Shown: positions 1 through 64,000 of the stretch, one piece after another | Layout: every line of letters starts with the position of its first letter | Numbering within the stretch: position 1 is the stretch's first letter | Assembly (NCBI GenBank): GCA_013821605.1 | Contig: JACDGP010000004.1 | Location: forward strand, 1 to 64,000 | Origin: Herpetosiphonaceae bacterium | GTDB taxonomy: Bacteria > Chloroflexota > Chloroflexia > Chloroflexales > Kallotenuaceae | Length of the DNA: 64,000 bases | Direction: 5' to 3' | Translations under genes and position numbers: made by a program | Notes under the pieces: model-generated | Databases searched by the model: none | Told to the model about the DNA's origin: nothing | Seen by the model: the letters and a program-made list of their open reading frames with translations, nothing else

Positions 1-162
1 CACCCGCACACACCGCAGGATCTTCCAGCCGCTGGTCAACCGCACAGCCATCCCCATCGCCACATTGCCGACCACGAACATACCCATCTGCACTGGCATC
101 ATATGACCGGCAACCAGGATCCGGCTGAGGCGGCCATGACACGAGGAGCAAACGAGGTATGA
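1..162 (+). CDS. C-terminal His-rich tail of an upstream gene (partial)
   Basis: An open frame enters from the window edge and stops at a TGA that overlaps the next ATG in an ATGA arrangement. The 53 visible residues are very rich in histidine, with runs such as HSHPHRH and HEHTHLHWHH, as in metal-binding tails of transporters, metallochaperones or small His-rich proteins. No fold can be assigned from this tail. The stop-start overlap with the S51 peptidase gene suggests translational coupling. The opposite strand is also open here, so the gene is likely but not certain. Confidence 0.35.
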   Translation, partial: HPHTPQDLPAAGQPHSHPHRHIADHEHTHLHWHHMTGNQDPAEAAMTRGANEV

Positions 163-935
163 CGCAGGGTGATCTGGCGTTAGTTGGCTCGGGAGAATAC
201 ACTGCGGCCATGGACAATGTGGATCGGCTCTTACTGGACCGATTACGTCGTGATGCACGCGTCGCGCTGCTACCAACGGCGAGTGGTCTAGAGCCGGGAA
301 TGCCCGAGCGCTGGAACGCGCAAGGGGTGGCCCATTTCGAGGCTCTCGGAGCCACTGCTATGCCGCTCCTTATCGTCCGGCGTGAAGATGCCTTCGTCCC
401 GGCTTACATCGAACAGTTGGCAAGTGCCGATTTCTTTTATTTTTCCGGGGGCGATCCGCAGTATGTGGTCGATACCTGGCGTGATACTCCGGCGTGGGCG
501 GCGCTTGTAAGCCAATGGCAACGGGGAGCAGTCCTGGCCGGGTGCAGTGCAGGGGCCATGATGCTTGGGCCTTTCACTATCCGCATTCGCAGCATTGTGG
601 CAGGCCAGGTGCCGCAGTGGGCACCTGCGCTCGGGCTGCTTCCGCACATCACGGTCATCCCTCATTTCGATCGTATGCGCAACTTTATCTCGCACGCGCA
701 GTTGAGCTCGGTCATCCTCGCGAGCCCACCGGGTGTCACGGTGGTAGGTGTAGACGAAGATACGGCGCTCGTGCATGTCGATGAGCGCTGGCAAGTTCTT
801 GGACGACAAGGCGTTACCATCTTTAGCGGCGAAGCCGAACTAGTTCATTATGCTGCCGGGCAGTACGTCCCACTGCCCAGTTTGTACATGCAGCAGCCTT
901 CGACTACACCGAATGACGGGCTTAGCGAAGACTGA
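159..935 (+). CDS. Peptidase S51 / cyanophycinase-like protein
   Basis: This 258-residue protein belongs to the type 1 glutamine-amidotransferase-like fold used by dipeptidase E and cyanophycinase. The FSGGDP segment near residues 96-101 and the nucleophile elbow AGCSAGAM near residues 126-133 are both present; the serine of the elbow is the expected catalytic residue. The length fits the family (about 230-280). There is no signal peptide, so it is probably cytoplasmic. The substrate is unknown; no cyanophycin synthetase is visible, so a role in isoaspartyl or N-terminal Asp dipeptide turnover is as likely as cyanophycin degradation. The ATG overlaps the stop of the preceding His-rich frame. 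Confidence 0.88.
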   Translation: MTQGDLALVGSGEYTAAMDNVDRLLLDRLRRDARVALLPTASGLEPGMPERWNAQGVAHFEALGATAMPLLIVRREDAFVPAYIEQLASADFFYFSGGDPQYVVDTWRDTPAWAALVSQWQRGAVLAGCSAGAMMLGPFTIRIRSIVAGQVPQWAPALGLLPHITVIPHFDRMRNFISHAQLSSVILASPPGVTVVGVDEDTALVHVDERWQVLGRQGVTIFSGEAELVHYAAGQYVPLPSLYMQQPSTTPNDGLSED

Positions 936-946
936 TGCAAACCTAC

Positions 947-1934
947 CTATTCATGAATCAGATCGTCGGCACCAAAGCTAACGATCTCCACGCCGAGCAA
1001 CTCACCGCTCTCCTTGTGCGCGAGGGCCTTTACGCAGCCAGTTTGCATCTCAACCAGCAGTGCACGTTCCACCGAACTGATCGGGATCTGTGCCACGACC
1101 AACGGTATCTGTTGTGCGCGTGCTTCACTTTCAAGCATGCCAACGTGTGCTAAAGGGGGCGATGTAAAAACGGCCCACGGGACGATGCGCTGATCGCTAC
1201 GCCGTTGCGCATGGCCAAGTGCATTCGCAACTGCCACTTTGCCCTCGTACTCTGCGATATGGGCAAGTTGATAGCCACCCGTTACATCACCACAGGCATA
1301 GATGTGGGATGATCATATCCTCAGCTTCCCACACCGTGACGCGACTGCCGAAGCGATGAAAAGCCTGGCTCAACTCGACGCCGAGCGGCCCACCGCCGAT
1401 AATCGCTAATGCTTCCGGCACTGCCGTCAAATCGAAAATAGCTTCCCATGTCAGGTAGCCGGCCTCGGCTAAGCCCAGAATAAGCGGAACGCGTGGTCGC
1501 GAACCCGTGGCGATGATCATGTGTTCGCCCTGGAGGAGTTCCCCTGCGACATTCAGTGTATGCGAATCCTGGAAGCGCGCCGTTCCTGTAAATGTTTGTC
1601 CACCGGCCTCCCGGAACGACCGGGGCACATCGTACCCGTCCTCGCCACCGGTGCGCAGAATGACATCATCCTTATGCCTCAGGACCGTCCGAAAATCCCA
1701 ATCGGGGTTAACGACTGGCAGACCAACCGCCGGTGCATGCTGTCGCATCATATGCAGCACCTCGGCACTATGCAGGAGTGTTTTGGACGGCGTACAGCCG
1801 GCGTAGCGGCAGGTACCGCCATACTTCCCGCTCTGCTCCACGAGCGCAACACGGGCACCCATCTCAATTGCTTCCATCGCAGCAGTCTCGCCCGCTGGCC
1901 CGCCGCCAATCACGATCAGATCCCACGTCTGCAC
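947..1934 (-). pseudogene. Decayed class I pyridine nucleotide-disulfide oxidoreductase
   Basis: The N-terminal half (from 1934) has the FAD-binding [10 protein letters not shown] motif, the redox disulfide [13 protein letters not shown] and the start of the NAD domain (IGGGPLGVELSQA). It then runs into a stop just after EDMIIP. In another frame the sequence resumes at once with HIYACGDVTGGYQLAH, the FAD-binding motif that normally lies roughly 100 residues further on, followed by part of the dimerisation domain. That part stops at GADDLIHE, before the family's C-terminal HPHPT segment. The two pieces total about 310 residues against a usual 450-480. I read this as an internal deletion with frame change plus loss of the 3' end, so no working dihydrolipoyl dehydrogenase or mercuric-reductase-like enzyme is expected. 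Confidence 0.85.
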
Positions 1935-2056
1935 AATGTGCTCCTTTGCTGATGCCTGCCTGTGTTCCGCAATGTTCAGACCGCCGGTTATTTGCGATAC
2001 ACTTGACAGATGACTACAATAGCACCAGTACCGCTCTTACCACATTGGAGATGGCA

Positions 2057-4891
2057 ATGACTGCCGAACATGATCGATTAGCGCAGAATGGCGAGGCGTG
2101 GCGACGCTGGGGTCCCTACCTCAGCGAGCGTGGCTGGGGAACAGTGCGTGAGGATTATAGTGCTGATGGCGACGCCTGGAACTACTTTCCCCACGATCAT
2201 GCTCGCTCACGGGCCTACCGCTGGAACGAAGATGGACTGGCGGGTATCTCCGATGACAAAGGGCGGCTGTGTTTTGCGCTCGCACTCTGGAATGAGCACG
2301 ACGCGATCCTCAAAGAGCGTTTATTTGGGCTGGGCGGACCGGAGGGCAACCACGGCGAGGATGTCAAGGAATACTACTTCTACGTCGACTCGACGCCCAC
2401 CCACTCGTATATGCGCATGGTCTATAAATACCCCCAGGCAGCCTTTCCCTACGCCGATCTGGTTCATGAGAACCAGCGCCGAGGCAAGGATGATGAAGAG
2501 TACGAGCTGATCGATACGGGCGTCTTCACCGAAGACCGCTATTTCGATGTGATCATCGAATATGCCAAGGCCGGCGTGAATGATATTCTGATCCAGATAC
2601 GAGCTGTGAATCGTGGGCCGGAGCCTGCACCCCTGCATCTGCTGCCAACCATCTGGTTCCGTAACACCTGGTCCTGGGGCTATGATGGTGAACCTCCATC
2701 ACTCAGTCTTGATCAGGATAGTCCACGTGTGATCTGCGCCTCCCACGAGGTCCTAGGCGACTATCGATTGGTTTGCCAGGACGCTGGCGGTGCGCAGCCC
2801 GAACTGCTCTTCACCGGGAACGACACGAACACGCAGCGTCTATACGGTGCACCGAACTCTCCCCGCTATTCGAAGGACGCCTTCCACCGGTATATCATCG
2901 ATCATGATCAGGCAGCGATCAATCCGACGCAGACGGGTACGAAGGCTGCTGCTCACTACCAGTTTACGGTGCCGCCCGGTGAGGAAGTTACTGTGCGATT
3001 GCGGCTCAGCACTGTACCTGCGGTTCCCATGTCAACTCAGAGTGTCTCTAGCCCGGCGGCAGTAGCTGCGCTTGTTAGTGGAGCTGCGGCACCGGCACCT
3101 GACACGACCGGTGAACCGCCGGTCGTTAAGGGTGATGTCACGGCACCACAGGGCAGTAACACTACCCCCTCAGATCCGTTCGCTGACTTCGATGCGGTCT
3201 ACCATGCGCGTCGCGCGGACGCCGACGCGTTCTACGCTTCGCTGTTGCCGGATGAGATGGACGACGACCGGCGGCTGGTCTTTCGCCAAGCTCTGGCGGG
3301 GATGTTGTGGTCGAAGCAGTTCTACCACTACCGCTTGCGCCACTGGCTGTTGGGCGATCCAGGTCAGCCACCACCGCCGCCGGAGCGTCTCCACGGGCGT
3401 AACCATGACTGGACGCACCTATATAATGAGCGCGTGTTGTCGATGCCGGATGCCTGGGAGTATCCCTGGTACGCCGCCTGGGATCTGGCGTTTCACTGCA
3501 TCCCACTCGCACTGATCGACCCCGACTTCGCCAAAAGCCAAATCGACCATCTGCTGCGCGAGTGGTACCAGCACCCCAACGGACAGATTCCGGCGTATGA
3601 ATGGGCCTTCGGCGATGTTAATCCGCCTGTCTTATCATGGGCTGCTTGGCGTATCTATAAAATCGAGCAGAAACACTTCGGCCGCACTGATCGGGCGTTT
3701 TTGGAGCGCATCTTCCACAAACTGCTGCTTAACTTTACCTGGTGGGTCAACCGCAAAGACGCCGAGGGCAACAACGTCTTCGCTGGCGGCTTTCTTGGAC
3801 TAGACAACATCGGTGTTTTTGATCGCAGCGCCGAACTGCCGACCGGCGGCCATCTTGAGCAGAGTGATGGCACAAGTTGGATGGGTATGTTCTGCCTGGA
3901 TATGCTGACCATTGCGCTGGAACTGGCGCGTGAGAACTCGGTTTATGAGGCGGTTGCTACCAAGTTCTTGGAGCACTTCCTAGCGATTGCCGATGCACTC
4001 AACAACCTAGGTGGTGAAGGCATACCACTGTGGAATGAGGAGGATGAGTTCTTCTACGACGTGCTACACCTCCCCGACGATACGACCGTCCCACTCAAGG
4101 TGCGCTCGTTCGTCGGGCTGATTCCGCTGTTTGCCGTCAAGACGATCGAACCGGAGCTCCTAGATTCGCTCCCTGAGTTCAAGAGCCGCCTGGAGTGGTA
4201 CCTCGCCAACCGGCCCGACCTGGCACAGCTGGTCTCACGCTGGCAGGAGCCGGGGGTCGGCGAGCGCCGGCTGCTCGCCCTCTGCCGTGGCCACCGGATG
4301 AAGCGTCTGCTGCGACGCGCCCTCGATCCCCAAGAGTTCCTGAGCGACTATGGTGTGCGCGCCCTCAGTAAATACCACGCCGAGCACCCTTATACGCTCG
4401 ATACACAAAGTACGGAGTATACTGTCCGCTACGAGCCGGGCGAGTCGCGGACCGGGCTGTTCGGTGGCAACTCGAATTGGCGTGGCCCGGTGTGGTTTCC
4501 GGTCAATTATCTGCTGATCGAATCGCTCCAGAAGTACGATCATTATTTCGGTGATCACTTCAAGGTCGAGTGCCCGACCGGATCCGGTCAGTACCTGACT
4601 CTCAACGAGATCGCTGACGAGCTTTCACAGCGGCTGATCCGGCTATTCACACGAGATGCCACCGGACAGCGCCCGGTTTTCGGTAACCAGGAGTATTTCC
4701 AGCATGACCCGCAATGGCGCGACTACTTGCTCTTCTCCGAGTATTTCCATGGTGATACCGGAGCCGGCCTGGGTGCAAATCATCAGACCGGCTGGACTGG
4801 CTTGGTCGCCAAGCTCATCCAGCAGGCGAGTGTCCCGCACGAGGATGCCGAACTGACGGCGTTAGTGACGAGCGAGGAAAGCCAAGCATAG
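2057..4891 (+). CDS. Large GH63-like (MGH1-type) glucosidase
   Basis: The 944-residue product matches the family of long cytoplasmic bacterial glucosidases with a GH63-type six-hairpin catalytic domain. Recognisable stretches are [17 protein letters not shown] at the N-terminus, a beta-rich N-terminal domain, and in the C-terminal half [27 protein letters not shown] and [15 protein letters not shown], typical of (alpha/alpha)6 barrels. A low-complexity Ala/Pro/Thr linker lies near residues 340-380. No signal peptide is seen. The open frame extends much further upstream, but the extension overlaps the antisense flavoprotein and has no ribosome site; GGAG six bases ahead of 2057 favours this ATG, with 2051 as alternative. 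It probably acts on alpha-glucosides, in line with malQ next door, but the substrate is an inference. Confidence 0.88.
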
Positions 4892-4897
4892 CCGGTA

Positions 4898-6460
4898 TCA
4901 TATGTTGCCCTGGCCTTTAAGCGGTCGATCACGTGGTGGAAGATAGCGCGCGAACAAGATCGTCATGTCGCGTAGACCGGCCCGCAACTCGGCAGTGAGG
5001 CTACTTGGATCGTAGCGCCAACTCCAGTTGCCATCGGCGCGTCCCGGCCGGTTCATGCGGGCTGCTCCACCTAAACCTAGTAGGTCGGGGAGCGGCACAA
5101 TTGCAGTGTTGGCAACCGACCCGTATGCCAGTCGTACCAATTTGTGTCCGATCAGCGCGCCGTCGACATCGTCTCGGTTGTCTAGCTCCAGGTAGTGACG
5201 AACATTTCGCTGCTCGTGTTCGGACGCGGTCACGTACCAGCCGACCGTCGTGTCGTTGTCATGTGTGCCGGTGTATACCACCGTGTTGTTGTCAAAGTTG
5301 TGTGGCAGATACGGATCGGTCGCATCGGTCTCGAAGGCACCGAACGCGAACTGCAAGACGCGCATGCCTGGAAAGCCCATCGTTTCGCGGATTTCGACCA
5401 CATCCGGGGTAATTACCCCCAGGTCTTCGGCAATAATCGGGGGGTCGCCCAGTGCATTCCGCACTGCCTCGAAAAACGGCACACCCGGCCCTGGCACCCA
5501 GCGTCCATGTGCTGCCGTTTGCTCCGCGTTGACCGGCACTTCCCAATAAGCGGCAAAGCCTCGGAAGTGGTCGAGTCGCACGATATCATACAGGCGGAAT
5601 ACCTGACGCAAGCGCGCGATCCACCACCTATAACCGCTCGCCGCCAGCACGTCCCAGCGGTACAGCGGGTTGCCCCAATACTGCCCGGTCGCACTGAAGT
5701 AGTCCGGTGGCACCCCGGCGACGACTGTCGTCCGCCCGTGGGCATCAAGCGAGAAGAGCTCGGGATGCGCCCACACATCGGCGCTATCATAGGCCACAAA
5801 GATCGGGATATCACCCACGATCTTAACCTGATGGCTATTGGCGTAGCTTTTGAGCGCCAGCCATTGTTTAAAGAACAAATACTGGATATATTTTTGGAAG
5901 CCGAATTCAGCCTCTACCTTGCTCCGCCACATGCTCAGTCCTTCCGGTCGCCGCAAGGCGATCTCGGGTGCCCAATCGCTCCAGATGATGCCGCCATGCG
6001 CCGCCTTGATCGCCATAAACAGGGCATACTCTTCCAGCCAACTGCTATTTTCAGCTTCGAACTGGGCCAGTTCTTGCTGCAATTGCGCATTGGTGCTGCG
6101 TTGGAAGTGGTGGTACGAGCGTCGCAACAACTCCATTTTCCATTGGATCACCGGACCGTAGTCGACCCGCTCAGCGGGAAACAACGGCACATGTTGCAGA
6201 TCCTCCGGCAATAGGAGGCCCTCGTCACCTAAGAGATCGGGGCTAATGAGCAGCGGGTTACCCGCAAAGGCAGAGAAGGCCGCATAGGGCGAGTCGCCAT
6301 AACCGGTGGGTGCCAGCGGCAGGATTTGCCAGAGCGTCTGGCCGGTCTCGTGCAGAAAATCCACGAAGTGGTAGGCCTCTCGACCAAAGTCACCGATGCC
6401 ATAGGGGCCGGGAAAGCTGGTGGGATGCAGCAAGATGCCGCCGGCACGCTCAAGAATCAT
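4898..6460 (-). CDS. malQ: 4-alpha-glucanotransferase (GH77, amylomaltase)
   Basis: MalQ transfers alpha-1,4-glucan segments between malto-oligosaccharides in the cytoplasm. The 520-residue product begins with the family hallmark near ILLHPTSFPGPYGIGDFG. The catalytic residues are visible: the nucleophile Asp in RLDHFRG (about residue 296), the acid/base Glu in AEDLG (about 344) and the transition-state Asp in THDND (about 400). The frame is open 43 codons further upstream, but that extension has no similarity to the family, so the ATG at 6460 is preferred. It lies tail to tail with the GH63-like glucosidase, six bases apart, so the two form a convergent alpha-glucan pair on opposite strands. 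Confidence 0.95.
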   Translation of the reverse strand: MILERAGGILLHPTSFPGPYGIGDFGREAYHFVDFLHETGQTLWQILPLAPTGYGDSPYAAFSAFAGNPLLISPDLLGDEGLLLPEDLQHVPLFPAERVDYGPVIQWKMELLRRSYHHFQRSTNAQLQQELAQFEAENSSWLEEYALFMAIKAAHGGIIWSDWAPEIALRRPEGLSMWRSKVEAEFGFQKYIQYLFFKQWLALKSYANSHQVKIVGDIPIFVAYDSADVWAHPELFSLDAHGRTTVVAGVPPDYFSATGQYWGNPLYRWDVLAASGYRWWIARLRQVFRLYDIVRLDHFRGFAAYWEVPVNAEQTAAHGRWVPGPGVPFFEAVRNALGDPPIIAEDLGVITPDVVEIRETMGFPGMRVLQFAFGAFETDATDPYLPHNFDNNTVVYTGTHDNDTTVGWYVTASEHEQRNVRHYLELDNRDDVDGALIGHKLVRLAYGSVANTAIVPLPDLLGLGGAARMNRPGRADGNWSWRYDPSSLTAELRAGLRDMTILFARYLPPRDRPLKGQGNI

Positions 6461-6518
6461 GAAACGGTATCCTTCGTTAGCATTGGCATAAACAATACGT
6501 GATCTGTCAACCTCATCA

Positions 6519-6839
6519 TTACGCCAGATGAAAAATCTCCTCAAGTCGCAGAAAGCCTTCGTCCGGGCGGCGGCCCTCGAGATCAGCAAAGAAGGGTGCC
6601 ATCTCGCGCTGCCAGCGCTCGTTTACCTCACGCGTCGCCATGCCTGCGAGAGCTGCCGCATAGTTGGGCGTCTCAAAGTAGCCGATGAGCAAGCCGTCAT
6701 CGCGCAGAAACAATGAGTAGTTGTGCCAACCTGTCTCTGCGAGGGCGGCAAGCATATCTGGCCACACGCTGCGATGGCGTTCTCGGTACTCTGCAAGCCG
6801 GTCCGGCTTGACTTGGAGGATAAAACAAACGCGTTCCAT
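6519..6839 (-). CDS. rhaM: L-rhamnose mutarotase
   Basis: This 106-residue protein interconverts the anomers of L-rhamnose. It has the family's size and landmarks: FILQVKPDRLAEYRERH with the catalytic His near residue 23, the WPDM motif, NYSLF, GYFE, and the C-terminal MAPFFAD and LEEIFHL. It sits 12 bases downstream of an ADP-ribosylglycohydrolase-family gene at the 3' end of a minus-strand cluster that includes a rhamnonate-dehydratase-like enzyme. It also lies near a GH78 rhamnosidase, which supports a role in L-rhamnose uptake into catabolism. Confidence 0.88.
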   Translation of the reverse strand: MERVCFILQVKPDRLAEYRERHRSVWPDMLAALAETGWHNYSLFLRDDGLLIGYFETPNYAAALAGMATREVNERWQREMAPFFADLEGRRPDEGFLRLEEIFHLA

Positions 6840-6851
6840 CTACGTCTCCCT

Positions 6852-8807
6852 TTAGGTATCCCAAGGTGCCCGCGTGCGCCCAATTTGGGGCAGCCCATTC
6901 CGCAGACGGCTCTCCGCTGAACTGATCAAAAGGTGTGCTTCGAATGCTGCAGCCTCCGCCGACCGAACAAACTTGAGCAGCACTTCGTTCCAACCTGCTA
7001 CTAGCGGAACTGTGCAGTACGACTCGGAGTCGCCATAGTAGCCGGGTCGTAGCGGCCGATACCGAAAGGACTCGACCTTGACGCTGCCATTCACCCACAG
7101 CTTAGCTGGACAGGTTGTTGCCACACCGATGTAGACCTCGCGCGCGTCGGGACTCCACAAAAACGTTTGGGCATAGATCGAACCCGCCTGCACAAAAACA
7201 TCCTTCAGCGGCACTGCGTTGTCCAATGAATACACGTCATGCCAGTTGCCGGAGCGACTCGTACTTGAAGACACTGGACCGGTTGGTTGTTCGGGCTCCT
7301 CGCGCGCATCAAACAGCTCTCGGTCTGTTCGTCCATCGGCTAAAAAGGGACCGGTGTAGCGGTATTTATGTGCGCCAATGAGGATAACGGGGGTATCCGG
7401 CTGCGCGGGGCGCGACGCTACTTCGATTGACAGGCTGAGTCGGTTTGTATTTAGGAGGCGAACTGCTGGAGGTGTAGTAAGTTCCCAGCTGACTGGCACA
7501 GATGAGTGCGCAGGAATATCAAGCTCACGTACCTGGGGCGCAGGCGTCCAACCAGCAGGCACACGCAACTCACACTGCGCGTGGAGCATGTCAGGGTGTG
7601 GATTCGTGAGGTGCGTGATAATCGACGTCTGGGCGTCGGGTTGGATCGCCGGGGAGTCACCATAGGCGACACCAACATGCAGATTACTGGCAGGGTAGTC
7701 GATGCGCATCGGATCGGCAGACCAAAGTGTTTCGATCCATGCCGGAGCATACAGTGTGCGTGGGTCAACGGGTACATCCGTGCTGGTCAGCTTGATCTCC
7801 TGTTCCGCGAGGATACGTTCGGCCTGCACACACAACCGCTCTGTCAATTCTGCGAGATTAGTTGGTACCGGATTAGAGCCATCAGAGGCATGACGGAGAC
7901 CACCCCAGGACTCGTTGGTCGCAATCGTCTCGCCTAGCGGTGCAGTCCAGCGTTCCGGTAAACCCTTGCGACCTGCAATGATTCCCAGAATACTGCCTAA
8001 GGTTGCGCCCGTGCAGTCGGTGTCATAGCCACAGTTGACGGCTATACACAGCGCGTCGCCGAAATCCTTGCCATACAACCAGCCAATCACCTGAAAAGCT
8101 ATGTTGATCGGTGAATACTGGGCAACATGGTGGGGCGTCGCCGTGAGCACCCGTTGGCGCGCCGTTTTCCAATCCTCGCCCGCCGCATGTGCCGCCCGCG
8201 CGGCAGCAATGGCCTGTGCTGTCTTGCTCCAAGCTGGGATATAGGTGTTCGCAATCTCCAATAGTTGTTCACGATCACCGATCACAAACGCCGCCGCTTC
8301 AAGTGCCGCGTTGAATAGCTCGCCGAAAACGCTTTCACCCCCGGCATGATCGCAAATCGCATCTTCATAGGCATAACGCACGGCAACGGCAGGTAGCCCA
8401 GGCGCGATGCAAGCCCAGATCTCCGAACGGATGGGACAGCCCATGCAATCTTTGAACCAATTGTTGTACGCGCCGGAGACCGGGGGGAGCAAGCCCAGTT
8501 TCAAATTCGTTTTGCTTAAACCATACTCGTCCCAGTTGTAGCCGATATGATCGAGCCAGTACTGTGCAAGATCCGCTGCTTTCAGCTGTGGGCCAACCTC
8601 CTCAAGTGCTTTAAGCCAGATCAGTTGCATTTCTAGGTCATCATTGGGGATGCCGCCTTCCTGCAGCTCTGGATACCACCAAACATCGAACGGCTCTGAC
8701 TCGCCCCAGGCCTTTTCCAATGGTTGCCCAAGTGTGCCACCACAGTTCTTACCGAGCCAGCAGCCGTACACTTTGTCGCGAAAGGTTGTGCCTCGTACAT
8801 CGATCAT
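6852..8807 (-). CDS. ADP-ribosylglycohydrolase-family protein with C-terminal beta domains
   Basis: The first ~330 residues form an ADP-ribosylglycohydrolase (DraG/MacroH) domain. The opening GCWLGKNCGGTLGQP, the acidic PNDDLEMQ near residue 56 and CGYDTDCTGATLGS near residue 262 correspond to the two metal-binding signatures. The usual TDDT is changed to NDDL here. The remaining ~320 residues are not part of the usual ~300-residue enzyme and look beta-rich, ending in a segment like a galactose-binding or PA14-type sandwich. Members fused to such modules in sugar operons probably act on small glycosides rather than on ADP-ribosylated proteins; this is inference. The ATG at 8807 has AGGA at good spacing; an ATG nine bases upstream (8816) is possible. 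Confidence 0.85.
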   Translation of the reverse strand: MIDVRGTTFRDKVYGCWLGKNCGGTLGQPLEKAWGESEPFDVWWYPELQEGGIPNDDLEMQLIWLKALEEVGPQLKAADLAQYWLDHIGYNWDEYGLSKTNLKLGLLPPVSGAYNNWFKDCMGCPIRSEIWACIAPGLPAVAVRYAYEDAICDHAGGESVFGELFNAALEAAAFVIGDREQLLEIANTYIPAWSKTAQAIAAARAAHAAGEDWKTARQRVLTATPHHVAQYSPINIAFQVIGWLYGKDFGDALCIAVNCGYDTDCTGATLGSILGIIAGRKGLPERWTAPLGETIATNESWGGLRHASDGSNPVPTNLAELTERLCVQAERILAEQEIKLTSTDVPVDPRTLYAPAWIETLWSADPMRIDYPASNLHVGVAYGDSPAIQPDAQTSIITHLTNPHPDMLHAQCELRVPAGWTPAPQVRELDIPAHSSVPVSWELTTPPAVRLLNTNRLSLSIEVASRPAQPDTPVILIGAHKYRYTGPFLADGRTDRELFDAREEPEQPTGPVSSSTSRSGNWHDVYSLDNAVPLKDVFVQAGSIYAQTFLWSPDAREVYIGVATTCPAKLWVNGSVKVESFRYRPLRPGYYGDSESYCTVPLVAGWNEVLLKFVRSAEAAAFEAHLLISSAESRLRNGLPQIGRTRAPWDT

Positions 8808-8852
8808 ACAGCCCATCCTGCTCTATCTATGTCATCAACGACCGGCTAGCTT

Positions 8853-10019
8853 CTATCCTCCAAAGAACGGTGTCAGCCACTCAAGCGGAATTTCCAGCCC
8901 GAAACCTGGTGCGTCGCTGGGCACAAGCCATCCGGCTTGGGGTAGCGCTTCACCGGGCATTCGCCAGGCTTCTTCCAAAGGCACGCCAGGTGGTGTCCCG
9001 ACAAAACACTCCAGCCACGGTACAGCCGGCGTTGCGTAGCTGAAGTGCTGTCCAAAGGCTGTATTCCCGCCGCCATGCAGCATCACGCTTACGCCTCCCG
9101 CATCTGCGGCTGCCGCAATCCTCTGACAGGTCGTTAGGCCACCACACCAATTAATATCGGGCTGCAGGATGTCAACAACCTTGTGGTTGATCGCCCACTG
9201 GAAGGGGACGTGCGTATACCAGTGTTCACCCGTCGCCAAGGTCTGCCACGGTAGCCGCTCGCGCAATGTGACATGGCCGTCGAAGTCTTCCGGGATGAGA
9301 CACTCCTCCATCCACTTCAATTTGTAGGGCCGCAAGGCCTCAGCCAGACGCACCGTATATTCAACATCAAAGGCCATCCAGCAGTCGAGCATAAGCTCAC
9401 AGTCGTCGCCAATTTGCTCGCGGACACGGGCAACGAACTCTTCGTTTTTGTGTATGCCATCGAGTCCGTCGACCGGACCATAAGGACACGCTAGTTTGAA
9501 CGCCCTAAAGCCCAACTCTTGATACCAGTCGATGTCATTGCCGGTACAGTAGCAGGGAATCCGATCCTTTTGGGGACCGCCGAGCAGGGCATAGACCGGT
9601 TGGTCAAGTTGCTTGCCGCGCAAGTCCCACAGCGCCAGATCCACGGCGCTGACGGCATAGGCTGCTAAGCCGACCGACCCATACGGCTTGGTCAGGCGGA
9701 ACATCATGTCGGCGAGCTTGGTGATCGCGTGACAATCTTCACCGACTAATTGTGGTGCGAGATGATCGTCAATCACTGCAGCCACTGCCCGGCCATTGCC
9801 GGTGTATCCGAGACCCCAGCTCCCATCTTCGGCCGTCACTTTACACCAGACACCTTCCCACTTGGGTAACCACAGATTGCGATGGGCCTTGACCTTGGGA
9901 TAGCGCGACATAGGATTAGCAACCTCGGCCTCTTGAAACCAGGAGGCGCGGCGTGGTGCGGTTTTGGCCGCGTGAGCGGGTACATTAAGGCGCATCGCCC
10001 GAATCTCGGTGAGCTTCAT
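8853..10019 (-). CDS. Enolase-superfamily dehydratase, L-rhamnonate dehydratase-like
   Basis: This is a mandelate-racemase-type enolase-superfamily enzyme of 388 residues. It carries NPMSRYPKVKAHR near the N-terminus, as I recall for L-rhamnonate dehydratases, and the metal ligands LDCWMAFD, MEECLIPED and TGEHWYTH. The Asp of DINWCGG and the His of MLHGGGN (about 314) form the usual acid/base dyad. L-rhamnonate dehydratase makes 2-keto-3-deoxy-L-rhamnonate. The rhamnose mutarotase, lactonase-like protein and rhamnosidase close by agree with that substrate, but related acid-sugar dehydratases (L-fuconate, gluconate) cannot be excluded by eye. Confidence 0.82.
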   Translation of the reverse strand: MKLTEIRAMRLNVPAHAAKTAPRRASWFQEAEVANPMSRYPKVKAHRNLWLPKWEGVWCKVTAEDGSWGLGYTGNGRAVAAVIDDHLAPQLVGEDCHAITKLADMMFRLTKPYGSVGLAAYAVSAVDLALWDLRGKQLDQPVYALLGGPQKDRIPCYCTGNDIDWYQELGFRAFKLACPYGPVDGLDGIHKNEEFVARVREQIGDDCELMLDCWMAFDVEYTVRLAEALRPYKLKWMEECLIPEDFDGHVTLRERLPWQTLATGEHWYTHVPFQWAINHKVVDILQPDINWCGGLTTCQRIAAAADAGGVSVMLHGGGNTAFGQHFSYATPAVPWLECFVGTPPGVPLEEAWRMPGEALPQAGWLVPSDAPGFGLEIPLEWLTPFFGG

Positions 10020-10086
10020 CCCGCATCAAGCGGTGTTTGGAGGACGGGAAAAATCCCCGCCAAGCGTTTGCTCATCAGCTCTCCCA

Positions 10087-11151
10087 TTAGGAGTGATACA
10101 AGTCGGTGATTGCCACAGCCTGACCGCCCTGCCCAGCCGAGCGATAAGCCGCATCCAATAACTCGACTGTCCGTTGGCCTATCTCACCAGGCGAACCGTT
10201 CGTAGCGCGACCGAGAATAATCTCCACTAAGTTGTTAGCAGGAGCGAAGCGTGGATAACCTGCATCCTCGTCCGCAAAGGGTTCCAGTTCCTCCCGCACG
10301 TCACCGGGTCCCCGGATTGTGGTGGTCGTGCGTACCAAATCCATGTCAATGGCGCCGTGCTCACAGTGGATCTGCAAGTCGAGCTTGCGCTGTATGCCGT
10401 TGCCGGTCCCACCCACCACGCCAAGCGCCCCACCGTCAAATTCAACCGTCATGCTATCGACGAGATCGAGGGGGAGACCATGATTGCTCATCAGCCCCAG
10501 TACACGGCGCGCACGCAACCCACTAACGAAAAACAACAAGCCGGCGGCGTGCGTGATTTGCAAATGTCCCATGCCGCCACCCGACAAGTGCGGCTGGCTG
10601 TAGACGGCACCCGGCCCATGCACCGGGTAGGCACCTGGATGATCGGACGCGTCATGTCCACTCAGGAGCTCACGGATACCTGAGCAGAAAATGCAACTGA
10701 CAAACTGGACCGCGCCGAGCAGACCGGATGCGCTGACGGCACGAGCCTGCAGCACATGCGGCGAGTAATGCCAAGGATAACCGACGATGAGTTCGCAGCC
10801 GCGTACCCTCGCGGTCTCAACTAGGATTCGCGCGTCGTTCGCATACAGCACCATCGGTTTTTCCACGACGACGTGGACCCCGTGCTCCAGGCAAGCCCTG
10901 GCGATCTGGAAATGGGTTGCATGCGGGGTCGCAACGATGACACCATCAGGCTGCTCGGTCGCGAGCATCTGGTGATAATCCGTGTAGCGCTGTTCCACAC
11001 CAAACGCATCGGCTGCAGCCTGCAAACGTCTGGGCACGGCATCGCAAAGCGCAACCAGTTCTGCGTCAGCATGTTGTTGGATAGCGGGGATGTGTGTGAA
11101 GGTAGACCACCAGCCGGTGCCGATGATGGCAATCCGTGCTTTTTTCTGCAT
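10087..11151 (-). CDS. Gfo/Idh/MocA-family oxidoreductase
   Basis: This 354-residue NAD(P)-dependent oxidoreductase has an N-terminal Rossmann fold (IIGTGWWSTFTHIPAIQ) and the signature VVEKPM near residues 95-99, whose Lys is catalytic in the family. The C-terminal half is the usual alpha/beta substrate domain with GGGMGHLQITHAAGLLFF, where the His is a candidate substrate-binding residue. It lies between the lactonase-like gene (15 bases) and the dehydratase-like gene (67 bases), all on the minus strand, so it is likely part of the same deoxy-sugar operon. The exact substrate is unknown. Confidence 0.87.
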   Translation of the reverse strand: MQKKARIAIIGTGWWSTFTHIPAIQQHADAELVALCDAVPRRLQAAADAFGVEQRYTDYHQMLATEQPDGVIVATPHATHFQIARACLEHGVHVVVEKPMVLYANDARILVETARVRGCELIVGYPWHYSPHVLQARAVSASGLLGAVQFVSCIFCSGIRELLSGHDASDHPGAYPVHGPGAVYSQPHLSGGGMGHLQITHAAGLLFFVSGLRARRVLGLMSNHGLPLDLVDSMTVEFDGGALGVVGGTGNGIQRKLDLQIHCEHGAIDMDLVRTTTTIRGPGDVREELEPFADEDAGYPRFAPANNLVEIILGRATNGSPGEIGQRTVELLDAAYRSAGQGGQAVAITDLYHS

Positions 11152-11165
11152 AGCGTGTGGTACCC

Positions 11166-12071
11166 TTACGTACTAGCTTGGTCAGATTGTTCACTGCTTG
11201 CATCATCCCCATATTCAGGGAGACGATAGAAGCGGCATGCGTTCTCCCGCCATAGCTTCTCGCGGGCGAGCGGTGCTAGCTGCGCGGTAAGTGCATCAAG
11301 TGTGTCAACCCAGCGCAGGTAGCTCGATGCCAGTAGGCACACCGGCCAGTCACTGCCAAACACGACCCGGTCCTCGCCAAATACGGCAAGCGCGTGCGCG
11401 ACATACGGGGCAAGCTCCTCGTCCGTCCAACCTGCGTGATCGGCTGCGGTGACGACACCGCTGATTTTGCACATCACGTTCGGGAGTTCGGCCAGTTCAC
11501 TCAGTTCCCTCCGCCAGGGTTCTGGTACGTGTCCAGCAATATCCGGCTTGCCAAGGTGATCGAGGATGAATTGTGTCTCGCGACACTGCCGGACGAGCGC
11601 AATCGTTTGAGTAAGCTGGTGATGGGTGATCCCTAGATCGAATGATAGCCCATACTCCGGTAGGAGCTGTACACCACGAACAAAGTGCGGTTGTAAACAA
11701 AATGTGGGATCTGGCTCGCTTTGAATCAGCCGCCGGACGCCTTTCACCTTTGGGCTGATAGCTACAAGTTCCGCAAGATAGGGCCGTACGCCGGCTCCAT
11801 GCTCAAGCGGTGCCCAGGCTACAATCCCCGCCATATGCCGGTCCTCGCGGGCATGCTCAACCACCCAGTGGATCTCACGTAGGCCATCCTCGGGTACAGC
11901 GTCAACCTGTACGTAGACGATTGCTACCACATTGATGCCCCATGTCTGGTCATCGTACTCGCGAAGGCCTAGCGGGCGGTTGAGCAGGTCGACGCCGTCT
12001 AGCCACGGAATACGAATGGCAGCTGGATCCCAGAGATGCACGTGCGCATCAATAATTGTCGTCTCAGGCAC
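11166..12071 (-). CDS. Amidohydrolase-family lactonase (L-rhamnono/L-fucono-lactonase-like)
   Basis: The 301-residue protein is an amidohydrolase-superfamily TIM barrel of the Amidohydro_2 type. It shows the metal-binding DAHVHLWDP at residues 8-16, LDHLGKPD in the middle and FGSDWPV near the C-terminus with the conserved Asp. Close relatives include L-fuconolactonase and L-rhamnono-gamma-lactonase, which open sugar lactones to acids. The downstream gene two places away encodes a rhamnonate-dehydratase-like enzyme, the next step of the non-phosphorylating pathway. Other members decarboxylate or hydrolyse different lactones, so the specificity is inferred from neighbours. Confidence 0.8.
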   Translation of the reverse strand: MPETTIIDAHVHLWDPAAIRIPWLDGVDLLNRPLGLREYDDQTWGINVVAIVYVQVDAVPEDGLREIHWVVEHAREDRHMAGIVAWAPLEHGAGVRPYLAELVAISPKVKGVRRLIQSEPDPTFCLQPHFVRGVQLLPEYGLSFDLGITHHQLTQTIALVRQCRETQFILDHLGKPDIAGHVPEPWRRELSELAELPNVMCKISGVVTAADHAGWTDEELAPYVAHALAVFGEDRVVFGSDWPVCLLASSYLRWVDTLDALTAQLAPLAREKLWRENACRFYRLPEYGDDASSEQSDQAST

Positions 12072-12102
12072 GAGCTTGTCCTCCCGTATGTGAGTCAGAC
12101 AA

Positions 12103-13128
12103 CTATGGGATGAGCAGCACCTTGGCGACGTTGCCGGGAGCGTCGATCAACCGCTCAAACCACATCCCGCCATCAGCGAGCGGCGCTTCAACAATCCAAG
12201 GGTCCAGCCGGACTGCACCGCGCGACAACCGGTCTAGCGCTTCAGCGAAGTTGGCGTGGCTGTAGCAGAAGCAGCCGCGCACCACAAGCTCGCGCCGAAT
12301 AATGTCGGCCGCCGGCATGGTACTGCTCTCCTCATGGAGACCGCTCAAGATCACCGTGCCAGCTGAACGGGTTGTGGCAACAGCTTGCGCGCGAGTCTGC
12401 GCCAACCCTACGGCATCGACCGCGACGGCAACACCCCGGCGACCGGTCGCAGTGCGAATTTCCTCTACCACATCCTGCGAACGGGCGTCGAGCACTGTTC
12501 CGCCTAGAGCTCTGCCCATCTCCAGCCGAGCCGGATCGCGGTCGGTGATAAAGACGCGTTCAGCACCTTGTAGATTAAATGCTTGCAAGGCCAGTAGCCC
12601 AATGGGCCCGGCACCTATCACCAAGGTATCCTCGCCTCCTAGTGGTCCTGCCACTTCGCCGATTCTAACCCCGACTGCTACCGGTTCTACCAGCGCGCCG
12701 GATCTTAATGGGAAGTCCGTAGGTAGCGGTGTAATGGCCTGGAGCGGGACACAAACATATTCGGCAAAGGCGCCGGGCCGGGCTGCCCCTACCAGCTGAC
12801 GCGTGCTACATAGGTGCTCACGCCCGGATTGGCAGAAGCTGCAGCTGCCACATGCCAGCATGGGATTCACGGTCACCCACTGGCCAGAGGTTAGATGAGG
12901 TTCGCGCTCGGCGGATGCCGGCCCGAGGGCGACAATCTCGCCGGAGAACTCGTGACCCATAATCAGGGGTGGAACTCGGAGGGCATTGTGTCCGAGATAG
13001 CCGCTGAGCTCGGAGCCACAGATTCCAGCAAAAGCCACCTTAATCAGCGCTTCATCTGCGCCAAGCTCCGGATCCGGCTGGTCGCGCATATTCATAACAC
13101 GCGGACCTTCCCATACTAATGTTCGCAC
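12103..13128 (-). CDS. Zinc-dependent medium-chain alcohol (sugar/polyol) dehydrogenase
   Basis: The 341-residue product is a medium-chain dehydrogenase. It has the catalytic-zinc Cys in CGSE and the GHE motif in the first 60 residues, the four-Cys structural zinc loop CGSCSFCQSGREHLC near 93-107, and the NAD-binding VIGAGPIGLLALQ. It resembles threonine, sorbitol or galactitol-phosphate dehydrogenases. The start is a GTG with GAGG seven bases upstream, and a sigma-70-like promoter about 20 bases further up. It is the first gene of the minus-strand deoxy-sugar cluster and may oxidise L-rhamnose or a later hydroxy-acid; this is inference. Confidence 0.85.
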   Translation of the reverse strand: MRTLVWEGPRVMNMRDQPDPELGADEALIKVAFAGICGSELSGYLGHNALRVPPLIMGHEFSGEIVALGPASAEREPHLTSGQWVTVNPMLACGSCSFCQSGREHLCSTRQLVGAARPGAFAEYVCVPLQAITPLPTDFPLRSGALVEPVAVGVRIGEVAGPLGGEDTLVIGAGPIGLLALQAFNLQGAERVFITDRDPARLEMGRALGGTVLDARSQDVVEEIRTATGRRGVAVAVDAVGLAQTRAQAVATTRSAGTVILSGLHEESSTMPAADIIRRELVVRGCFCYSHANFAEALDRLSRGAVRLDPWIVEAPLADGGMWFERLIDAPGNVAKVLLIP

Positions 13129-13153
13129 TTTGTTGCCTCACTGCATATACATA

Positions 13154-13182
13154 GATATAGCATGCAGAAAAAATCCGGTCAA
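13154..13182 (-). promoter_or_regulatory. Sigma-70-like promoter of the minus-strand deoxy-sugar cluster
   Basis: Read on the minus strand, TTGACC (13182-13177) is followed after exactly 17 bases by TATATC (13159-13154), matching TTGACA/TATAAT at 5 and 4 of 6 positions. The predicted start of transcription leaves a leader of about 20 bases that includes GAGG before the GTG of the alcohol dehydrogenase gene. An overlapping inverted repeat, CTGCAT (13141-13146) with ATGCAG (13162-13167), could be an operator. Confidence 0.5.
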
Positions 13183-13320
13183 GCACCTTCTGGGTAACTC
13201 AGTCTTTGTAAGGGGCAGGGCTCCGGCGGCATGGTATCATGGCGCATCCGACAACGTGGGAGGCGACATGTTCACAAATAGCCTGCCTGTCACTAAGTTC
13301 AACAAGGAGCAAGGCACCTG

Positions 13321-16044
13321 ATGTCAGCTGATCTCCATCCCTTAGATGTACGCTGTGAGTATCGTATCAATCCTCTCGGGATCGATGTCGCCGTGCCACG
13401 GCTTAGCTGGGCCTTGGTGGCAGAACAGCGTGGTCAGAGGCAGGCGGGTTACCAAATTCTGGTGTCTAGCAGTGCTGAGCGCTTAGCAACAGATGTTGGC
13501 GATTTGTGGGATAGCGGCTATGTGGCGTCCGAGCAATCCGTTCATCGTGTGTACGGCGGACAACCGCTTGCCAGCGGTCAGCGCAGCTGGTGGAAGGTAC
13601 GGGTATGGGATCAGCAAGGGCAGCCATCAACCTACAGCTCTGCGGCATGGTGGGAGATGGGTTTGCTGCGGCCCGAGGAGTGGCAGGCGCAGTGGATTGG
13701 TGTGGAGCCACCACTACCGGTGGAACCGATGCCGGTCTTTACCAAACGACTGCGTAAGGGCCGACTCGCCGGCTTGATTGCTAGTCCTTACCTACGTAAG
13801 AGCGTCGTTGTGCCCCAGTCAGTGCAACGCGCGCGCTTGTACGTCACCGCCAAAGGCCTGTATATCTGCTCCATCAACGGCCAGCGGGTAGGCAATGCGC
13901 TGCTCACGCCGGGCTGGACCGATTATGACCGGCGTATCCAATATCAAAGCTATGACGTAACCGAACTGCTTCGACCGGGCCCAAATGTGCTTGGGGCAAT
14001 TCTCGGGACGGGGTGGTACAGTGGCTATGTCGGCTTTGGGCGGCAGTGCCGGCATTATGGTACGCGGCCCCAGTTGCTGTTGCAGCTCCAGCTTGAATAT
14101 GTCGACGGCACCACAGCCACAATCATTTCTGATGGGACGTGGAAAGCAGCTAGCGGGCCGATCACCTTCTCTGACCTTTTGATGGGTGAGAGCTATGACG
14201 CGCGGGCCGAGCTGGTTGATTGGGATCAAGTGGACTTCGATGATCGCTCCTGGCAACCAGTGGATGTACGGCCCTGTGATGCCACGCTGCTGGTGTCCAG
14301 CTGTGATCAGCCCGTTGCAATTACCGAGGAATTGACACCGGTTGACATAAAGAGAATAGGACGCGACAGCTATCTTGCTGATATGGGTCAGAATATGACG
14401 GGCTGGGTGCGCTTGAAGGTGCAAGGCAAAGCGGGTCGGCAGATTCGGCTGCGCTTCGTGGAAATCCTTGATGCCAAAGGGCGTGTTTATACGACCAACC
14501 TACGTGCGGCCCGGCAAACCGATACCTATATTTTGCGGGGTGGCGGACCTGAAGTATGGGAGCCCCACTTCACGTTTCATGGCTTCCGCTATGTTGAAGT
14601 GCAGGGCTATCCTGGGGATCTGACGCCGGACGCACTTACCGGTTGCGTGGTTCACTCGGCTACACTACTCACCGGCACGTTTCAATGTTCCCATCCGATG
14701 GTTAACCAACTCGCACGTAATATTACCTGGGGTCAGCGCGGCAACTTCTTGAGTATTCCAACCGATTGTCCACAGCGCGACGAGCGCTTAGGGTGGTTGG
14801 GCGACGCACAGATTTTCATTCGCACAGCCTGCCTGAACATGGACGTCGCCGCATTCTTTACGAAATGGATGCGCGATGTCGCTGACGGACAATCGGCAGC
14901 TGGCGGCTTTCCAGACGTAGCACCGCGCCTCGTTGACCTGAGTGACGGTGCGCCGGCCTGGGGGGATGCCGGTATCATCGTGCCCTGGACGATCTATCAA
15001 AGCTATGCTGACACGCGGATCATCGAGGAGCATTGGGATGCGATGGTGCGGTGGATGGCTTACTTGGAGCAGGCCAATCCCGGCTGGCTGCGGATCGGGC
15101 GGCTGAACAATAACTTTGGCGATTGGCTATCGATCAAAGCTGAAACCCCACCGGATGTGCTGGCGACCGCCTATTGGGCCTACGACGCACAGCTGATGGC
15201 GCAGATGGCGCGGGCCATTGGCCATGAAGCTGAGGCTAGCGCCTATGAGCAGCTCTTCGGGGAGATTAAGGCTGCGTTTATCGCGGCTTATGTCGCGGAC
15301 GATGGCACGATTAAAGGCGAGACCCAAACTGCGTACGTCCTAGCGCTGCATATGCAGTTGCTGCCAGATGAACTGCGGCCACAAGCGGTGCAGCATCTGG
15401 TGGCCGATATTGAGCGCCGGGACTGGCACCTCTCGACCGGTTTCGTCGGCGTTGGCTACCTGCTCCCGGTCTTAACAGCGGGTGGGCGACAGGATGTAGC
15501 ATATCGTTTGCTGCTCAACGATACGTTCCCGTCGTGGGGCTATTCGATTAAACACGGTGCAACGACCATCTGGGAGCGCTGGGATGGCTGGACCGAAGAA
15601 GGCGGGTTTCAGGATCCGGGCATGAACTCGTTCAATCATTACTCGCTTGGCTCAGTCGGTGAGTGGCTGTATCGCTTCGTCGGCGGGATCGATGTGGACG
15701 CTATGCAGCCCGGTTATCAACACATCCTGATCCATCCGCAGCCGGGTGGTGAACTAACCTCCGCTCGAGCAGAGTATGCCTCGATTCGCGGCAACATCAT
15801 TAGCGAATGGCAGCTTGAGGGTGACGTATTCTCGCTACAGGTGACAATTCCCGCTAATACCACGGCGACCATCGTGATGCCCACCAATATTGCGACTGAG
15901 GTCACTGAAGGTGCGCGCCTGGCGGCGCAGGCTGAGGGTGTGCGATTCGTCCGTCAGGAAGCGAACCGAGCATTTTTTGAGATCATCGGTGGTAGCTACG
16001 ACTTCACCGGTCATATGTCGTCTGTTGAACGTACAACTGGTTAG
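13321..16044 (+). CDS. Alpha-L-rhamnosidase (GH78)
   Basis: The 907-residue enzyme has the standard GH78 domain order: an N-terminal fibronectin-like domain (PLGIDVAVPRLSW, WDSGYV, WWKVRVWD), beta-sandwich domains, an (alpha/alpha)6 barrel, and a C-terminal beta-sandwich. Catalytic landmarks are DCPQRDERLGWLGDAQ, with the acidic residues around 484-493, and the general-base Glu of GSVGEWLYR near residue 781. There is no signal peptide, so it probably cleaves imported rhamnosides in the cytoplasm. An ATG with AAGGAG about eleven bases upstream supports the start. It opens the plus-strand arm of the divergent deoxy-sugar locus and supplies the L-rhamnose that the other arm appears to oxidise. 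Confidence 0.93.
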   Translation: MSADLHPLDVRCEYRINPLGIDVAVPRLSWALVAEQRGQRQAGYQILVSSSAERLATDVGDLWDSGYVASEQSVHRVYGGQPLASGQRSWWKVRVWDQQGQPSTYSSAAWWEMGLLRPEEWQAQWIGVEPPLPVEPMPVFTKRLRKGRLAGLIASPYLRKSVVVPQSVQRARLYVTAKGLYICSINGQRVGNALLTPGWTDYDRRIQYQSYDVTELLRPGPNVLGAILGTGWYSGYVGFGRQCRHYGTRPQLLLQLQLEYVDGTTATIISDGTWKAASGPITFSDLLMGESYDARAELVDWDQVDFDDRSWQPVDVRPCDATLLVSSCDQPVAITEELTPVDIKRIGRDSYLADMGQNMTGWVRLKVQGKAGRQIRLRFVEILDAKGRVYTTNLRAARQTDTYILRGGGPEVWEPHFTFHGFRYVEVQGYPGDLTPDALTGCVVHSATLLTGTFQCSHPMVNQLARNITWGQRGNFLSIPTDCPQRDERLGWLGDAQIFIRTACLNMDVAAFFTKWMRDVADGQSAAGGFPDVAPRLVDLSDGAPAWGDAGIIVPWTIYQSYADTRIIEEHWDAMVRWMAYLEQANPGWLRIGRLNNNFGDWLSIKAETPPDVLATAYWAYDAQLMAQMARAIGHEAEASAYEQLFGEIKAAFIAAYVADDGTIKGETQTAYVLALHMQLLPDELRPQAVQHLVADIERRDWHLSTGFVGVGYLLPVLTAGGRQDVAYRLLLNDTFPSWGYSIKHGATTIWERWDGWTEEGGFQDPGMNSFNHYSLGSVGEWLYRFVGGIDVDAMQPGYQHILIHPQPGGELTSARAEYASIRGNIISEWQLEGDVFSLQVTIPANTTATIVMPTNIATEVTEGARLAAQAEGVRFVRQEANRAFFEIIGGSYDFTGHMSSVERTTG

Positions 16045-16060
16045 AGGCGGGAAAAATAAT

Positions 16061-16073
16061 TTGATAATATCAA
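16061..16073. promoter_or_regulatory. Perfect 13-bp inverted repeat after the rhamnosidase gene
   Basis: TTGATA and TATCAA face each other around a single central A in an AT-rich patch, in contrast to the surrounding sequence. It lies 17 bases after the rhamnosidase stop and about 135 bases before the SDR start. It could be an operator or part of an internal promoter for the SDR-BtpA-kinase part of the cluster. It is too AT-rich to be a convincing terminator. Confidence 0.25.
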
Positions 16074-16208
16074 TTCCGTAACCGCTCAGTATAAGCGTCC
16101 TTGGTGGGTATTCGCCGCGATGGAACTGGCTTCCCTCCCGGTGATCCTGCTGTTTATGGTCTTGCAACGCTATTTCTATCAATCCGCAGTTATGACAGGT
16201 GTGAAAGG

Positions 16209-17042
16209 ATGAATGGACGAGTGAGTATGCGCTTTGCGGGCAAGGTCGCGCTCGTTACTGGCGCAGCACAGGGCATCGGGCGCGCGACCGCGCTGCGCTT
16301 CGCTCAGGACGGTGCGGATGTCGTGATCGCTGATGTTAATCTGGCGGGAGCCGAGGAGTCTGCCCGCGAGATCGACAAGCTGGGTTGCGCGGCCCTCGCG
16401 GTGCAGGCCGACGTTACGGATGAGCACAACTGCGAGCAGTTGATCGCCGCGATCACCGAGCGCTTCGGACATCTCGATATCGTCTTTGCGAATGCCGGGA
16501 TAGGCGGAGGAGCGCCGGTCAACGAGTTGCCGGCAGCCCAGTGGGATCGCGTGATCGCCGTCAATCTCCGGGGCGTCTTTCTGACCTGCAAGTACAGTAT
16601 TCCGGCGCTGATCAAGGCTGGTGGCGGCGCGATCATCACGATGTCGTCTTCGATGGCCGGCTGGGATACCTCATCGACCGGTGCCGCCTATATGGCGAGC
16701 AAGGAGGGTGTCAGTGGCTTGACCAAAAGTCTAGCCCTGCAGCTCGGTGGGCATGGTATCCGGGTCAATGCCATCTGTCCGGGCGTGATCCAGACGCGTC
16801 TGGACTTCAAGCCCGGTACCAGCGAGGCCGAATGGCAGGCGCGCTACGACCGGTTCGCCAAGCGTATTCCGCTGCGCCGTGTTGGCCAGCCAGAAGACGT
16901 CGCGGCGGTCGTCGCGTTTCTTGCGTCGGACGACGCACGCCATATGTCGGGCTCACTGCTGCTCGTTGACGGGGGGCAAACCCTGCAGAGTTGGAGCAAT
17001 GCGCCCAACGACGAGAGCTATCCACTAGACGGTAACTGGTAA
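16209..17042 (+). CDS. Short-chain dehydrogenase/reductase (SDR)
   Basis: The product is a classical SDR of about 277 residues. It has the TGAAQGIG cofactor loop, an Asp ending the second strand (VVIADVN) that favours NAD, NAG in FANAGIGG, and the catalytic Tyr-Lys pair in AYMASK near residue 161. SDRs serve as L-rhamnose or L-fucose 1-dehydrogenases and as 2-keto-3-deoxy-rhamnonate dehydrogenases in non-phosphorylating pathways, so the position after a rhamnosidase is suggestive. The ATG at 16209 follows GAAAGG with no spacing; the ATG at 16227 (MRFAGK) may be the true start. Confidence 0.87.
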   Translation: MNGRVSMRFAGKVALVTGAAQGIGRATALRFAQDGADVVIADVNLAGAEESAREIDKLGCAALAVQADVTDEHNCEQLIAAITERFGHLDIVFANAGIGGGAPVNELPAAQWDRVIAVNLRGVFLTCKYSIPALIKAGGGAIITMSSSMAGWDTSSTGAAYMASKEGVSGLTKSLALQLGGHGIRVNAICPGVIQTRLDFKPGTSEAEWQARYDRFAKRIPLRRVGQPEDVAAVVAFLASDDARHMSGSLLLVDGGQTLQSWSNAPNDESYPLDGNW

Positions 17043-17070
17043 CGAGCGACAGCTGCGAAAGGAACGACAC

Positions 17071-17871
17071 GTGCGAACTTTTGATCGTCTCGGCAAGCGT
17101 AAGGCAGTTCTTGGCATGGTCCATCTCGGCACGATGCCGGGAACACCATTCTATGAAGAAGATAGCTACGAGGCAACCTTTGAAAAGGCCATGGAGGACG
17201 CGACTGCGCTCGACCAAGGTGGTGCGGACGGTTGCCTGGTCCAGACGGTTGATCGCGTTTATAGTGTCAAGGATGAATCGAATCCGACGCGCGTTGCGGG
17301 CGTGGCGAACATCGTCCGCGCGATCGACAAAGCGACGCGGCCAGATTTTCAGATCGGCGTCCAGATTATGCGCAACGCCCTGAAGGCATCCCTGGCCGTC
17401 GCCAAGGTTTGCAACGGTAGCTACCTGCGCTGTGGTGCGTTGGTTGGCGCGACCCTCACCGCACACGGCATGGTCGAGGCCGATCCCTTGGATGTGATGG
17501 AATACCGCGTCATGATCGGAGCCCAGCATGTCAAGATGATCGTTGAGATCGACTCGATGCACTTCAAATGGCTCGGTGGCAAACCGATCGCAGAGGTGGC
17601 ACGCAATGCAAAATATGTCGGCGCGGACGCAGTCTCCTTGGGCGACCCGGACGAGGAGACGACACTCCGTATGATCCATGATGTGCGTCACGCCGTGCCC
17701 GGTCTGCCAATCATCCTCGCCGGCTACACCAATCATGCAAATGCTGCTCGCCTTATGGCCGATGTGGATGGCGCGTTCGTCGGCACCTGCTTGGAGCGTG
17801 GCGGCTGGGCCGGACACATTGATATAGACCGCGTGCGCGAGTACGTCGAGATCGTTCGTGGCCTCGAATAA
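17071..17871 (+). CDS. BtpA/SgcQ-family TIM-barrel protein
   Basis: The 266-residue protein matches the BtpA family: LGMVHLGTMPGTP at the N-terminus, DQGGADGCLVQ, the repeated GA and GADAVSLGDPDEET segments of a TIM barrel, and LAGYTNHANAARLM with DGAFVGTCLE near the end. BtpA was named from a role in photosystem I accumulation in cyanobacteria, but bacterial members such as E. coli SgcQ lie in sugar operons and are probably enzymes of unknown reaction. The start is a GTG preceded by AAAGGA at seven bases. It is followed by a small ORF, a PfkB-like gene and an ADP-ribosylglycohydrolase gene, all closely spaced, which points to a shared pathway. Confidence 0.85.
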   Translation: MRTFDRLGKRKAVLGMVHLGTMPGTPFYEEDSYEATFEKAMEDATALDQGGADGCLVQTVDRVYSVKDESNPTRVAGVANIVRAIDKATRPDFQIGVQIMRNALKASLAVAKVCNGSYLRCGALVGATLTAHGMVEADPLDVMEYRVMIGAQHVKMIVEIDSMHFKWLGGKPIAEVARNAKYVGADAVSLGDPDEETTLRMIHDVRHAVPGLPIILAGYTNHANAARLMADVDGAFVGTCLERGGWAGHIDIDRVREYVEIVRGLE

Positions 17872-17914
17872 GCCGGAGTACTGCGCACTGATCACTGAAC
17901 AGAAACAAGGATAG

Positions 17915-18061
17915 ATGTATGTTGCCTGGGTGTTTCCGGTGATCGGCGATGTGCGCGAGGAGTTCTCGCCGCTGGTCTACCATATTGGTGCCGATCTGTT
18001 TGCGTCGTTTGTCGCCGAAGATCTCGGGCGCATGCTCTTCCAAAGTGATGATCCCGTATGA
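17915..18061 (+). CDS. 48-residue ORF coupled to the PfkB-like gene
   Basis: A short frame starts at an ATG four bases after AAGGA and ends in TGA overlapping the ATG of the next gene (ATGA). The peptide is 48 residues, with a hydrophobic start (MYVAWVFPVIG) and an acidic, amphipathic remainder ending in DDPV. I do not recognise it. The ribosome site, the tight fit between two genes and the coupling to the kinase-like gene argue that it is translated, perhaps as a leader or small subunit. Confidence 0.4.
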   Translation: MYVAWVFPVIGDVREEFSPLVYHIGADLFASFVAEDLGRMLFQSDDPV

Positions 18062-19020
18062 CCGCCGACGTAGTGCACATGCTCGACTACCTCATTTACG
18101 GCAAAATCATCATCGACAACATCCGGCTACGCGACGGTCAGGTTGTCGATGGCGTGCTCGGCGGTGGGGGTCCACAGGCCGCCTTCGGCGCGCGCTTATG
18201 GACGGAAGGAGTGGGCTTTTTGTCGCGCGCCGGTCGCGACATCGAGCCTGAATACCTCCAAACCCTTGAACGACTGAGCATCGACTTGCGTGGCGTGACG
18301 TTGTACGACGATATTCTGACACTGCGCAATCAAATGATGACATACGACGAGAACGAGTACATGCGAGATCACAAGGGCGAGTTAAGCCGCGTCGTGATTC
18401 GTGAGGAGAACTGGGTCAAGCTGCTGTCGCAGCCGCTGACCTTGCCCGCAGCTTATACGTCGCCACGCGTAATCCACCTCGTCACCGAGTTTGCCGACGA
18501 GCCAATGGTACATGACGCCCTGACACTCCGGGCAGCCGGTGCGACCTTCTCGCTTGAGCCGCTGATCGATTTCCACGAATGGAGTAACCGTGATGCCATC
18601 ATTGGCCTGTTGCCGCAGGTTGACCTCGTCACGCCCGACTGGCTCTCAGCCAGCAGCATCGCCGGCAGCGATGATCCGCGACACGTTGTCGACTACTGGT
18701 CGCGGCTGGGTCCAAAGCTGGTCGCGATTCGGCACGGGCATCATGGTTCATATGTCTGGGATGCCGACCATGATCAACTCTGGCACATTCCGCCGGTGCC
18801 GATCCAGGTCATCGATCCAACTGGTGCCGGTAATAGCTACGGCGGCGGCTTATCCATCGGATGGAGCCAGACGCAGGATGCACTCCTGGCCGGCTGTTAT
18901 GCATCCGTGTCAGCCGCGTTCCTGGTAGAGCGCGTCGGCCTGCCGCAGCTTTCGCCTGATCTAATGAACGCGGCGAACCAGCGCTTCGACGCAGCCGTTG
19001 ATGCGGCGCGGCGACTGTAA
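18058..19020 (+). CDS. PfkB-family (ribokinase-like) protein with Asn in place of the catalytic Asp
   Basis: The 320-residue protein has the ribokinase-like fold. The N-terminal part contains DYLIYGKIIIDNI and the GG-rich GVLGGGGPQAAFGARLW substrate region; the C-terminal part carries the second signature as DPTGAGNSYGGG. In sugar kinases the residue after GAG is the catalytic base Asp; here it is Asn259. Fungal MAK32-like proteins share this GxGNS form, so it may represent a distinct subfamily rather than a decayed kinase. Its neighbours, BtpA-like and ADP-ribosylglycohydrolase-like, recall the E. coli yegU-yegV pair. The substrate is unknown, and whether it phosphorylates at all is open. 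Confidence 0.8.
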   Translation: MTADVVHMLDYLIYGKIIIDNIRLRDGQVVDGVLGGGGPQAAFGARLWTEGVGFLSRAGRDIEPEYLQTLERLSIDLRGVTLYDDILTLRNQMMTYDENEYMRDHKGELSRVVIREENWVKLLSQPLTLPAAYTSPRVIHLVTEFADEPMVHDALTLRAAGATFSLEPLIDFHEWSNRDAIIGLLPQVDLVTPDWLSASSIAGSDDPRHVVDYWSRLGPKLVAIRHGHHGSYVWDADHDQLWHIPPVPIQVIDPTGAGNSYGGGLSIGWSQTQDALLAGCYASVSAAFLVERVGLPQLSPDLMNAANQRFDAAVDAARRL

Positions 19021-19053
19021 AACTATCAACTGAGAGCCGTGTAGGAGCATACG

Positions 19054-21168
19054 ATGTACCGTCCTTCTGATTATATTGAACGCGTATATGCCGGCGTGTT
19101 GGGCAAGCTGATTGGGGTCTACCTGGGCCGGCCGTTTGAGGGCTGGAGCTATGAACGGATCATGGCCGAACTCGGGCCGATTCACTACTATGTCCACGAG
19201 CAACGCAAGGTGCCGCTAGTCGTAACGGATGACGATATTGCGGGTACCTTCACCTTCCTCCGCGCGTTGCCCGACTACGGCAACCGCCGCGATCTCACGC
19301 CGGCGCAGATCGGCCAGAGCTGGCTCAACTACATTATCGAAGGACGTACGATCTTGTGGTGGGGTGGGATGGGTAACTCGACAGAACACACGGCCTATCT
19401 GCGTCTTAAGGAGGGCATCCATGCGCCGGAAAGCGGATCAATCGCATTGAATGGCAAGATCATTGCCGAGCAAATCGGAGCCCAAATTTTCATTGATGGA
19501 TGGGCAATGGTTGCGCCCGGCGACCCTGAGTTGGCGGTTGATCTGGCGCGTCGGGCAGCGAGCGTTAGTCATGATGGTGAGGCGATCTATGGCGCGCAGG
19601 TCATTGCAGCCATGGAAGCTCAAGCGTTTGTGGAGGCCGATCTTGGGAAGCTACTCGACACGGGTGTCTCCTTCATCCCGCAGGACTCGGTCATCTATCG
19701 CCTGATCAATGATATTCGGGAGTGGCATGCACGTGAGCCCAGTTGGCAAAAGACGCGAGAAGAGATTGCGGAGCGGTATGGGTATGACAAGTACCGGGGT
19801 GCTTGTCATATGGTCCCCAACCATGCGTTGATTATTCATGCACTGCTGTATGGGGACGACGACTTCCAGAAGTCGATGATGATTGTGAACACGAGCGGCT
19901 GGGATACCGACTGCAACGCGGGCAATGTGGGCTGCCTGCTGGGAATCAAAAACGGGCTGGCGGGGATCGAGGCCGGGCCGGACTGGCGCGGACCGGTCGC
20001 GGACCGGTTGTATCTTTCTACGGCTGATGGCGGACGAGCCATTACCGATGCGGTGACGGAAACGTACCAGGTCGTGAATATTGGGCGGGCGCTGGCGAAC
20101 GAGTCTCCGCTGAGTCCCAAAGACGGCGCGCGGTTCCACTGGGAATTGCCCGGCTCAGTCCAAGGCTTTCAACCAGAAGTGGGTGGCGATGCAAGCGCTG
20201 TTGTGCTAGAAAACGTGGCTGGTCATAGCACATTGGGCACACGTAGCCTGGCGCTACGCTACCACGATCTGGTGCCTGGCCGCGCCGCGCGGGTAGCGAC
20301 GCCGACGTTTACGCCACCTGAGGTCATGAGCATGCCGGGCTACCAGCTGTTGGCCTCACCGACGCTGTATCCGGGCCAGACCGTACGTGCATGGGTCGAG
20401 GCCGATGGTGGGAACGCCGGGCCGGTCAGCTGCCGCCTGTACCTGCGCTGGTATGGGGCCGATGATAGGCTTGTGCGTGGCTATGGGCCGCAGATGGTGT
20501 TAGCTCCGGGGGCCAAGCATCTGTTTACGTGGATGATCGAGGACTTGGGCGGCGCGCCGGTTGCCGAGATTGGCGTGGAGTTAAGCGCTGCGCAACCTAC
20601 CAATGGCGTCGTTTACCTGGATTATCTGTCTTGGGATGGTGCCCCCAACGTTGTCTTTAGGCGGCCTGTTTCCGGTGGGATGCTCTGGCGGCAGGCATGG
20701 GTCGATGGGATGGACCAGAATGAAGAGCGCTGGCCTGAGGCCTTTCATCTGGTGCAAAACAACGGGCGCGGTCTCTTGAGCCAGGGTACGCGCGAGTGGA
20801 CCAACTATCAGGTGAGCGCGACGATCAGATCCGATCTCGCGACTGCTGTGGGCATTGGCGCGAGGGTACAGGGCATGCAGCGCTACTACGCGCTGTTGCT
20901 CCAGCGCGGTGGCACGGTACGCCTGGTCAAAGTGCTGGATGGCGAAACGGTGCTGGACGAAGCCAAGTTGCCCTGGACTTTCGGCAGCATGTACAGCTTG
21001 CGCCTCCAGGTCAATGGGGGACGCTTGTGTGGCTGGGTCGATGACCGGCTGTTGTTCGACCTGGCGGATGGGGAGCGGCCGTTGAAGGGTGGTGGTGTGG
21101 CACTGATCTGCGAAGAAGGCGGCCTGGCGACGGACGCCGTCATGGTGCAACCGGCTGCGCCGCATTAG
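19054..21168 (+). CDS. ADP-ribosylglycohydrolase-family protein with C-terminal lectin-like domain
   Basis: The first ~340 residues are an ADP-ribosylglycohydrolase domain with GVLGKLIGVYLGRPFEGW, the metal-binding TDDDI near residue 58, and TSGWDTDCNAGNVGCLLG near residues 280-297. The rest of the 704 residues is beta-rich. The final ~180 residues resemble a concanavalin-like (LamG/DUF1080-type) sandwich, visible as REWTNYQVSATIRSD and YYALLLQRGGTVRLVK with alternating strands. The domain is not preceded by a signal peptide. The gene follows the PfkB-like gene after 33 bases. I infer hydrolysis of an N- or O-glycosidic bond in a small molecule or glycan rather than de-ADP-ribosylation. Confidence 0.86.
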   Translation: MYRPSDYIERVYAGVLGKLIGVYLGRPFEGWSYERIMAELGPIHYYVHEQRKVPLVVTDDDIAGTFTFLRALPDYGNRRDLTPAQIGQSWLNYIIEGRTILWWGGMGNSTEHTAYLRLKEGIHAPESGSIALNGKIIAEQIGAQIFIDGWAMVAPGDPELAVDLARRAASVSHDGEAIYGAQVIAAMEAQAFVEADLGKLLDTGVSFIPQDSVIYRLINDIREWHAREPSWQKTREEIAERYGYDKYRGACHMVPNHALIIHALLYGDDDFQKSMMIVNTSGWDTDCNAGNVGCLLGIKNGLAGIEAGPDWRGPVADRLYLSTADGGRAITDAVTETYQVVNIGRALANESPLSPKDGARFHWELPGSVQGFQPEVGGDASAVVLENVAGHSTLGTRSLALRYHDLVPGRAARVATPTFTPPEVMSMPGYQLLASPTLYPGQTVRAWVEADGGNAGPVSCRLYLRWYGADDRLVRGYGPQMVLAPGAKHLFTWMIEDLGGAPVAEIGVELSAAQPTNGVVYLDYLSWDGAPNVVFRRPVSGGMLWRQAWVDGMDQNEERWPEAFHLVQNNGRGLLSQGTREWTNYQVSATIRSDLATAVGIGARVQGMQRYYALLLQRGGTVRLVKVLDGETVLDEAKLPWTFGSMYSLRLQVNGGRLCGWVDDRLLFDLADGERPLKGGGVALICEEGGLATDAVMVQPAAPH

Positions 21169-21237
21169 CGCAAGAGCCCAAAAGCGTTTACACTTGCTGT
21201 CTATAGGCAGCTCGTTTGAGAAAGGTTGCTGTATTTT

Positions 21238-22650
21238 ATGGCCAAGATAACCCTGATCGGCGCGGGCAGTACGGTCTTTGCAAAGAACTTACTGAGCGAC
21301 ATTCTCAGTTTTCCGGAGTTGGCGCACTCGACCATTACGCTCTTCGATATTGACGCCGACCGGCTCAGTACCTCGGAGGTTGTAGCGCATAAGGTTGCTG
21401 CGGCACGTGAGGCGCACCCCGTGATCGAGACTACGACTGACCGGCGGCGTGCGCTGAATGGTGCAGACTATGCCATTAGCATGATTCAAGTCGGCGGATA
21501 CAAGCCGAGCACCGTGGTCGATTTCGAGATCCCGAAGCGTTACGGCTTGCGTCAAACCATCGCTGATACTCTGGGCATCGGTGGCATCATGCGGGGCTTA
21601 CGAACGATCCCGGTACTGCTCAATATTTGTCACGATATGGAAGAGCTATGCCCAGATGTGACGTTCCTAAACTACGTCAACCCAATGGCCATGAATTGTT
21701 GGGCGATTAGTCGCGGAAGCTCAATTAAAACCGTGGGGTTGTGTCATAGCGTACAAGGTACTGCGCAGGAGTTGGCGCGGGACATCAAGGTACCGGTTGA
21801 TGAAATCAATTACCTGTGTGCGGGTATAAATCATATGGCCTTCTACCTGCGCTTTGAACGCGACGGCCAGGATTTGTACCCGCTGATCAACCAAGCTCTG
21901 GCAGCAGGCGACGTGCCGGCCTGGAATCAAGTGCGTTATGAGATGCTGAAGCGGCTAGGGTATTTCGTGACCGAATCGAGCGAGCACTTTAGCGAGTACG
22001 TACCCTGGTTCATCAAGCGTGATCGCCCCGACCTAATCGAACGCTTTCATGTGCCGCTCGACGAATACATTGAGCGCTGTGAAATTCAGATCGCGGATTG
22101 GGGTAGTATGCGGGTCGCTCTAGAAGATCCCGATCCGCAAGCGGTCAGCCGGTATGAGCGGGGCAAGATGGAGGAGCGGCTGCAACGGCGAGCTAGGGAA
22201 GATCCACGGGCGGCAGAGCAGCTGCGCAAGGCGTGGAGTGCTGAAGGTCGTGATGATACCAAGCGGCACTCGGGGGAGTACGGATCACTTATTATCCATG
22301 CGATGGAGACCAACCAGCAGCGGGTGATCTACGGCAACGTCGCTAATCATGGCCTGATCGACAACCTGCCCGAGGGCTGTTGTGTCGAGGTGCCCTGCTT
22401 GGTAGACAAGAACGGTGTCCAACCCACCCATGTTGATAAGCTGCCACCACAATTGGCGGCATTAATGCGTACCAATGTCAACGTGCAGGAACTGACGGTC
22501 GAAGCGGCATTGACCGGCAAACGTGAGCATATCTACCATGCCGCGATGCTCGATCCGCACACGGCGGCGGAGCTTGATCTTGAACAGATCTGCGCTCTGG
22601 TTGATGATTTGATCGCCGCACACGGTGAGTGGCTACCGGCCTATCATTAA
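21238..22650 (+). CDS. GH4 family glycosidase, MelA-type alpha-galactosidase/glucosidase
   Basis: GH4 enzymes cleave glycosides through an NAD- and metal-dependent oxidation-elimination mechanism. The 470-residue product shows the NAD loop GAGSTVFAKNLL, NYVNPMAMN near residue 147, and the metal-binding Cys of CHSVQG (about 168) and His of INHMAF (about 198). The pattern is that of the MelA/LplD branch. An upstream TTG would add four residues but touches the GAAAGG ribosome site, so the ATG is preferred. It is the last gene of the plus-strand cluster, followed by a hairpin terminator, and probably acts on the same imported glycoside as the preceding genes. Confidence 0.92.
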   Translation: MAKITLIGAGSTVFAKNLLSDILSFPELAHSTITLFDIDADRLSTSEVVAHKVAAAREAHPVIETTTDRRRALNGADYAISMIQVGGYKPSTVVDFEIPKRYGLRQTIADTLGIGGIMRGLRTIPVLLNICHDMEELCPDVTFLNYVNPMAMNCWAISRGSSIKTVGLCHSVQGTAQELARDIKVPVDEINYLCAGINHMAFYLRFERDGQDLYPLINQALAAGDVPAWNQVRYEMLKRLGYFVTESSEHFSEYVPWFIKRDRPDLIERFHVPLDEYIERCEIQIADWGSMRVALEDPDPQAVSRYERGKMEERLQRRAREDPRAAEQLRKAWSAEGRDDTKRHSGEYGSLIIHAMETNQQRVIYGNVANHGLIDNLPEGCCVEVPCLVDKNGVQPTHVDKLPPQLAALMRTNVNVQELTVEAALTGKREHIYHAAMLDPHTAAELDLEQICALVDDLIAAHGEWLPAYH

Positions 22651-22678
22651 GGTTGAACGGCAGGAATGCCTCCAGCTT

Positions 22679-22715
22679 CTGTACACGCGCTGTCCCATCG
22701 GCACCGCGTGTACAG
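22679..22715. terminator. Bidirectional hairpin terminator between convergent genes
   Basis: The 11-base arms CTGTACACGCG (22679-22689) and CGCGTGTACAG (22705-22715) are perfectly complementary with a 15-base loop. It lies between the stops of the GH4 gene and the oppositely oriented oxidoreductase gene. No long T-run follows on either side. Confidence 0.6.
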
Positions 22716-22762
22716 GCTTAGCAGCTTATCTTCACCGGGTATTTTCACCCATGCGCCGATGC

Positions 22763-23905
22763 TTACCCGATGTTCCAGGTTGCGTCATTGATTAGTTCGA
22801 CCTTGCCGCTCGCAGCGGAGCGAATGCCGGCATCGAGAATCGCCATCATTTCGAGGTTCATCAAGGGGTCGAGCGTCGGATGGAGGGCTTCACCCGTCTC
22901 CAGGTGATGAATGAACTCTTCAGCCAGCGTGGCGCGCCCTACAGGGAGCGGCTCGCCGTCGACGACCTGATCGGGAGGGGTTGGATCATGCGAGCGCGTG
23001 GTGTAGACTTCAACGGCCGAGGTGGGCAAGGCATGGTCACGATGCTGGCGCTGGACTGTGACCATCGTCCCTTTCGTGCCGTACACAATGGGTCCGGTGG
23101 GAATGCCAGTATGGAAGGTGGTCCATGTGCCTTCCAGGATCGCCAGCGCTTTCGGGAATCGTACGGTAATCACCGCGTTATCGTCAGCGTCACCATAGGG
23201 ACTGGCAAGGTTGGCCTTGAGGGCAGTTGCGGCAATGGCCGGCGTTCCTAGATACCAGCGCGACACACAGGCACCGTAACAGCAGTAGTCGAGCAGTGCA
23301 CCACCGCCGGGTGCAGAATGGTGCCACCATTCTGTACCTTTCTCCTCGTCCGTGAAGGCGTCGGCATCCTTGCCATACGACAAGGGTCCCATGCTGGCGC
23401 CGTTGCGCCACTTGATCTCCCATACGTCGCCGATGATGCCCGAGTCGATCAACTTCTTCATAGTGCGCGTGGCCGGCGACCAGGTGATCGGCCAGTTGAT
23501 CATGAGGCGCACATTATTGGTTTGTGCGGCACGCACCATCCGTAGTGCATCGGAGAGCGAGTCAGCCATGGGCTTTTCCGTGACCATATGAATGCCCTTG
23601 GCGGCGACGGCCTCTGCGATCTCAGCATGGCGCGCGTTCTCTGGGCAGAAGATGACGATATCCATCTGCTCCTGGTCGAGCATCTGATGATAGTCGTCGT
23701 AGACCTTGGGGATGCCGGTTACCTCGTGAGCGCGCTTGAGGTTGGCCCGGCGCGAACTAGACTTTTCGGTGTGAGATGGTATCGATGGTACCGTGTCAGC
23801 GCAGGCGACCCACTCGACATTGGGTAGCTTGGCGAAGGCATCGACCAACGCATTGATGTGCATATGCGCGAACCCGATTACACCCACGCGATACGACTTG
23901 GCCAT
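22763..23905 (-). CDS. Gfo/Idh/MocA-family oxidoreductase
   Basis: This 380-residue protein has a Rossmann N-terminus (VGVIGFAHMHINALVDAF, with a His-rich loop) and the catalytic-Lys motif TEKPMADSLSDA near residues 113-124. The C-terminal substrate domain contains GGGALLDYCCYGAC. It faces the GH4 gene tail to tail across a hairpin. The substrate cannot be told from sequence; sugars, inositols or their acids are usual. Confidence 0.87.
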   Translation of the reverse strand: MAKSYRVGVIGFAHMHINALVDAFAKLPNVEWVACADTVPSIPSHTEKSSSRRANLKRAHEVTGIPKVYDDYHQMLDQEQMDIVIFCPENARHAEIAEAVAAKGIHMVTEKPMADSLSDALRMVRAAQTNNVRLMINWPITWSPATRTMKKLIDSGIIGDVWEIKWRNGASMGPLSYGKDADAFTDEEKGTEWWHHSAPGGGALLDYCCYGACVSRWYLGTPAIAATALKANLASPYGDADDNAVITVRFPKALAILEGTWTTFHTGIPTGPIVYGTKGTMVTVQRQHRDHALPTSAVEVYTTRSHDPTPPDQVVDGEPLPVGRATLAEEFIHHLETGEALHPTLDPLMNLEMMAILDAGIRSAASGKVELINDATWNIG

Positions 23906-24094
23906 TCATCGGCTCCTTTGACCATCACGGTCACTATACAGCAAGCCCTTAGGATAATCACTGCTCAGTATCCTCTTTGAGCAGCATTAGCGTAATCCAA
24001 AGTGCTGGATCTGGCAAGCTTGGCAACGTATAGTAAAATGAGCAAGCGAATGTCTTCAGAACAACATTCATCTGGCTAACGAAACGAGGAGTTT

Positions 24095-24628
24095 ATGAGA
24101 GAGCGACGACCGGCTCACTTTATTGGTGTGCGCACATATGAGGATCCGAAGGGCCGATTCTACTTTCGGTATCCCACAGACTGGGCAGAGTTCGAGCTTG
24201 ATGACAATCGCGAAGGCATCATGTACGTACCTGAAGCCGAGGATCTGGTCACCAATTTTTCGGCGTGGGTCTCCGAACTGGACCATCCAGTGGTGGCGGA
24301 GGACCTGGAAGATTTACGACAGGGGGTCGATGCTGGTCTGGCGTCGCTTACCGAGTGCAACGTCGAAGCCGAATCCCAGGATGCGCTCGGCAACCTCGTC
24401 AAATTCGAACGCATCTTCACCTTCCATGAGGGCGATGCCATACGGAAACGCAAGCTTTGGATTCTATACGTCGACAAATGGCTGATTGTTCTGACGTTTC
24501 AAGGATACAGTGAGGAAGCATACGATCATTGGCTCGCGATGGCGAATTATTCCTTTGACACGTTCAATATTCCGGCGGAACTCTGGTTTTCAGTGGATCG
24601 CGACTTAAGTGGATATACACGGAGTTGA
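24095..24628 (+). CDS. Hypothetical protein, possible PsbP/DcrB-like fold
   Basis: The 177-residue protein has no signal peptide or membrane segment. It begins RPAHFIGVRTYEDPKGRFYFRYPTDW-like, with a beta-strand and tryptophan pattern common in PsbP/DcrB/DUF1795-type proteins, where an early 'F.YP..W' element is followed by strands and a late W-L-A-M-A-like helix. That assignment is weak. GAGGAG lies five bases before the ATG. A TATAGT box about 60 bases upstream could be its -10 element. It is a single gene facing a STAS gene across a terminator hairpin. Confidence 0.75.
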   Translation: MRERRPAHFIGVRTYEDPKGRFYFRYPTDWAEFELDDNREGIMYVPEAEDLVTNFSAWVSELDHPVVAEDLEDLRQGVDAGLASLTECNVEAESQDALGNLVKFERIFTFHEGDAIRKRKLWILYVDKWLIVLTFQGYSEEAYDHWLAMANYSFDTFNIPAELWFSVDRDLSGYTRS

Positions 24629-24642
24629 CCCTGGCTTGGTGG

Positions 24643-24679
24643 CTGACCTAGCGGTGCGATTATGCTACCACTAGGTCAG
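24643..24679. terminator. Bidirectional hairpin terminator
   Basis: The arms CTGACCTAGCGG (24643-24654) and CCACTAGGTCAG (24668-24679) pair with one mismatch around a 13-base loop. They sit just past the stop of the hypothetical gene and just past the stop of the opposing STAS gene, as expected of a shared terminator. Confidence 0.6.
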
Positions 24680-24687
24680 TGTGCCGG

Positions 24688-25038
24688 TTAAAAGCTGGCA
24701 ACGGCGTCGACCATGTCGTCATAGATGTCGAAGAGACCGGTAAAGCCAACGAGGTCGAAGACCTGCTTAATATTGTCTGGGAGATTCACAAGACGAACAT
24801 CACCCGGTTCCGAACTCCTTGGTTTATGCTCCTGGGCCCGCTTACGCGCACTAACCAACACACGTAGACCGGCACTATTAATGTAGCGCAGCCCAGCAAG
24901 ATCGAGTAAGATGCGGTAGTGGCCTGCATCGAAGAGTTTATCAAGCTCTTCCTTAAGCACTGCGGTATCAACGACATCGATGCGACCAGTGACGGCGAGC
25001 ACGTCTACACGCGGCAAAGGGCGATGTGCAATTTCCAT
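24688..25038 (-). CDS. STAS-domain protein (anti-sigma factor antagonist-like)
   Basis: This 116-residue single STAS domain resembles SpoIIAA/RsbV. The segment YINSAGLRVLVSARKRA holds the Ser that partner kinases phosphorylate in this family (within INSAGL). VRLVNLPDNIKQVFDLVGF is the usual following helix. The ATG chosen follows GGGAGG six bases upstream; an ATG seven codons earlier lies before the ribosome site. No anti-sigma kinase or phosphatase gene is adjacent, so its partner must be elsewhere. Confidence 0.87.
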   Translation of the reverse strand: MEIAHRPLPRVDVLAVTGRIDVVDTAVLKEELDKLFDAGHYRILLDLAGLRYINSAGLRVLVSARKRAQEHKPRSSEPGDVRLVNLPDNIKQVFDLVGFTGLFDIYDDMVDAVASF

Positions 25039-25148
25039 GAATCCCTCCCTTAAGTGCATCTCGATGCCCTAGTCTAGCACATAGCTCCAAAAGGTAAAAG
25101 CGACAATAAGTTGTTGACGCAGGCTAGCACTGCGAGGTTCCGTAGCAT

Positions 25149-25176
25149 CACGCAAAGGCGCAAAGACGCCAAAGGT
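25149..25176 (+). repeat. Short CGCAAAG-type tandem repeat
   Basis: Three imperfect copies of a heptamer-like unit (CGCAAAGG, CGCAAAGA, CGCCAAAGG) lie about 20 bases upstream of the next gene's start. Interspersed repeats of this type are common in several bacterial lineages, including cyanobacteria and Chloroflexi. The upstream extension of the following reading frame runs through it and should not be taken as coding. Confidence 0.4.
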
Positions 25177-25194
25177 ACGAAAGAGAGGCAATGG

Positions 25195-26253
25195 ATGAAC
25201 TCTGTGCGAGTGGGCGTTATTGGGATGGGCATTGGGCTACCAATGGCCAAAGGCATTGCCAGTAATTCCCGTGGGTCAATTGTGGCGCTGTGTGATTTGA
25301 TCGAGGAGCGCATGGACACGGTAGCAGCCAAACTGCCCACACCGGTACGCTATTTCACCGATCATGTAGCAATGTGCCGCGATCCGGAGATTGATGCTGT
25401 GATCGTAGCGACGCCGAATCAGTTCCATGTGTCGGTGGCGCTGGAAGCGATCCGCAACAACAAGCATGTCCTAATCACTAAGCCGCTCGCCGACGCACTT
25501 GCTCCGGCGCAACAGGTTGTGGCAGCGGCCGAGGCAGCGGGCGTCGTTAATATGATGTCACTGTCGACACGTTTCGATGCTCCGGCGCAATATCTAGGTG
25601 GGCTGCGTGCTGACGGTGTTTTTGGTGATATTTATTATGCCCGCGCGCGAAGCATTCGGCGAAGTGGCATCCCGAGCTGGAGCCCCGGATTCGTTCGTAA
25701 GGGCGGCGGTGCGTTTCGCGATATGGGTGTCCATTGTCTTGATGCTGCCTGGTGGTTGATGGGTATGCCCCAGCCGGTTAGTGTAACGGGGGTTGCCGGG
25801 GCAAAGTTCGGTCCCCGAGGACTCGGCTATTGGCACTTTGCGGGGCAACCAACGATAGTGTCCGAACCGTTTGAAGCGGATGATTATGCGGCCGGGCTGA
25901 TTCGCTTCGAGGATGGTCAGGCATTGCATATTGAGAGCTTCTGGGCTTCGCACCAACCGGAGGATTTTCAGGTCGAACTTTTCGGTACAGACGCCGGTGC
26001 ACGGCTCAGTCCACTGGCGGTGTACCGCACCGAGAACGGTGCTCCTACGGATAGCACGATTGAACTTCCAGTTGGACCGACGGTGTGGGAGCGCATCGGT
26101 GCGCATTTCATCGCATGTATTCTCGACGGCGTCGTCTGCCAAGCACCGCTACGACATGGCATGATCGTGCAAGAGCTGCTTGAGGCGCTTCTCGAAAGCG
26201 CCGAGACCGGCAAGGAGCTGGGCGTTGGCCGTACAGGAAAAGTGGCGGCATAA
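25195..26253 (+). CDS. Gfo/Idh/MocA-family oxidoreductase
   Basis: The 352-residue product has the Rossmann motif VGVIGMGIGLPMA. The Lys-containing motif appears as ITKPLADAL near residues 96-104, with Thr instead of the usual Glu before KP. The C-terminal domain includes KGGGAFRDMGVHCLDAAWWLMG. The ATG is preceded by GAGAGG at six bases; the frame is open further upstream only through a repeat sequence. The stop lies 14 bases from the opposing deacetylase stop. Confidence 0.87.
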   Translation: MNSVRVGVIGMGIGLPMAKGIASNSRGSIVALCDLIEERMDTVAAKLPTPVRYFTDHVAMCRDPEIDAVIVATPNQFHVSVALEAIRNNKHVLITKPLADALAPAQQVVAAAEAAGVVNMMSLSTRFDAPAQYLGGLRADGVFGDIYYARARSIRRSGIPSWSPGFVRKGGGAFRDMGVHCLDAAWWLMGMPQPVSVTGVAGAKFGPRGLGYWHFAGQPTIVSEPFEADDYAAGLIRFEDGQALHIESFWASHQPEDFQVELFGTDAGARLSPLAVYRTENGAPTDSTIELPVGPTVWERIGAHFIACILDGVVCQAPLRHGMIVQELLEALLESAETGKELGVGRTGKVAA

Positions 26254-26267
26254 CCTGCGGATACGGC

Positions 26268-27164
26268 TTAGCTGCTGTAGCCTAATCCAAGCTCGCGGAA
26301 GTGCTCGTGCGCACCGGCAAGGGTGATGGGTACTACATTGTACTGCTCGGTGAGCATGGCACAATAGTCGAGCAGCGCCTCCAACGTGACGCTTTGTGGA
26401 TCGTCGTTACGATGATAGGCGAAGTGGTTGCGCGTGAAAATGCAGAGCGTCGGGAAAGGCACCGGCTCGCTCGCCAGGCGCTCGATCCAGCGATCAGCGA
26501 TGGGACGGTGCCAGGTGTCGAAGTAGCCACTCTCGATGCATAGGTCATGGGCAAAGCCACCAAAGCCGATCTTGGCCGGGTCGGTCGTTACCGGGAACTC
26601 CAGGAAAGGGAGGCCGCCCGACCGCAAACGGTCATGTGGGTCAACATAATGGGCCTCAACCGGGGCATGGGACCAGCGGGCTGCATGACGTGGAACGTCG
26701 CGCCCTGGGCTAGAAACCGAGCCCTGCCGAAAGCCGAGTCGGAAGAGAGCGTCAAAGGTAGCATCGTTAGCGGAAAAGTTGCCTGGACGAAACGATTGTG
26801 GACGGACGCCGATGGCGTCGCGGAAGCGCTCAAGACCCGCTTCGATCAAGGCCTGCTGATGCTCCATATCGTACTTGCCTAGGGGGTCTTGGTAGCGACG
26901 GTCACCCAGGTGTTGCGGGTCGAGATGAAGGCCTAGTTCGATGCCAAGGCCGCTCAGTTCCTCCAGCAGCGGGGCATGCTCTTCAGCGCAGGCTGGGGAC
27001 AGAAAAAGCGTGGATGGGTAGCCGGCATTGAGAAGGCGAGTACAGAAGCCTTCGATGGAGCGCGCGCTCAGCTCCCAGGTTGCTTGGCTCCTGCCAGCAG
27101 CTTTGCCGCCGGGAGGCTCACAATCCATAGTGAAGAGGACGTGGATCAGCGGTTTGGATTGCAT
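26268..27164 (-). CDS. Polysaccharide deacetylase-like (NodB homology) protein
   Basis: The 298-residue protein shows the NodB-type TIM barrel. HVLFTMDCEP near the N-terminus carries the first Asp, LGLHLDPQHL the metal-binding His, and RPGNFSANDATFDALFRLGF the later helix. No signal peptide or membrane anchor is seen, so an intracellular role on a small sugar or N-acyl substrate is possible. It follows two small genes behind the ABC importer operon on the same strand. Confidence 0.8.
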   Translation of the reverse strand: MQSKPLIHVLFTMDCEPPGGKAAGRSQATWELSARSIEGFCTRLLNAGYPSTLFLSPACAEEHAPLLEELSGLGIELGLHLDPQHLGDRRYQDPLGKYDMEHQQALIEAGLERFRDAIGVRPQSFRPGNFSANDATFDALFRLGFRQGSVSSPGRDVPRHAARWSHAPVEAHYVDPHDRLRSGGLPFLEFPVTTDPAKIGFGGFAHDLCIESGYFDTWHRPIADRWIERLASEPVPFPTLCIFTRNHFAYHRNDDPQSVTLEALLDYCAMLTEQYNVVPITLAGAHEHFRELGLGYSS

Positions 27165-27176
27165 ACGTTTACTACG

Positions 27177-27539
27177 TTAAGCTAACTTGAAAATGGCCAA
27201 GGTCCGCAGGAGCAAGGCGACGACCAGTGCGATGATTAATGGTACCACAAAGCGGGTAAAGCGACGCCGGAGTTGCCGTCGCTCAACGCCGGTGCGAAGA
27301 TACGTTTCAGCGGCCATGATGAACAAAAATAAGACAATACCAAGCAAGGTCATCGGGACGAGATAGACCAGGCTATTCGCCGGACTGCGGCCCATGAAAG
27401 CCGCGATCATGGCGAGAATAGCAGCGCGCCAAACAAAGAACACGAGAATAGACAGCGCCAGCAACAGGAGCAGCAGGCCATAACACACCAAGTAGGCCAA
27501 CATCTGCTCCCGGCGCGAGGGACTAGTGGCTTGAGGCAC
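27177..27539 (-). CDS. Small three-helix membrane protein
   Basis: The 120-residue protein has three hydrophobic segments (about residues 14-43, 56-80 and 98-117). A basic stretch, GVERRQLRRRFTRF, lies between the second and third. I do not recognise a family. It lies 12 bases upstream of the deacetylase gene, so the two are probably cotranscribed. Confidence 0.65.
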   Translation of the reverse strand: MPQATSPSRREQMLAYLVCYGLLLLLLALSILVFFVWRAAILAMIAAFMGRSPANSLVYLVPMTLLGIVLFLFIMAAETYLRTGVERRQLRRRFTRFVVPLIIALVVALLLRTLAIFKLA

Positions 27540-27624
27540 GGCTACCCTCCTTCGTCGTTAATAGCACGACGAAATGGTAAACCATCCGCCATCGCCGGTC
27601 AACTATGTGAGCAGGCGCACCAAA

Positions 27625-27936
27625 TTAGCGGCCGCGTTTCGCCTTTGCTTCGACGACGGTGGGTGGTTCCGCGCTTTTGAGAACCGTCAAATACTGCTCG
27701 TAGAGCGGCAGTGCTTCGGCGTCCGCTGCGACCTTATCGGCTACCGCCTGCTCCTCCGGCCGGACACCACCCTGTGTACGCTGCTGAAACGAGGCATAGA
27801 TTTCCTGCTCCGCCGGCGTCAGGATCGTTTGGAGCCGTGACACAAATTGCTTATAGGCGGCGAGCAGATCGGCATGGTCTAGCCGCCCCAGCACTTGTAA
27901 GGCCCGTTCGTATGGATTTGGACTGTAAGCGGTCAT
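27625..27936 (-). CDS. Hypothetical helical protein
   Basis: A 103-residue soluble protein, mostly helical (YERALQVLGRLDHADLLAAYKQF, AEQEIYASFQQR; overlapping in meaning with heptad-like spacing) and ending in a basic tail KAKRGR. No family was recognised. It follows the last importer gene by 31 bases on the same strand and may be read through from it. Confidence 0.6.
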   Translation of the reverse strand: MTAYSPNPYERALQVLGRLDHADLLAAYKQFVSRLQTILTPAEQEIYASFQQRTQGGVRPEEQAVADKVAADAEALPLYEQYLTVLKSAEPPTVVEAKAKRGR

Positions 27937-27967
27937 CTAGCGACTCCAATCAGTGCCGTCCTAGGTA

Positions 27968-29116
27968 TCATCGCGCCGAGCCTTGCGCGCGCTCCAACAC
28001 GGGTGCGGTGGGGATGTCCGATCCTGTCGGTGCGCCGCCTTGCCAAGAGAGGAGGGAACCTGTATGTTCAGCTCCAATCGCGCCCAGTTTAGGAACACCC
28101 GTCAATTTGAGGTCTTCAGCGAAATGACATGCCGCCCAGTGGTCCGGGGCGACCTCCCGCAACGCGGGACGTTCCTGGGAGCAGATTTCTTGTGCATAGG
28201 GGCAACGTGGATGGAAATAGCAGCCCGAGGGTGGATTGGCGGGGCTTGGCACATCCCCCGGAAGGCGCGTCGGGCGGGTGCGATTACGTGGATCGGGCTT
28301 GGGGATCGCAGAGAGCAGCGCCTCGGTATACGGCATCTTCGGGTTGTAGTAGAGCTCTTCGGTTGGTGCCATCTCGACCAGATAACCGACGTACATCACG
28401 GCCACACGGTCAGAAATATGCTCAACGACGCTTAAGTCGTGGGCCACAAATAGGTACGTCAGGTCAAACTGTTTCTGGAGATCTTCGAGCAGATTGAGCA
28501 CCTGCGCCTGGACCGAGACGTCGAGTGCCGAAACCGGCTCATCACAGATGATGAGCTTCGGATTGAGCGCTAAGGCCCTGGCGATACCGATGCGTTGGCG
28601 CTGGCCCCCACTGAAGGCGTGGGGGTAGCGCGTCATGTGCTCCGGTCGTAGGCCAACGACCGTTAGCAACTCCGCAACACGCTCCCGTAATTTGCGTCCA
28701 CTCAGGATCTTGTTAATCACCAGCGGCTCGGCCACGATGCGTCCCACGGTCATACGCGGATCGAGCGATGAGAATGGGTCCTGGAAGATCATCTGCATGC
28801 TGGTACGCACGTGGCTAAGGTCTTTCGCATCCAGATTCTCGATATGGACTTGGCCTAGTTGTGGATCGTTGAAGATAACCTCTCCAGCGGTCGGATCGTA
28901 CAAGCGCACGAGCGTGCGGCCAGTTGTGCTTTTGCCGCAGCCGCTTTCACCGACCAACCCGAGCGTTTCGCCTTTGCGGATAAAGAAATCGACGCCGTCG
29001 ACCGCTTTGACCTGGCCGATGGTGTGCCGGAGGAGCCCGCCCATAATCGGGAAGTGCTTTTTCAGCCCCTTCACCTCCAGCAGCATGTCGTCGTTGGTCG
29101 CTTGATCTTCTCTCAT
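27968..29116 (-). CDS. Oligopeptide/oligosaccharide ABC transporter ATP-binding protein (OppF/DppF type)
   Basis: The 382-residue ATPase has Walker [13 protein letters not shown], the Q-loop region [14 protein letters not shown], the signature [14 protein letters not shown], and Walker [13 protein letters not shown]. The C-terminal oligo_HPY domain contains [23 protein letters not shown], with the Cys cluster usual in this branch. It is the second ATPase of a five-gene importer and acts on the inner face of the membrane with the preceding OppD-type subunit. The last 30 residues beyond the family end are low-complexity. Confidence 0.92.
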
Positions 29117-29153
29117 GGCACTTCCTCAAGTATGCACAACAGGGACCAGGGCC

Positions 29154-30410
29154 TCAAGACGTGCGGTTCACGCGTGGCGCCGCACCATCGTCAACATCGC
29201 CGGACGTCAGGTTCGGCTCGGCCGAGTTATTGACCGTTCCGCCGCCACTACCAGGAATCACCATCGGCTCGCTAGCATTGCTCGGTGCTGCAAAGCCGGT
29301 CATAGTCTCGGGCGCAGTGGTGGCAACACCACCGCTTGAGCCAAACTTGCCGAGGATTGTGCTGCCGGGATGCAGGTGGCAGCGCACCGTATGGAGGTTC
29401 TCGCTCTCAATACGTGTCTCTGCGGGAACGAGCGTATCGCAGAGGCCTGGCATGAAGCTGGGACAACGCGGGTGGAAGGGGCAGCCCGTGACCGTCGAAT
29501 ACGGGTCGGGAACACTGCCTTTGATCGCATCCAGCCGACCATGGCGCTCACCGCCGAGACGCGGGATCGAGCGCAACAGAGAAATCGTGTAGGGGTGCTT
29601 GGGATCATAGAAAATGTCATCGACCGTCGCGCGCTCAACGACCTTGCCGAGGTACATGACGGCCACCTCGTCACACATTTGCGCGACGACGCCCATGTTG
29701 TGGGTGATGAACATGATCGAGGTGCCGATTTCTTTCTGCAAGTCGCGCATCAACTCGAGAATTTGTGCCTCGGTGGTGACATCAAGCGCTGTCGTCGGCT
29801 CATCCGCGATCAGCAACGTCGGCGTGCAGGAGAGGGCCATGGCGATCATTGCACGTTGGCGCATACCGCCGCTAAGCTGGTGCGGGTAGCTATCGGCAAT
29901 GCGCTGGGGATTGGGCATCCCGACCTTGTCGAGGATATCAATGGCGCGACGCCGAGCCTCCTCATGATTCTGGGTCTGGTGCAACAGCACGGCCTCCTCG
30001 ATCTGCTTGCCGACCGTGAAGAGAGGATTGAGCGACGTCATCGGCTCCTGAAAGATCATGCCAATACTGTTGCCGCGAATATGATGCATTGCGTCGCTAT
30101 GCCGTCCGAGCTTTAGTATGTCAACAGGCTGCTCACCGCTCTCCTTGAAGAGCACCTCGCCACCCTCGATCTTGCCCGGTCGCGCGACCAATTGCATGAT
30201 TGACAGGCCGGTAATACTTTTGCCGCAACCGCTTTCGCCAACAATGCCGAGCACTCGGCCACGCGGGATATTAAAGCTCACTCCATTCAAAGCCCGTACC
30301 ACGCCTAAGGTGGTATGGAAGTGGACATGGAGGTCCTTTACCTCGATCAGGTTGTCATTGGCATTCGCAGCGCCGTCGCGCCGCCGTACATCGGTTTCGA
30401 GAGCTGTCAT
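29154..30410 (-). CDS. Oligopeptide/oligosaccharide ABC transporter ATP-binding protein (OppD/DppD type)
   Basis: The 418-residue ATPase has Walker [25 protein letters not shown], the signature [14 protein letters not shown], Walker [13 protein letters not shown] and a C-terminal oligo_HPY domain ([16 protein letters not shown]). About 65 residues rich in Ser, Gly, Ala and Pro follow the usual end; I know of no such tail in this subunit. The ATG chosen follows GAGGAG at eight bases; an upstream ATG 20 codons earlier lies inside the permease gene. It is paired with the downstream OppF-type gene. Confidence 0.92.
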
Positions 30411-30432
30411 CAATCCGTCTCCTCGCTTTTGC

Positions 30433-31560
30433 TTAACCGTAGGGATCCACAGCGTCACGCAGGCCGTCACCGAGTAGATTAAAACAGAGCACTGCAGCGA
30501 TGACCGCTGCCCCGGGAATCATCAGCCAAGGATAGGTCGTTACCACTTGTACCTGCTGAGCGTCCCGTAACAGCACGCCCCAGCTAACGGCCGGCGGCAG
30601 CATGCCTAGGCCCAGGAAGCTCAAGGCCGTCTCGCCTAAGATGGCGCCGGGGACCGCCAGCGCTGCCACGACAATAATGTGACTGACGGCATTCGGCAGC
30701 ATATGGTTCATGATGACGCGCGTGTGGGAGGCACCTGCCAGGCGTGCGGCTGAGGTATAGTCCGCGCCGCGGTAGCTGAGCACTTTGCCCCGCACCTGGC
30801 GCGCCAGGCCGGTCCAGGTTACTAGCGAGAGCACAACCGTTATTAAGAAGAAGCGCTGGGTGACCGAAATATCATGGGGTAGTGTCGCGGCGATCGTCGC
30901 GTAGAGTGGGAGCGTCGGAATCGATGAAATAAGCTCAATGACGCGTTGCATGAGGTTATCGATGATGCCACCAAAGTAGCCCGAGGCGGTGCCCAGGATC
31001 GAACCCAGGACCGTGGAGAAGCCAACACCCACGAGGCCGACACTCAGTGAGACGCGGGCCCCCATGAGTACGCGACCGAAGATGTCGCGGCCCTGCGAGT
31101 CGGCCCCCCAGATGTAGATCTTGGCGGGCTTGCCGACGCCGAAGAGGTGGAGATCGCTGTTGAACAATCCGAGCACAGAATAGGATGAGCCATGCACGAA
31201 CAATTGAATGGGATTCGACTGGCTACAATCCTTGGTGTAGACCCAGGCGAAATTTTTCTGGTCCAGCGTTTGTGTCACGCCACAAATGCCAGGCCAGCCG
31301 CCGGCGAAGGTGAGTGTGCTGGGCCCCGACCATTGGTAGTTGGTATCGATCTCGTTGACGTCGTAGGGTCCGAAGAACGGGGCAAAAAGTGCTAGCAAAT
31401 ACATGATGACTAAAGCGATGCCACCGAAGACCGAGAGCTTGCTCTGCATGAAGCGCCGGACCATTAAGCGCCCTTGCGAGATCTGCGAAGTATCGGCCTG
31501 GGCAGCCTTGGCGGCGACGGGCCGCGCGCCAATGGGCTTCGCGAGGTTGGGTGTTGCCAT
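30433..31560 (-). CDS. ABC transporter permease (OppC/DppC type)
   Basis: The 375-residue protein has an N-terminal cytoplasmic stretch and a first hydrophobic segment (GGIALVIMYLLALFAPFF). A large extracytoplasmic loop of ~110 residues follows, then five further helices with the permease signature around GASHTRVIMNHMLPNA, a variant of the EAA motif. The long loop is larger than in classical OppC. AAGGAG lies six bases before the ATG; the open frame beyond it runs into the preceding permease gene. It probably pairs with the OppB-type permease eleven bases upstream. Confidence 0.9.
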   Translation of the reverse strand: MATPNLAKPIGARPVAAKAAQADTSQISQGRLMVRRFMQSKLSVFGGIALVIMYLLALFAPFFGPYDVNEIDTNYQWSGPSTLTFAGGWPGICGVTQTLDQKNFAWVYTKDCSQSNPIQLFVHGSSYSVLGLFNSDLHLFGVGKPAKIYIWGADSQGRDIFGRVLMGARVSLSVGLVGVGFSTVLGSILGTASGYFGGIIDNLMQRVIELISSIPTLPLYATIAATLPHDISVTQRFFLITVVLSLVTWTGLARQVRGKVLSYRGADYTSAARLAGASHTRVIMNHMLPNAVSHIIVVAALAVPGAILGETALSFLGLGMLPPAVSWGVLLRDAQQVQVVTTYPWLMIPGAAVIAAVLCFNLLGDGLRDAVDPYG

Positions 31561-31570
31561 GACCTTCTCC

Positions 31571-32554
31571 TTATTCGAGTCGAATGCGAGGATCGACCCA
31601 AGCCAGCGCCAGGTCGGCCAGGAGGTTGCCAACGACCAACATGACCGATAGCAACAACAGGAATGCGACTGCCAAGTAGGTATCCTTCTTGATCAAGGCA
31701 TTGATGAAGAGCGGACCCGTCGTTGGCAGATTCAGCACAATCGATGCGATAACCTCACCAGAGATCAGGGCCGGCAAGATGCCACCGGCAGCCATAATCA
31801 GCGGATGCAAGGCATTGCGCACCGCATGTTTCCAGATCACGAGCCCTTCGCCCAAGCCCTTGGCACGCGCCGTTTGAACATACTGTGCATTGAGCACGTC
31901 GAGCAAGTTGGCGCGCATTACACGCGTCAGCCAGGCCGTGCTGCTGGCACCGATCACAATGATGGGGATCCAGACGTGCTTCAAGAAGTCGACGAACTTC
32001 GCACCACTCCAGGCCGCGTCGACGTATGCTGGTGAAAAGAGGCCGCCCACGTCTGCGTGGAAGACGCTGGCGGAGACGACCATCAGCACGAGCGCAATCA
32101 AGAATTCAGGAATTGCTACGCCGACGAATTGCAACACGGTGATGATATAGTCTGGAATAGTATACCGGTGTGTCGCGGAATATACCCCCAGTGGAATCGA
32201 GATCAGCCAGGCGAAGATGATCGAGCTAGTGGCGAGGATCAACGAAAATGCCAGCCGTCCCCAGATGAGCGAACTGACCGGCACACTAAACTCGAAGGAC
32301 TGACCGAAGTCGCCTTGCAGGACGCCGACGATCCATTTGCCGAACTTGAGCGGGAAGGGGTCGTTAACACCGTAGCGGATCTTCAGGGCCTCGATCTGTC
32401 CATCAGACATATTGCCGCCGGCCTGACGCAGCCGCGCAATTTCCGTGTCGAGGTATGAGCCTGGCGTCAGATCGAGCAGCATAAAGCTGATGATGGCGAC
32501 AAACACGAGCGTTACCAGCATGTACAGCAGCCGTCGAATGATGTAGTTAAGCAT
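31571..32554 (-). CDS. ABC transporter permease (OppB/DppB type)
   Basis: The 327-residue protein begins with the characteristic first helix MLNYIIRRLLYMLVTLVFVA. Five more membrane segments follow, with the cytoplasmic signature loop ARAKGLGEGLVIWKHAVRNA and the family end WVDPRIRLE. It forms the channel with the OppC-type permease. A strong hairpin separates it from the binding-protein gene, which suggests that it is translated or transcribed at a lower level. Confidence 0.93.
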   Translation of the reverse strand: MLNYIIRRLLYMLVTLVFVAIISFMLLDLTPGSYLDTEIARLRQAGGNMSDGQIEALKIRYGVNDPFPLKFGKWIVGVLQGDFGQSFEFSVPVSSLIWGRLAFSLILATSSIIFAWLISIPLGVYSATHRYTIPDYIITVLQFVGVAIPEFLIALVLMVVSASVFHADVGGLFSPAYVDAAWSGAKFVDFLKHVWIPIIVIGASSTAWLTRVMRANLLDVLNAQYVQTARAKGLGEGLVIWKHAVRNALHPLIMAAGGILPALISGEVIASIVLNLPTTGPLFINALIKKDTYLAVAFLLLLSVMLVVGNLLADLALAWVDPRIRLE

Positions 32555-32661
32555 AGTTTGTCATCCCAGTACGGCGACAGCTAGACGCTTACAAGGCACC
32601 CACCTATCACCGGCATCATCGCACTGGCGGTCAAGTCGACAGCTTGCCGGCTTGAACTTCC

Positions 32662-32693
32662 GGAGGAGGCGGAGTGCTATGGCCGCCTCCTCC
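32662..32693. terminator. Hairpin between binding-protein and permease genes (attenuator/stabiliser)
   Basis: The arms GGAGGAGGCGG (32662-32672) and CCGCCTCCTCC (32683-32693) are perfectly complementary with a ten-base loop and very GC-rich. The hairpin lies 16 bases past the binding-protein stop and over 100 bases before the OppB-type start. No T-run follows, so partial termination or protection of the upstream message is more likely than full termination. Confidence 0.55.
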
Positions 32694-32708
32694 ATCATCC
32701 CGAAGCGT

Positions 32709-34892
32709 CTAGACGTGCTTGTCGGGAGCGTCCCAGAACCACGTCTCGGGGTCGTAGACCGCAGGGGTCGGGTGGATCCACGGCCCGCAGAAGCCACCCA
32801 GCGCCAAATCGTCATGCTTGGGCACGTTCATCAGCCCTTGCTTGACCATGACAACATCGGCTGTGTTCGCCACAACGCCTTGGACAAAGGGACCGGAATC
32901 AATATGGATCTTGGTGATATCCCAGACCAACTGATTGCGCTTCATGGCATCGGGCTCGACCTTGGTCTTGTCATAGATCGCCCACAGCTGTTCGACCGGC
33001 CCGCCCTTCTCGGCTTCAAGGCGGGGCGGCTGCCGTTTCCACGGGTCGACGTCCTTTTCGGCGTTTTCCTTGGGTGTGCCGCGGACCTTGTAAAAGGTGC
33101 CTTCGAGCGGTGCCCAACGCGTCTGCTCAAGCGGTACGAGCCACTGCGGGTAGACTAGGCAATTGGGACCATCGCCAATGCCCCAATCGGCGTTGCTCAT
33201 GAGCTGGCCAGAGGCCCACTTGTCGGCGCGCCCGGTTGACGGCACCGGAACCAGCTTGGCGTTAATGCCAATCGCCTTCCAGTTGGCCGCCAAGCGTTCG
33301 TTGCGGGCGATCGTATTCTTATCGGTGGACGCGTCATAGACTAGCTCAACGGTCAACGGAGCGCCGCCGGGCATGGTACGCATGCCGTCCGCGCCGGCCT
33401 TGACGCCGATCCCATCGAGCATCGTTTTGGCTGCCTCGGGATCCAACTTGACAGCACTATCGCGCCAGGCTGCATAGACCTGCTTGCCTTGGGCGTTGAT
33501 GTTGTACTCAATCGCCTTGGGGCTCATGGTGCCGGTGGTTAGCTCGCCGGTATTAAAGTAAAAGTCGCGCTTGATCGCGGCACGGTCGACCGCCATCGAG
33601 AGCGCCTTGCGGAACTTGGGCTCGCGGATCAGCTTACGCATGTTCGGCTCTGCGTAGTCGTAGCTAAAGAAGAAGGATTGGCCCGTGCCGCCACCATCGT
33701 CCCAGAAGCGTACTTCGAGGCCGCTTTGCGCTTGTGCTTGCTTGGCTGCCTGCACATCGGTGAGCTGTACCAGCCAGTGGTGGGTGAAGTCGACCTTGCC
33801 GGCCAGGTAGTTGACCTTTTCGACCTCCTTGTCCTGGTAGCCGGTCACGCGGAGTGTGTCGACGTAGGGCAACTGATTGCCGGCTTTATCCACGACCCAA
33901 TAATAGGGGTTGCGCTCCCAAGTTGAGGCGGTGCCTTCCTTGTACTCTTTGAGCTTCCAACCGGTCATAACAGGGCATTCTGGGTTGAGCCGGGTGTCCA
34001 TCTTGATTTTGTGGGTGGCGTAGTCCTTGACGGACTTGTTGTACTTGGGGTCGAACTGCTGCAGATAGTGCTTGGGGGCTAGCCAACGGGGGCCGATGGG
34101 GCCGTTGACCCACATCGCCATGCGGTCTGCGGTCAGCGGGGTCGGAGCGTCGAAGACGATCTGCAGGGTATGGTCATCGATCTTGCTGAACTTGGCCAGC
34201 GTGCCTTTGCCCGATCGCGCCTCGTCCGGTAGGTTCGCGAACTCTTCGGTGTAGTCCGTGTTGGTGGCCATGTCATTCCACCAGTAGAGGATGTCGTCTA
34301 TGGTGAAGGGTTGGCCGTCTGACCATTTGAGCCCTTCACGGAAATGGAAGGTCCACTGGCTGGCGTCGGCATTCTTTTCCCATTTTTCAACCAGTCCAGG
34401 ACCGATTTCCAGGCCATCGCGTAGCCAGCGGAGCGGTGAATGACCGTACATGCTTTCCACGATGATTTGGCTGACGCCGTTGCCACCCCAGCTGTTGCTG
34501 AAGTTCATGTTGCCGCCGTATTTGCCTTCGGTCAGCCATTTATGGGGTGGCACGTAGGGATTCTTCGGCAAACGCTGAGCGACGGGTGGTAGCTTGCCGG
34601 ACTTAACCATGTCGGCCAGCGAGGGAGCGTCTTTGTAGTTGCCCGAGGCCTGAATGGCGACCGTGGTCTGGTTGTTGGTGCCGTCGATGACACCCGACGA
34701 GGTAGCTGCAGTGTCAGGGGCGGGGGTAGCACCGGCCGCTGGGAGACCGGCGACCGTTCCGGCGGCCCCGGCCGTGCCGGACGACGTAGGCGAGGTGGTT
34801 GAGCTACCACAGGCCACCACCATGGTACTGGCTGCCCCGATGGCTGAAATCCGAAGGAAATCGCGCCGACTGAGCTTCTTTTTGTCTTCCAC
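32709..34892 (-). CDS. ABC transporter substrate-binding lipoprotein (SBP_bac_5 family)
   Basis: The 727-residue protein starts with a Tat motif (SRRDFLRI) and a short hydrophobic stretch ending in a lipobox, VVAC. It is therefore exported folded and lipid-anchored outside the membrane. A Ser/Thr/Ala/Pro-rich linker of about 60 residues follows. The family-5 fold is visible in WTFHFREGLKWSDGQPFTIDDILY and the late LVWDITKI segment. Family 5 proteins bind peptides, but many bind oligosaccharides; the GH38 gene transcribed divergently supports a glycan ligand. It is the first gene of the importer operon, behind a sigma-70-like promoter with a leader of roughly 250 bases. Confidence 0.93.
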   Translation of the reverse strand: MEDKKKLSRRDFLRISAIGAASTMVVACGSSTTSPTSSGTAGAAGTVAGLPAAGATPAPDTAATSSGVIDGTNNQTTVAIQASGNYKDAPSLADMVKSGKLPPVAQRLPKNPYVPPHKWLTEGKYGGNMNFSNSWGGNGVSQIIVESMYGHSPLRWLRDGLEIGPGLVEKWEKNADASQWTFHFREGLKWSDGQPFTIDDILYWWNDMATNTDYTEEFANLPDEARSGKGTLAKFSKIDDHTLQIVFDAPTPLTADRMAMWVNGPIGPRWLAPKHYLQQFDPKYNKSVKDYATHKIKMDTRLNPECPVMTGWKLKEYKEGTASTWERNPYYWVVDKAGNQLPYVDTLRVTGYQDKEVEKVNYLAGKVDFTHHWLVQLTDVQAAKQAQAQSGLEVRFWDDGGGTGQSFFFSYDYAEPNMRKLIREPKFRKALSMAVDRAAIKRDFYFNTGELTTGTMSPKAIEYNINAQGKQVYAAWRDSAVKLDPEAAKTMLDGIGVKAGADGMRTMPGGAPLTVELVYDASTDKNTIARNERLAANWKAIGINAKLVPVPSTGRADKWASGQLMSNADWGIGDGPNCLVYPQWLVPLEQTRWAPLEGTFYKVRGTPKENAEKDVDPWKRQPPRLEAEKGGPVEQLWAIYDKTKVEPDAMKRNQLVWDITKIHIDSGPFVQGVVANTADVVMVKQGLMNVPKHDDLALGGFCGPWIHPTPAVYDPETWFWDAPDKHV

Positions 34893-35153
34893 GGGTACCT
34901 CCTTGTACTGTAGTTCCGAGCGGTATGGATGTAGACCGCATGAACCACGGGGGAAATCTGACGACCGGCTCGAATCCGAGAGTGAAGATGCGTCTTGATC
35001 GCTCTGTGCTCAGGCGATCCTGCTGCCGATGCGGAAATCAGCAGGGCTTAGGCGGGAAGCTAGGCAAGTAGTCAAGAGCGCGAACGACGCAGGACATCGT
35101 AGAGCTATGCGCACCTCTTTCTTACGGGATTTCGGCCAAGTCCGTATCCGAAT

Positions 35154-35182
35154 AGCATAGCTCACGTATGCAGCAAAGTCAA
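35154..35182 (-). promoter_or_regulatory. Sigma-70-like promoter of the ABC importer operon
   Basis: On the minus strand TTGACT (35182-35177) is followed after exactly 17 bases by TATGCT (35159-35154). A second TTGACT lies seven bases further upstream. It points toward the binding-protein gene. Confidence 0.55.
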
Positions 35183-35205
35183 TAGTCAATTGTGCGTAAA
35201 AAAGG

Positions 35206-35219
35206 CCAATGGCCATTGG
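35206..35219. promoter_or_regulatory. 14-bp perfect palindrome, candidate operator
   Basis: CCAATGGCCATTGG is an exact palindrome. It lies 24 bases upstream of the importer -35 box and about 75 bases before the GH38 start, so one bound dimer could control both directions. No regulator gene is adjacent. Confidence 0.4.
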
Positions 35220-35294
35220 TGGGCGCCAGCAGCGATGGTTGACTGTACACACGAGGGTGATGTACGCTGTGCAAGCTAGGGAGGAAGATGCTCG

Positions 35295-38200
35295 ATGCTA
35301 CACACAACCCGTTGGACTGCTCAAAAGATTGCTCAACGTCTTGAGTTGATCGCACCACTGGTGTATCGGCGTTCGCATACGCTGGCACCGTTTCGCTACC
35401 ATCCACTCGCAAGCCCACTTGAGCCACCGCTCGTTGGGCAGAAGGTGGACGACAGTGACTGGCAGGTAATCGAGCCCTATACCTACTGGGGTACATGGCG
35501 CACCGATTTCATGTTGCGTAGCAGCTTCGACGTACCCGGCGATTGGGACCAAGCCCTACCGGTTGCACTGTATCTGCCGATCGGTGATGCAGGCGAGTTT
35601 GTCCATCCGGAGGCACTAGCATATATCGATGGAGCGTCCTACGCCGCCTGCGACCGCTACCATCAGGAGATCCTGCTGCCGGCGCTGGTGCACGACGGTC
35701 ATAGCCACCAGCTTGATTTGCATGGCTGGACCGGTAATGGCGGCTGGCAGGTGGGCACCAAGCTGTTGATGCGCCCTTGCATGGTAGTCCAGATCGACCA
35801 GCCGACACGCGATTTCATTACCACTGTACGCGTAGCGTTGGGTGTGTCCAACACGCTTTCGCCGAGCGAGCCGGCGCGCGGGCATCTGCTGAATGGCCTT
35901 GATGATGCCTTCAAGCTACTCGATACGCGTGAGCCCTTCGGTGACGAGTTCTATGAAAGTGTGCCGCAGGCACATGCAGCCCTACGTGCAGGGATTGAGC
36001 AGGCCGGCCGGCCGCTGGATGTGCAGGTCGTCGCCAGTGGCCATGCCCATATCGATGTAGCCTGGCTCTGGCCGCTGGGACAGACACGGCGCAAGGCCGG
36101 TCGCACCTTTCATACGGTATTAAGGCTCATGGAGCAGTTTCCCGAATACCACTTCACCCAGAGCCAACCGCAGCTTTATGAGTTTGTGCGACAGGACTAC
36201 CCCGAGCTCTTCGGGGCGATCAAGCAGCGGGTAGCCGAAGGGCGTTGGGAGATAACCGGCGATATGTGGATCGAGGCCGACTGCAACCTCAGCGGCGGCG
36301 AGTCACTGGCACGCCAGTTTTTACTCGGTCGCACCTTTTTCCGCGAACACTTTGGCCTGGGCATCTCGTCGCGCGTACTGTGGCTGCCGGATGTCTTCGG
36401 GTATGCTTGGGCCTTGCCACAGTTGCTTAAGCAGGCCGACATCGACTACTTCTTCACCATCAAGATTGGGTGGAGCCAATATAACCGGCTGCCCTACGAC
36501 TCCTTCTGGTGGCAGGGGCTCGACGGAACGCGTGTGCTCACACACTTCTCGCCGACACCCGAGCATGGCAGCGCCTATGCCAGTACATATAATGCTAAGG
36601 CTGAGCCCGACGATGTGATCGGCACCTGGACCAACTTCCGGCAAAAAGATTTGGTTGGCAAGGCTGGTGACCCGCTGCCACCGCTGTTGATGGCCTTTGG
36701 TTATGGCGATGGGGGGGGCGGACCGACGCGCGAGATGCTCGAAAACTTGCGCGCGATGGAGGAGTTCCCCGCAACGCCGCGTATCACGCAAAAGCATGTG
36801 GGTGAATTCTTTCAGGATCTCGAACGGACGGCCGGCGAACGACTGCCGGTCTGGAACGGCGAACTGTATCTGGAGTATCACCGCGGAACGTACACGACGC
36901 AGAGCCGCAACAAGCGTGCCAACCGCAAGAGCGAGTTCATGCTGCATGACGCAGAGTTCTTGGCGACGCTTGCCATGCTTAATGACCCGGACTATGGTTA
37001 CCCGACCGAAACGTTCCGCAATCTCTGGCGATTGATCTGCCTGAACCAATTCCACGATATCATTCCGGGCAGCAGCATCAACCAGGTCTATGTCGAATCG
37101 CAGTTGCAGTACACGCAGATCAAGGAACAGGCCGACACGGTGAGGCACGAGGCGCTGCAGGCACTGGCGGGACGCATGACCGGCGACCTCCTGATCGCCA
37201 ATCCGACCTCATTCATGCGCCATGACCTCGCTGTGTGGCAGGGTGAGTTGCCAGCGGGGCAGCACCTGCAGCGCGCCGATGGCAGCAGCGTCGCGGCGCA
37301 AGCGACTGATGGTGCCGTCCTGCTTGATCTCCACAACGTTGCGCCACTGAGCGTCGTCGCCCTCCACTTTGCTGCCGGTGATGCGCCGACGACGGCAGGA
37401 CGGCTCGTCGCCACGCCGGCGCTGCTGGAGAACGATTTTCTGCGCGTTGAGCTTGATGGAGCGGGTGACATCACGCGGATATTCGATAAGCAGGCCGCCC
37501 GCGAGGTGCTCGTAGGGGGCACTATTGCAAATCAATTCCAGGCCTTCGAGGATCGCCCGATGAGCTGGGATGCCTGGGACGTCGACATCTTCTTTGATGA
37601 CAAGCAGTGGACTGCCGAGCCGGCCAGCTCCGTGCGGGTGATCGAAGCAGGTCCACTGCGTGCGGTGATCGAGGTCCGGCGGCGCATCCTGCATAGTAGC
37701 TACGTCCAACGGATCTCGCTCACTGCAACCAGTGCGCGCCTGGACTTTGATACAACCATCGACTGGCGCGAGCGGCATGTGCTGCTCAAAGTTGCGTTTC
37801 CGGTCGACATCCTCGCGCCGGTGGCGACGTATGAGATCCAATGGGGCAATGTGCAACGCCCGACGCACCACAACACGAGCTGGGACTGGGCGCGCTTTGA
37901 GACCTGCGCGCACAAATGGATCGACTTGAGCGAGGGTGACTACGGCGTGAGCCTGCTCAACGACTGTAAGTACGGTCACGATGTGCGCAACAACGTCATG
38001 CGTATCAGCTTGTTGCGTAGCCCGACCATGCCAGATCCGGAGGCAGACCAAGGCGAGCAGCGCTTCGCGTATAGTCTACTGCCGCACGCAGGCACGTGGG
38101 ACGAGACGACGATCAGCGCGGCCTACGCGCTTAACGATCCGCTCATCGTCGCGGATATGCGTGCTCTGCGACCGGCAGAAACGTTGGACCGGAGCCAGGA

Positions 38201-38495
38201 CACGATTGAGATGTCGCTCTCAACGGGGCTGATCACATGTGACCAGCCCAGCATTGTCGTCGAGACGATCAAGCGAGCGGAGGATGGTCGCGGCATCATC
38301 GTGCGTTGTTATGAGAGCCAGCGCCGTCGGGGGTCCATCACATTGACGATGGGCTGTTCCCTGACGAAAGCGTGGCGTAGCAATCTGTTGGAAGAAGACC
38401 AGGAGGAGGTAGCGGTCCACGATGATCGCATAACGTTCGGAGTGCGACCGTATGAGATCTTTACGCTACGGCTGGTTCCTGCTGCGCAGGCATAA
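35295..38495 (+). CDS. Alpha-mannosidase (GH38)
   Basis: The 1066-residue enzyme shows the GH38 order. An N-terminal beta domain is followed by a catalytic domain starting at ASGHAHIDVAWLWPL (zinc ligands His and Asp near residues 250-256). The nucleophile Asp lies in WLPDVFGY (about 366), then come the three-helix bundle (NQFHDIIPGSSI) and C-terminal beta domains. GYGDGGGGPT is also typical. No signal peptide is present, so it acts on imported mannosides in the cytoplasm, consistent with the divergent importer. GGGAGGAAG upstream supports the start. Confidence 0.94.
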   Translation: MLHTTRWTAQKIAQRLELIAPLVYRRSHTLAPFRYHPLASPLEPPLVGQKVDDSDWQVIEPYTYWGTWRTDFMLRSSFDVPGDWDQALPVALYLPIGDAGEFVHPEALAYIDGASYAACDRYHQEILLPALVHDGHSHQLDLHGWTGNGGWQVGTKLLMRPCMVVQIDQPTRDFITTVRVALGVSNTLSPSEPARGHLLNGLDDAFKLLDTREPFGDEFYESVPQAHAALRAGIEQAGRPLDVQVVASGHAHIDVAWLWPLGQTRRKAGRTFHTVLRLMEQFPEYHFTQSQPQLYEFVRQDYPELFGAIKQRVAEGRWEITGDMWIEADCNLSGGESLARQFLLGRTFFREHFGLGISSRVLWLPDVFGYAWALPQLLKQADIDYFFTIKIGWSQYNRLPYDSFWWQGLDGTRVLTHFSPTPEHGSAYASTYNAKAEPDDVIGTWTNFRQKDLVGKAGDPLPPLLMAFGYGDGGGGPTREMLENLRAMEEFPATPRITQKHVGEFFQDLERTAGERLPVWNGELYLEYHRGTYTTQSRNKRANRKSEFMLHDAEFLATLAMLNDPDYGYPTETFRNLWRLICLNQFHDIIPGSSINQVYVESQLQYTQIKEQADTVRHEALQALAGRMTGDLLIANPTSFMRHDLAVWQGELPAGQHLQRADGSSVAAQATDGAVLLDLHNVAPLSVVALHFAAGDAPTTAGRLVATPALLENDFLRVELDGAGDITRIFDKQAAREVLVGGTIANQFQAFEDRPMSWDAWDVDIFFDDKQWTAEPASSVRVIEAGPLRAVIEVRRRILHSSYVQRISLTATSARLDFDTTIDWRERHVLLKVAFPVDILAPVATYEIQWGNVQRPTHHNTSWDWARFETCAHKWIDLSEGDYGVSLLNDCKYGHDVRNNVMRISLLRSPTMPDPEADQGEQRFAYSLLPHAGTWDETTISAAYALNDPLIVADMRALRPAETLDRSQDTIEMSLSTGLITCDQPSIVVETIKRAEDGRGIIVRCYESQRRRGSITLTMGCSLTKAWRSNLLEEDQEEVAVHDDRITFGVRPYEIFTLRLVPAAQA

Positions 38496-38534
38496 CCGCT
38501 GGCTTGTCGCCGAAGGACGACCTTGGGGCTGCAG

Positions 38535-40592
38535 CTATGCCGGTACGTTGCGGTGCAACTCATCGAGCCATACTGTGGCCTCACTATCGCTAGGAGCGCG
38601 CCAATCCCCGCGCGGCGATAGTGAGCCACCTGATCCAACCTTGGGGCCATTGGGCACGGCCGAGCGCTTAAATTGGCTGGTTTTGAAGAAGCGGTAAACG
38701 AAGACTTCGAGCCAGTGCTTGATGGTCACAAGGTCATACTCATGGTGCTGCTCTGGCGGTAAGCCCTCGGGCCAGTCACCGCTGGCCTTGTCGCGCCAGG
38801 CGTGGTAGCTGAGGAAGGCGACCTTGCTAGGGCGAAAGCCGTAGCGCGTGATGTAGTAGGTGTTGAAGTCCTGCAACTCGTACGGACCGATCTTGGCCTC
38901 GGTGCTTTGCGCGGGCTTGTCAGAATCACTGCTATCGGGCGGCACGAGTTCAGGCGAGATCTCGGTATCGAGGATCGCCTGGAGCGTCGCGCTCGTGTCC
39001 TCGTCGAATTGGTGGCTGGCGATGACCCAGCGGATCAAGTGCTGAATCAATGTTTTGGGCACCGAGGCGTTCACATTGTAGTGCGACATGTGATCACCGA
39101 CCCCATAGGTCGCCCAGCCGAGAGCCAGTTCACTGAGGTCGCCAGTGCCGAGCACCAGGCCATTATGCAAGTTTGCCAGTCGGAAGAGGTGCGAGGTGCG
39201 TTCGCCCGCCTGTACATTCTCGAAGGTAATGTCATAGACCGGTTCGCCGTGGCTGAAGGGATGATCAATGTCCCGCAGCATTTGCAAGCAAGATGGACGG
39301 ATGTCGATCTCACTCCCAGTAACGCCAAGCGCCTGCATCAAGGCATGGGCGTTAGTACGCGTATGACCACTGGTCGCGAAGCCGGGCATGGTGTAGGCCA
39401 GGATGTTGGTGCGCGGTAGTCCGAGGCGGTCCATGGTGTTGGCGGCGACAATCAGGGCGTGCGTCGAATCAAGGCCGCCCGAAACGCCGATAACGACACG
39501 TCCGATGCCGGTGCTTGCGAGCCGCTTCAGCAGTCCATGGACCTGAATGTTGTAGGCCTCATAGCACCGTTCGTCGCGCACCCTGGGATCGTTTGGCACA
39601 TATGGGAAGCGCTCGACCCGTCGGATGAGTGGGACTTCAGCCTGTGGTACCTCAAATGCAAAGGGAATATGGCGCAGGGAACGCACGTGTTCGCGGTAGT
39701 CTGCAACTGAATCCGCGAAGCTCGTCATTCGCATACGGTCTTGCGCCAAGCGCTCTAGATCAATGTCAGCAACGATGATCTGCTCGTCACGCGGGAAGCG
39801 CTCGGCTTCCGCCAACAGCTCGTTATTCTCATAGATCAACGCATGGCCGTCCCACGCCAGATCGGTGGTTGACTCGCCTGGGCCAGCCGCAGAATACAAA
39901 TAGGCGGCAATACACCTGCCGGACTGGATAGCACATAGATTCCGGCGATAGTCAGCCTTGCCGATGGTGATGTTGCTGGCCGACAAGTTGACCAGTACTG
40001 TTGCACCGCCGAGGGCAGCAAAGCTACTGGGCGGCAGCGGCGTCCACACATCTTCGCAAATTTCGGTGTGGATCGCAAAGTTTGCAACCCTGGTCGCCTC
40101 GAAAATCAAGTCATTCCCGAAGGGCACCACTTGACCCAAAAATTGTTGTTGCTGCTGAGCCGCCGCGCGACCGGAGGTAAACTGGCGCTTTTCGTAGAAT
40201 TCGCGGTAGTTTGGCAGATAGGTTTTAGGAGTGATGCCAAGTACCTGTCCGTGGTAGATGACCACTGCACAGTTAAATAGCTTATCCTCAAACCGCAGCG
40301 GAGCACCAACGATCAGAACCGGCGCGAGCTCGGTACTGGCGGCTACAAGGCTGGCAAGGGCGTTTTCGGTGGCAGCAAGGAGGGCGTCTTGGTGAAAGAG
40401 GTCGTCGTTCGAATACGCGGAGATACCAAGTTCAGGAAAAAGCGCGACCGCAGCATGCATCGTGGACGCGCGACGCGCGAGGCCCAGTGTGCGTCCCAGA
40501 TTAAACACGGGGTCAGCCACACGCACAAATGGAACGCAGACTGCGACGCGGATGAAGCCATGGGCATACAGGGAATGAAAACGGTTGTCCAT
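38535..40592 (-). CDS. nadE: Glutamine-dependent NAD synthetase
   Basis: NadE makes NAD from deamido-NAD, ATP and glutamine. The N-terminal ~290 residues are a nitrilase-type glutaminase with the triad Glu in FPELGIS, Lys in [14 protein letters not shown] and Cys in ICEDVW. The C-terminal ~390 residues are the synthetase with the PP-loop SGGLDST near residue 371. The end of the protein shows [14 protein letters not shown] and [12 protein letters not shown], as in full-length enzymes of about 680 residues. The 3' coding end contains an 11-base inverted repeat (38580-38590 with 38615-38625). It is tail to tail with the GH38 gene. Confidence 0.95.
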
Positions 40593-40604
40593 GGCACTAC
40601 TATA

Positions 40605-40662
40605 CCGCTATTTCGCAACCTCACCCATGTATGTGTAAGCAGGTGTGGTGGCGAAATAGCGG
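40605..40662. terminator. Long imperfect hairpin upstream of nadE
   Basis: CCGCTATTTCGC (40605-40616) is perfectly complementary to GCGAAATAGCGG (40651-40662), and seven of the next nine inner bases also pair. That gives a stem of about 21 bp around a loop of roughly 16 bases. It lies nine bases past the stop of the minus-strand hypothetical gene and about twelve bases before the nadE start. It may terminate or attenuate transcription, or fold in the nadE leader and affect its translation. Confidence 0.55.
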
Positions 40663-40671
40663 CATGCCGCG

Positions 40672-40995
40672 TCAGCGTTGATAAGCACGCGGGCGAAGGT
40701 CAAGCACGTTATCCCAGGGGGCCGGAAAGCCCACCTCCTCCCAGGACGTGCACAGCAGTGCTAGAAGGCCCTGTCCTTCGTGTGAGGCATTACAGCGCTT
40801 GATAACCGCTTGCACTGCTGGTGCCGCTGCACGCTTGGCAACCTCGTCAAAGGCCTGCTCAGGAGTCATGCCGGCATTTAAGAGCGCAGCATAGTCGTAG
40901 GGGTGATAGTCATCCGCAGGGCTGGGTAGTGCCAGCACCTCGTCAGCTGAAAGGAGCGGCTCTGGTTCCCTGCTTGATCGAACGATGGTCTGCAT
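40672..40995 (-). CDS. Hypothetical protein
   Basis: The 107-residue product is acidic and soluble, with LSADEVLALPSPADDYHPYDY, a helical segment MTPEQAFDEVAKRA and a conserved-looking WEEVGFPAPWDNVLDLRP near the end. I do not recognise the family. The ATG chosen has GAGG six bases upstream; another start six codons earlier is possible. It is followed by the long hairpin before nadE. Confidence 0.65.
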   Translation of the reverse strand: MQTIVRSSREPEPLLSADEVLALPSPADDYHPYDYAALLNAGMTPEQAFDEVAKRAAAPAVQAVIKRCNASHEGQGLLALLCTSWEEVGFPAPWDNVLDLRPRAYQR

Positions 40996-41195
40996 GGTGA
41001 TCCTCATGTGCATAGTAGAACAACATAGCTCTGAACATCAAGACCTAATGGTTTGATCTCGAGGCCAGTACTTGGTCCACCCCGACCTCGCATGTTCACA
41101 GGGTAACCGTGTATGGTTGAAAGGGGAAGAGCTACAGGTTGCACTCGAATTACAAATCGGCATCGCACATAGTAAGGAGTGTACCCTACCACCGG

Positions 41196-41678
41196 TTAGA
41201 GCGAGATGCTGACCATGTGGTAGCTGGTGGCACCATCGGGATATGGCTCAGCGGAGCGCGCGGGTTGCAGCCGGCCAGTTCCATCGGTGGCTCGGACGCG
41301 GAAGGTGTGGTGGCCGGGACGCCGGAGCCAGTCATAGCGCCACAGGACCCAAGTCAGTGGGCCCGGTGGTGGCAGGAGCAGTTTGGCCTCTGTCCACGCT
41401 CCCCCGTTAACCTGAACCTCAACCTTCCGGATGCCTCGATCACCGGCCCAGGCGATGCCACCAATCGACAAGGGGCCGGTTACAGTCGTGCCGGGCACAA
41501 TCGGATCGATAATCGCTTGAATCTGCGGATACGCCTCTTTATTCCAGCCACGATCCACCCAGTAGCCCTTGCTGGCATGGTTCAGTGCCTCAATGCGTGT
41601 GATCCACTTGGGCTGTTTCATGACGTAGTGGTTTGGAATATAGATCCGCAGCGGGTAGCCGTCATCGGTCGCGCCGTG
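41196..41678 (-). pseudogene. 3' remnant of a molybdopterin-dependent (sulfite-oxidase-type) oxidoreductase
   Basis: The frame begins at a stop inside the end of the methyltransferase gene and reads TDDGYPLRIYIPNHYVMKQP, then WITRIEALN, GYWVDRGWNKEAYPQ and an Ig-like Mo-co dimerisation domain ending VSISL. Those are the last ~150 residues of the sulfite-oxidase family. The molybdopterin-binding part, including the ligand Cys, is missing. An internal ATG gives 141 residues, but no ribosome site or natural start is apparent. The junction lies within 16 bases of the methyltransferase stop, which suggests that a deletion joined the two. Confidence 0.8.
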
Positions 41679-42234
41679 CTACCAGGCTCGCCGTCGTTCG
41701 CATCTGCCCATCAGCATCCATGCCACCTTCTCGATAGGTCAGAATGTCCCACCCTTGGAAGGCTGCACGCAGTTCACCGGCGGATAACAGGTAGCGCGGA
41801 TCGGTCTCGGGTCGGTTGGCGAGGCGGGCACGCGTGAAGGTCTCGAAGATTAAGAGGCCGCCTGGGCGTAAGGCCCGTTTGTACACCGGCCAGAGTGTCC
41901 GGTCGAGATAGTAAAAATTCAGGATCACGTCAAAGGAGTCGGGTGGAAGGTAGAACATGGTCAGATCGGCCACGACGGCCGCCAACATGGGCCAGTGGCA
42001 CTTCGCAGCCTGCACAGCGACGGTCGAGATGTCGATGCCGACTACGTCCAGGTTCTGCGCCAGCAACCAACCGGCATTTCCACCGCGTCCCATTGCAATA
42101 TCCACTGCTCGACCACTACGAGGCAGCAGCGGCTGGTGTTCGACGAGGAACGAGTGTGGCTCTGCTGGACTCGCTCCTCCCCGTGTGCGGTAGCGCGTAT
42201 TCCAGCGCCTGGCGTCTTCAATCGGCATCGCCAT
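41662..42234 (-). CDS. Class I SAM-dependent methyltransferase (TehB-like)
   Basis: The 190-residue protein has motif I VDIAMGRGGNAGWLLAQN, with an acidic residue ending strand 2 (VVGIDIS). Later come FDVILNFYYLDRTLWP and LRPGGLLIFETF, as in tellurite-resistance TehB-like and related small-molecule methyltransferases. GAGG precedes the ATG. Its 3' end overlaps the 5' end of the molybdoenzyme remnant, so the natural C-terminus may have been changed; the end VARRDR is nevertheless plausible for the family. The substrate is unknown. Confidence 0.82.
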   Translation of the reverse strand: MAMPIEDARRWNTRYRTRGGASPAEPHSFLVEHQPLLPRSGRAVDIAMGRGGNAGWLLAQNLDVVGIDISTVAVQAAKCHWPMLAAVVADLTMFYLPPDSFDVILNFYYLDRTLWPVYKRALRPGGLLIFETFTRARLANRPETDPRYLLSAGELRAAFQGWDILTYREGGMDADGQMRTTASLVARRDR

Positions 42235-42252
42235 CTGGCCTCTTCGTAGATA

Positions 42253-42277
42253 TGGGCAGCGGAAAGTCCGCTGCCCA
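42253..42277 (-). terminator. Hairpin terminator of the Asp-box propeller gene
   Basis: TGGGCAGCGGA and TCCGCTGCCCA form a perfect 11-bp stem with a three-base loop, 16 bases past the propeller gene's stop on the minus strand. No clear T-run follows. Confidence 0.6.
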
Positions 42278-42292
42278 CGTACTGCTCACGGC

Positions 42293-45200
42293 TTACGCGG
42301 ATCCGCCAGACGGTCCACTTGCCGTTGGCCCGCCTTCACCGCCTTCCATACCGCCGACACCAGAGGGAGGATTGGTAGTCGCGGGTGTCGCTTCTGCCGG
42401 CACCGCTGACTGCCAATGGGTCAGTGGTATGACCGCGCCAAATTGGGCTGCCGCGATCTGCCTGTTAAGGGCCGGAAGCTCGGTCGCGATGAGTTGATTA
42501 AACCGATCAAGCTGCGTATCAATCTTGGCTGACAGATGGTTGAATACGGCGTAGGAGGCGTCTGTGGGGCGGTAATTGCCGAGGGCGACGACCGGTGGGA
42601 GGGCAGCAATCTGCTCAAGCAGCCGCGCACCTGCATTAAGATTATCGGCCCAGCCTGGACGTAAATCGGGAACCTGGAACGTTTTTTCGATCTCTAGCAC
42701 CTGGTCATACAGCTTAGTCGCGGTTTCTGCAATGCCGGCACCGTTGGCTTGGCCCGCCATGCGCTTGCGCCAGCCATCTAACTGGGCGCGCAGATCGCGC
42801 ATGCAGTTGAGCCCAGCCGTTAGGTCGTTCGTTTTCGTATGGATCTGCAGCAACAGATCGAACTGTGCCTGCAGATCCACTTGGCTGGCCGGTGCAGCCG
42901 GATCGCCCACGATCTCGAAGGACTCGGTGATCTGTTGTTCACCAACCGTCAGCGTCACCTGGTAGTTGCCCGGCACGGCGAGCGGGCCTTCAAGCGTAAG
43001 CTCTGCCGGCGGATCGGTGCCCTCGACCTTGACGGCCGGTGGGTAGTGGAGATCCCAGAGGAAGCGATTCCAGCCGACCTGCGCCGGAATTTTGAGCTCC
43101 TTGTCTTCCGCCTTTCCCTTCTCCTGCTGCTCAGCACTTTGCGACGGCCCGGTGCTCGTAAAGGTCCTGATTTCATGTCCGGTGGCATCTGCGAAGCGCA
43201 GGCTGATCACAGCAGCGGGCGGTTGCTTGAGATAGTAGCTTATAACGGCCCCGCGTGGTGGATTCTCGCCAGCATCCAGAAACGTGTACTCGATCGCGTT
43301 TTCGGCTGTTTTGTGAGTGATGAATGCACCGCCCATGCTGCCGACGTAGTTTTTGCCGGGCAAGCTGCTGACCGAGTCAAGTCTAGGTGCAACGTGGATC
43401 GTGGAAGCGGGCTTAAGCAGATGTACATCGTGGGCCGTGACGGTCTCAACTTGTTGGCGTAAGGGCGTTATATCATCGAGCACCCAAATCGAGCGGCCGT
43501 GGGTTGCCGCGATCAAATCGCGATCCTTGACGAGAAGATCATAGAGCGGCGCGACCGGCAGGTTGAGTTGAAAGCGCTGCCAGGCTTCACCATCGTCAAA
43601 CGAGATGTAGAGGCCGGTCTCGGTCCCAGCGTACAAGAGGCCACGCCGCTGCGGATCGGCACGAATAACGCGCGTAAAATCGTACGCAGCAATCCCATTG
43701 TCGATGCGCTGCCAGTGCTGACCATCGTCGGTGGTTTTGTAGAGGTAGGGCCGATAATCGTCTAGCTTGTAACGCGTCGCTGCGAGGTAGGCGGTCGATG
43801 GGTCGTGGGGCGAAAGCTCGATACAGCTGATCAGCGAGTCGATCGGGAGGTCTGACGGAGTAATGTTGCTCCAGTCTGCGCCACCGTTGCGTGAAAGATG
43901 CACCAAGCCATCGTCGGAGCCGGCCCAAAGCACACCCGCCGTGTGGGGTGACTCGGCGAAGGCAAAGACCGTGGCATAGACCTCGGCACCCACGGCATCA
44001 CGGTTGATGGGACCCCCTGTTGGCTGTAACTTCTCCGGCTCGGCGCGGGTCAAGTCCGGACTGATCGGTTCCCAGCTTTGTCCCTCGTTGGTCGTGCGGA
44101 AGACCATATTGCCGCCGATGTAAAGCACATGCGGATCATGCGGCGAGATGACGATGGGGTAGGTCCAGGCGAAGCGATATTTGTGCTCGATCGCTCCGTG
44201 GCCGGACATGCTTTCGGGCCAGGTCGTGATCAGGCGCACCTGTTTCGTGCGATGGTCATAGCGTTGGAGGGCATTGCCACCACCCGGAGAACTGCCGATC
44301 GCACCGACGTAGACGATGTCGGGATCATCGGGTCGGACAGCAATGTAGCCGCTCTCGCCCGTGCCAGGAATGAAACAATCACCCCAGGTAATGCCAGGGT
44401 GAGCGGTACGGCTAGGCACGGCAATGCTGCTGTTGTCTTGCTGCGTGCCATAGACCGTGTAGGGCGAGCGGGTGTCGGTAGCAATGTGGTAGAACTGCGC
44501 AGTCGGCTGGTTATAGATGCTTGACCAGGTCGCACCGCCGGTCAACGAGACGCAGGCTCCGCCGTCGTTGCCTTGAATCATGCGCTGCGGATTGCGCGGA
44601 TCGATCCACAAGTCGTGGTTATCGCCGTGCGGTGTTGCCATCTCCGTAAAGGTTTTGCCACCGTCGGTCGACTTCCACAAGCTCAGATTGTTGACATAAA
44701 CCGTCTCGGGATCTTGGGGGTCGGCCGTAAGGTGCATGTAGTACCAGGCACGGGAGATGAGATTCTGGTCGGCGCATACGCGCTCCCAGCTCTCGCCACC
44801 GTCATCCGAGCGGTAGAGGCCGCCGGCGGTGGCGTGCTCAATGAGGGCCCATACGCGCCCAGCCTGGGCAGGTGACGTGGCGACACCGATCTTGCCCTTG
44901 ATTCCTTCTGGCATACCCGATTTGTTTGATAGGTCGCCCCACGTTTCACCTGCATCCGTTGAGCGCCACAAACCACTATCAGCCCCACCGCTGGAGATAT
45001 CCCAGAAGTTGCGATGAGCTTGCCAGATCGCTGCATACAGCCTGCGCGGATTCGTGGCGTCGAGGCTAAGGTCAACGGCACCAGCTCTTGAACTCTTTGA
45101 GAATACTTGTCGCCAAGTCGTACCACCGTCTTCCGACTTGAAGACGCCGCGTTCTTCGTTGGGCCCGAACGCGTGGCCCAGCGCCGCGACGTAGACGATG

Positions 45201-45598
45201 TCCGGCGAATGGGGATGCACACGAATCTTGCCGATGAAGCGCGTATCAGCCAGCCCCATGTGCTGCCAGGTTGTGCCAGCATCGGTCGATTTATAGACCC
45301 CATCGCCATGCGAAACATCAAGGCGGATCGTGGTTTCACCCGTGCCAGCATAGATGACATTCGAGTCGGATGGAGCAACCGCTAAGGCACCGACGGCGGC
45401 GGTATTAAAGAAGCCGTCCGACACGTTTTGCCAGTAGGTGCCCGTATCGGTGGTCTTCCAGACGCCCCCGGCGCAGCCACCGAAGTAAAAGACGTTAGCA
45501 TGCTGATAGTCGCCGGCCACGGCCACCACTCGGCCACCCCGGAAGGGGCCGATGCACCGCCATTCCCGTAACTCGTCAAACTGGTTCGCTTCTGCCAC
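42293..45598 (-). CDS. Sortilin/VPS10-like Asp-box (BNR) beta-propeller protein
   Basis: The 1101-residue protein opens with WRCIGPFRGGRVVAVAG. It carries about eleven Asp-box repeats of the form S/T-x-D-x-G-x-T-W, for example WKTTDTGTYW, YKSTDAGTTW, FKSEDGGTTW, WRSTDAGETW, YRSDDGGESW and YKTTDDGQHW. Two stacked propellers of the VPS10/WD40-YVTN-BNR-like type are expected in the first ~700 residues. A beta domain and a helical region follow, and the tail is rich in Gly, Pro and Thr. No signal peptide is visible, although related proteins are often exported. Start GTG follows GAGGAG at seven bases. The catalytic role is unknown; it need not be a hydrolase. Confidence 0.87.
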   Translation of the reverse strand: MAEANQFDELREWRCIGPFRGGRVVAVAGDYQHANVFYFGGCAGGVWKTTDTGTYWQNVSDGFFNTAAVGALAVAPSDSNVIYAGTGETTIRLDVSHGDGVYKSTDAGTTWQHMGLADTRFIGKIRVHPHSPDIVYVAALGHAFGPNEERGVFKSEDGGTTWRQVFSKSSRAGAVDLSLDATNPRRLYAAIWQAHRNFWDISSGGADSGLWRSTDAGETWGDLSNKSGMPEGIKGKIGVATSPAQAGRVWALIEHATAGGLYRSDDGGESWERVCADQNLISRAWYYMHLTADPQDPETVYVNNLSLWKSTDGGKTFTEMATPHGDNHDLWIDPRNPQRMIQGNDGGACVSLTGGATWSSIYNQPTAQFYHIATDTRSPYTVYGTQQDNSSIAVPSRTAHPGITWGDCFIPGTGESGYIAVRPDDPDIVYVGAIGSSPGGGNALQRYDHRTKQVRLITTWPESMSGHGAIEHKYRFAWTYPIVISPHDPHVLYIGGNMVFRTTNEGQSWEPISPDLTRAEPEKLQPTGGPINRDAVGAEVYATVFAFAESPHTAGVLWAGSDDGLVHLSRNGGADWSNITPSDLPIDSLISCIELSPHDPSTAYLAATRYKLDDYRPYLYKTTDDGQHWQRIDNGIAAYDFTRVIRADPQRRGLLYAGTETGLYISFDDGEAWQRFQLNLPVAPLYDLLVKDRDLIAATHGRSIWVLDDITPLRQQVETVTAHDVHLLKPASTIHVAPRLDSVSSLPGKNYVGSMGGAFITHKTAENAIEYTFLDAGENPPRGAVISYYLKQPPAAVISLRFADATGHEIRTFTSTGPSQSAEQQEKGKAEDKELKIPAQVGWNRFLWDLHYPPAVKVEGTDPPAELTLEGPLAVPGNYQVTLTVGEQQITESFEIVGDPAAPASQVDLQAQFDLLLQIHTKTNDLTAGLNCMRDLRAQLDGWRKRMAGQANGAGIAETATKLYDQVLEIEKTFQVPDLRPGWADNLNAGARLLEQIAALPPVVALGNYRPTDASYAVFNHLSAKIDTQLDRFNQLIATELPALNRQIAAAQFGAVIPLTHWQSAVPAEATPATTNPPSGVGGMEGGEGGPTASGPSGGSA

Positions 45599-45777
45599 GT
45601 TTCTGCTCCTCGAATCACCATTTAGGGTGAATGATATCTAGCTCAGCCCATCAACTCTATCTTAGCAAGACTGTCAAAAAATGAGATGTGCGGAGGCGGG
45701 GAGGAGCAGTGAACGTAGTTCATAAGGGACGGAAGAGTGGATGGGAGATGAGGAAGATACAAAGCAGGACAAACAAA

Positions 45778-45805
45778 AAGGGCTTACCTCAAAAGGTAAG
45801 CCCTT
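45778..45805 (-). terminator. Intrinsic terminator of the zinc-ribbon gene
   Basis: AAGGGCTTACCT and AGGTAAGCCCTT pair perfectly over 12 bp around the loop CAAA. On the minus strand the stem is followed by TTTTTGTTTG, the classic U-rich tail. It lies 27 bases past the zinc-ribbon stop. Confidence 0.88.
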
Positions 45806-45831
45806 CAATTCACGGCGTGAAACCGTTCGAA

Positions 45832-46191
45832 TTAGTACCGCGAGTTGCTGCGGGCCGGTTTGTTGCTCTGGAAACAATCTGAGCAGTACACCGGCTTGTC
45901 GCCACGCGGAACAAACGGTACTTCAGCAGGCTTACCGCATGCTGAGCATGTTACCGTGTGCATCTCGCGCTGACCGCGGTCGGAGCTGTAGCCACCACCG
46001 TAGCCACCGCCACCGCTGCTGCTGTAGCTGCTGCCGCCATCGCGGCTCTGCTTGCGTACCTGACGGCAGTTTGTACAGCGCGTCGGCTCGTTATCGAAGC
46101 CCTTCTGCGCATAGAATTCCTGCTCGCCCGAGGTAAATGTGAACGCCGTACCGCAGTCGCGGCAGGTCAAGGTCTTGTCGGCAAAGCTCAT
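45832..46191 (-). CDS. Double zinc-ribbon protein
   Basis: The 119-residue protein contains two zinc ribbons: CRDCG with CTNCR near the N-terminus and CSACG with CSDCF near the C-terminus. A Ser/Gly/Tyr-rich linker joins them. The first ribbon has the pattern FTFTSGEQEFYAQKGF typical of 'zinc-ribbon domain' (zf-trcl) proteins that are widespread in Chloroflexi. A nucleic-acid or protein-binding role is likely. A five-residue longer start exists; the ATG of MSFADK fits homologues. It has its own promoter with a leader of about 120 bases and a strong terminator, so it is a separate transcript. Confidence 0.87.
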   Translation of the reverse strand: MSFADKTLTCRDCGTAFTFTSGEQEFYAQKGFDNEPTRCTNCRQVRKQSRDGGSSYSSSGGGGYGGGYSSDRGQREMHTVTCSACGKPAEVPFVPRGDKPVYCSDCFQSNKPARSNSRY

Positions 46192-46320
46192 CGCTCGCTT
46201 CTCCATCCATAAGGTTGATTAACGTAGTCCATCCGGTGGAGTCAACAGGCACGAGAGAAGGATCAGGTAGCCGATCAATCCGAGGCAGCGTGAGAAACCA
46301 AACCAATTGAACACTGCGTA

Positions 46321-46349
46321 ACTATACCAGATTCCCGGACACTATACAA
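46321..46349 (-). promoter_or_regulatory. Sigma-70-like promoter of the zinc-ribbon gene
   Basis: On the minus strand TTGTAT (46349-46344) precedes TATAGT (46326-46321) by exactly 17 bases. The -10 matches five of six consensus positions. A leader of about 120 bases separates it from the zinc-ribbon ATG, which might form a structured (cold-shock-like) leader. Confidence 0.5.
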
Positions 46350-46377
46350 GGGCAATTTGGGGAACAGTAAAAAATTG

Positions 46378-47331
46378 CTAAAGTTTGACTTCGTCGTGGT
46401 CGATTAACCACTGAAGGGACTCTTCCACTGCCTGGAGCGAGGTATACCTCGGCCGGTACTCAAGCAGCCTTTGCGCCTTCGCGATGCTGCAATTCGGACT
46501 ATGGGCAATATGATCCCAAGTTGCCGTCGCCTCCTCCTCTGATACGGTTGTGCGCCAGTCCGCCCATTCAGTAAAGTGCACGTGTGCTTCTTGGCCAAAC
46601 CAGGCTGCGACTGCCTCGGCATACCCACGCAGCGTGAGAGCTTGGGATGAGACCACGTGAAAGCTTTCGCCACATGCACTACTCCAGTGAGTAAGCGCCT
46701 GCATAAAGGCCTGGGCAACATCAGCGGCATGAACATGATGCACGGTCTCGAGACCGAAATGAGGCAAAACCAACTCCTCACCCCTAGTCAGACGGGCGAA
46801 TACTTGCGGGTTGAAATGGCCGGCCGGATTAAGCGGTGCCCAGCCGGGCCCTACAATATGACCAGGATGTAGAATCGTGACCGGGAAGTGGGAGCGCCGC
46901 GCGACATCAAGTAAGTATGCTTCGATCTCCGCCTTCTCTATACCATATGCTCCAAATGGTCGTCGCGGCTGATCTTCGGTAGTAGGCACGACGGCACTCG
47001 GCCCGTGCACCCAGATCGTGCCACAATGGAGCACATGCTGGACTTGCCCCTGGAGAGCCGCGACAAGCTGCTTGGCGCTTTCCAGCTTAAAGCAGATCAA
47101 ATCGATGACTACGTCGGGCTTGAGCGCGCATAGCTGCTTGCCCCAAGTGCCCGTCGCTTCGAGAGCATCCCGATCAAGCTTGACACGCTGTACCTTGGTC
47201 CACGCAGCGTCAGATCGATAGGCTTCGCGCTGGCCACGGGTAACGTTGATGACTTCGTGGCCTGCTGCAACTAGTTCCGGTACGAGGTACGTTCCAATAT
47301 GTCCACTCCCGCCAATCACGACTGTTCGCAT
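46378..47331 (-). CDS. NAD-dependent epimerase/dehydratase-family protein
   Basis: The 317-residue extended SDR starts with VVIGGSGHIGTYLVPEL (Rossmann loop). It contains the catalytic-type Tyr-x3-Lys in GAYGIEKAE, ILHPGHIVGPGW, and a C-terminal sugar-nucleotide-type domain. The ATG follows GAGGAG at six bases; longer frames run into the divergent nudC region. It resembles UDP-sugar epimerases or reductases, but the substrate cannot be told. Confidence 0.85.
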   Translation of the reverse strand: MRTVVIGGSGHIGTYLVPELVAAGHEVINVTRGQREAYRSDAAWTKVQRVKLDRDALEATGTWGKQLCALKPDVVIDLICFKLESAKQLVAALQGQVQHVLHCGTIWVHGPSAVVPTTEDQPRRPFGAYGIEKAEIEAYLLDVARRSHFPVTILHPGHIVGPGWAPLNPAGHFNPQVFARLTRGEELVLPHFGLETVHHVHAADVAQAFMQALTHWSSACGESFHVVSSQALTLRGYAEAVAAWFGQEAHVHFTEWADWRTTVSEEEATATWDHIAHSPNCSIAKAQRLLEYRPRYTSLQAVEESLQWLIDHDEVKL

Positions 47332-47485
47332 CGGAGTCTCCTCATCCATTATCACATGGCACACTTCGAAATTACCGATAATCAATTGTTTCCTACTACT
47401 ATTATAAACGAGAGCACCCGAACCCGAATGATACGAACTAGAGGTAGCGACTATGGTAGGATAAAGCCAAGTGAGTTGGAGAGCT

Positions 47486-48340
47486 ATGGCGGAATATCCC
47501 TTCATGCGTAATGCCATTCTGAAACAGATCGACCTAGGGGCCGCGCGCTGCTGCCTATTCCTTGATGATCGGCTTATCATCACCCGCACCGCATCGGGCA
47601 TTTGTTTGCCGGACATGCAGGTTGTGACCGCTGCCGGCTTACAGCCTGCATGTCCAATTGCGCTTGGCAGCTGTGGACCCATCGACTACGTGGCAGCCTC
47701 GCTCGCACCGGTCGTGCTTGAAGCACCGTTCGAGACGGTTGATCTTCGCAGTGCATATGGGCTCCTGTCAGAACAAGAGTATGGCATCGCTGGATGTGCG
47801 GCGCAGCTGGCCTTCTGGGATCGCACAACCCGCTTCTGCCCCGTTTGTGCGACTCCAACTGAACGGGTAACCAAGGAATGGAGCAAGCGCTGTCCCCAGT
47901 GCGACTTTCGGCAATATCCGCGTGTTAGCCCGGCGATCATTGTCTTGATCTACCGACCGGGCGCGGTCTTACTGACCCGCCAGCCCTCATGGCCGCCCAA
48001 TCGCTATAGCTTGGTAGCAGGCTTTGTGGAGGCCGGCGAGTCGCTTGAGGCCTGCGCGCGACGCGAGGTGGCTGAGGAGGTGGGCGTTCGCGTCGACCAG
48101 ATTCGTTATCTGGGAAGCCAGCCCTGGCCCTTTCCGCACCAGTTGATGGTTGGCTTTCTGGCTCAGTATCACACCGGTGACGTTGTTATTCAGGAATCCG
48201 AACTTGAGCACGCCGCCTGGTTCGATCTCGACGCGCTGCCCGGTCTATCTCCGCCATTGAGCATCTCGCGCCGGATCATCGACTGGTATCTCGCAATGCA
48301 AGACAACCCAGACCTACCTTTCCCGCCCGATCCATACTAG
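47486..48340 (+). CDS. nudC: NADH pyrophosphatase / NAD-cap hydrolase
   Basis: NudC cleaves NADH and removes NAD caps from RNA. The 284-residue protein has the N-terminal domain, a zinc ribbon CPVC...CPQC around residues 125-145, the Nudix box GFVEAGESLEACARREVAEEVG, and the family's array SQPWPFPHQLMVGF. GGAG lies five bases before the ATG. The region between it and the divergent epimerase gene is AT-rich (TATAAA), a probable promoter area. Confidence 0.93.
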   Translation: MAEYPFMRNAILKQIDLGAARCCLFLDDRLIITRTASGICLPDMQVVTAAGLQPACPIALGSCGPIDYVAASLAPVVLEAPFETVDLRSAYGLLSEQEYGIAGCAAQLAFWDRTTRFCPVCATPTERVTKEWSKRCPQCDFRQYPRVSPAIIVLIYRPGAVLLTRQPSWPPNRYSLVAGFVEAGESLEACARREVAEEVGVRVDQIRYLGSQPWPFPHQLMVGFLAQYHTGDVVIQESELEHAAWFDLDALPGLSPPLSISRRIIDWYLAMQDNPDLPFPPDPY

Positions 48341-48411
48341 CCGGGAGATAGAGGAGATGATGGCAACGATATCAACTATACTGCTAGTAACGTATGCTAG
48401 GAGCAATAAGC

Positions 48412-48735
48412 ATGCCTTTTGATCAATATCATGAGCCAGCCAACGAACTTCCCGAGGAGACGCGCACCTTTGCTCGTATGATCCTCTCGCTGATTGAGGA
48501 AGCCCAGGCTATCGATTGGTACGAGCAGCGGATGGCGGTCGAGAAAAACAAGCAGGCCAAAGCGATTATGCAAAATGCGCAACAGGAAGAGTTCAAGCAT
48601 TTTGGGATGGACTTAGAGTTTTTGCTGCGGCAAAAGCCCAAGTGGCGGGTTGCAATGCAACAGATTTTGTTCCAAGACGGCGACATCGTGAAACATGGTG
48701 AGGAAGCTGAAGACGCCGAAGACCAAGTAGGATAG
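48412..48735 (+). CDS. Encapsulated-ferritin-like (EncFtn-type) protein
   Basis: The 107-residue helical protein contains SLIEEAQAIDWYEQR and EEFKHFGMDLEFLLR, matching the two-helix EncFtn fold. The metal-site and entry residues known from Rhodospirillum EncFtn (Glu32, Trp38, Tyr39, Glu62, His65) have counterparts at E30, W36, Y37, E60 and H63 with a constant shift of two. EncFtn oxidises Fe(II) as a decamer and delivers it to an encapsulin shell. No encapsulin gene is nearby, and the acidic tail (EEAEDAED) does not look like the usual targeting peptide. AGGAG lies nine bases ahead of the ATG. Confidence 0.75.
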   Translation: MPFDQYHEPANELPEETRTFARMILSLIEEAQAIDWYEQRMAVEKNKQAKAIMQNAQQEEFKHFGMDLEFLLRQKPKWRVAMQQILFQDGDIVKHGEEAEDAEDQVG

Positions 48736-48777
48736 CCGAGGCTTGGCTTGATGAGGTAAATATAGAAAGGAATCCCC

Positions 48778-49701
48778 ATGTCGATCACAAAAGAACGTCT
48801 TGAGCAGGGCTTGCGCTACGACGACTATAAAGCACAGATGACACGTAATCGCGAGCGCTTCGAGGCTAACGAAGAAACAGTCCAGCTAGCGCCTGACGAT
48901 CTGGCATTTTTTGCACAACTCCCAGCAGCGTTACCGGTGCTTGTATTGGCCGAGGATTGGTGTGGCGACGTGATCGCTAATCTGCCGGTGCTTGGCCGCT
49001 TGGCAGCTGAAAGTGCCAAGCTTGATCTGCGCATCTTTCTCCGTGATCAGAATCTCGACATCATGGACCAGTACCTGAAGGACGGGCAGCACCGCTCGAT
49101 CCCGGTCTTTGTTATTTTCGATCCGGGGTTTCGTGAACTCGGCCATTGGATCGAACGTCCGGCACGCGTGACGGAGCTACAAGAGCAGATGCGCCGTGAG
49201 CTGTTCGCCAGCGACCCGCTGTTGCAGGGCATCGCGCCAGACACGTCTATCGCGCAGCTTCCGGAAGAAGCACGGAACCGCCTCGGGCAGGCCTTCGGTA
49301 CCTTCCGAGAAGAGCAGCGGCAGCTCTCTGATCAAGAAGTTGTGCGCGATATCAGAGCGATCATTGAGCATGGTACGGCGCAACCGGTGGTGGAGGAACG
49401 TCGCGCGGTCCCGACAGCCGTGCAGGGTCAGCCAAAGGCGGACGGTCATACCTCCCAACGCGTCAAGGTCGCTATCACCTATTGTGCATCATGTGGCTAT
49501 GAGCCGCAGACCTTGGCGCTCGCATCGGCGCTGATGCAGGAGTTCGTCTACGATCTGGCATCCATTGAGCTCATTCCGTGGACAGATGGCACCTTCGACG
49601 TCGTTGTTGATGGCGACCTCGTGCATTCCATGCTCCGCGAGGGCGGTTTCCCTGAACATTCTACGATCATCCAGGCCGTACGCGAGCGGTTGGTGCATTA
49701 A
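48778..49701 (+). CDS. Thioredoxin-like / Rdx (SelW-type) fusion protein
   Basis: The 307-residue protein joins two redox folds. Residues 1-155 form a thioredoxin-like domain whose active site reads EDWCGDV, a single Cys in place of CxxC, as in the thioredoxin-9/YbbN-type 'EDWCGD' family. Residues 225-307 are a SelW/SelT/SelH-type Rdx domain with VAITYCASCGYEPQ (CxxC at about 236-239) and GTFDVVVDG. In selenoprotein relatives the second Cys of that CxxC is selenocysteine; here it is Cys. A linker rich in Gln and charged residues separates them. It follows the EncFtn-like gene by 42 bases. Confidence 0.83.
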   Translation: MSITKERLEQGLRYDDYKAQMTRNRERFEANEETVQLAPDDLAFFAQLPAALPVLVLAEDWCGDVIANLPVLGRLAAESAKLDLRIFLRDQNLDIMDQYLKDGQHRSIPVFVIFDPGFRELGHWIERPARVTELQEQMRRELFASDPLLQGIAPDTSIAQLPEEARNRLGQAFGTFREEQRQLSDQEVVRDIRAIIEHGTAQPVVEERRAVPTAVQGQPKADGHTSQRVKVAITYCASCGYEPQTLALASALMQEFVYDLASIELIPWTDGTFDVVVDGDLVHSMLREGGFPEHSTIIQAVRERLVH

Positions 49702-49716
49702 CTGGGGAGGGTTCGC

Positions 49717-50565
49717 ATGGCAAAGCTTCGATTTGGTATCAAGACGGCCCCGCAGCACACGACCTATGAGGCTATGCTGGCGGTCTGGAAAGAGGCGGAT
49801 GCAACGCCGGCCATTGAGCATGCGTGGCTCTTCGATCATTTTGCGCCCATCTTCAGCGATGTGAATGGCCCCTGTTTAGAAGGCTGGACCCTGTTGACGG
49901 CATATGCAGCTCAAACAACGCGCCTTCGGGTTGGCTTAATGGTCACTGGCAATACCTATCGCCACCCAGCAGTCCTGGCCAACATGGCTGCCACGGTAGA
50001 CGTTATCTCCAACGGCCGCTTGGACTTAGGCATTGGTGCAGGCTGGAACGAGTACGAGCACCAGAGCATGGGCATTCCGCTGTTTGCACCAGGAGAGCGC
50101 ATTCGACGTTTCGGTGAGGCGTGTGAGATCATCAAGCGACTCTTCACGCAGGAGCTCACGGACTTCGACGGGCGCTACTACCAGCTCAAGGAAGCACGTT
50201 GTGAGCCGAAGCCAGTACAAAAGCCGACGCCGCCCTTCGTGATCGGCGGTGGTGGAGAAAAGCTCACACTGCGCATTGTCGCAACCTATGCGGACGTATG
50301 GAATTTTGCCGGCGGTCCGGTCGAAGAGTTTAGCCGCAAGGTCGGGATTTTACATAAGCATTGTGCCGACGTAGGACGCGATCCGGCCAAGATCGAGCTT
50401 TCAGTGCAATTGCCCGTCGATTACGATGATCTAGCCAGTACAACGGAGGCTACGCAACGTTTTGTGGATGCCGGGGCGACGCACTTGATTCTCAATTTAC
50501 GCTACCCCTATCCAGAACGGATCGTGACGCGACTAGCGGACGAAGTTATACCGCACGTACATTAA
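49717..50565 (+). CDS. LLM-class flavin/F420-dependent oxidoreductase
   Basis: The 282-residue luciferase-like TIM barrel has TTRLRVGLMVTGNTYRHPAV, the phosphate-binding region GRLDLGIGAGWNEYEHQSMG, and PFVIGGGGEKLTLRIVATYADVWN, typical of F420-dependent members. GGGAGG precedes the ATG by nine bases. It is 15 bases from the Trx-Rdx gene. The substrate is unknown, and F420 use is inferred from family pattern. Confidence 0.87.
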   Translation: MAKLRFGIKTAPQHTTYEAMLAVWKEADATPAIEHAWLFDHFAPIFSDVNGPCLEGWTLLTAYAAQTTRLRVGLMVTGNTYRHPAVLANMAATVDVISNGRLDLGIGAGWNEYEHQSMGIPLFAPGERIRRFGEACEIIKRLFTQELTDFDGRYYQLKEARCEPKPVQKPTPPFVIGGGGEKLTLRIVATYADVWNFAGGPVEEFSRKVGILHKHCADVGRDPAKIELSVQLPVDYDDLASTTEATQRFVDAGATHLILNLRYPYPERIVTRLADEVIPHVH

Positions 50566-50577
50566 GGTAGACGTGGC

Positions 50578-51591
50578 ATGAGTACACCGATGTCCAGCCG
50601 CATTGCTTATCCAACGATTACCAGCAGCGTCTTGGCCGGCAATCCCGCCGGCGATCCCGAGGTACGCACACTCCCGATCTATCTCCCGCCAAGTTACGAT
50701 GCGGAGCCTGAACGGCGTTATCCGGTGGTGTGGATGCTCACCGGCTTTACGGGTCGGGGCCAGATGCTGCTCAATGACAACTTGTGGACGCCTACCATTC
50801 AGCAGCAGATCGATACCTTGATCGCTCATGGCATGACCGAAATTATTATGGCGCTGCCCGATTGTACGACGCGCTACGGCGGCTCCCAATATATTAATTC
50901 AGCCGCGACGGGCCAGTATGAGGATTATCTGATCGACGAGCTTGTACCATTTGTCGATGTGCACTACCGCACGCTGCCAGGCAGTCAGCACCGAGCAGTA
51001 CTAGGCAAGAGCAGCGGTGGCTACGGCGCGATGATTCACGGGATGAAACATCCTGATGTCTTTAGTGCCATAGCCTGCCATAGTGGAGATATGGCCTTCG
51101 ACCTTTGTTACCGGCCCGATTTTCCTAAGCTGAGTAGCCGGCTTGCCGCAAACCAGTACGATCCGCAGGCGTTCTTTGAGGAGTTTCTAGCCAAGCCCAA
51201 GAAGAGCGGGGCCGACGGCGCTGCTTTGAATATCCTGGCGATGGCTGCCTGTTACTCGCCCAACCCGGCAGCGACTGGTCTGCCAATCGACTTCCCGATC
51301 GACTTGTATACGTGTGAGTTGCGGCCCACCGTGTGGGCCCGCTGGCTCGAACACGACCCGGTGGAGCTTGTCCCCAACTATGCTGCGAACCTCAAGCAAC
51401 TCAAACTGCTGTTCATCGACTGCGGCACCCGCGATGAGTTTAACCTCCAGTATGGCGCGCGTATTCTGGTGGAACGGCTGAAACGATGGGACGTGTCCTA
51501 CGAGCATCAAGAGTTTGACGATGATCATCGCTCCATCTCGTACCGCTATGATGTCTCGCTGCCGCGACTGGTGCAGCAGATCGCGGGATGA
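50578..51591 (+). CDS. Esterase (enterochelin-esterase/esterase D-like alpha/beta hydrolase)
   Basis: The 337-residue protein has the nucleophile elbow GKSSGGYGAM (Ser near residue 144), a candidate acid in DCGTRDEFN and the C-terminal His in FDDDHRSISYRY, forming the triad. YPVVWMLTGFTG and QYEDYLIDELVPFVDVHYRT match the Fes/esterase D family. No signal peptide is apparent, so a cytoplasmic acyl-sugar or S-formyl-type substrate is likely. It is 12 bases from the LLM gene. Confidence 0.86.
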   Translation: MSTPMSSRIAYPTITSSVLAGNPAGDPEVRTLPIYLPPSYDAEPERRYPVVWMLTGFTGRGQMLLNDNLWTPTIQQQIDTLIAHGMTEIIMALPDCTTRYGGSQYINSAATGQYEDYLIDELVPFVDVHYRTLPGSQHRAVLGKSSGGYGAMIHGMKHPDVFSAIACHSGDMAFDLCYRPDFPKLSSRLAANQYDPQAFFEEFLAKPKKSGADGAALNILAMAACYSPNPAATGLPIDFPIDLYTCELRPTVWARWLEHDPVELVPNYAANLKQLKLLFIDCGTRDEFNLQYGARILVERLKRWDVSYEHQEFDDDHRSISYRYDVSLPRLVQQIAG

Positions 51592-51643
51592 GCATGGCAT
51601 AGAGCCTGTGTGAACGAGAATTGGTCCCTTTAGGAGCTTATAG

Positions 51644-52906
51644 ATGATTGAGAAGCAACAGAATTGGGCTGGCAATTATACCTATAGTGCTGACCGATTG
51701 CACTGTCCCAGCACGCTAGAGCAACTACAAGAGCTTGTAGTAGGCTCCAACAAGCTGAAGGTGCTTGGCTCGCGCCATTCATTCAATGATATCGCGGACA
51801 CCACCCAGGATCTGATCTCACTTGAGCATTTCGATCATGTGGTCGCGTTGGATCGCGAGCACCGCACGGTAACCGTCGAGGCTGGGATCAAGTATGGTCA
51901 ACTGTGTCAGTATCTCGACCAAGCAGGTTATGCGCTGCACAACATGGCTTCGTTACCACACATTTCCGTCGCGGGTGCCTGTGCAACCGGAACGCATGGC
52001 TCAGGTGATAGTCATGGTAACCTCGCCACGGCTGTTACAGCCATGGAAATGCTCACTCCCAACGGCGAGCGCGTCGTTGTATCGCGTGAGCAAGACGGCG
52101 AGCGCTTTCGAGGAGTGGTGATTGGGCTTGGGGGCCTCGGCGTGGTCACGAAACTCACGCTTGATGTGGTACCGGCCTTTGAAATGCGCCAAGATGTGTA
52201 CGAAAACCTACCCCTGGCGCAACTGGAAAACCACTTCGACGAGATCCAAACGAGCGCCTATAGCGCTAGCCTCTTCACCGATTGGCAAAGCGGGATGTTC
52301 AAGCAGGTCTGGTTGAAGCGCCGTATCATGGTCGACCCTGCTTTCAAGGCAGAACCCGAGTTGTTTGGGGCGACGCTCGCAACCGGCCAGCGACACCCCC
52401 TTGCGGACATGCCCCCAGAAAATTGCACCCAGCAGATGGGTGTCCCCGGTCCGTGGTATCAACGCATGCCGCACTTCCGGATGGAATTCACGCCGAGCAA
52501 CGGTGAGGAGTTGCAAAGTGAATACCTTGTGCCCCGCACGCACGCCTTCGCGGCCTTCACTGCGATCAGTCGATTAAGTGACCAAATGGCCCCGCTCCTC
52601 CAGATTTCAGAGGTGCGTACGATCGCCGCTGACGATCTGTGGATGAGCCCATGCTACCAACAGCCCTGTATTGGACTCCACTTCACCTGGCAAAAGAACT
52701 GGCCTGCGGTCAAGCAGCTGCTACCGCTGATCGAAGAACAACTCGCGCCTTTCGGTGCTCGCCCACACTGGGGCAAGCTGTTTACGATGGCACCGGCACG
52801 CGTACAATCGCTGTACCCGAAGCTGCTGGAGTTCCAGCAACTGCTGCGGGCATATGATCCACAAGGCAAGTTTCGTAATGCGTTTCTGGACAGGTATTTC
52901 GCATGA
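51644..52906 (+). CDS. Alditol (xylitol/sorbitol) oxidase-like flavoprotein
   Basis: The 420-residue protein belongs to the VAO/D-arabinono-lactone oxidase family. It opens with NWAGNYTYSA, then GSRHSFNDIA, where the His covalently binds FAD in AldO, and GACATGTHGSGDSHGNLA. The C-terminal ALO domain ends with YDPQGKFRNAFLD. Alditol oxidases convert polyols to aldoses with O2, giving H2O2. The stop overlaps the next gene's ATG (ATGA), indicating coupling to the Gfo/Idh-type oxidoreductase. Confidence 0.88.
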   Translation: MIEKQQNWAGNYTYSADRLHCPSTLEQLQELVVGSNKLKVLGSRHSFNDIADTTQDLISLEHFDHVVALDREHRTVTVEAGIKYGQLCQYLDQAGYALHNMASLPHISVAGACATGTHGSGDSHGNLATAVTAMEMLTPNGERVVVSREQDGERFRGVVIGLGGLGVVTKLTLDVVPAFEMRQDVYENLPLAQLENHFDEIQTSAYSASLFTDWQSGMFKQVWLKRRIMVDPAFKAEPELFGATLATGQRHPLADMPPENCTQQMGVPGPWYQRMPHFRMEFTPSNGEELQSEYLVPRTHAFAAFTAISRLSDQMAPLLQISEVRTIAADDLWMSPCYQQPCIGLHFTWQKNWPAVKQLLPLIEEQLAPFGARPHWGKLFTMAPARVQSLYPKLLEFQQLLRAYDPQGKFRNAFLDRYFA

Positions 52907-54006
52907 ACAACCCGGCGCGCAAAATCAGCATCGTCGTGGTCGGACTCGGCTTCGGTGCCGCATTCGCACCGATCTACCAATGTCACCCCGATGTGGAGAA
53001 CGTTGGCATCTGCGATCCTGACGAGGCGAAGGTCACAGCTATCGGTGACGCACTGCAGATACCACACGAGCAGCGCTTTACACAGCTAGACGAGGTGCTG
53101 AACCATGACGGGTTCGACGCCATCCACCTGCTAACGCCCGTGCCCTTGCACACCGAACACACACTCGCGGTCTTAAATGCTGGCAAGCACTGCGCCTGTG
53201 CCGTACCAATGGCGACGGAGCTCGACGACCTCCGCCGCATCCTTGCCGCGCAGCAGCGCTCCGGCAAAAACTACATGATGATGGAGACGGCTGTCTACAC
53301 GCGCGAGTTTTTGTTCGCTCAGGATCTGCTGGTGCGGGGGCAGTTCGGCGCACTCACGTTTCTGCGCGGCACCTACTTTCAGGACCTAGAGGGCAGTTAC
53401 CCCCTTTACTGGCGAGCACAGCCGCCAATGCACTATGCAACGCACGCGGTCGCACCACTCCTCGCGCTGGCCCAAACACGTGCCGCCAGCGTCTGCTGCC
53501 TTGGCTCCGGGCGGCTCCGGCCCGATATCCAGCAACCTAACGGCAACCAATTTCCGCTACAAACCGCGATCTTCCGCCTTGCCGGGACCAACCTCGCCGC
53601 CGAAGTGACCCGCTCGTGGTTCCAGACGGCCCGCGCGTACACCGAGGCATTCAGTGTGTATGGGGAGCAACAGGGCTTCGAATGGCAGCAACTAGAGCAC
53701 GAGGATCCAGTACTCTTCACATTGGAGCCGGGTGCGCCAGATCGCCGTGGCCGGAATACGACTGCGGCGCGCGTGCATGTGCCGTATCGCGCGGATCTGC
53801 TCCCTGAGGCTATAGCGCACTTCGCCGAGGGCGATCACGGTGGCTCACACCCGCACCTCGCACATGAGTTCGTTCGTAGCATTATTGAGGAGCGTCCCAG
53901 CGCGATCCATGCTGCCAAAGCGGCCGACTGGACCGCAGCTGGCATTTGTGCTCACGAGTCATCACTGCGCGACGGCGAACGGGTGCTGATCCGAAGCTTT
54001 GTGTAA
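52903..54006 (+). CDS. Gfo/Idh/MocA-family protein lacking the EKP motif
   Basis: The 367-residue protein has a Rossmann-type start (IVVVGLGFGAAFAPIY), LLTPVPLHTEHTLAVLNAGKH and a C-terminal substrate domain with HPHLAHEFVRSIIEER. Where relatives have EKP, with the catalytic Lys, this protein reads CAVPMATELDDL, so the Lys is Val or shifted. The PMATELDDL that follows confirms the alignment. It may have lost dehydrogenase activity or use another base. It is coupled to the alditol oxidase gene and followed by a ThuA-like gene. Confidence 0.82.
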   Translation: MNNPARKISIVVVGLGFGAAFAPIYQCHPDVENVGICDPDEAKVTAIGDALQIPHEQRFTQLDEVLNHDGFDAIHLLTPVPLHTEHTLAVLNAGKHCACAVPMATELDDLRRILAAQQRSGKNYMMMETAVYTREFLFAQDLLVRGQFGALTFLRGTYFQDLEGSYPLYWRAQPPMHYATHAVAPLLALAQTRAASVCCLGSGRLRPDIQQPNGNQFPLQTAIFRLAGTNLAAEVTRSWFQTARAYTEAFSVYGEQQGFEWQQLEHEDPVLFTLEPGAPDRRGRNTTAARVHVPYRADLLPEAIAHFAEGDHGGSHPHLAHEFVRSIIEERPSAIHAAKAADWTAAGICAHESSLRDGERVLIRSFV

Positions 54007-54041
54007 GTCGCCATATTGAAACAACTAGGACGAGGAAATAG

Positions 54042-54698
54042 ATGGCAAAAGGACAAGGGAGTCAGGTTCGTACGCTGGTTCTTTGCGGTGATCGCTGGCA
54101 TCCTCCTCAGACGGCACGCACTGGTCTGGAGATGCTCAAGGATGATCGCTTTGTTTTTGATTGGATCGAGAACGCTGAAGAATGGTCAGCGGACCGCATG
54201 TCAAAGGCTGGAGTTGTTATGCTGACCAAGTCCAATGACGTCTCCGCTACCGATCCACGCCCATGGGCCACCAAACAGGTTCAGGAGGCCTTTCGTGACT
54301 ATGTGCGCGCAGGCAACGGACTCCTGATCATCCATTCAGGCAGTGCTGGCTATGCTGAGATGCCGGTGTTACGCAGCCTGACCGGCGGGACCTTCCTGCG
54401 ACATCCTTCCCAATGCCCAGTTACCGTGGAACCTCGGCCTGGACATCCCCTCAGCGCCGAGAGCACACCATTTACGGCGGTCGATGAGCACTATATGATG
54501 GCGTTGGACGATGGGCAAGCCGACGTCTTCTTATCTACGACCTCGGAGCATGGGAGCCAACCAGGCGGTTGGATACGCACTGAGGGTCAGGGTCGTGTCT
54601 GTGTCTTAACTCCTGGCCATAATCTAGAGGTCTGGCTGAACCCAGCCTATCAGACACTGCTCGGCAACGCCCTAGATTGGTGCGCTGGCCTTCATTAA
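54042..54698 (+). CDS. ThuA-like domain protein
   Basis: The 218-residue protein matches the ThuA (trehalose-utilisation) family, a glutamine-amidotransferase-like fold without the usual Cys. VLCGDRWHPPQTARTG, RAGNGLLIIHSGSAGY, HPLSAESTPFTAVDEHY and VCVLTPGHNLEVWLNP are recognisable. The biochemical function is not known; such genes occur with Gfo/Idh oxidoreductases in sugar clusters, as here. ACGAGGAAATAG provides a ribosome site. Confidence 0.84.
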   Translation: MAKGQGSQVRTLVLCGDRWHPPQTARTGLEMLKDDRFVFDWIENAEEWSADRMSKAGVVMLTKSNDVSATDPRPWATKQVQEAFRDYVRAGNGLLIIHSGSAGYAEMPVLRSLTGGTFLRHPSQCPVTVEPRPGHPLSAESTPFTAVDEHYMMALDDGQADVFLSTTSEHGSQPGGWIRTEGQGRVCVLTPGHNLEVWLNPAYQTLLGNALDWCAGLH

Positions 54699-54853
54699 AG
54701 TGGTACGTCTCGTCAGCGCTGGGCCAACTCCTGCATCCCCGTCCACTCCTGCCAGATGTCGGTCATACAGTCCCACTGATGGGCCGTGTCGGAACTCCTT
54801 TACTGCTTGGCGGCATACGCCGCAAGAGCCATCCAGCACGTAGCTAAGAGCAG

Positions 54854-55591
54854 TTACCGTGATTGCTTGTCACGCCATGCTTCGTATTCCGCGCGTGCCT
54901 CTGCCGATAAGGGGTAGTACTTGCGGAGATCGCCTCCCTCCGCCAGTCGCATGCGTGAAAAATCTTCCCACTCCGCATGTTCGCTTGCGGCACGCAGAAG
55001 CTCCGGCGCGAGCTTGATCGGCACGACAACAACCCCGTCATCGTCAGCGACAATAATATCGCCCGGCATCACCAATGCGTTCCCACAGGCGATCGGGACA
55101 TTGACGGCAAACGGGACGATATTGGTCTGGGTATGGAAATTAGGAGTGACACCGCGCAGCCATAGACCAAGCCCAAGCTCCTTTGCCTTCGGGTAATCGC
55201 GGATACACCCGTCGATAATCACGCCGCTCCCTCCACGCCCCTTGAAATAAGTCAGCATCATCTCACCAAAAACGCCACTGCTCATATCGCCACGAGCGTC
55301 GACGACCACGACGTCACCGGGCTGCGTATGGTAGAGGACATGCCGGTGAAGCTGCCGTTCGGGATCCACATATTCGTCGACCCGGTACAAATCCTCGCGT
55401 TTCGGCATGAACTGCAAGGTTAGAGCTGGACCTACTACCGTCGTTCCTGGGGTCCAACTGAGAGGTCCCCGGATCTGCGGGTCGCGAATACCCAGGCGAC
55501 TCAATTCTCCACTGGCCGTCGCGCTGCCGATTGCGGCTAGCCCTTCGATCAATTCCTTTGCCGGTCGTTCAATGTCCAATGTCTCAATCAT
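54854..55591 (-). CDS. RraA-family protein (HMG aldolase/oxaloacetate decarboxylase-like)
   Basis: The 245-residue protein has the RraA/HMG-aldolase fold: PGTTVVGPALTLQF, GDVVVVDARGDMSSGVFGE and VIIDGCIRDYPKA, where the Arg and Asp bind the keto-acid and metal. GDIIVADDDGVVVVP is also typical. Members cleave 4-hydroxy-4-methyl-2-oxoglutarate, decarboxylate oxaloacetate or open related keto acids. Near two acid-sugar dehydratase-like enzymes, a keto-deoxy-acid substrate is conceivable. The ATG has AGGG five bases upstream; a TTG six codons earlier is less likely. Confidence 0.86.
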   Translation of the reverse strand: MIETLDIERPAKELIEGLAAIGSATASGELSRLGIRDPQIRGPLSWTPGTTVVGPALTLQFMPKREDLYRVDEYVDPERQLHRHVLYHTQPGDVVVVDARGDMSSGVFGEMMLTYFKGRGGSGVIIDGCIRDYPKAKELGLGLWLRGVTPNFHTQTNIVPFAVNVPIACGNALVMPGDIIVADDDGVVVVPIKLAPELLRAASEHAEWEDFSRMRLAEGGDLRKYYPLSAEARAEYEAWRDKQSR

Positions 55592-55630
55592 CAATTCCCT
55601 CGCTGCCAAGTATGCCCGATAAGTAAGTGC

Positions 55631-55861
55631 CTAGTGGTTGGCGGTGCGGAATGCTGCAACTTCCGCACGTAGCTTTCGCACCGTCGTGGGAACACCAGAA
55701 ATAACCAGCACAGCCAGAAACCCATCAAGCAGCCTGTTTCCCAATGACGATGTCAGAAGTGCATCGCGCAGGAGGTAGGCAGTGGTGACCACAAATACGA
55801 GCGTTATCACTGCAAACCAGACGATCCGCTTCTTACTCCTCTCGACCTGTGGTGTCATCAC
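55631..55861 (-). CDS. Small membrane protein with two helices
   Basis: The 76-residue protein has hydrophobic segments near residues 12-30 and 42-58, with a charged tail TVRKLRAEVAAFRTANH. GGAGG lies six bases before the ATG. I do not recognise it. It precedes the RraA-like gene on the same strand. Confidence 0.6.
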   Translation of the reverse strand: MMTPQVERSKKRIVWFAVITLVFVVTTAYLLRDALLTSSLGNRLLDGFLAVLVISGVPTTVRKLRAEVAAFRTANH

Positions 55862-56327
55862 GTGCCTCCTTGCAATCCTAAGTATACTGCTCTCCGCTAA
55901 CCACTTATTAGTGTCCCACAGCTTGCCTCTATTTCGTTGTGCCTCTTTGGCTCAGTCGTATGCATGGTCGTTAGCCAACACTTCTTATAAGTTTCGTTAG
56001 AAGAAGTACTTGCTAGTTAATAGATAGTGCCAATCGCTGCAATCCTATTGGAGCATGTGCACACCGCTGTCCATGGCCTGCAGGGGCGGTCCGCCATCTT
56101 GCTAGGGCTGTGACTGTTTCTTGGCTAGCGGGGCACAACTTGGCGCGAGGACAAGGAATGCGCAACAGAACATGACTATGCACAGGTATTGCTTGCTATA
56201 CATGATGCTCCCTCTCCAGCAGAAGTATGATGCCATATAATAGTTCCCATGGGCATTATAAACATGCTGTGTGCGAACAGGTGAGTGCGGAGCTCGGTAT
56301 CATCGATTATAGCGAAGGGGCTAGCAA
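55862..56327. other. Gene-poor region between small membrane protein and dehydratase genes
   Basis: These 466 bases carry only the short lipoprotein-like ORF annotated separately and, close to 56328, the ribosome site GGGG before the dehydratase ATG. The stretch 55900-56030 is AT-rich and without convincing frames. Confidence 0.5.
56102..56203 (-). CDS. Truncated lipoprotein signal-peptide ORF
   Basis: On the minus strand an ATG preceded by GAGAGGGAG begins a 33-residue peptide: MYSKQY, a hydrophobic core LCIVMFCCAFLVL and the lipobox-like APSC, then APLAKKQSQP and a TAG. Reading on past that TAG in frame gives 18 more sense codons before another stop. It is either a tiny lipoprotein or, more likely, the start of a decayed lipoprotein gene. 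Confidence 0.4.
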   Translation of the reverse strand: MYSKQYLCIVMFCCAFLVLAPSCAPLAKKQSQP

Positions 56328-57518
56328 ATGAAAATTACGGATCTGAAGACCACTATTTTGGGGCAACATCCTATCATCCGTATCACAACCGATGAAGGCA
56401 TTAGTGGCCTAGGACAGGTCGAGTCGTATAAGCCGTACCTCAGACCCCACATTAATTTCTATAAAGAGCATATTGTTGGCGAGGATCCTACCAACGTCGC
56501 GCGGGTGATGCTCAAGATTCGTAACCTTGGTGCCTTCAAGCCGTGGGGCAGTGCTGTGAGCGCGATTGAGATGGCACTCTGGGATATCGCGGGCAAAGCT
56601 GCGGGCATTCCCGTGTATAAGTTGCTCGGAGGTAAGGTCCGCGACCGCGTCCGGGTCTATAACGGCGCAGTCCGGTTCCCCATGGCTGGCTATTCACCCG
56701 AGGATTACGCCGAAAATATGGCAAAGATGAAGGCCGCAAAGGAAGGTTTTACGATCATCAAGCAATCGATCGGCTTCCACAGTCCGATGGTTAGCGAGGT
56801 GCCTAATTTTTGGTATGGTGAGCCACAGACGGGCGGCCGCCATCCTCACCGTGGCTTGGTGACTGAGCGCGGGTTGAAGCATGTAATTGCGTGTGTTGAG
56901 GCCATGAAACAGGTCTTAGGAGACGAGATCGGGCTCGCGTTGGACTGCGGTCCGGGCTGGATGGTTCCCGACGCGATAAAGCTGGCTAAGGCATTGGAGC
57001 CGCTGAACCTGATGTGGCTGGAGGATCTCCTGACAGGCGACTACACGCCATATGTACAGTCCGATCTCTATCGCGAGGTGACGCAGAGTACATCGACGCC
57101 GATCCACACGGGCGAACAGATTTATCTGCGGCAGAACTTTAAAGAACTGATCGAGCGCAAAGCAGTGAATATTGTCGGTCCGGATCCTTGCGATGTCGGT
57201 GGTATCGCCGAGTTGAAATGGATTGCCGAATACGCGGACCTCCATGGTATCTTGATGGCTCCCCACGGCACCGGCAACGGTCTAATCGGATTGGCAGCAC
57301 TCGTACAGGTTGCCGCAACCCTGCCCCAGAACTATATCGCCTTTGAATATCCAATTGGGAACACCGACTGGTGGTACGAGATTGTCGAAGGATTGCCGAA
57401 CCCGATCGTCAAAGACGGCTTCATCGAGGTCTGGGATAAACCAGGCATGGGGTTAGAGCTTAATCCTCAAGCGGCCAAGCACTACTTGCCTGCGGGCGAT
57501 GAGGATTTTTTCGACTGA
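56328..57518 (+). CDS. Enolase-superfamily sugar-acid dehydratase (galactonate-dehydratase-like)
   Basis: The 396-residue MR/MLE protein has AIEMALWDIAGKAAGIPVYKLLGG, the first metal ligand in LALDCGPGW, WLEDLL, HTGEQIY, DPCDVGG and MAPHGTGN, where the His is the catalytic acid. The base Lys lies in FTIIKQSIG. The pattern is that of galactonate-dehydratase-like acid-sugar dehydratases or cycloisomerases. It differs from the rhamnonate-type enzyme at 8.9 kb, so the window encodes two acid-sugar routes. It stands alone, tail to tail with the YdeI-like gene. Confidence 0.86.
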   Translation: MKITDLKTTILGQHPIIRITTDEGISGLGQVESYKPYLRPHINFYKEHIVGEDPTNVARVMLKIRNLGAFKPWGSAVSAIEMALWDIAGKAAGIPVYKLLGGKVRDRVRVYNGAVRFPMAGYSPEDYAENMAKMKAAKEGFTIIKQSIGFHSPMVSEVPNFWYGEPQTGGRHPHRGLVTERGLKHVIACVEAMKQVLGDEIGLALDCGPGWMVPDAIKLAKALEPLNLMWLEDLLTGDYTPYVQSDLYREVTQSTSTPIHTGEQIYLRQNFKELIERKAVNIVGPDPCDVGGIAELKWIAEYADLHGILMAPHGTGNGLIGLAALVQVAATLPQNYIAFEYPIGNTDWWYEIVEGLPNPIVKDGFIEVWDKPGMGLELNPQAAKHYLPAGDEDFFD

Positions 57519-57538
57519 TTGCTAGACGTAGCGCTCAA

Positions 57539-58114
57539 TCACTCGGGCTTAGTCTGCCGTGTTAGCGAGCGTATGGTTCGGCCCTGCCCAGAGTCTTCGA
57601 TCAGCGTAGCAAGCCGCTTGAGCTTGGTTTCTTCTTTTTTCGCGCTGATGACCCACCAGATGGCAGTCCGGCGATACCAGGGAGGCTGGGCTTGAAAGAA
57701 ATCCCAGGCTCCTTGGTTAGCACGAAATTGTTGCTCATACTCCACACTCAACTCAGCGCTTGTTTGTTCATAGGCGTAGATGGCGGACTTTTCCGGGGTG
57801 CGTTCCGCAAATGCTTTGAGACCGGCAGGCTGCATTCGTCCCAGACTGGAGAGTTCCTCGACACGTTGGATGTTAACAGCACTCCATATGCTCCGTCGTT
57901 TTCGTGGCGTGAAGCGAATGGTGTAACTTACGTTATCAATGCCTTTGCGTATGCCATCAATCCAGCCAAAGCACAGGGCTTCGTCTACCGCTTCGGGCCA
58001 GGTGATGCTGGGCTTGCCAGAGCCTTTTTTATAAAATCCGACCCACAACTCCTCGCTTGTGGCATGCTGCACTTCAAACCATCTTCGGAAGTCAGCGGGG
58101 GTTGCGAAGAACAT
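57539..58114 (-). CDS. YdeI/OmpD-associated family protein
   Basis: The 191-residue protein matches the YdeI family: FRRWFEVQHATSEELWVGFYKKGSG, WPEAVDEALCFGWIDGI and IRFTPRKRRSIWSAVNIQRV, with a C-terminal helical YdeI tail. The function is unknown; some members affect resistance to polymyxin or bacteriocins. An ATG 17 codons upstream overlaps the preceding gene's stop; the ATG used here has AAGGA at eleven bases. Confidence 0.84.
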   Translation of the reverse strand: MFFATPADFRRWFEVQHATSEELWVGFYKKGSGKPSITWPEAVDEALCFGWIDGIRKGIDNVSYTIRFTPRKRRSIWSAVNIQRVEELSSLGRMQPAGLKAFAERTPEKSAIYAYEQTSAELSVEYEQQFRANQGAWDFFQAQPPWYRRTAIWWVISAKKEETKLKRLATLIEDSGQGRTIRSLTRQTKPE

Positions 58115-58149
58115 AGAATTTGTCGATCCTTGGATCTTATCGGTCAAGA

Positions 58150-58692
58150 TTATACCTTTTTCCACAACTGCTGCGATGGCACACGGAGAGCGCGGTTGAA
58201 CTTACTCGAAGAATTTTCCCAGGCAATGATCATCGTTAACTCGATCAGGGCATCGTCATCATAGACATCGCGTAGGCGTGCAAATAAGGCGTCACTGACA
58301 TCGCGGCCCGTGATGGTCATACAATCGGCATACTCGAGACTTAGACGTTCCACCTCGGTATAGAGCGGGCTGCTGGCGTACTGGGGGAGAGCCACGAGCT
58401 TCTCATCTGATACCCCTAAGGCACTGCCAACGGCAGCATTAATGTCCTGTCAAAACTCACAGCCATTCAAGGCTGCTACCCGCCGGTTGATCAATGCTTG
58501 TAACGCGCTATCGATCAAGCCGGACGAGTCAATGCCGGTCCACATCGTGCGGACACCGCGAAAGATCGTGGGGCAGCGGGCATAAAGCAGGTGGTTGAGG
58601 AGCGGTGCGCCCCACTGCTTGACCTGGGCCTGAAATACTGCGTGGATAGGGCCAGCAACGTGATCGGGGTCTACTCCGTCAATACGGGCCAT
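58150..58692 (-). CDS. Carboxymuconolactone decarboxylase/AhpD-like protein, candidate selenoprotein (in-frame TGA)
   Basis: Two adjacent frames in the same phase are interrupted by one TGA (58452-58450). Read through, they give a 180-residue carboxymuconolactone decarboxylase-family protein: MARIDGVDPDHV, LINRRVAALNGCEF, then TGA at codon 81, then QDINAAVG, and DDDALIELTMIIAWENSSSKFN to the end. In relatives the codon after GCEF is the second Cys of the redox CxxC, the peroxidatic Cys in AhpD. So TGA stands exactly where selenocysteine would. A hairpin with a GTT loop follows 18 bases later. AAGGAG lies nine bases before the ATG. If selenocysteine is not used, this is a gene broken by one nonsense change. 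Confidence 0.7.
58422..58438 (-). promoter_or_regulatory. Candidate bacterial SECIS hairpin
   Basis: In mRNA sense, TGCTGCC pairs with GGCAGTG around the loop GTT (58431-58429). Five pairs are Watson-Crick and two are G-U. The loop begins 19 bases after the TGA, within the 16-37-base spacing known for bacterial SECIS elements, and its first base is G, as the known consensus requires. The stem is short, so chance folding is possible. Confidence 0.45.
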
Positions 58693-58820
58693 GGCGTGTA
58701 GGCTCCTTACTATAAAAGTTATTGCTTGATGCCGCAAGTGTAGCATAGCAATCCTGTCCTTGAAAGCGGTTACACTTGTAGGGCAGCGTTTATGACTGAC
58801 ACGACAAAAAGGAGTTAGAA

Positions 58821-59153
58821 ATGGCGACGACCGGAGTGCAGATCGAGCAACTCAAGGCCGGGAGCGGCGCGAAGCCGCAGACGGGTGATATGGTGCAGGT
58901 GCACTACACGGGTTGGCTGACGGACGGCAAAAAATTCGATAGCTCAGTTGATCGTGGCAAACCCTTTGAGTTCAAGCTGGGCGCAGGCCAGGTGATTAAG
59001 GGTTGGGACGAGGGCGTGGCGACGATGCATATCGGCGAAAAAGCGCGCCTGACGATTCCGCCGGAGTTGGGCTATGGTGCGCGCGGAGCCGGAGGAGTGA
59101 TTCCACCCAATGCGACGCTCGTGTTCGAGGTCGAATTACTCGGCGTGAAGTAG
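58821..59153 (+). CDS. FKBP-type peptidyl-prolyl isomerase
   Basis: The 110-residue protein is one FKBP domain: [64 protein letters not shown]. Active-site aromatics (Tyr, Phe, Trp) are kept. It has no signal peptide or extra domains. GGAG lies seven bases before the ATG, and a hairpin terminator follows. It is divergent from the candidate selenoprotein gene. Confidence 0.95.
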
Positions 59154-59185
59154 GAACTCTCCCCGCAACACGTCCATGAGCAGAC

Positions 59186-59218
59186 AAGGTACCCACAGTG
59201 GCTGGCCGTGGGTACCTT
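59186..59218 (+). terminator. Hairpin terminator after the FKBP gene
   Basis: AAGGTACCCAC (59186-59196) and GTGGGTACCTT (59208-59218) form a perfect 11-bp stem. The GTG of an upstream start for the next gene lies inside it, which argues for the later ATG. No long T-run follows. Confidence 0.65.
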
Positions 59219-59237
59219 AGGGAAAGATGCTAACGCG

Positions 59238-60149
59238 ATGGAAGTGATCGATGCCGCCCTAACTGCAACGCTCTTGCCGTACCCGGCCTTAACGCAGGCG
59301 TTGTATGACATGCTACTAACGAAGCGTGTCGGTCGCGCAACAGCACCACAACGTACCGTACTATCGATCGATGATGGTGGGAGTTTGCTGCTGATGCCGG
59401 CCACCTCGTCGGAGCTTATGATCGTTAAACTGGTGACGGTGCATCCCCAGAATGATGTGCACGATCTACCCCGCGTCCAAGCAACGCTGCTGGTGCTTGA
59501 CGCACGGACGGGTCGCCGTCTGTATCTGTTAGATGGGGAAACGGCGACGGCACGCCGTACTGCTGCACTTTCGCTGCTTGCGGCGAAGCGACTTGTGCCA
59601 ACTTGTAATGGGATATTGCTGATTATCGGTGCTGGTATTCAAGCCCGCGCTCATCTTGAGGCATTTGCTCAGGGCTTCGACCTTCAGGAGGCGTATATTG
59701 CGTCCCGCACGTTGGCGAGCGCGCAACGGCTGGCCAGCCAGGCTCAGCAACTGGGTGTCGTGGCACATGTGACCAGTTCACCATCCGAGGTCCTCAGGGA
59801 TGCGACACTGATTGTTACGGCGACAACCAGTGTCGAACCTGTGGTTACGAATGATGTGCATCCGGATGCGTTCGTTGCCGCGGTTGGTGCTTACCGTCCT
59901 GATATGGCGGAATTGCCGGCGGAGTTGGTGCGTCGCTCTACGCTCTATGTCGATACGCTAGAAGGGGCACAAGCAGAGGCGGGCGATCTGCTCCGGGCTG
60001 GGGTGAATTGGGCCAATGTAACGCCGCTGGAGCAGATCATTGACCAGCCGCCATCAGTGCGCAGGGGGCCGATCATCTTTAAGAGTGTTGGTCATGCCCT
60101 ATGGGATTTGGCAGCTGCGGAGGTTGTGCATCGTAGCAGGACGCGCTAA
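59238..60149 (+). CDS. Ornithine cyclodeaminase/mu-crystallin-family protein
   Basis: The 303-residue protein has the family's N-terminal substrate domain and the NAD-binding segment ILLIIGAGIQARAHLEAF. RTLASAQRLASQAQQ, DATLIVTATTSVEPVV and AVGAYRPDMAELP follow, as in the ornithine-cyclodeaminase/delta1-pyrroline reductase/alanine dehydrogenase group. LLLMPATS and ARRTAALSLLAAKRL match substrate-binding stretches. Its stop overlaps the opposing SolA-like stop by four bases. The reaction is unknown. Confidence 0.87.
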   Translation: MEVIDAALTATLLPYPALTQALYDMLLTKRVGRATAPQRTVLSIDDGGSLLLMPATSSELMIVKLVTVHPQNDVHDLPRVQATLLVLDARTGRRLYLLDGETATARRTAALSLLAAKRLVPTCNGILLIIGAGIQARAHLEAFAQGFDLQEAYIASRTLASAQRLASQAQQLGVVAHVTSSPSEVLRDATLIVTATTSVEPVVTNDVHPDAFVAAVGAYRPDMAELPAELVRRSTLYVDTLEGAQAEAGDLLRAGVNWANVTPLEQIIDQPPSVRRGPIIFKSVGHALWDLAAAEVVHRSRTR

Positions 60150-61339
60150 GGGGAAGCGCCCTTGAAGCGGGCGAACTGAAAGCTGCTTATGTCAATCGTG
60201 CTCGTGCCGGTCGTGACTAATTCCGCAAGGATCTCGCCTACTGCCGCAGAATGTTTGAAGCCGTGGCCGGAGCATGGCGACGCGATAATGACATTGGGGA
60301 AGTGCGGAAGGCGGTCGATCACAAAGCCATGGTCAGGAGTCACCGTGTACAGGCAGGAGACAGACTTGATGGCACGGGGACCAATGCCGCGCAGGTGCGG
60401 CGCAACGGCGTGGTGATAGATGTGCTCTAGCTCTGGGGTCGTTACAGTGCGGTCACTGGTTTCCGCCGTCGTCAGGTCATGGTAGTGTTCAGTGCCGACT
60501 TTGATGCCGCCGTGCGGTCCGTCGATGGCAGGGAAGCCATAGATGAGGTCGTCAGGGCCGTCACCGAAGATCCAGATATAGATCGGAAAGTTGTCCGGGA
60601 GATACGGCGCAATCTCAGCCGGAAGCTCAAACCAGGAGACCACCTGACGGAAGATTTGAAACGAGCGGGCGTACGATGGTGCGAGAAATTCGGGAAGCCA
60701 GGCACCGGCGGAGATGATGATTTGTTCGGCCGTATATGACCCACGGACCGTTCTTACCGACCCTACATCACCAGAGGCAGCGGGCGTGATCTCTAGCACC
60801 CGTTCGTTCAATTGCACCGCAGCCCCAAGCTGGCGTGCTAGCGCGATTTGCGCTGCAACACACCGTTCTGGCCGAAGAAAGCCGGCACCAGGCTCGAAAT
60901 AGCCGGTCTCATTACCCTGCAGAATGAACGAGCCGAAGCGGCGGCGGATCTCCGCCGTTGACAGGAGTTCGTGAGCAATCCCGTATTTCTGAGCAAGCGC
61001 GATAGTGTTGTTGAGAAATCCCGTGGCACCATGCCACGCTGCCGTCCTCTCAGGGCCGCTCATAATCAGACCACCAGTAATGGTCAAGAGACTCTGGCCG
61101 GTCGCCTGCTCGATCTCTCGCCATAGTTCATGGGAGCGAAGGACGAGGGGGATATAGGCTTCACCCTCGACTACGGCCCGACGAGTGATACGACTATCGC
61201 CATGGATCGAGCCATAGGTGTGGGGCGGCGAGAAGCGGTCAAGGCCTAGAACACGACAGCCACGTTTTGCAAGCTGATAGACGGCCGCGCTGCCCATCGC
61301 GCCGAGGCCCACGACAATCGCATCATAATCATTGGTCAA
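60146..61339 (-). CDS. SolA/MSOX-type FAD amine oxidase (N-methyl-tryptophan oxidase-like)
   Basis: The 397-residue flavoprotein has the dinucleotide motif VVGLGAMGSAAVYQLAKRG, FSPPHTYGSIHGDSRITR, a mid-protein FAD domain and SPCSGHGFKHSAAVG, where the Cys binds FAD covalently in monomeric sarcosine and N-methyltryptophan oxidases. It probably oxidises an N-methyl amino acid to aldehyde, amine and H2O2. The ATG overlaps the preceding gene's stop by four bases (ATGA). Confidence 0.88.
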   Translation of the reverse strand: MTNDYDAIVVGLGAMGSAAVYQLAKRGCRVLGLDRFSPPHTYGSIHGDSRITRRAVVEGEAYIPLVLRSHELWREIEQATGQSLLTITGGLIMSGPERTAAWHGATGFLNNTIALAQKYGIAHELLSTAEIRRRFGSFILQGNETGYFEPGAGFLRPERCVAAQIALARQLGAAVQLNERVLEITPAASGDVGSVRTVRGSYTAEQIIISAGAWLPEFLAPSYARSFQIFRQVVSWFELPAEIAPYLPDNFPIYIWIFGDGPDDLIYGFPAIDGPHGGIKVGTEHYHDLTTAETSDRTVTTPELEHIYHHAVAPHLRGIGPRAIKSVSCLYTVTPDHGFVIDRLPHFPNVIIASPCSGHGFKHSAAVGEILAELVTTGTSTIDISSFQFARFKGASP

Positions 61340-62667
61340 GCCGGTCCACCACCGCCACGCACGATGACATCATTGACCTCGCTTGCCACTGCCGCTGCCG
61401 GCTTTGCCGCCACCAGATCATTGAACAGCGGCAGATGGCCCGTCCGTAACGCTTGCTCGGCATACAAGAACATCGCGGCTGACCAAGCTTGTTGTGCATA
61501 GCCCATGGGCTGGCCCCGCTCGCCGTGGAGCCATTCGTTGAACTCCCATTCCCCATCCAATCCCTGATGGTTCGCCAGGGCCAGTGAGTCTAGAAGCTGT
61601 TCTGCTAGCGGAGTCCAGCCCTGGCTCACGAGGGCCGCAACATGAAAGCCACCGATCATCGGCCAGATGCCGCCGTTATGATATTGGTGCGGCAAGTTGA
61701 GATTGCGGCTGCGGTAGTAGTCACGCCAATCGCGCTCGCCCGGATAAATCGGTGGATAGATCGCTTTCGTGGGGTACGGTTCTGCCATGCCCACTTGTTG
61801 CATGTAACGCAGAATATGCGTGGCACGATGGCGGTCGGCAACTCCGGTCAGGATCGCCAACAAATTACCCAGACTATCACACCAATCGCCATATTCGCGA
61901 AAGGCAACCCAGGGCAGGTAGAAGGGGCGACTAGAGATGGTGCCGATATTGTGGTAGACCATGAACCATTCTAAGCGGATCGCCTTCAGGCGGTCCAAAT
62001 GCTCGGCAAAATGATCGGAGACCCAGCAGCGGTCGATCCACATCAGCAGATTCAGCCGCTCATGAATACCGGCCGCGTCCACCACGGGTTGATGCTTGAT
62101 CGTTGCGGGCGCGGCATGTACTGCCAACTCTTGGAAGGCCAGCACGGCAGCATAATACAGGACATTGTCATACAGGGTGTTGTAATGGACGGCTAACAAG
62201 TCCATCCAGTTGCCGGCCTCTGGTACCTCAAGCAGGCCGCAGGCATTCATATCCTGGTATTCCAGCCAGACGATCGCTTGCGCAATGGATGACCAGTGCC
62301 GCTCCAAAAAGGCGTGGTCGCCTGTTTGTTTGAAATACAGATAATGACCAAGTATGAACCACAAGTTCGAATCGACCGCACCAGCATTTTCGGTACTCAC
62401 GGATCCGGAGTCAGGGTTCACATTGAGCTGGATCAGGCCGAGGGCAGACTGGTGAATGCCCATGATCTCAAGCGAAGCGCGACCGGCACGCATTAACTCT
62501 GCATCGCCACTCGCAACAGCCCCCAGAAATGTGATGACGCTGTCGCGAGCCCAGGTCTGTGGGTAGCCTGCTGCCAAGCTAGAGGCACGAAAGCCATAGG
62601 GTGTGGCACACGCATGCAGAATCGTAAGCGCCCGTTCGCGGGCTTGCTCAATGGTGATACGAGGCAT
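61336..62667 (-). CDS. Six-hairpin glycosidase (amylo-1,6-glucosidase/GH100-like)
   Basis: The 443-residue protein has (alpha/alpha)6 features: YPQTWARDSVITFLGAVAS, the acidic SVSTENAGAVDSNLWFILGH, PEAGNWMDLLAVHYNTLYDN and a late HQYHNGGIWPMIGGFHVA. The pattern is like neutral invertases and debranching-enzyme C-terminal domains. The Asp and Glu expected as catalytic residues occur in WARDS and in the NWMD and WEFNEW segments, but I cannot assign them. No signal peptide is seen. It is translationally coupled to the SolA-like gene, an unusual pairing. Confidence 0.82.
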   Translation of the reverse strand: MPRITIEQARERALTILHACATPYGFRASSLAAGYPQTWARDSVITFLGAVASGDAELMRAGRASLEIMGIHQSALGLIQLNVNPDSGSVSTENAGAVDSNLWFILGHYLYFKQTGDHAFLERHWSSIAQAIVWLEYQDMNACGLLEVPEAGNWMDLLAVHYNTLYDNVLYYAAVLAFQELAVHAAPATIKHQPVVDAAGIHERLNLLMWIDRCWVSDHFAEHLDRLKAIRLEWFMVYHNIGTISSRPFYLPWVAFREYGDWCDSLGNLLAILTGVADRHRATHILRYMQQVGMAEPYPTKAIYPPIYPGERDWRDYYRSRNLNLPHQYHNGGIWPMIGGFHVAALVSQGWTPLAEQLLDSLALANHQGLDGEWEFNEWLHGERGQPMGYAQQAWSAAMFLYAEQALRTGHLPLFNDLVAAKPAAAVASEVNDVIVRGGGGPA

Positions 62668-62685
62668 ACCAGGCGCTCCTTGTAT

Positions 62686-63414
62686 TTAGCTGTGGAGCAG
62701 CGCTGAGGCTGTCAGCTCCGCTAAACGCAGCCGCTGCTGACCGTTCGCATCAAAGTTAGCAGAATCGAGCCACTGCTCGAAGGCCCTTTGGAGGGCCGAC
62801 CATTCTTGATCGATCATCGCAAACCAGGCAGTATCCCGATTACGGCCTTTGTAGACTGTGGCCTGGCGGAAGATGCCTTCAAAGGAAAAGCCCAAGCGTT
62901 GGGCCGCCGCCCGCGAACGGGCATTCAAGGCATCACACTTCCACTCATAGCGGCGGTAGCCAAGGGCAAAGGCGCGCTGCATCATCAGATACATGGCTTC
63001 GGTCGCCGCCTGTGTGCGTTGTAAGGCGGGCGCGTAGGCAATGTGACCCACTTCAATCGAGCCACTGGCAGGTGTGATCCGTAGGTAGCTCGCGACGCCA
63101 ACGGCACGGCTGGTAGACAGGTCAACAATAGCATGGAAGAACGGATCATCGCCCGGGCACGTGCGTTGTAGCCAAGCGACATACTGGTCCAGGTCGGCGA
63201 AAGGGCCATAGGCGAGATAAGTCCACATACGCTGTTCAGTATCAGCACTATTCGCCACGTAAAGATCAGGCGCATGGCGGTCGACATCCAGCGGTTCGAC
63301 TCGACAATACCGTCCTTCCATGGGCTCGCGCGGTGGGTAGGGCGGTGGCAGCCAATTGGGCAGCGCAGGACCGGTGGGCTGGCCGAGATTATTGAGTGTG
63401 GTCTTCATCATCAT
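62686..63414 (-). CDS. GNAT-family N-acetyltransferase (RimJ/RimL type)
   Basis: The 242-residue protein has the RimJ/RimL-type GNAT pattern: GRYCRVEPLDVDRHAPDLY, IEVGHIAYAPALQRTQAATEAMYLMM (acetyl-CoA pyrophosphate loop region QRTQAATEA), LNARSRAAAQRLGFSFEG. The frame is open about 120 codons upstream, antisense to the next gene, and that part is taken as non-coding; the start is one of three consecutive ATGs at 63408-63414. The substrate is unknown. Confidence 0.87.
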   Translation of the reverse strand: MMMKTTLNNLGQPTGPALPNWLPPPYPPREPMEGRYCRVEPLDVDRHAPDLYVANSADTEQRMWTYLAYGPFADLDQYVAWLQRTCPGDDPFFHAIVDLSTSRAVGVASYLRITPASGSIEVGHIAYAPALQRTQAATEAMYLMMQRAFALGYRRYEWKCDALNARSRAAAQRLGFSFEGIFRQATVYKGRNRDTAWFAMIDQEWSALQRAFEQWLDSANFDANGQQRLRLAELTASALLHS

Positions 63415-63489
63415 GTTTCCATGCAGACTAGCACGAACGTCAAGTCGATGGGGTGATGTACAATAGGGCCACCTGAGCGGGAGGTGCCC

Positions 63490-64000
63490 ATGCAGTTTGC
63501 CGTCTTTACCGTTGGATTGCCGGAGTTCACACCCCAGCAAGCAGTAGCTGCGCTGCATCAACTGGGCTACGACGGCATCGAATGGCGGGTTACCGCCCAG
63601 CAACCGGCAGTGGATGATCAGCCCAGCTTTTGGACCGGCAATCGCTGCACCTGGCCCTTCCACAGCTTCGTCGCAGATGCCTCGGAGATCCGGTCGTTGA
63701 CCGAGCAGGCCAGCTTGCAGATGCCATCGGTTGGCACCTATGTCACATGTGACGACATTGAAGCGGTTGAGCGGGCTATGCAAGGCGTGGTCCAGTTGGG
63801 AGCGCCGCGCTTGCGGATTAACGTCCCGCGCTATGATGGCACAACGGCGTACCGACCGTTATATGAGCGCGCTGTGGGCCAGTATCACGAGGTCGCAGCC
63901 CTAGCCCAGCAGTATCATGTCCAGGCACTGATCGAGATGCATCATGGCAGCTTGACGCCGAGTGCTAGTGCCGCAGCACACTTTTTGAGCAACTTCGACC
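63490..64000 (+). CDS. Sugar-phosphate isomerase/epimerase-like TIM barrel (partial)
   Basis: The frame begins at an ATG preceded by GGGAGG at five bases and is cut by the window edge after about 170 residues. VAALHQLGYDGIEWRV, WPFHSF, VERAMQGVVQLGAPRLRIN and VQALIEMHHGSL match the AP-endonuclease-2/xylose-isomerase-like superfamily, with metal-type His and Glu near the end. The C-terminus is outside the window. Confidence 0.85.
   Translation, partial: MQFAVFTVGLPEFTPQQAVAALHQLGYDGIEWRVTAQQPAVDDQPSFWTGNRCTWPFHSFVADASEIRSLTEQASLQMPSVGTYVTCDDIEAVERAMQGVVQLGAPRLRINVPRYDGTTAYRPLYERAVGQYHEVAALAQQYHVQALIEMHHGSLTPSASAAAHFLSNFD

Follow-up and report, generated by a model that had tools for sequence, protein, structure and literature searches.

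In PfkB kinases the aspartate (Asp) of the GAGD motif is regarded as the residue central to catalysis, and the models of the family name every member a kinase. Fungal MAK32 (cd01943) presumably carries an asparagine (Asn)-containing motif resembling the one described here, and FrlD and FrlB are a fructoselysine kinase/deglycase pair. For ketohexokinase a distance of 2.7 A between the Asp and the acceptor hydroxyl is reported (PMC2651755), and exchange of Asp for Asn in E. coli Pfk-2 reportedly abrogated most of the activity and affected binding little (PMC5405513). In the plant PfkB proteins FLN1 and FLN2 the G/AXGD motif is altered, and they are reported to lack fructokinase activity (PMC9698557). 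E. coli yegTUV encodes a nucleoside transporter, an ADP-ribosylglycohydrolase and a PfkB protein, and its function is given as unknown (PMC10819704).

The DNA analysed here (the window; a stretch of 64,000 nucleotides from a Herpetosiphonaceae bacterium) encodes at positions 18058-19020 (+) a PfkB-fold protein of 320 aa with GAGN in place of GAGD, termed PfkB-N. The Pfam PfkB profile PF00294 matched this protein with an E-value of 4.8e-17 and 62.7 bits (cut-off 25.8). An AF2 model based on 37 homologues (pLDDT 93.6) predicted a ribokinase-like fold that matches nucleoside and sugar kinases along its full length, with 3kd6 as best match (Z 34.5, rmsd 2.3 A, 291 residues). The motif reads D253-P-T-G-A-G-N259 and belongs to the C-terminal signature VIDPTGAGNSYGGG, in which Asn259 stands where the family has Asp, as a preliminary description of this ORF had reported. 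Its codon in the DNA is AAT (18832-18834, +). Retained core positions are D20, G35, G36, G227, G230, D253, G256, G258 and G263; the N-terminal GG motif (G35-G36) is found in 100% of 80 Asn-type tree rows.

The preliminary description also regarded the other motif residues and the substrate half as kept. This held for the glycines, D20 and D253; it did not hold for the NxxE motif, which is altered to D194-W-L-S197, or for positions 167 and 225, which differ from Asp-type relatives. Asp194 (codon GAC, 18637-18639, +) aligns with the Asn of NxxE, and the motif Glu is Ser197 here. Glu167 (codon GAG, 18556-18558, +) is predicted to end the strand 163-168 in the AF2 model and is replaced by Asp in Asp-type relatives, and Arg225 is encoded by CGG at 18730-18732 (+). 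The window protein is a member of PF00294 without the catalytic Asp and without the intact NxxE of canonical PfkB kinases; judged from alignments, it differs from them at two catalytic motifs, and the letters it carries there are invariant among its kin. Since the canonical defining Asp is absent, "kinase" is a hypothesis for PfkB-N.

Compared with PfkB/ribokinase-fold nucleoside kinases (3kd6 from Chlorobium tepidum; MJ0406, 2c49, matched by the window model with Z 26.8; pseudouridine kinases), PfkB-N shares the whole fold, the GG motif and the glycine core of GAGD, and its clade shares a nucleoside-related gene context. It differs from them in having Asn instead of the catalytic Asp, Glu167 instead of Asp and Arg225 instead of Lys or Thr, as well as in the altered NxxE in the window. 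FLN1 and FLN2 retain the Asp and vary at the position preceding the last Gly (GSGD, ASGD; PMC9698557), whereas in the clade of PfkB-N the glycines are retained and the Asp is altered.

A pattern scan of genome contigs, from which 80 of 127 confirmed loci were kept, revealed Asn in 76 of the 80 and Asp in four (L063, L065, L068, L074). The loci belonged to Chloroflexota (66), Bacillota (9), Thermomicrobiota (3), Armatimonadota (1) and Actinomycetota (1). One of the two scan patterns contained Asn and the scan was therefore biased, so profile searches without that bias were run. Of 158 genomes from the same class, 11 gave a match (E 1e-50); of 400 from the same phylum, 41 did (E 1e-40), many of these matches being lower-scoring Asp-type relatives; and of 150 genomes of one Bacillota family, 7 did, where ten matches comprised nine Asn proteins and one Asp protein. 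All three recovered the same Asn group. Among 55 distinct rows from loci outside the pattern scan (sequences found twice were kept under one locus, and four nested Asp rows were counted with the scan loci), residues 167/225/259 were E/R/N in 17, D/K/D in 33, D/T/D in 3, T/K/D in 1 and D/gap/D in 1. Most relatives come from metagenome-assembled contigs. A tblastn search of a plasmid collection detected no match to PfkB-N, and literature on PfkB catalytic Asn variants and on BtpA, SIS or nucleoside-hydrolase neighbours, covered mostly at title level, contained no description of the clade.

A private mutation, a sequencing error or gene decay would be suggested by the single base that separates AAT from GAT and by an adjoining SIS gene that is only a remnant. 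We reject this explanation as extremely improbable, as Asn is present in 76 of the 80 related loci and in the profile-sampled genomes, and the ORF is full-length and shares 44-56% identity with its 13 closest loci.

To compare the active sites, all near-full PfkB stretches in the collected loci were surveyed, giving 212 distinct homologues (113 Asn, 99 Asp). Glu167 together with Arg225 was found in 113/113 Asn homologues versus 4/99 Asp homologues; the Asp proteins carried D/K (61), D/T (26), E/R (4, the nested proteins described below), E/T (1) or other combinations (7) at 167/225. We name the clade with this apparently remodelled active site ERN, after Glu167, Arg225 and Asn259. D20, G35, G36, D253, G256, G258 and G263, which include the anion-hole glycines, were 97-100% conserved in the 80 Asn rows of a quick tree. 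The NxxE motif was present as N194/E197 in 72 of the 113 Asn proteins. D194 occurred in 36, of which 30 are without E197, and the remaining 77 all keep E197, so that each of the 113 retains a carboxylate at one of these two positions. All 12 window-subgroup rows of the tree have D194, and none of them retains E197. A swap of the NxxE carboxylate (D194 for E197) was considered, as D194 is present in each of the 17 tree rows that lack E197, which is suggestive; these amount to only 3-4 independent pairs with a sign test p of 0.125-0.25, and the swap is therefore not claimed. A side branch (L145, L154, L184, L185, L188, L189) displays GCGN instead of GAGN or GGGN, with Arg at 225 where this position was read.

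A careful tree of 82 rows was calculated after removal of the motif columns, omission of 14 of 119 rows (long or distant) and thinning of near-copies to <60% identity. In this tree a branch with 100/100 support separated 58 Asn and 3 Asp rows from 21 Asp rows, and the inner Asp rows (L063; L065 with L068) were placed on well-supported branches. A quick tree of all 119 rows likewise needed three changes and left 36 Asp rows outside, with an SH-aLRT of only 92 for the clade branch. An Asn-only clade was rejected by a tree test (p 4.5e-5). The four Asp proteins with Glu167 and Arg225 are nested returns from two events, and three of them lie beside a nucleoside hydrolase gene. If Asp is ancestral, as elsewhere in the superfamily, Asn was gained once and reverted twice; the change count itself gives no direction.

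From these sequence comparisons it is very probable that Asn marks a distinct clade, mostly of Chloroflexota with some Bacillota and others. The clade support and the invariant Glu167 and Arg225 bear out the earlier view of a distinct group and not decay. According to the preliminary description, close homologues with Asp in the same context would mark Asn as private. This applies in part: four close homologues with Asp exist, three of them in the same context. All four fall within the Asn clade, and Asn is therefore not a private mutation.

In the window, PfkB-N is preceded by a short-chain dehydrogenase gene (16101-17042, +), whose domain starts at residue 48, so that the true start is probably downstream of the listed TTG, and by a gene for a BtpA/SgcQ family TIM-barrel protein (17071-17871, +), the sole BtpA match in the genome. 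Between BtpA and PfkB-N lies a 48-aa frame (17915-18061, +) that matches the C-terminal part of a SIS (GlmS isomerase-like) protein with 37.8 bits to positions 318-357 of the SIS profile, and its TGA overlaps the ATG of PfkB-N. Downstream follows an ADP-ribosylglycohydrolase-family gene with a long C-terminal extension (19054-21168, +; Pfam match). L017 and L021 hold BtpA, full SIS, YjbQ and PfkB-N in that order. Given the remnant and this intact order, the window operon looks reduced and probably descends from a BtpA-SIS-PfkB-N operon. A profile search detected no SIS remnant in the BtpA-PfkB gaps of L014, L015, L016, L018, L020 and L023.

As antisense ORFs in the GC-rich loci hampered gene calling, gene contexts were counted by HMM scan in 82 loci (the window, the contig L158 of its own genome and the 80 scan loci), and neighbour families were clustered and then named from representatives. 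Counted as loci and not as independent events, and with some neighbourhoods cut by contig ends, the 68 loci outside the window subgroup contained nucleoside hydrolase (45), SIS (42), YjbQ (31), ADP-ribosylglycohydrolase (21), 8-oxoguanine-deaminase-like (14), uridine-phosphorylase-like (12), BtpA (11), pseudouridine-phosphate-glycosidase-like (PF04227; 10) and adenosine deaminase (5) genes, with at least one nucleoside enzyme in 59. Most of the clade has nucleoside hydrolase, uridine-phosphorylase-like, deaminase and GlmS-like SIS genes as neighbours. In the 14 loci of the window subgroup the same scan detected BtpA in nine, SIS in five, any nucleoside enzyme in one and nucleoside hydrolase in none. 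BtpA lies directly upstream (<400 bp) in seven of these 14 and ADP-ribosylglycohydrolase genes recur, in agreement with the neighbours first noted for PfkB-N. SIS directly adjoins BtpA in 13/82 loci, and a SIS gene is present in 45/77 loci with PfkB-N.

The genome of the window contains 16 PfkB matches by profile search, with PfkB-N as the sole PfkB on its contig. The second Asn copy (L002) is 33% identical to the window protein. Three of the four nucleoside hydrolases of this genome are located on the 18.6-kb contig of L002, together with two SIS genes, and with four such genes per 5.9 Mb their clustering by L002 is unlikely to be due to chance.

The SIS proteins matched the GlmS isomerase domain (2.9e-38, profile comparison). 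The BtpA model is a TIM barrel (pLDDT 91.1), with 3-hexulose-6-phosphate synthase, KDPG aldolase, thiamine-phosphate synthase and TrpA among its nearest solved structures, which are tied in Z; the sequence profile points weakly to TrpA. These matches suggest phosphosugar substrates. Where a SIS gene lies beside the PfkB gene (in the window only a remnant), the arrangement would resemble that of FrlD/FrlB, and the SIS proteins resemble, more weakly than GlmS, a fructose-amino-acid-6-phosphate deglycase (3eua). The clade differs from that pair by Asn for Asp and by nucleoside hydrolases and BtpA as partners, and one SIS representative (L035) reached 22.8 bits with the NCBIfam FrlB equivalog model, far below its cut-off of 430. 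The mix of gene families in ERN loci is also like that of yegTUV, for which no SIS, BtpA or nucleoside hydrolase is named (PMC10819704).

With phosphosugar-like SIS and BtpA partners and no other PfkB on the window contig, a kinase role would be the simplest fit. Our tentative reading, which we hold to be quite plausible, is that PfkB-N is a remodelled PfkB protein that keeps nucleotide and sugar binding and phosphotransfer without an Asp base. It would bind ATP and a sugar or riboside, and phosphate would be transferred while Glu167, a candidate replacement base, or the substrate itself takes over proton removal. The phosphorylated product may then pass to the SIS-type (isomerase/deglycase-like) and BtpA-type (TIM-barrel lyase-like) enzymes, the sugar presumably being supplied by nucleoside breakdown in most of the clade and by some other glycoside in the window subgroup. 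This reading is supported, as far as alignments and models go, by the linkage of E167, R225 and N259 in 113/113 proteins with the kept glycines, D20, D253 and a carboxylate at 194/197, by the predicted kinase fold with a nucleoside kinase (3kd6) as best match, and by the Asp returns, which keep Glu and Arg and in three of four cases lie beside a nucleoside hydrolase. The loss of the NxxE Glu in the window subgroup and the reduction of SIS to a remnant in the window count against it. So do the reported effect of the Pfk-2 exchange (PMC5405513) and the closeness of the Asp to the acceptor hydroxyl in ketohexokinase (PMC2651755).

The same Pfk-2 exchange, in which substrate binding was reportedly retained and activity lost, favours the main rival, namely that PfkB-N is a pseudokinase that binds nucleotide and sugar or nucleoside without phosphotransfer and acts as a sensor or allosteric partner of SIS, BtpA or an Asp-type PfkB. 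Plant fructokinase-like proteins set a precedent as PfkB proteins that reportedly lost kinase activity and gained other roles (PMC9698557). Asp-type PfkB genes are present in 36/77 Asn loci and could encode the real kinase there; however, the stretch covered in the other 41/77 shows none. Moreover, the fixation of E167 and R225 in very diverged proteins appears to exceed the needs of binding, and a Pfam profile scan found no DNA-binding domain in the window protein. We regard a pseudokinase as possible, if less than probable.

The joint fixation of several active-site changes would also fit another reaction on the same fold that needs no strong base, for instance one in which the phosphoryl group is passed to or taken from an acidic moiety such as an anomeric hydroxyl or a sugar acid, or a phosphatase-like reverse reaction. 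The neighbouring nucleoside hydrolase and uridine-phosphorylase-like families yield free sugars and sugar-1-phosphates; the returns to Asp in the same context, on the other hand, suggest that Asp can serve the reaction too, and we consider such a reaction unlikely. 

Returning to phosphotransfer, it is possible, though less likely than not, that the ERN proteins as a whole are working sugar or riboside kinases that do without the Asp base regarded as essential in the ribokinase fold, with Glu167/Arg225 or the substrate substituting, and that they are central to a so far undescribed pathway in which nucleosides and glycosides are degraded together with SIS and BtpA enzymes.

A clade that dropped the Asp together with two other fixed changes and regained it twice offers a natural experiment on phosphate transfer by the PfkB fold. 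The recurrent, uncharacterised set of PfkB-N, SIS, BtpA and nucleoside hydrolases in Chloroflexota and gut Bacillota may form a pathway that is directly testable. Beyond what was first noted for this ORF, the analysis adds the nucleoside-hydrolase/SIS context of most of the clade, the switches at 167 and 225, the change in NxxE and the SIS remnant upstream of PfkB-N.

Further observations concern the loci themselves. Two or three Asn-type PfkB genes are present in 22/77 loci, e.g. L032, L040, L076 and L077, as if for several substrates or a hetero-oligomer. Positions 3646-18578 of L158 (contig C20 of the window's own genome) form an extended series of nucleoside genes, all on one strand, that includes an Asn-type PfkB along with ABC transporter parts, three nucleoside hydrolases, two SIS genes, an Asp-type PfkB, a permease and YjbQ. 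In L017, L021, L050, L053, L054, L066 and L088 the Asn-type PfkB gene is followed by a cassette that encodes an ABC ATPase, an ABC-2 permease and another conserved protein, for which Pfam gave no match. The BtpA barrel (17071-17871) beside SIS (as in L029, L036 and L040) recalls the hexulose-phosphate synthase/isomerase pair, and the best match of the BtpA model is a fused enzyme of this kind (9lj9), with a Z of 20.1 that many other barrels share. Residues ~307-704 of the protein at 19054-21168 form an extension of ~400 residues without a Pfam match at E 0.001, and long forms of this family also adjoin Asn-type PfkB genes in L087, L091 and L093. A second ADP-ribosylglycohydrolase-family gene of the window (8001-8816, -) shares a gene run with members of the enolase-superfamily, amidohydrolase and zinc dehydrogenase families, an arrangement reminiscent of sugar-acid breakdown.

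Follow-up and report, generated by a model that had tools for sequence, protein, structure and literature searches.

The gene and its family

The window, a stretch of 64,000 nt from a Herpetosiphonaceae draft genome, carries on its minus strand a gene of 180 codons at 58150..58692, which starts with an ATG at 58692 and ends with a TAA at 58152-58150. A Shine–Dalgarno-like AAGGAG (58703..58708, minus strand) lies 10 nt upstream of the ATG. The initial annotation had described a single in-frame TGA at the second Cys of a CxxC motif, and the gene indeed contains exactly one, codon 81 (58450..58452, minus strand), the presumed selenocysteine (Sec) codon. The motif reads G-C-E-F-TGA, with the TGT codon of Cys78 (58459..58461, minus strand) three codons ahead of the TGA, and alignment placed the TGA at the second Cys of the CxxC in CMD/AhpD-like proteins. 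Cys78, presumably the resolving residue of the CxxU pair, was invariant in alignments A1 and A3 and occurred in 70/70 sequences in the residue comparison described below. Next on the same strand comes an ORF of the OmdA/YdeI family (57539-58165), the listed start of which overlaps the stop of the selenoprotein gene. Co-transcription of the two is possible; the pairing was not conserved at other loci.

With residue 81 filled in, the translated protein matched the CMD family PF02627 at 33.6 bits, above the gathering cut-off of 23, and it was the sole PF02627 match in its own genome at E ≤ 0.001. The match to the NCBIfam model NF053654.1 covered the full length (1–179 of 179) and scored 334.5 bits against a curated equivalog cut-off of 310. 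This model, GroundWater_YciW, already carries the name "YciW-related (seleno)protein" in NCBIfam release 20.0 (June 2026), and we found no difference between it and the gene in the window. The ahpD core domain model TIGR00778 gave 20.5 bits, below its cut-off of 27.8, so that by this model the protein falls outside AhpD proper.

We assign the gene to NCBIfam family NF053654 (COG2128, YciW-like) as a CMD/AhpD-fold selenoprotein. The family is not new: NF053654.1 models exactly this group, and AhpD-like CxxU selenoproteins were reported in 2005. The gene adds one member to a selenoprotein family that is on record. The 2005 report described AhpD-like and CMD-domain CxxU selenoproteins from Sargasso Sea data (PMC1088965), and such proteins appear again in later reviews (PMC9312934, PMC13188914). 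Compared by description, these published AhpD-like (COG2128 YciW) and CMD (PF02627) entries resemble the present gene in superfamily, in the CxxU motif, in the TGA that stands for the second Cys and in the hairpin behind the UGA. Cys homologues were widespread for the Sargasso AhpD-like family (PMC1088965), whereas none were found among the orthologues compared here (≥49% identity). A search of the open literature returned no paper in which NF053654 is named or this group of proteins is described.

Conservation of the TGA and of the hairpin behind it

A search of 158 genomes of the class yielded 13 matches at 52–74% identity, 12 of them full length and one partial. Each had exactly one TGA, and in the 12 full-length orthologues the TGA fell in a single alignment column. 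A scan of the larger collection gave 74 loci, of which 73 cover codon 81; this codon was TGA in 73/73 and a Cys codon in 0/73, across about ten phyla. Carriers were found in Acidobacteriota, Chloroflexota, Thermomicrobiota, Actinomycetota, Pseudomonadota, Planctomycetota, Gemmatimonadota, Rokubacteria, Eremiobacterota, Myxococcota and SAR324, and include the cultured Ktedonobacter racemifer, Dictyobacter and Ktedonosporobacter. The scan used the peptides AWEN[AS]SSK and FC[AQL]D[IL]NAAV; the second is Cys-based and favours Cys orthologues rather than hiding them, while an orthologue with neither peptide would escape. The unbiased searches of the 158 class genomes and of 400 Chloroflexota genomes agreed with the peptide scan. 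In the 400 genomes, every NF053654 match above 110 bits contained a TGA, and matches free of a stop began at 109.7 bits. The close homologues have kept the in-frame UGA at the position of the catalytic Cys, and on these alignments the orthologue group looks Sec-only.

A few loci were irregular. In AVDCRST_MAG18 (L035/L120), the match starts at residue 75, Arg (CGC) replaces Cys78 and the N-terminal part lies on another contig. The loci of Dictyobacter vulcani (L109) and L124 appear to have a frameshift or an insertion. These oddities may reflect decay or assembly error.

The short hairpin that the initial annotation had noticed 12 nt after the TGA was present at 58423..58437 (minus strand), with a 5-bp stem, GCUGC/GCAGU, and a 5-nt apical loop, CGUUG, that begins 17 nt after the UGA and has G at its second position, followed by U. 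As quoted in PMC13188914, the bacterial SECIS (bSECIS) model has an upper stem of 4–16 bp, an apical loop of 3–9 nt, a G in the first two loop positions and 16–37 nt between UGA and loop. The hairpin agrees with these rules for stem, loop, G and spacing, as well as with the pattern N1-G-U-N-N2. Its folding energy was ordinary for its composition (z = −0.42) and was not used as evidence. An Rfam search of 58100-58760 returned chance-level matches only.

The significance of the hairpin rests instead on comparison between species. RNAalifold recovered exactly this helix from an alignment of 40 sequences, in which 98.5% of stem cells were paired. The third stem pair showed two compensatory changes, from U-A to C-G in L027 and from U-A to G-C in L123; covariation was otherwise sparse because the stem hardly varies. 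Codon 86, the first Ala codon of the hairpin, was GCT in 71 of 73 genes, compared with 10.9% of the Ala codons in the same genes; as the sequences are related, we attach no probability to this excess. Wobble entropy at codons 86, 87 and 88 was 0.22, 0.87 and 0.99 bits, the lowest among 14 conserved fourfold-degenerate sites, the others ranging from 1.42 to 1.92 bits. This pattern argues for selection on the hairpin at the RNA level. Across phyla the SECIS stem has hardly changed in nucleotide sequence, and its compensatory variants are informative.

Decoding of the UGA

The host genome (G000; 5.88 Mb, 99.6% complete) encodes the whole route for Sec insertion that the initial annotation had proposed to look for. 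A profile search detected selA at 544 bits and selB at 320 bits; the 630-aa SelB has SelB-wing_2 and wing_3 domains, the C-terminal winged helices. The tRNA-Sec scored 59.9 bits against an Rfam cut-off of 47 and has the anticodon tca, and selD scored 376.6 bits. The other matches to the tRNA-Sec model, all below threshold, were ordinary tRNAs with other anticodons; this check covered the loci returned by the model. The sel genes sit on other contigs of the draft genome. Their contigs matched the window in tetranucleotide usage (r = 0.89–0.92, compared with 0.46–0.74 for stretches of other organisms), which shows the bin to be coherent, and contamination of the bin as the source of the sel genes was rejected on this basis.

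The selD gene (L019:1501-2430; G000:C92:30441-31370) is itself a selenoprotein gene, with a TGA at its CAGU catalytic site followed by a hairpin. Together with the gene in the window, this brings the Sec-type UGA genes of the host genome to two or more.

SelA was found in 24/24 carrier genomes tested, from several phyla; in one of them the gene is cut short by the end of its contig. One carrier MAG (G148, locus L024), which is 64% complete, had no selA above the cut-off, probably because of missing sequence.

Taken at the level of sequence, these results make it very nearly certain that the TGA at codon 81 is decoded as Sec and that the gene encodes a selenoprotein, as the initial annotation had supposed for a CxxU protein; the conserved TGA, the conserved hairpin and the complete Sec machinery all support this. 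None of the outcomes that the initial annotation had named as refuting its reading came about. This confidence applies to the selenoprotein claim and not to the substrate. The simplest rival, a nonsense mutation or sequencing error that turned a Cys codon (TGY) into TGA and left a pseudogene, has in its favour that TGA is one base away from TGC and TGT and that distant homologues from the same class (L039, L044–L050) do have Cys aligned to the TGA column. The 13 class orthologues, however, all have the TGA, with the downstream part of the protein conserved up to its last residues, and the same TGA recurs in all 73 loci. Mutation and sequencing error are excluded for practical purposes, because the TGA is fixed across phyla in dozens of independent assemblies. 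Some bacteria do recode UGA to other residues, and the codon might be read as Cys or another residue by a tRNA other than tRNA-Sec. This is very improbable here: the tRNA found with anticodon tca is tRNA-Sec, the further matches to that model have other anticodons, SelA, SelD and a SelB with SECIS-binding wings are present, SelA co-occurs with the gene in 24/24 carriers tested, and the hairpin fits the bSECIS model in stem, loop, G and spacing.

If the codon is read as Sec, SelA and SelD would produce Sec-tRNA(UCA), and SelB would deliver Sec at codon 81 while bound to the hairpin that follows the UGA. The product would be an all-helical protein of 180 residues in which one helix begins with the Cys78-x-x-Sec81 pair. 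As an enzyme it would use Cys78 and Sec81 for thiol/selenol redox catalysis, in which the selenol of Sec81 may act as the nucleophile on a peroxide, or on some other substrate that is oxidised or electrophilic, Cys78 may resolve it as an Se–S bridge, and a thiol reductant may re-reduce the bridge. Peroxide reduction is our default guess for the activity. The Sec insertion itself, the substrate and the reductant are inferred.

Fold, possible chemistry and inheritance

The AlphaFold2 model of the protein was all-helical, with a mean pLDDT of 96.8. Its nearest folds in the PDB were Bmp8 and AhpD-like, peroxidase-related proteins. The closest solved fold was that of the debrominase Bmp8 (6ohi/6ohj; TM 0.83–0.84, E 6e-7) at about 20% identity, and the matches included the Bmp8 C82A mutant. 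Bmp8, which is defined by the reductive debromination of bromopyrrole, is a Cys enzyme. It also matched by sequence profile (E 2e-23), where the peroxidase-related PA0269 and Atu0492 outscored it. The AhpD of Mycobacterium tuberculosis matched the predicted model weakly (TM about 0.5).

The protein shares with M. tuberculosis AhpD and PA0269 an all-helical fold and a CxxC or CxxU at the start of a helix (PMC3141380). In AhpD, a proton relay runs through Glu118-Cys130-His132-Cys133-His137 (PMC3141380). In 70/70 sequences, only the two Cys positions of the relay had counterparts, Cys130 corresponding to Cys78 and Cys133 to Sec81. The equivalents of the other relay residues, identified by spacing, were replaced throughout: Glu118 by Ala or Ser (rarely Pro, Gly or Thr), His132 (Tyr50 in PA0269) by Phe, and His137 by Asn. 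The initial annotation had equated the TGA with the attacking Cys of AhpD; this holds for position and for the CxxU match to Cys133, but not for the surrounding residues. Invariant in the 70 sequences were the equivalents of Asn69, Arg71, Asn76 and Asn85 and the motif WEN[AS]SSKFN. With Glu118, His132 and His137 absent from the alignment, the protein cannot be taken for an established AhpD, and AhpD-type chemistry should not be assumed. A selenol, being deprotonated at neutral pH, may dispense with the relay.

Several functions could be imagined for the selenoprotein. It might work as a true AhpD, that is, as an adaptor or reductase for the peroxiredoxin AhpC by way of the AhpD proton relay, as would fit the PF02627 match, the CxxU at the Cys130/Cys133 positions and the predicted AhpD-like fold. 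We consider this unlikely, given that the remaining relay residues are replaced in all 70 sequences, that TIGR00778 falls below its cut-off and that no neighbour is conserved across loci. Instead of being a peroxidase, the protein might be a reductive dehalogenase resembling Bmp8 or might reduce other electrophiles, which would fit the best PDB fold match and the sequence-profile match; this seems less likely still, since PA0269 and Atu0492 score better by profile and 20% identity is too low for transferring a substrate. A tentative reading, less likely than not, is that within the AhpD superfamily the group constitutes a Sec-obligate clade: Cys would never stand in for Sec in any of about ten phyla, the relay would have been lost, a selenol of low pKa would take over its task and the chemistry would be distinct from that of AhpD. 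The group makes a useful test case, as Sec appears irreplaceable in it, although proteins of this fold mostly manage with Cys, and as its SECIS stem varies so little.

In the 158-genome class search, the host's nearest relatives, from its own family and order, yielded no close orthologue, and vertical inheritance in the host lineage lacks support for this reason. Among 59 loci, no conserved gene neighbourhood was found: no cluster of neighbours was common to more than five loci, and those beside the gene in the window turned up at one other locus at most. The gene tree was poorly resolved and had the phyla intermixed, with 19 label changes where 9 would have been the fewest possible, which is suggestive of transfer but not proof of it. 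The patchy distribution, the intermixing of phyla in a weakly resolved tree and the unconserved neighbours together suggest that the gene has spread horizontally as a single gene. Gene callers that treat TGA as a stop will split the gene in every carrier, and a redox protein of wide distribution is then easily overlooked.

More distant CMD/AhpD-like groups from the same phylum, at 30–39% identity (L036–L043 and many matches of the NF053654 search), also had a single TGA in this alignment column, and in many cases a GCTGCC hairpin as well. One distant homologue (L037:1501-2019) had its first in-frame TGA at codon 80 and a second at codon 106, which may represent a second Sec, a frame problem or decay. 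Several Sec clades of the CMD/AhpD superfamily coexist in Chloroflexota.
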